A DNA stretch of 5,805 bases from Candidatus Eiseniibacteriota bacterium (lineage in GTDB: Bacteria; JAFGKV01). Positions 1 to 5,805 of the stretch are shown in pieces; the first letter of the stretch is position 1, and the number at the start of each line of letters is the position of its first letter. The position numbers were made by a program, and so were the translations under genes. A model generated the notes under the pieces. The model made no database searches. It was not told where the DNA came from and was given only the letters and a program-made list of their open reading frames with translations. Location of the stretch: the NCBI GenBank assembly GCA_025453925.1, contig JALOPK010000221.1, positions 1 through 5,805 on the forward strand. The letters run 5' to 3'.

Positions 1-940
1 CCGGAGCAGCCAGAAGAACGGCATAGGGCACCATGCGCACCGCCTTGAGGCTCAGGATGCCGAACCCCGCCAGCACCACGGCGTCCCACCGGCGGCGACC
101 TCGGCCGGGAATGAGGAGCAGGAGAGCCGATACGCCAAGGTAGATCCAGAACCCCGGCATCTGGTGCAGCGACACCCCCATCCATTCCGTGACCTGCATG
201 CGGTCGGGTGCCTGCGCCTTCAGAATGCTCAGGAGCGGCAGGACGATGCGCCATCCGTAGGGATTCAGGAGCAGCCCGCCCATCGCCGCGGCCACGGTCT
301 TGACCCGGTCGGTACGAAGCACACCTCCGGCGAGGGTGAAGCCAAGCACCAGAATGCCCAGCGTTCCCGAGTGGACATTCGCCCAGAGCGCGAACAGGAC
401 CGCGACCCCCGCCGCGCGCCATCTGCGCGGCTCGTCGATCCACCACACCAGCAACGGCGCCAGCAGGAGCGACCACAGGTGGGGCCGGACCAGCAAGTGA
501 AACTCGGACAGGAGCAGCGCCGGCGCCGCTGCAATCACCAGCGCCCAGTACGCCCCTCGAACCCGGCCTCGGAACTGCGCGAGGAGCATCAAGGCGGTTC
601 CCCACACGAATGCCACCCGAAGCAGGCTCAACGCCGCGAGCGAACCGGAGCGATATGCCCCCCAGAACGCCAGCTCGGCGAGCCACTCGTAGTCCGTCCA
701 CGGCGCGCCGCCCTCGGTGAACGTGAAGGGATCCTGCCGGGGAACGTCGTGGTGGTGCACGATCCACCGCCCTACCGCGAGATTCCTCCAGACATCGTAG
801 TTGGAGGCGGGGCCCCAGCCGAGCACCCATGACATCGCGCCAAGGAGAAGCACGGCCCCAAGGAGAGAAGCCCGCCCCGCCGCGCGGGGGAAGCCCGCGC
901 CCACTGTTGACTTCCCGGCGTCTGCGTCGTTAGATGTCAT
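1..940 (-). CDS. Polytopic membrane protein, GT-C (mannosyltransferase-like) type; partial, C-terminus beyond left edge
   Basis: An uninterrupted minus-strand frame runs from ATG at 940-938 to the window edge (313 codons, no stop). The start has a GGAAG sequence five bases upstream on its own strand. A short charged N-terminus is followed by a first membrane segment (about residues 25-43). Next comes a polar loop with YDVWRN (48-53), GRWIVHHHDVP (57-67), QDPFTFTEGG (69-78) and PWTDYEWLAELAFW (80-93). Several more hydrophobic segments follow (about 100-121, 129-147, 154-168, 176-208, 214-226, 264-278, 287-310), with WANVHSG (186-192), LNPYG (225-229) and TEW (251-253). This pattern is typical of uncharacterised bacterial membrane proteins with a GT-C-like fold, which are thought to transfer sugars from lipid-linked donors at the outer face of the inner membrane. 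Substrate and catalytic residues cannot be assigned from a fragment. It is transcribed divergently from the downstream operon, so a shared function is not implied. Confidence 0.85.
   Translation of the reverse strand, partial: MTSNDADAGKSTVGAGFPRAAGRASLLGAVLLLGAMSWVLGWGPASNYDVWRNLAVGRWIVHHHDVPRQDPFTFTEGGAPWTDYEWLAELAFWGAYRSGSLAALSLLRVAFVWGTALMLLAQFRGRVRGAYWALVIAAAPALLLSEFHLLVRPHLWSLLLAPLLVWWIDEPRRWRAAGVAVLFALWANVHSGTLGILVLGFTLAGGVLRTDRVKTVAAAMGGLLLNPYGWRIVLPLLSILKAQAPDRMQVTEWMGVSLHQMPGFWIYLGVSALLLLIPGRGRRRWDAVVLAGFGILSLKAVRMVPYAVLLAAP
907..936 (+). promoter_or_regulatory. Possible sigma-70-like promoter for the four-gene operon
   Basis: TTGACT at 907-912 matches the -35 consensus at five of six positions. 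Seventeen bases downstream, TTAGAT (930-935) is a weak -10 (three of six); TAGATG at 931-936 is equally weak with an 18-base spacer. A start near 942 would leave a leader of about 45 bases before the TTG at 988. The site lies within the first codons of the divergent membrane-protein gene. The weak -10 keeps confidence low. Confidence 0.22.
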
Positions 941-973
941 ACTAGCTTCCACGCTTTTTCCTGCCGATTTCCC

Positions 974-980
974 GAAGGAG
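974..980 (+). promoter_or_regulatory. Shine-Dalgarno sequence supporting the TTG start at 988
   Basis: GAAGGAG sits seven bases before TTG 988, an ideal spacing. It is the main argument for the long form of the first operon protein, and it conflicts with the signal-peptide evidence that favours a start near 1106-1130. Confidence 0.5.
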
Positions 981-987
981 ATTTCAG

Positions 988-2118
988 TTGTCGATCACTC
1001 ATGCCACCTCGGTGTCCGAGCGCCGGCTTGCCGTGCGCCTTCGTCCGCCTCGGGGGTCGCGGAATGCCACTCCGGACAATCTCAACAGGCGATCGCCTCG
1101 GCGCAATGGAGGGGCGGCTTCCGGGCTGCATGGTTTCCGCGGTCTCCGTCTTCCTGCGATCGCATCGCTGGCGGGATGCGCCGGGCTCATACTGCGATGC
1201 GGCCAGGCGGATCCTTCCATCGGCCCTCCGCTCGCCACCGGGAGCATCGTTGTCACCAGCGCCCCCGATTCCGCGGCCATCTATCTCGACCGCCTGCAGA
1301 TGGGGCTCGTCACCCCGGATACCCTCGAAGAGATTCCGCCGGGGCTCCACTGGGTCACCGTGGAGAAGCCCGGATTCACGCCGATGCCCTGTTCGCTTCA
1401 GGTCCAGGTGAGCGCCGGGACGACGGCTTCCGCGCACTTCGAGCTCACGGCCGCGTCGCCCCGGCCCGTCCTGTTCGAGAGCTTCACCAATACCGGCTGC
1501 ATGCCCTGTGCCGAGGCCAACCCGATGTTGTACGCGTTGGTCGACGGGCAGGGGATCGACCGGGTGGTCCTCCTGGAATTCCACCCCGGATTCCCCAGTC
1601 CGCTTGACCCCTTCTATCTTGCCCAACGGGTGCTCATGGACGGCCGTGTCGCCCTCAACGGCGTCGCGCAGGCCCCATGGCTCGTGGTGGAGGGTACGAC
1701 CGGGCTGCAGCCCGTCTCGGAGCAGGACGTACAGGCAGCCCTGGCGGCAGCCGTGCCGCAGAACGCGGTCGACCTCATCCTCGCCGCGCAGATCTCCGGC
1801 AGCGCCCTCACCTGCTCGCTGGGCGCCGCGGCGGCCGTCCCGGGCACGTACACGCTGACCGTGTTCGCCGCCGACGATCTGGAGGAGTTCGAGACCGCGC
1901 CGGGCAGCAATGGCGAAAAGGAGTTCCGGCACGTGGTGCGCGGGGTCATGCCGGTGCCGTGCGGGGAGGAAGCCGAGCTCTCCTCCACCGTCGTCTGGCG
2001 GGTGTGGAGCACGGTGCTTTCCTGGCATCAGGAGGGTGAGCCCGTGACCATTGTCGCCCACGCCCGGAGGTCGGATTCCCCCGTCACCGTGGGGCTCGAT
2101 GTTCAGCAACTGCCGTAA
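988..2118 (+). CDS. PEGA-domain, Omp28-like thioredoxin-fold putative lipoprotein (376 aa as read; start doubtful)
   Basis: From TTG 988 the product has an Arg-rich lead of about 60 residues, then a lipobox LAGC with the lipidated cysteine at C64. A PEGA domain follows (about 85-154: GSIVVTSAPDSAAIYLD, then PPGLHWVTVEKPGF). An Omp28/thioredoxin-like domain comes next (about 160-258) with FESFTNTGCMPC (C171, C174), the family-typical LDPFY (206-210) and an APW segment placing P230 near the expected cis-proline. The C-terminal part (260-376) is beta-rich with FRHVVRGVM (313-321), like the C-terminal region of Omp28-related proteins. The predicted location is the inner face of the outer membrane or the periplasm. 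The role is probably thiol/disulfide exchange or a structural thioredoxin fold; the partner is unknown. The N-terminus is suspect: frame and third-position GC suggest a one-base disruption near 1154-1156 (see findings). A gap of 31 bases separates it from the next gene. Confidence 0.85.
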   Translation: MSITHATSVSERRLAVRLRPPRGSRNATPDNLNRRSPRRNGGAASGLHGFRGLRLPAIASLAGCAGLILRCGQADPSIGPPLATGSIVVTSAPDSAAIYLDRLQMGLVTPDTLEEIPPGLHWVTVEKPGFTPMPCSLQVQVSAGTTASAHFELTAASPRPVLFESFTNTGCMPCAEANPMLYALVDGQGIDRVVLLEFHPGFPSPLDPFYLAQRVLMDGRVALNGVAQAPWLVVEGTTGLQPVSEQDVQAALAAAVPQNAVDLILAAQISGSALTCSLGAAAAVPGTYTLTVFAADDLEEFETAPGSNGEKEFRHVVRGVMPVPCGEEAELSSTVVWRVWSTVLSWHQEGEPVTIVAHARRSDSPVTVGLDVQQLP

Positions 2119-2137
2119 GTTCGTCGTAAGACAACGT

Positions 2138-2142
2138 GGAGG
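2138..2142 (+). promoter_or_regulatory. Shine-Dalgarno GGAGG that fixes the next start at GTG 2150
   Basis: GGAGG lies exactly seven bases before GTG 2150-2152. The in-frame GTG at 2144 is one base away and the ATG at 2165 is 22 bases away, so 2150 is the best start. It also gives a clean signal peptide. Confidence 0.75.
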
Positions 2143-2149
2143 TGTGCGC

Positions 2150-3451
2150 GTGCGCGTCATATTGATGGCTGCTTCGGTTCTTCTCACCTCGCTGCCGCTC
2201 GAGGCGGATGTCCACGTCACCATGGACCGGTACGCCTGTGTGGCGGAGCCGACGAGCCAGACCGGGCTGGCGGTGGATTTCTACGGAGATGTGTCGAACA
2301 CGGGAACGTCTGCCGTGTCCCTGACGTGCAAGCTGGCGACGAGCCAGCCTCAGGAATGGCTGCCGCCGGGCGTGTGCATCGGGGTGTCGTGTTTTCCATC
2401 GGACATGGAGTTCACCGTGGAACTCCCGCCGAACAGCCAGGACGAGATACACCTGACCTTCTATCCATACGACTCTGCGGGCAAGGGGATCTACTGGTTC
2501 CGGTTCGCCCATGACGCGATGGCGGACAGCGCACGCATGGAGGTTCTCTCCGGCGTGCCTTCGCTGCTCGTTGACGACGACGACGGCGATGCCTCCGAGA
2601 CCTTCGTGGAGCGGGCGCTACCGGCAGACCGGGCATTCCTCACGTGGAGCCAGGATCTGGAGCCCCTGGCGTCCTCCGACGTCGCGCTGCTGGAACGGAT
2701 CATGTGGATCACGGGTGGCTCCCCCGCGGGGTGTCTGTCCCAGGACGAGGCCGATGTGCTCACCGCGCTGCTGGAAAGCGGAGGCAAGGTGCTCCTGTCG
2801 GGGCAGAACGCGCTGGAGGGCGAAGTCGGAGCGGAGTTCGGGCAGGGAGAACTGGGTGCGACCGTCGAGGCTGCCTCGGTCGACTCCCGCCACATCCAGG
2901 GCGCGGCGGGTACCTCCTTCGAGATCGTTTCCTTTGACATCGCCGGGGGCGACGGCGCGGACAACCAGACATCCCCCGACGTTCTTGCCGCCAACGGCAC
3001 CGCCTTCCGAGCCCTGCGCTATGGAAGCGGCGAAGTCTCCGCGGTGGCGAGGGTAGGGCTCGCGGGCCGCCGCAGTCTCGCCTGCGGATTCGGCGTGGAG
3101 GCCTGCGCCGACTCGACCGTTCTGGAGGGCTCGCTGGATCTGCTGCTCGACTGGCTGGATGGGTTGGTGGCCGGAGACAACGCCCCGCGGGAGCGGCCTC
3201 TCGCACTCCGGGTGCGCCCGAATCCCACCGGCGGGGTCATCACCGTGGATCTCTCGGCGCCCGAGGGAGGCATCGCCCGGATCTGGCTCACCGATCTCTC
3301 CGGTCGCCTGGCCGGCGAACTCCATCACGGCGTCTGGTCTGCGCGGCCGCTCAGGCTGCCCCGCCTTCCGCGGGGGACGTACCTGCTCTGCGTCGAAACA
3401 CCCACCCATGCCGCTTCACAACCGCTGGTCATCCTGGAGGAAACTCGATGA
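2150..3451 (+). CDS. Secreted protein with Ig-like, GATase1-like and T9SS-type C-terminal sorting domains
   Basis: The GTG start gives 433 aa. The signal peptide is about residues 1-19 (MRVILMAASVLLTSLPLEA). A beta-rich Ig-like domain (about 20-135) contains EWLPPGVC and a cysteine pair C76-x4-C81. A middle region (about 138-338) begins LLVDDDDGD and has IMWITGGSPAG (184-194) and GGKVLLSGQN (211-220). This is the Rossmann-like layout often seen before sorting domains in FCB secreted proteins, usually described as glutamine-amidotransferase-like. No catalytic Cys-His-Glu triad is obvious, so enzymatic activity is not claimed. The C-terminal domain (about 350-430) has VRPNPTGG, LTDLSGRLAGEL, LPRLPRGTYLLCVE and a final PLVILEE. 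This matches the T9SS type A sorting / FlgD-like Ig pattern and implies surface delivery or release. The stop overlaps the next start (ATGA at 3448-3451). The natural substrate is unknown. Confidence 0.88.
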   Translation: MRVILMAASVLLTSLPLEADVHVTMDRYACVAEPTSQTGLAVDFYGDVSNTGTSAVSLTCKLATSQPQEWLPPGVCIGVSCFPSDMEFTVELPPNSQDEIHLTFYPYDSAGKGIYWFRFAHDAMADSARMEVLSGVPSLLVDDDDGDASETFVERALPADRAFLTWSQDLEPLASSDVALLERIMWITGGSPAGCLSQDEADVLTALLESGGKVLLSGQNALEGEVGAEFGQGELGATVEAASVDSRHIQGAAGTSFEIVSFDIAGGDGADNQTSPDVLAANGTAFRALRYGSGEVSAVARVGLAGRRSLACGFGVEACADSTVLEGSLDLLLDWLDGLVAGDNAPRERPLALRVRPNPTGGVITVDLSAPEGGIARIWLTDLSGRLAGELHHGVWSARPLRLPRLPRGTYLLCVETPTHAASQPLVILEETR

Positions 3452-3960
3452 TACTCCTCGCCATTCTGTTGCTGGCCCTCCCCGGAGTCGTCCGTGCGGA
3501 TGACGCGCCTGCGTTCTGCCTTCCCGATCTCTCCCGGGAGAAGATCTGCCTGGATGAGCTCATCGAGAAGGGCCCCGTCGTGCTGGATTTCTGGGCAACA
3601 TGGTGCGCGCCATGCGTGAGGGCACTCCCGCACCTTCAGGCGTTGAGCGAGGAGTTTGCCGACCGTGGAGTGACCGTCGTCGGGATATGCGCGGATACGC
3701 CGAAGACGGTCTCCCAGCTGCCCCAGTTTGTGCGGGGCAGGAAGCTGACCTTCACGATCCTTCTGGACACCGACAATGCCGTGATGCGCAAGTACAAGAT
3801 CGCGAACCTGCCGTACACCTGCATTATCGACACCAGTGGCGCGCTGGTCTACTCGCACCTCGGCTACAAGCCGGGAGATGAGCGTGAGCTCCGGAGTCGC
3901 CTCATTGATCTTCTGGGAGTCGCCAGCGGGGCGGCCGGCGCGGGGAGTTCCGCGAAGTGA
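3448..3960 (+). CDS. TlpA/ResA-type periplasmic thioredoxin-like protein (CAPC)
   Basis: The 170-aa product starts at ATG 3448 with GGAGG (3436-3440) seven bases upstream, overlapping the previous stop by four bases. An N-terminal signal (about 1-17, MILLAILLLALPGVVRA) exports it to the periplasm. The TlpA/ResA-like domain follows: LPDLSREKICLDEL (25-38), VVLDFWATWCAPC (44-56; active-site C53 and C56), VTVVGICAD (75-83), and the cis-proline loop NLPYTCIID (120-128; P122). HLGYKPGDERELRSRL (137-152) is a common ending in FCB homologues. The family reduces disulfides in exported proteins, using electrons from a CcdA/DsbD-type membrane protein not present in this window. Four extra cysteines (C24, C34, C81, C125) occur where relatives usually have other residues. 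The family call is firm; the substrate is inferred only from neighbours. Confidence 0.95.
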   Translation: MILLAILLLALPGVVRADDAPAFCLPDLSREKICLDELIEKGPVVLDFWATWCAPCVRALPHLQALSEEFADRGVTVVGICADTPKTVSQLPQFVRGRKLTFTILLDTDNAVMRKYKIANLPYTCIIDTSGALVYSHLGYKPGDERELRSRLIDLLGVASGAAGAGSSAK

Positions 3961-5447
3961 GTCGCTGGCTCGTCTCGCTGGTCATTGTCTCCGCGGGCGT
4001 CGCATGGGCCTCCGTCGACGCGGGCGGCGGCACCATCAGCATCGGGAACAGCCTCCGCTACTCTCTCAGCCAGGAGACCAACGAAGAGATCCTCGAGGAT
4101 TACTTCGATGTGGACTACACGCACGGCCCGTTTCTGGCGCGGCTCCGGTATGAAGTGTTCCAGCCATCGGAAGAGCGCCGGGACCGGGAGGGTCAGGTCT
4201 TCCGCGCGGTCGGCGGGGAGACCCAATGGGGCACACTGTGGGTCGGCAACTTCTACGGGCTCTTCGGCAAGGGGATGGCCTTCCACGGCTATGAAGACCG
4301 GGACCTCCGTGTCGATACTTCCCTGGACGGGCTAAGTCTGGATCTGGAACACGGGCCCGCGTCGCTGAAGGCATTCTCGGGAAGGACGGCCGCCCACACT
4401 ACGGTGTTTCACGGCGCTGATGCGGAGGTGCGCCCCCTCGCGGGGTTGGCGCTGGGCGGCAGCTACCTCTCCCGCCGCCAGACGTCATCAACGGGGTACG
4501 TCGCGCCTGATCTGGAGTTGGGCACCGGTCGCATTGACGTCAACGTCAATCCGGTCGGATGCTTCGGTCTCGATGTGGGGCCCACCTACCTGTCCGCCGA
4601 GGCGGGCCAGCGCTCCAGGAGCGGGGCCGCGGAGAGGGGAGAGGGGTGGTTTGCAGCAGTGGGGACCTCCCTGCTCGGCGCCGCGGTGGGATTCGAGTAC
4701 AAGGACTACCTGCACATGGGCGTGGTGGCTGAAGGCAAGGAATACACGACACCGCCTCCGGCTGCCATGGAGCACGCCTGGACGCTCCTGGCCCGTCACT
4801 CCCACGAGCTGAATCCCGACGACGAGAAGGGCTTCCTCGGCCGGTTGGAGTGGCAGGCCACGGACATCTTCGGGCTGACTGCGTCCTACTCGGTGGCGCA
4901 GGACCAGCGCGACACCGAGGTGTTCAGCGAGGCGATGGCGGAAGCCCGGATCGCGGAAGTCTCCAGAACGCCCGTCACGGTGGCATGCGCGCGCACGGAG
5001 GAATTCCTCGGCGTCGCGCCCACCGCCGATCGGAATGTGGATGACCGGCGCACCCATCTCACGTTCATCGGTGACGTCACATTTCCCCTCCATGGTCCCT
5101 GGACCGGGCGGTTCTCGGGGGAGCACCAGCACACCGATGGTGATGCGGTCGGTGAGTTCGATCTCGAACACCTGGAGCTGGAAGTGTCGCGTTCACCGGG
5201 AATCAGCGTCGCGCTGGTGGGCGAATTCAGCAATGTCTCCCGGATCCAGCAGGACTTGCCCTGGCTGTCGGTGTTCGAGGAGCAGACATCCTGGTTCTCG
5301 GCGCAGTGCGTGCTCGACATTGCCCCCGGGCACCAGTTGCGAGTCGTGGCAGGGTCGCGCCCCGAGGGTAAGGTTTGCGCCGGCGGCGCCTGCCGGACGG
5401 TACCGGCGTTCAAAGGGATCGAGGCCCAGCTGTCCAGCCTATTCTGA
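3957..5447 (+). CDS. Outer-membrane beta-barrel protein, DUF6029-like, with C-terminal CxGGxC motif
   Basis: GTG 3957 overlaps the upstream TGA (GTGA), with GGAG at 3944-3947 nine bases before it. The product is 496 aa with a signal peptide (about 1-19, MSRWLVSLVIVSAGVAWAS). The rest alternates polar and hydrophobic residues with many Gly and aromatic residues in a repeating beta-strand pattern, and it ends in phenylalanine (F496), as outer-membrane barrels do. The segment FGKGMAFHGYEDRDLRVDT (103-121), followed by LDGLSLDLEHGP, resembles the conserved N-terminal part of DUF6029-type proteins of Bacteroidetes and relatives. Close to the C-terminus is VCAGGACRTVPAFKG (473-487), with C474 and C479 four residues apart. 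Three other cysteines (C202, C344, C451) are scattered. Barrel character is well supported; the DUF6029 label comes from recalled family features and should be confirmed by profile search. The function of the family is unknown. It is the last gene of the operon. Confidence 0.88.
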   Translation: MSRWLVSLVIVSAGVAWASVDAGGGTISIGNSLRYSLSQETNEEILEDYFDVDYTHGPFLARLRYEVFQPSEERRDREGQVFRAVGGETQWGTLWVGNFYGLFGKGMAFHGYEDRDLRVDTSLDGLSLDLEHGPASLKAFSGRTAAHTTVFHGADAEVRPLAGLALGGSYLSRRQTSSTGYVAPDLELGTGRIDVNVNPVGCFGLDVGPTYLSAEAGQRSRSGAAERGEGWFAAVGTSLLGAAVGFEYKDYLHMGVVAEGKEYTTPPPAAMEHAWTLLARHSHELNPDDEKGFLGRLEWQATDIFGLTASYSVAQDQRDTEVFSEAMAEARIAEVSRTPVTVACARTEEFLGVAPTADRNVDDRRTHLTFIGDVTFPLHGPWTGRFSGEHQHTDGDAVGEFDLEHLELEVSRSPGISVALVGEFSNVSRIQQDLPWLSVFEEQTSWFSAQCVLDIAPGHQLRVVAGSRPEGKVCAGGACRTVPAFKGIEAQLSSLF

Positions 5448-5458
5448 GAGGGAAGCCG

Positions 5459-5491
5459 GCCGGTCCTCCGCTCGGATCGCGGTGGACCGGC
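5459..5491 (+). terminator. Strong GC-rich hairpin 12 bases after the last operon stop; probable terminator
   Basis: GCCGGTCC (5459-5466) pairs with GGACCGGC (5484-5491). After one T-T mismatch, CCGC (5468-5471) pairs with GCGG (5479-5482), leaving a seven-base loop (TCGGATC). The stem is twelve pairs in all. No T run follows, only a pyrimidine-rich stretch, so it would be a hairpin of the tail-less kind or an mRNA 3'-end stabiliser. Its position directly after the operon supports a 3'-end role. Confidence 0.5.
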
Positions 5492-5555
5492 GATTCCTCG
5501 CTCCCCGATCTTCCCACCTTTCCGCGGTCTCCGCCCGTGTCTGACGCCACGGGAG

Positions 5556-5575
5556 GGACGCGCTCCGTCGCGTCC
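5556..5575. repeat. Perfect 7-bp inverted repeat (stem-loop) in the intergenic tail
   Basis: GGACGCG (5556-5562) and CGCGTCC (5569-5575) are exact reverse complements around the six-base loop CTCCGT. No gene overlaps it. In GC-rich DNA a stem of this length can occur by chance, so no function is assigned. Confidence 0.45.
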
Positions 5576-5589
5576 GACCTGCCTTCGAC

Positions 5590-5624
5590 CTCGAGCGTGC
5601 GCCAGGCCGACACCTGGCCTCGAG
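5590..5624. repeat. Two-part inverted repeat (CTCGAG / GCCAGG arms)
   Basis: GCCAGG (5601-5606) pairs with CCTGGC (5613-5618) around a six-base loop. The outer CTCGAG copies (5590-5595 and 5619-5624) can also pair, leaving a five-base bulge on the left side only. It could be part of a structured leader, a second terminator or a protein site; nothing here decides between these. Confidence 0.4.
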
Positions 5625-5690
5625 AGGTGGTCCCGTATGACCGCGGTGGGCAACACGCTCCATTCCCGAGTCCCCCGGCTCGATTGTGGG

Positions 5691-5714
5691 CACTATTCTA
5701 ACGTTAGAATAGTG
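5691..5714. promoter_or_regulatory. Perfect 24-bp AT-rich palindrome, probable operator
   Basis: The half-site CACTATTCTAAC (5691-5702) is followed immediately by its exact reverse complement (5703-5714), with no mismatch and no spacer. The core is conspicuously AT-rich in an otherwise GC-rich tail. TAGAAT (5705-5710) inside it resembles a -10 box, with a poor -35 candidate TTGTGG (5684-5689) 15 bases upstream. This is the expected look of a dimeric repressor site overlapping a promoter. The regulator and controlled gene are not in the window, and I do not recognise the half-site as that of a specific family. Confidence 0.6.
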
Positions 5715-5805
5715 GTGGAGCGCACGCCCCCGAAGATGAGTGGCAGGTGCCGGCGGATACGGAGGCATCTCTCTCACCGTTGTGGCTCCTCGCACGCGGG
5801 CGCCG

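Follow-up and report, generated by a model that had tools for sequence, protein, structure and literature searches.

The gene for a TlpA-like thiol-disulfide oxidoreductase and the gene for a predicted outer-membrane barrel of the DUF6029 family form a pair that recurs across many bacterial phyla, and we judge, with a probability of roughly 55%, that the four-gene cluster in which the pair lies here is an outer-membrane thiol-disulfide module in which TlpA serves as the barrel's dedicated redox partner. The window (the whole 5,805-nucleotide stretch of DNA that was analysed, from a Candidatus Eiseniibacteriota bacterium) carries the four genes listed in the table. Gene 1 opens with a TTG start codon that has a GGAG motif 7 nt before it; 31 nt separate genes 1 and 2, an ATGA overlap joins genes 2 and 3, and a GTGA overlap joins genes 3 and 4. 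Export signals were found on all four products. An earlier note on this DNA had described the genes as tightly linked and their products as exported, and the coordinates, gap, overlaps and export signals each bear this out. A role of the four genes as a defence system was rejected, as PADLOC gave no match for them.

Table. Features of the four-gene cluster, in positions of the window
Feature	Position	Strand	Description
Gene 1	988..2118	+	PEGA-domain lipoprotein with predicted HBP35/Omp28-type thioredoxin fold
Lipobox LAGC of gene 1, Cys codon	1177-1179	+	preceding N-terminal stretch unusually long
PEGA domain of gene 1	1240-1449	+	38.7 bits
CMPC active-site motif of gene 1	1498..1509	+	read from sequence
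Gene 2	2150..3451	+	exported protein, weak T9SS type A sorting tail, fold unassigned
T9SS C-terminal sorting-domain-like tail of gene 2	3218..3433	+	TIGR04183, 22.2 bits, E 4.4e-4
Gene 3	3448..3960	+	TlpA/ResA-like periplasmic thiol-disulfide oxidoreductase
CAPC active-site motif of gene 3	3604..3615	+	invariant in alignment A11
Gene 4	3957..5447	+	predicted DUF6029 outer-membrane barrel, 24 predicted strands
CxxGxC hairpin of gene 4, C474-AGGA-C479	5376..5393	+	between strands 23/24 (DSSP of model)

Gene 4 scores 82.5 bits against PF19494 (DUF6029; cut-off 27) over two stretches, and its AF2 model (pLDDT 93.3, pTM 0.88) is a 24-stranded barrel in which the turns at one end are mostly short and the loops at the other end longer, in agreement with the DUF6029-like barrel of the earlier note and predictive of an outer-membrane location. 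Fold comparison matched the model to FimD (Z 19.6, rmsd 4.3, 364 residues) and MtrB (Z 15.6, rmsd 3.9, 354 residues); usher pores and MtrB, which have 24-26 strands, are closest by rmsd, although 18-strand porins fall within the same Z range. DUF6029 is thus similar in barrel size to MtrB (of MtrCAB) and to the FimD/PapC ushers, but identity in the aligned parts is ~7-15%, and neither multihaem cytochrome nor pilus families appear among the DUF6029 neighbour tallies shown. Searches for solved structures close by sequence found none for gene 4 and none for gene 1.

Whether DUF6029 proteins carry conserved cysteines, a question raised by the earlier note, is answered by an invariant pair: C474 and C479 are both present in 68/68 aligned relatives at ~20% identity, a set that includes DUF6029 members detected by the N-terminal half alone, and no further conserved cysteine column was found among these 68 sequences. 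In the predicted structure, the two residues sit in register at the tip of the hairpin between strands 23 and 24; residue 475 faces 478, which places 474 opposite 479, and the two cysteines would form a disulfide. This hairpin is the last of the barrel and lies on its predicted extracellular side, and the invariant DUF6029 residues map mostly to the extracellular-side loops. LptD, a large outer-membrane barrel protein, likewise relies on thioredoxin-fold enzymes of the periplasm (Dsb) to deal with its cysteines, a pairing that the present module would resemble. DUF6029 differs from LptD in having one hairpin cysteine pair and an oxidoreductase gene that is adjacent or fused, and LptD is absent from the fold matches listed for gene 4.

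Domain scores of 92 bits for AhpC-TSA and 72 bits for Redoxin, together with the CAPC motif, uphold the earlier description of gene 3 as TlpA-like. C53, C56 and the cis-proline P122 are invariant across 35 relatives. Gene 3 has the domain, CxxC, cis-proline and signal peptide of TlpA, ResA and CcmG in common; in contrast to these proteins, its ties are with an outer-membrane barrel and not with the maturation of cytochromes, and it scores under every named equivalog cut-off (for ResA, NF002854, 94.6 bits vs 170). On sequence grounds, we class it as TlpA-like only. DsbD/CcdA was found in the same genome (G000), indicating that periplasmic reducing power is available, but DsbD occurs in 53/60 sampled genomes, and so near-universal a protein has no discriminating value for the DUF6029 module.

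Among the 78 loci with enough flank (L020 and L098 were reassigned by eye), 66 have TlpA immediately upstream of DUF6029 and 2 more have the two fused; adjacency or fusion in 68/78 loci is not a matter of chance. Omp28-like genes of the thioredoxin fold are found no more than 4.5 kb away from DUF6029 in 40/80 loci. The neighbour recurrence that the earlier note had proposed to check is therefore present across phyla, and the barrel that it had called an orphan is the most conserved partner of linked TlpA. SelA is the next gene at 9 loci, a reminder that chance neighbourhoods may also occur. Both fusions (L024 and L027) are single open reading frames; they belong to different families and are 25% identical, and the linker of the L027 fusion is without a second signal peptide. 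Long open frames at L098, L101, L113 and L146 were rejected as fusions, since TlpA lies in another frame.

Examination of 12 genomes gave 1-9 TlpA-profile matches in each. The linked TlpA is the top match in seven DUF6029 genomes, at 187-226 bits with a runner-up of at most 124 bits, and the best match in five genomes without DUF6029 reaches 63-114 bits. In held-out genomes in which the linkage is absent, G073, G070 and G369, unlinked TlpA proteins scored 211, 198 and 194 bits, respectively, and two Omp28 matches lie 1.7-3 kb from the unlinked TlpA of G369. We rejected a single clade of DUF6029-linked TlpA genes, which cluster on the tree but with 4 label changes.

Gene 1, which the earlier note took to be Omp28-like with a CMPC motif, is so by predicted fold but not by sequence models. 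Its AF2 model (pLDDT 93) has as its top fold match HBP35 (5y1a; Z 22.9, rmsd 2.5, 213 residues), with further matches to DUF1223 (2axo; Z 19.3) and Omp28 (2r2c; Z 12.1), the last on the C-terminal domain, and the predicted structure has the HBP35/Omp28 layout, in which a beta-sandwich domain comes after the thioredoxin domain. The Omp28 model NF033782 gave 16.5 bits against a cut-off of 150, and PF11551 gave no match at E up to 1. Across the relatives of gene 1 (alignment A8), the second cysteine of CMPC is invariant and the first is at least 90% conserved; a TGA codon replaces the first active-site position in some Omp28-like relatives. Shared with HBP35 of P. gingivalis and with Omp28 are the predicted fold, a CxxC in the thioredoxin domain and export beyond the inner membrane, and a surface position of the gene 1 lipoprotein appears plausible. 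A lipobox and a PEGA domain set gene 1 apart, and a T9SS tail was not detected in its product, whereas HBP35 has a monocistronic gene (PMC3120885) and is exported via T9SS. The thioredoxin activity of HBP35 depends on its two cysteines (PMC2907840, PMC3120885). The PEGA domain had gone unmentioned in the earlier note.

The product of gene 2 is a probable T9SS cargo. Its sorting tail is just under both cut-offs (22.2 bits vs 23 for NCBIfam, which is marginal, and 18 vs 27 for Pfam Por_Secre_tail), but its genome holds 63 sorting-tail matches and a SprA/Sov match of 357 bits including frame neighbours (cut-off 200), on which we judged the presence of the translocon; the earlier assignment of a T9SS-like sorting domain is thus favoured by the genome and not by the tail's own score. 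Close homologues of gene 2 were found in Fermentibacteria only, and the distant gene 2-like domains at L026 and L120 are C-terminal parts of Omp28-like proteins. Gene 2 is hence a lineage-specific part of the cluster, and the four genes do not form a fixed unit, since outside Fermentibacteria similar domains are distant or fused to Omp28-like proteins.

In the explanation that we favour, the two invariant cysteines of the CxxGxC motif would close the last extracellular-side hairpin of the 24-stranded barrel, and TlpA would be the dedicated periplasmic oxidoreductase acting on this pair, most likely forming or correcting the hairpin disulfide during barrel assembly and staying with the barrel in lineages that have a TlpA-barrel fusion. 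A second outer-membrane thioredoxin, the PEGA/HBP35-like lipoprotein, would work with the barrel, and the T9SS-type protein of gene 2 would be an optional client or passenger. We infer both the action of TlpA on the barrel cysteines and the direction of electron flow. The shared thiol role of the earlier note is supported by the linkage, the invariant cysteines and the two fusions, but not in the form of a single four-gene unit, and T9SS correlates with DUF6029 without being required; maturation of surface cysteine proteins is possibly one of several outputs. Several observations run against this explanation. The cysteines are predicted to lie on the extracellular side, where a periplasmic TlpA could no longer get at them after insertion of the barrel; and TlpA reaches an intermediate 131-153 bits in five genomes in which the linkage is absent (G126, G392, G274, G138 and G401), the linked proteins not forming one clade.

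A protein that only helps its substrate to fold has no need of a 1:1 fusion with it, and the permanent TlpA-barrel fusions consequently favour a lasting complex over one-time maturation. They are consistent with a trans-envelope thiol relay, which we consider unlikely, in which TlpA, reduced by DsbD/CcdA and lodged in or under the barrel, passes electrons through the CxxGxC pair to an HBP35/Omp28-like thioredoxin on the outside, so that cysteine proteins on the surface, or secreted by T9SS, stay reduced. The 24-strand pore, with MtrB (a protein that sheathes an electron carrier) among its fold matches, the invariant residues of the extracellular-side loops, and the thioredoxin-fold lipoproteins and TGA-containing Omp28-like forms that adjoin the barrel all suit such a relay, as do T9SS tails in 15/53 upstream and 9/60 downstream neighbours and an association of SprA with DUF6029 (p = 1e-4). 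However, entry of TlpA into the barrel and cycling of the hairpin cysteines are suppositions, a disulfide in so tight a hairpin may be purely structural, and G018 and G037, within the 60-genome sample, have DUF6029 without SprA. Rather unlikely, too, is the fuller proposition that DUF6029 provides the outer-membrane section of a relay of thiol electrons running from docked TlpA through the hairpin cysteines to outside thioredoxin-like, sometimes selenocysteine-containing, lipoproteins, by which the cell would control its surface disulfides.

The same two genomes led us to reject T9SS as a required partner of DUF6029, and they weigh, together with 10 sampled genomes that have SprA and lack DUF6029, against a quite improbable role as a T9SS accessory, in which barrel and thioredoxins would mature or attach cysteine-containing cargo. 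The SprA association speaks for that role, as do sorting-tail neighbours in several lineages, including C25 and S8 proteases beside TlpA-DUF6029 at L023 and an M36 protease at L021; sorting tails are, however, common in such genomes, as in G000. A PorU/PorV-type T9SS operon at L023 was rejected: the C25 protein scores 43 bits against a PorU cut-off of 420, and the preceding gene is ispG. About as improbable, finally, is a role of DUF6029 as a porin that exports, for instance, polysaccharide, with an adjacent TlpA that either does no more than oxidise a structural disulfide or has no relation to it. Its basis is the sole paper found to mention DUF6029, in which Wzi-like barrels near OPX genes show HHpred similarity to DUF6029 and polysaccharide secretion is suggested (PMC9603273). 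Polysaccharide export genes, however, are not prominent in the neighbour tallies, the constant neighbour is TlpA and not OPX, and the folds closest by rmsd are usher and MtrB pores, even if porins of 18 strands score in the same Z range.

None of the papers in the collection searched describes a TlpA-DUF6029 module, and our best reading is that it is undescribed so far. We know of no function for DUF6029, and to our knowledge the outer membrane is usually considered to be without active redox control. The module would give DUF6029 a concrete role, that of a barrel served by a thiol oxidoreductase dedicated to it and in some lineages covalently joined to it. Should TlpA act in maturation only, the barrel would be a new example among outer-membrane proteins that have a disulfide catalyst to themselves, and one found across many phyla that have been little studied. 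Should the cysteines cycle, reducing power could cross the outer membrane by this route, which could account for surface thioredoxins such as HBP35.

The window constitutes an entire contig (C243; 5805 bases) of a 3.9-Mb metagenome-assembled genome (MAG), G000. All four genes lie on the + strand at the positions originally assigned to them, and the close coupling described for them holds, with one 31-nt gap and two 4-nt overlaps (see table). The closest named relatives of the window are Candidatus Fermentibacteria MAGs (loci L059 and L060), followed by MAGs of Zixibacteria, KSB1, Neomarinimicrobiota, Acidobacteria, Fibrobacteres and Calditrichaeota; the compared genomes are mostly MAGs with fragmentary contigs, form a phylogenetically unbalanced sample, and yield neighbor counts that rest on simple ORF calls.

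Features of the operon and of comparable loci
Feature	Source	Positions	Strand	Remark
Neighboring gene	window	2-952	-	divergent hydrophobic protein, probably multi-pass membrane
Gene 1	window	988-2118	+	PEGA lipoprotein
Gene 2	window	2150-3451	+	probable T9SS cargo
Gene 3	window	3448-3960	+	TlpA-like
Gene 4	window	3957-5447	+	DUF6029, predicted outer-membrane barrel
Palindrome	window	5691-5714		perfect, 24 bp, 3' of operon, CACTATTCTAACGTTAGAATAGTG; possibly an operator site
Split DUF6029	L020 (genome G002)	7426-8908		frameshift; real decay or assembly error
Tandem TlpA	L108	3370-4329		two TlpA domains in one protein, directly upstream of DUF6029
SelA	L023	10190-11554		selenocysteine synthase, downstream of DUF6029

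The expectation that TlpA and DUF6029 genes recur as neighbors was borne out: of 78 loci with sufficient flank, 66 carry TlpA directly upstream of DUF6029 and two more encode a fusion (a scripted tally gave 64 adjacent and 12 unlinked, with L098 and L020, the latter with a split barrel, moved by eye to the adjacent class). The two fusions, L024 and L027, are 25% identical and belong to different families; the linker of L027 lacks a signal peptide. In seven DUF6029 genomes, the linked TlpA is the best match to a TlpA profile (187-226 bits; runner-up ≤124; best match in five genomes without DUF6029, 63-114), but the profile was trained partly on those linked genes. In a fairer test, confined to genomes that contributed nothing to the profile, unlinked G073, G070 and G369 nonetheless encode a TlpA elsewhere at 211, 198 and 194 bits, while unlinked G126, G392, G274, G138 and G401 reach only 131-153 bits. 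On a gene tree, linked TlpAs cluster (4 label changes versus 18.3 when shuffled), although a single clade of them was not recovered.

Gene 4 matches DUF6029 at 82.5 bits (cut-off 27), and its AF2 model, built from 69 aligned sequences, has 24 strands (pLDDT 93.3, pTM 0.88); all structural statements here are predictions. Turns are mostly 2-4 residues after even-numbered strands and longer after odd-numbered ones, the pattern expected if both termini are periplasmic, a topology that is inferred. The top fold matches are the ushers FimD/PapC (Z 18-20); Occ porins, which have 18 strands, score similarly with higher rmsd, and MtrB scores lower (Z 15.6, rmsd 3.9). At ~20% identity, the near-fixed residues are G97, G106, G125, P267, G466, G471, C474, G477, C479 and G487, most of which fall in loops on the presumed extracellular side. 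The question of conserved cysteines was answered by C474 and C479, present in 68/68 aligned sequences, which contain no other conserved cysteine column; the two residues face one another at the modeled tip of the strand 23/24 hairpin (DSSP register). CNGAxC replaces CxxGxC in L107 and L110.

The gene 1 product contains a PEGA domain and falls below cut-off against Omp28 sequence models. Its AF2 model (pLDDT 93), however, matches Porphyromonas gingivalis HBP35, its nearest solved relative (Z 22.9 across 213 residues), a DUF1223 protein (Z 19.3), an Omp28 domain (Z 12.1) and thioredoxins (Z ~11). These matches bear out the proposal of two thioredoxin-fold proteins, gene 1 by predicted fold and gene 3 by profile (AhpC-TSA, 92 bits). 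HBP35 has thioredoxin activity, binds hemin (PMC2907840) and is carried to the surface by the T9SS (PMC3120885). Omp28-like genes lie ≤4.5 kb away in 40/80 loci. PF11551 has only 1-7 copies per genome in 20 DUF6029 genomes picked partly for a nearby Omp28-like gene, where about half of 43 matches sit within ~5 kb of DUF6029 (hand count). In Zixibacteria, the protein encoded at the Omp28-like position combines PEGA with a TlpA-type domain; the PEGA-thioredoxin role thus seems to be filled by differing thioredoxin families across lineages.

Linkage, two fusions, unlinked orthologues and one invariant cysteine pair together strongly indicate that TlpA and the DUF6029 barrel are functionally tied. 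Most simply, TlpA would act on C474/C479, in the cautious form by maturing a putative disulfide of the barrel. A bolder form, a putative relay through the barrel that would require its cysteines to cycle, is favored by the fusions, the modeled pore size and the predicted surface thioredoxins. DsbD/CcdA is present in G000, but is near-universal across the sample. The sole earlier suggestion found for DUF6029-type barrels, polysaccharide secretion (PMC9603273), receives no support from the gene neighborhoods.

The T9SS component of the earlier note stands in part. Sorting tails occur in 15/53 upstream and 9/60 downstream neighbors, and G000 encodes SprA and 63 sorting-tail matches; the gene 2 tail, however, is marginal, and gene 2 is restricted to Fermentibacteria within the sample. 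Among 60 genomes, 10 have both SprA and DUF6029, two DUF6029 only, 10 SprA only and 38 neither (Fisher p = 1e-4, shared ancestry ignored). Thus, the T9SS is a frequent companion of the module rather than a requirement. In L026/L120, Omp28-like proteins carry fused domains related to gene 2.

In eight loci (L063, L095, L104, L107, L109, L111, L131 and L135), an Omp28-like neighbor has a TGA, in frame, precisely where the first cysteine of its CxxC would be encoded; examples of such sites near DUF6029 include FTNTSUGGC and TGTWUGFCPYA. These sequences are consistent with candidate selenoproteins bearing selenocysteine at the active site. SelA adjoins DUF6029 in nine loci (set A9 of genes downstream of DUF6029, and L023). 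Beside the operon, the minus-strand gene, whose product has no Pfam match, keeps its place in L019 and L020.
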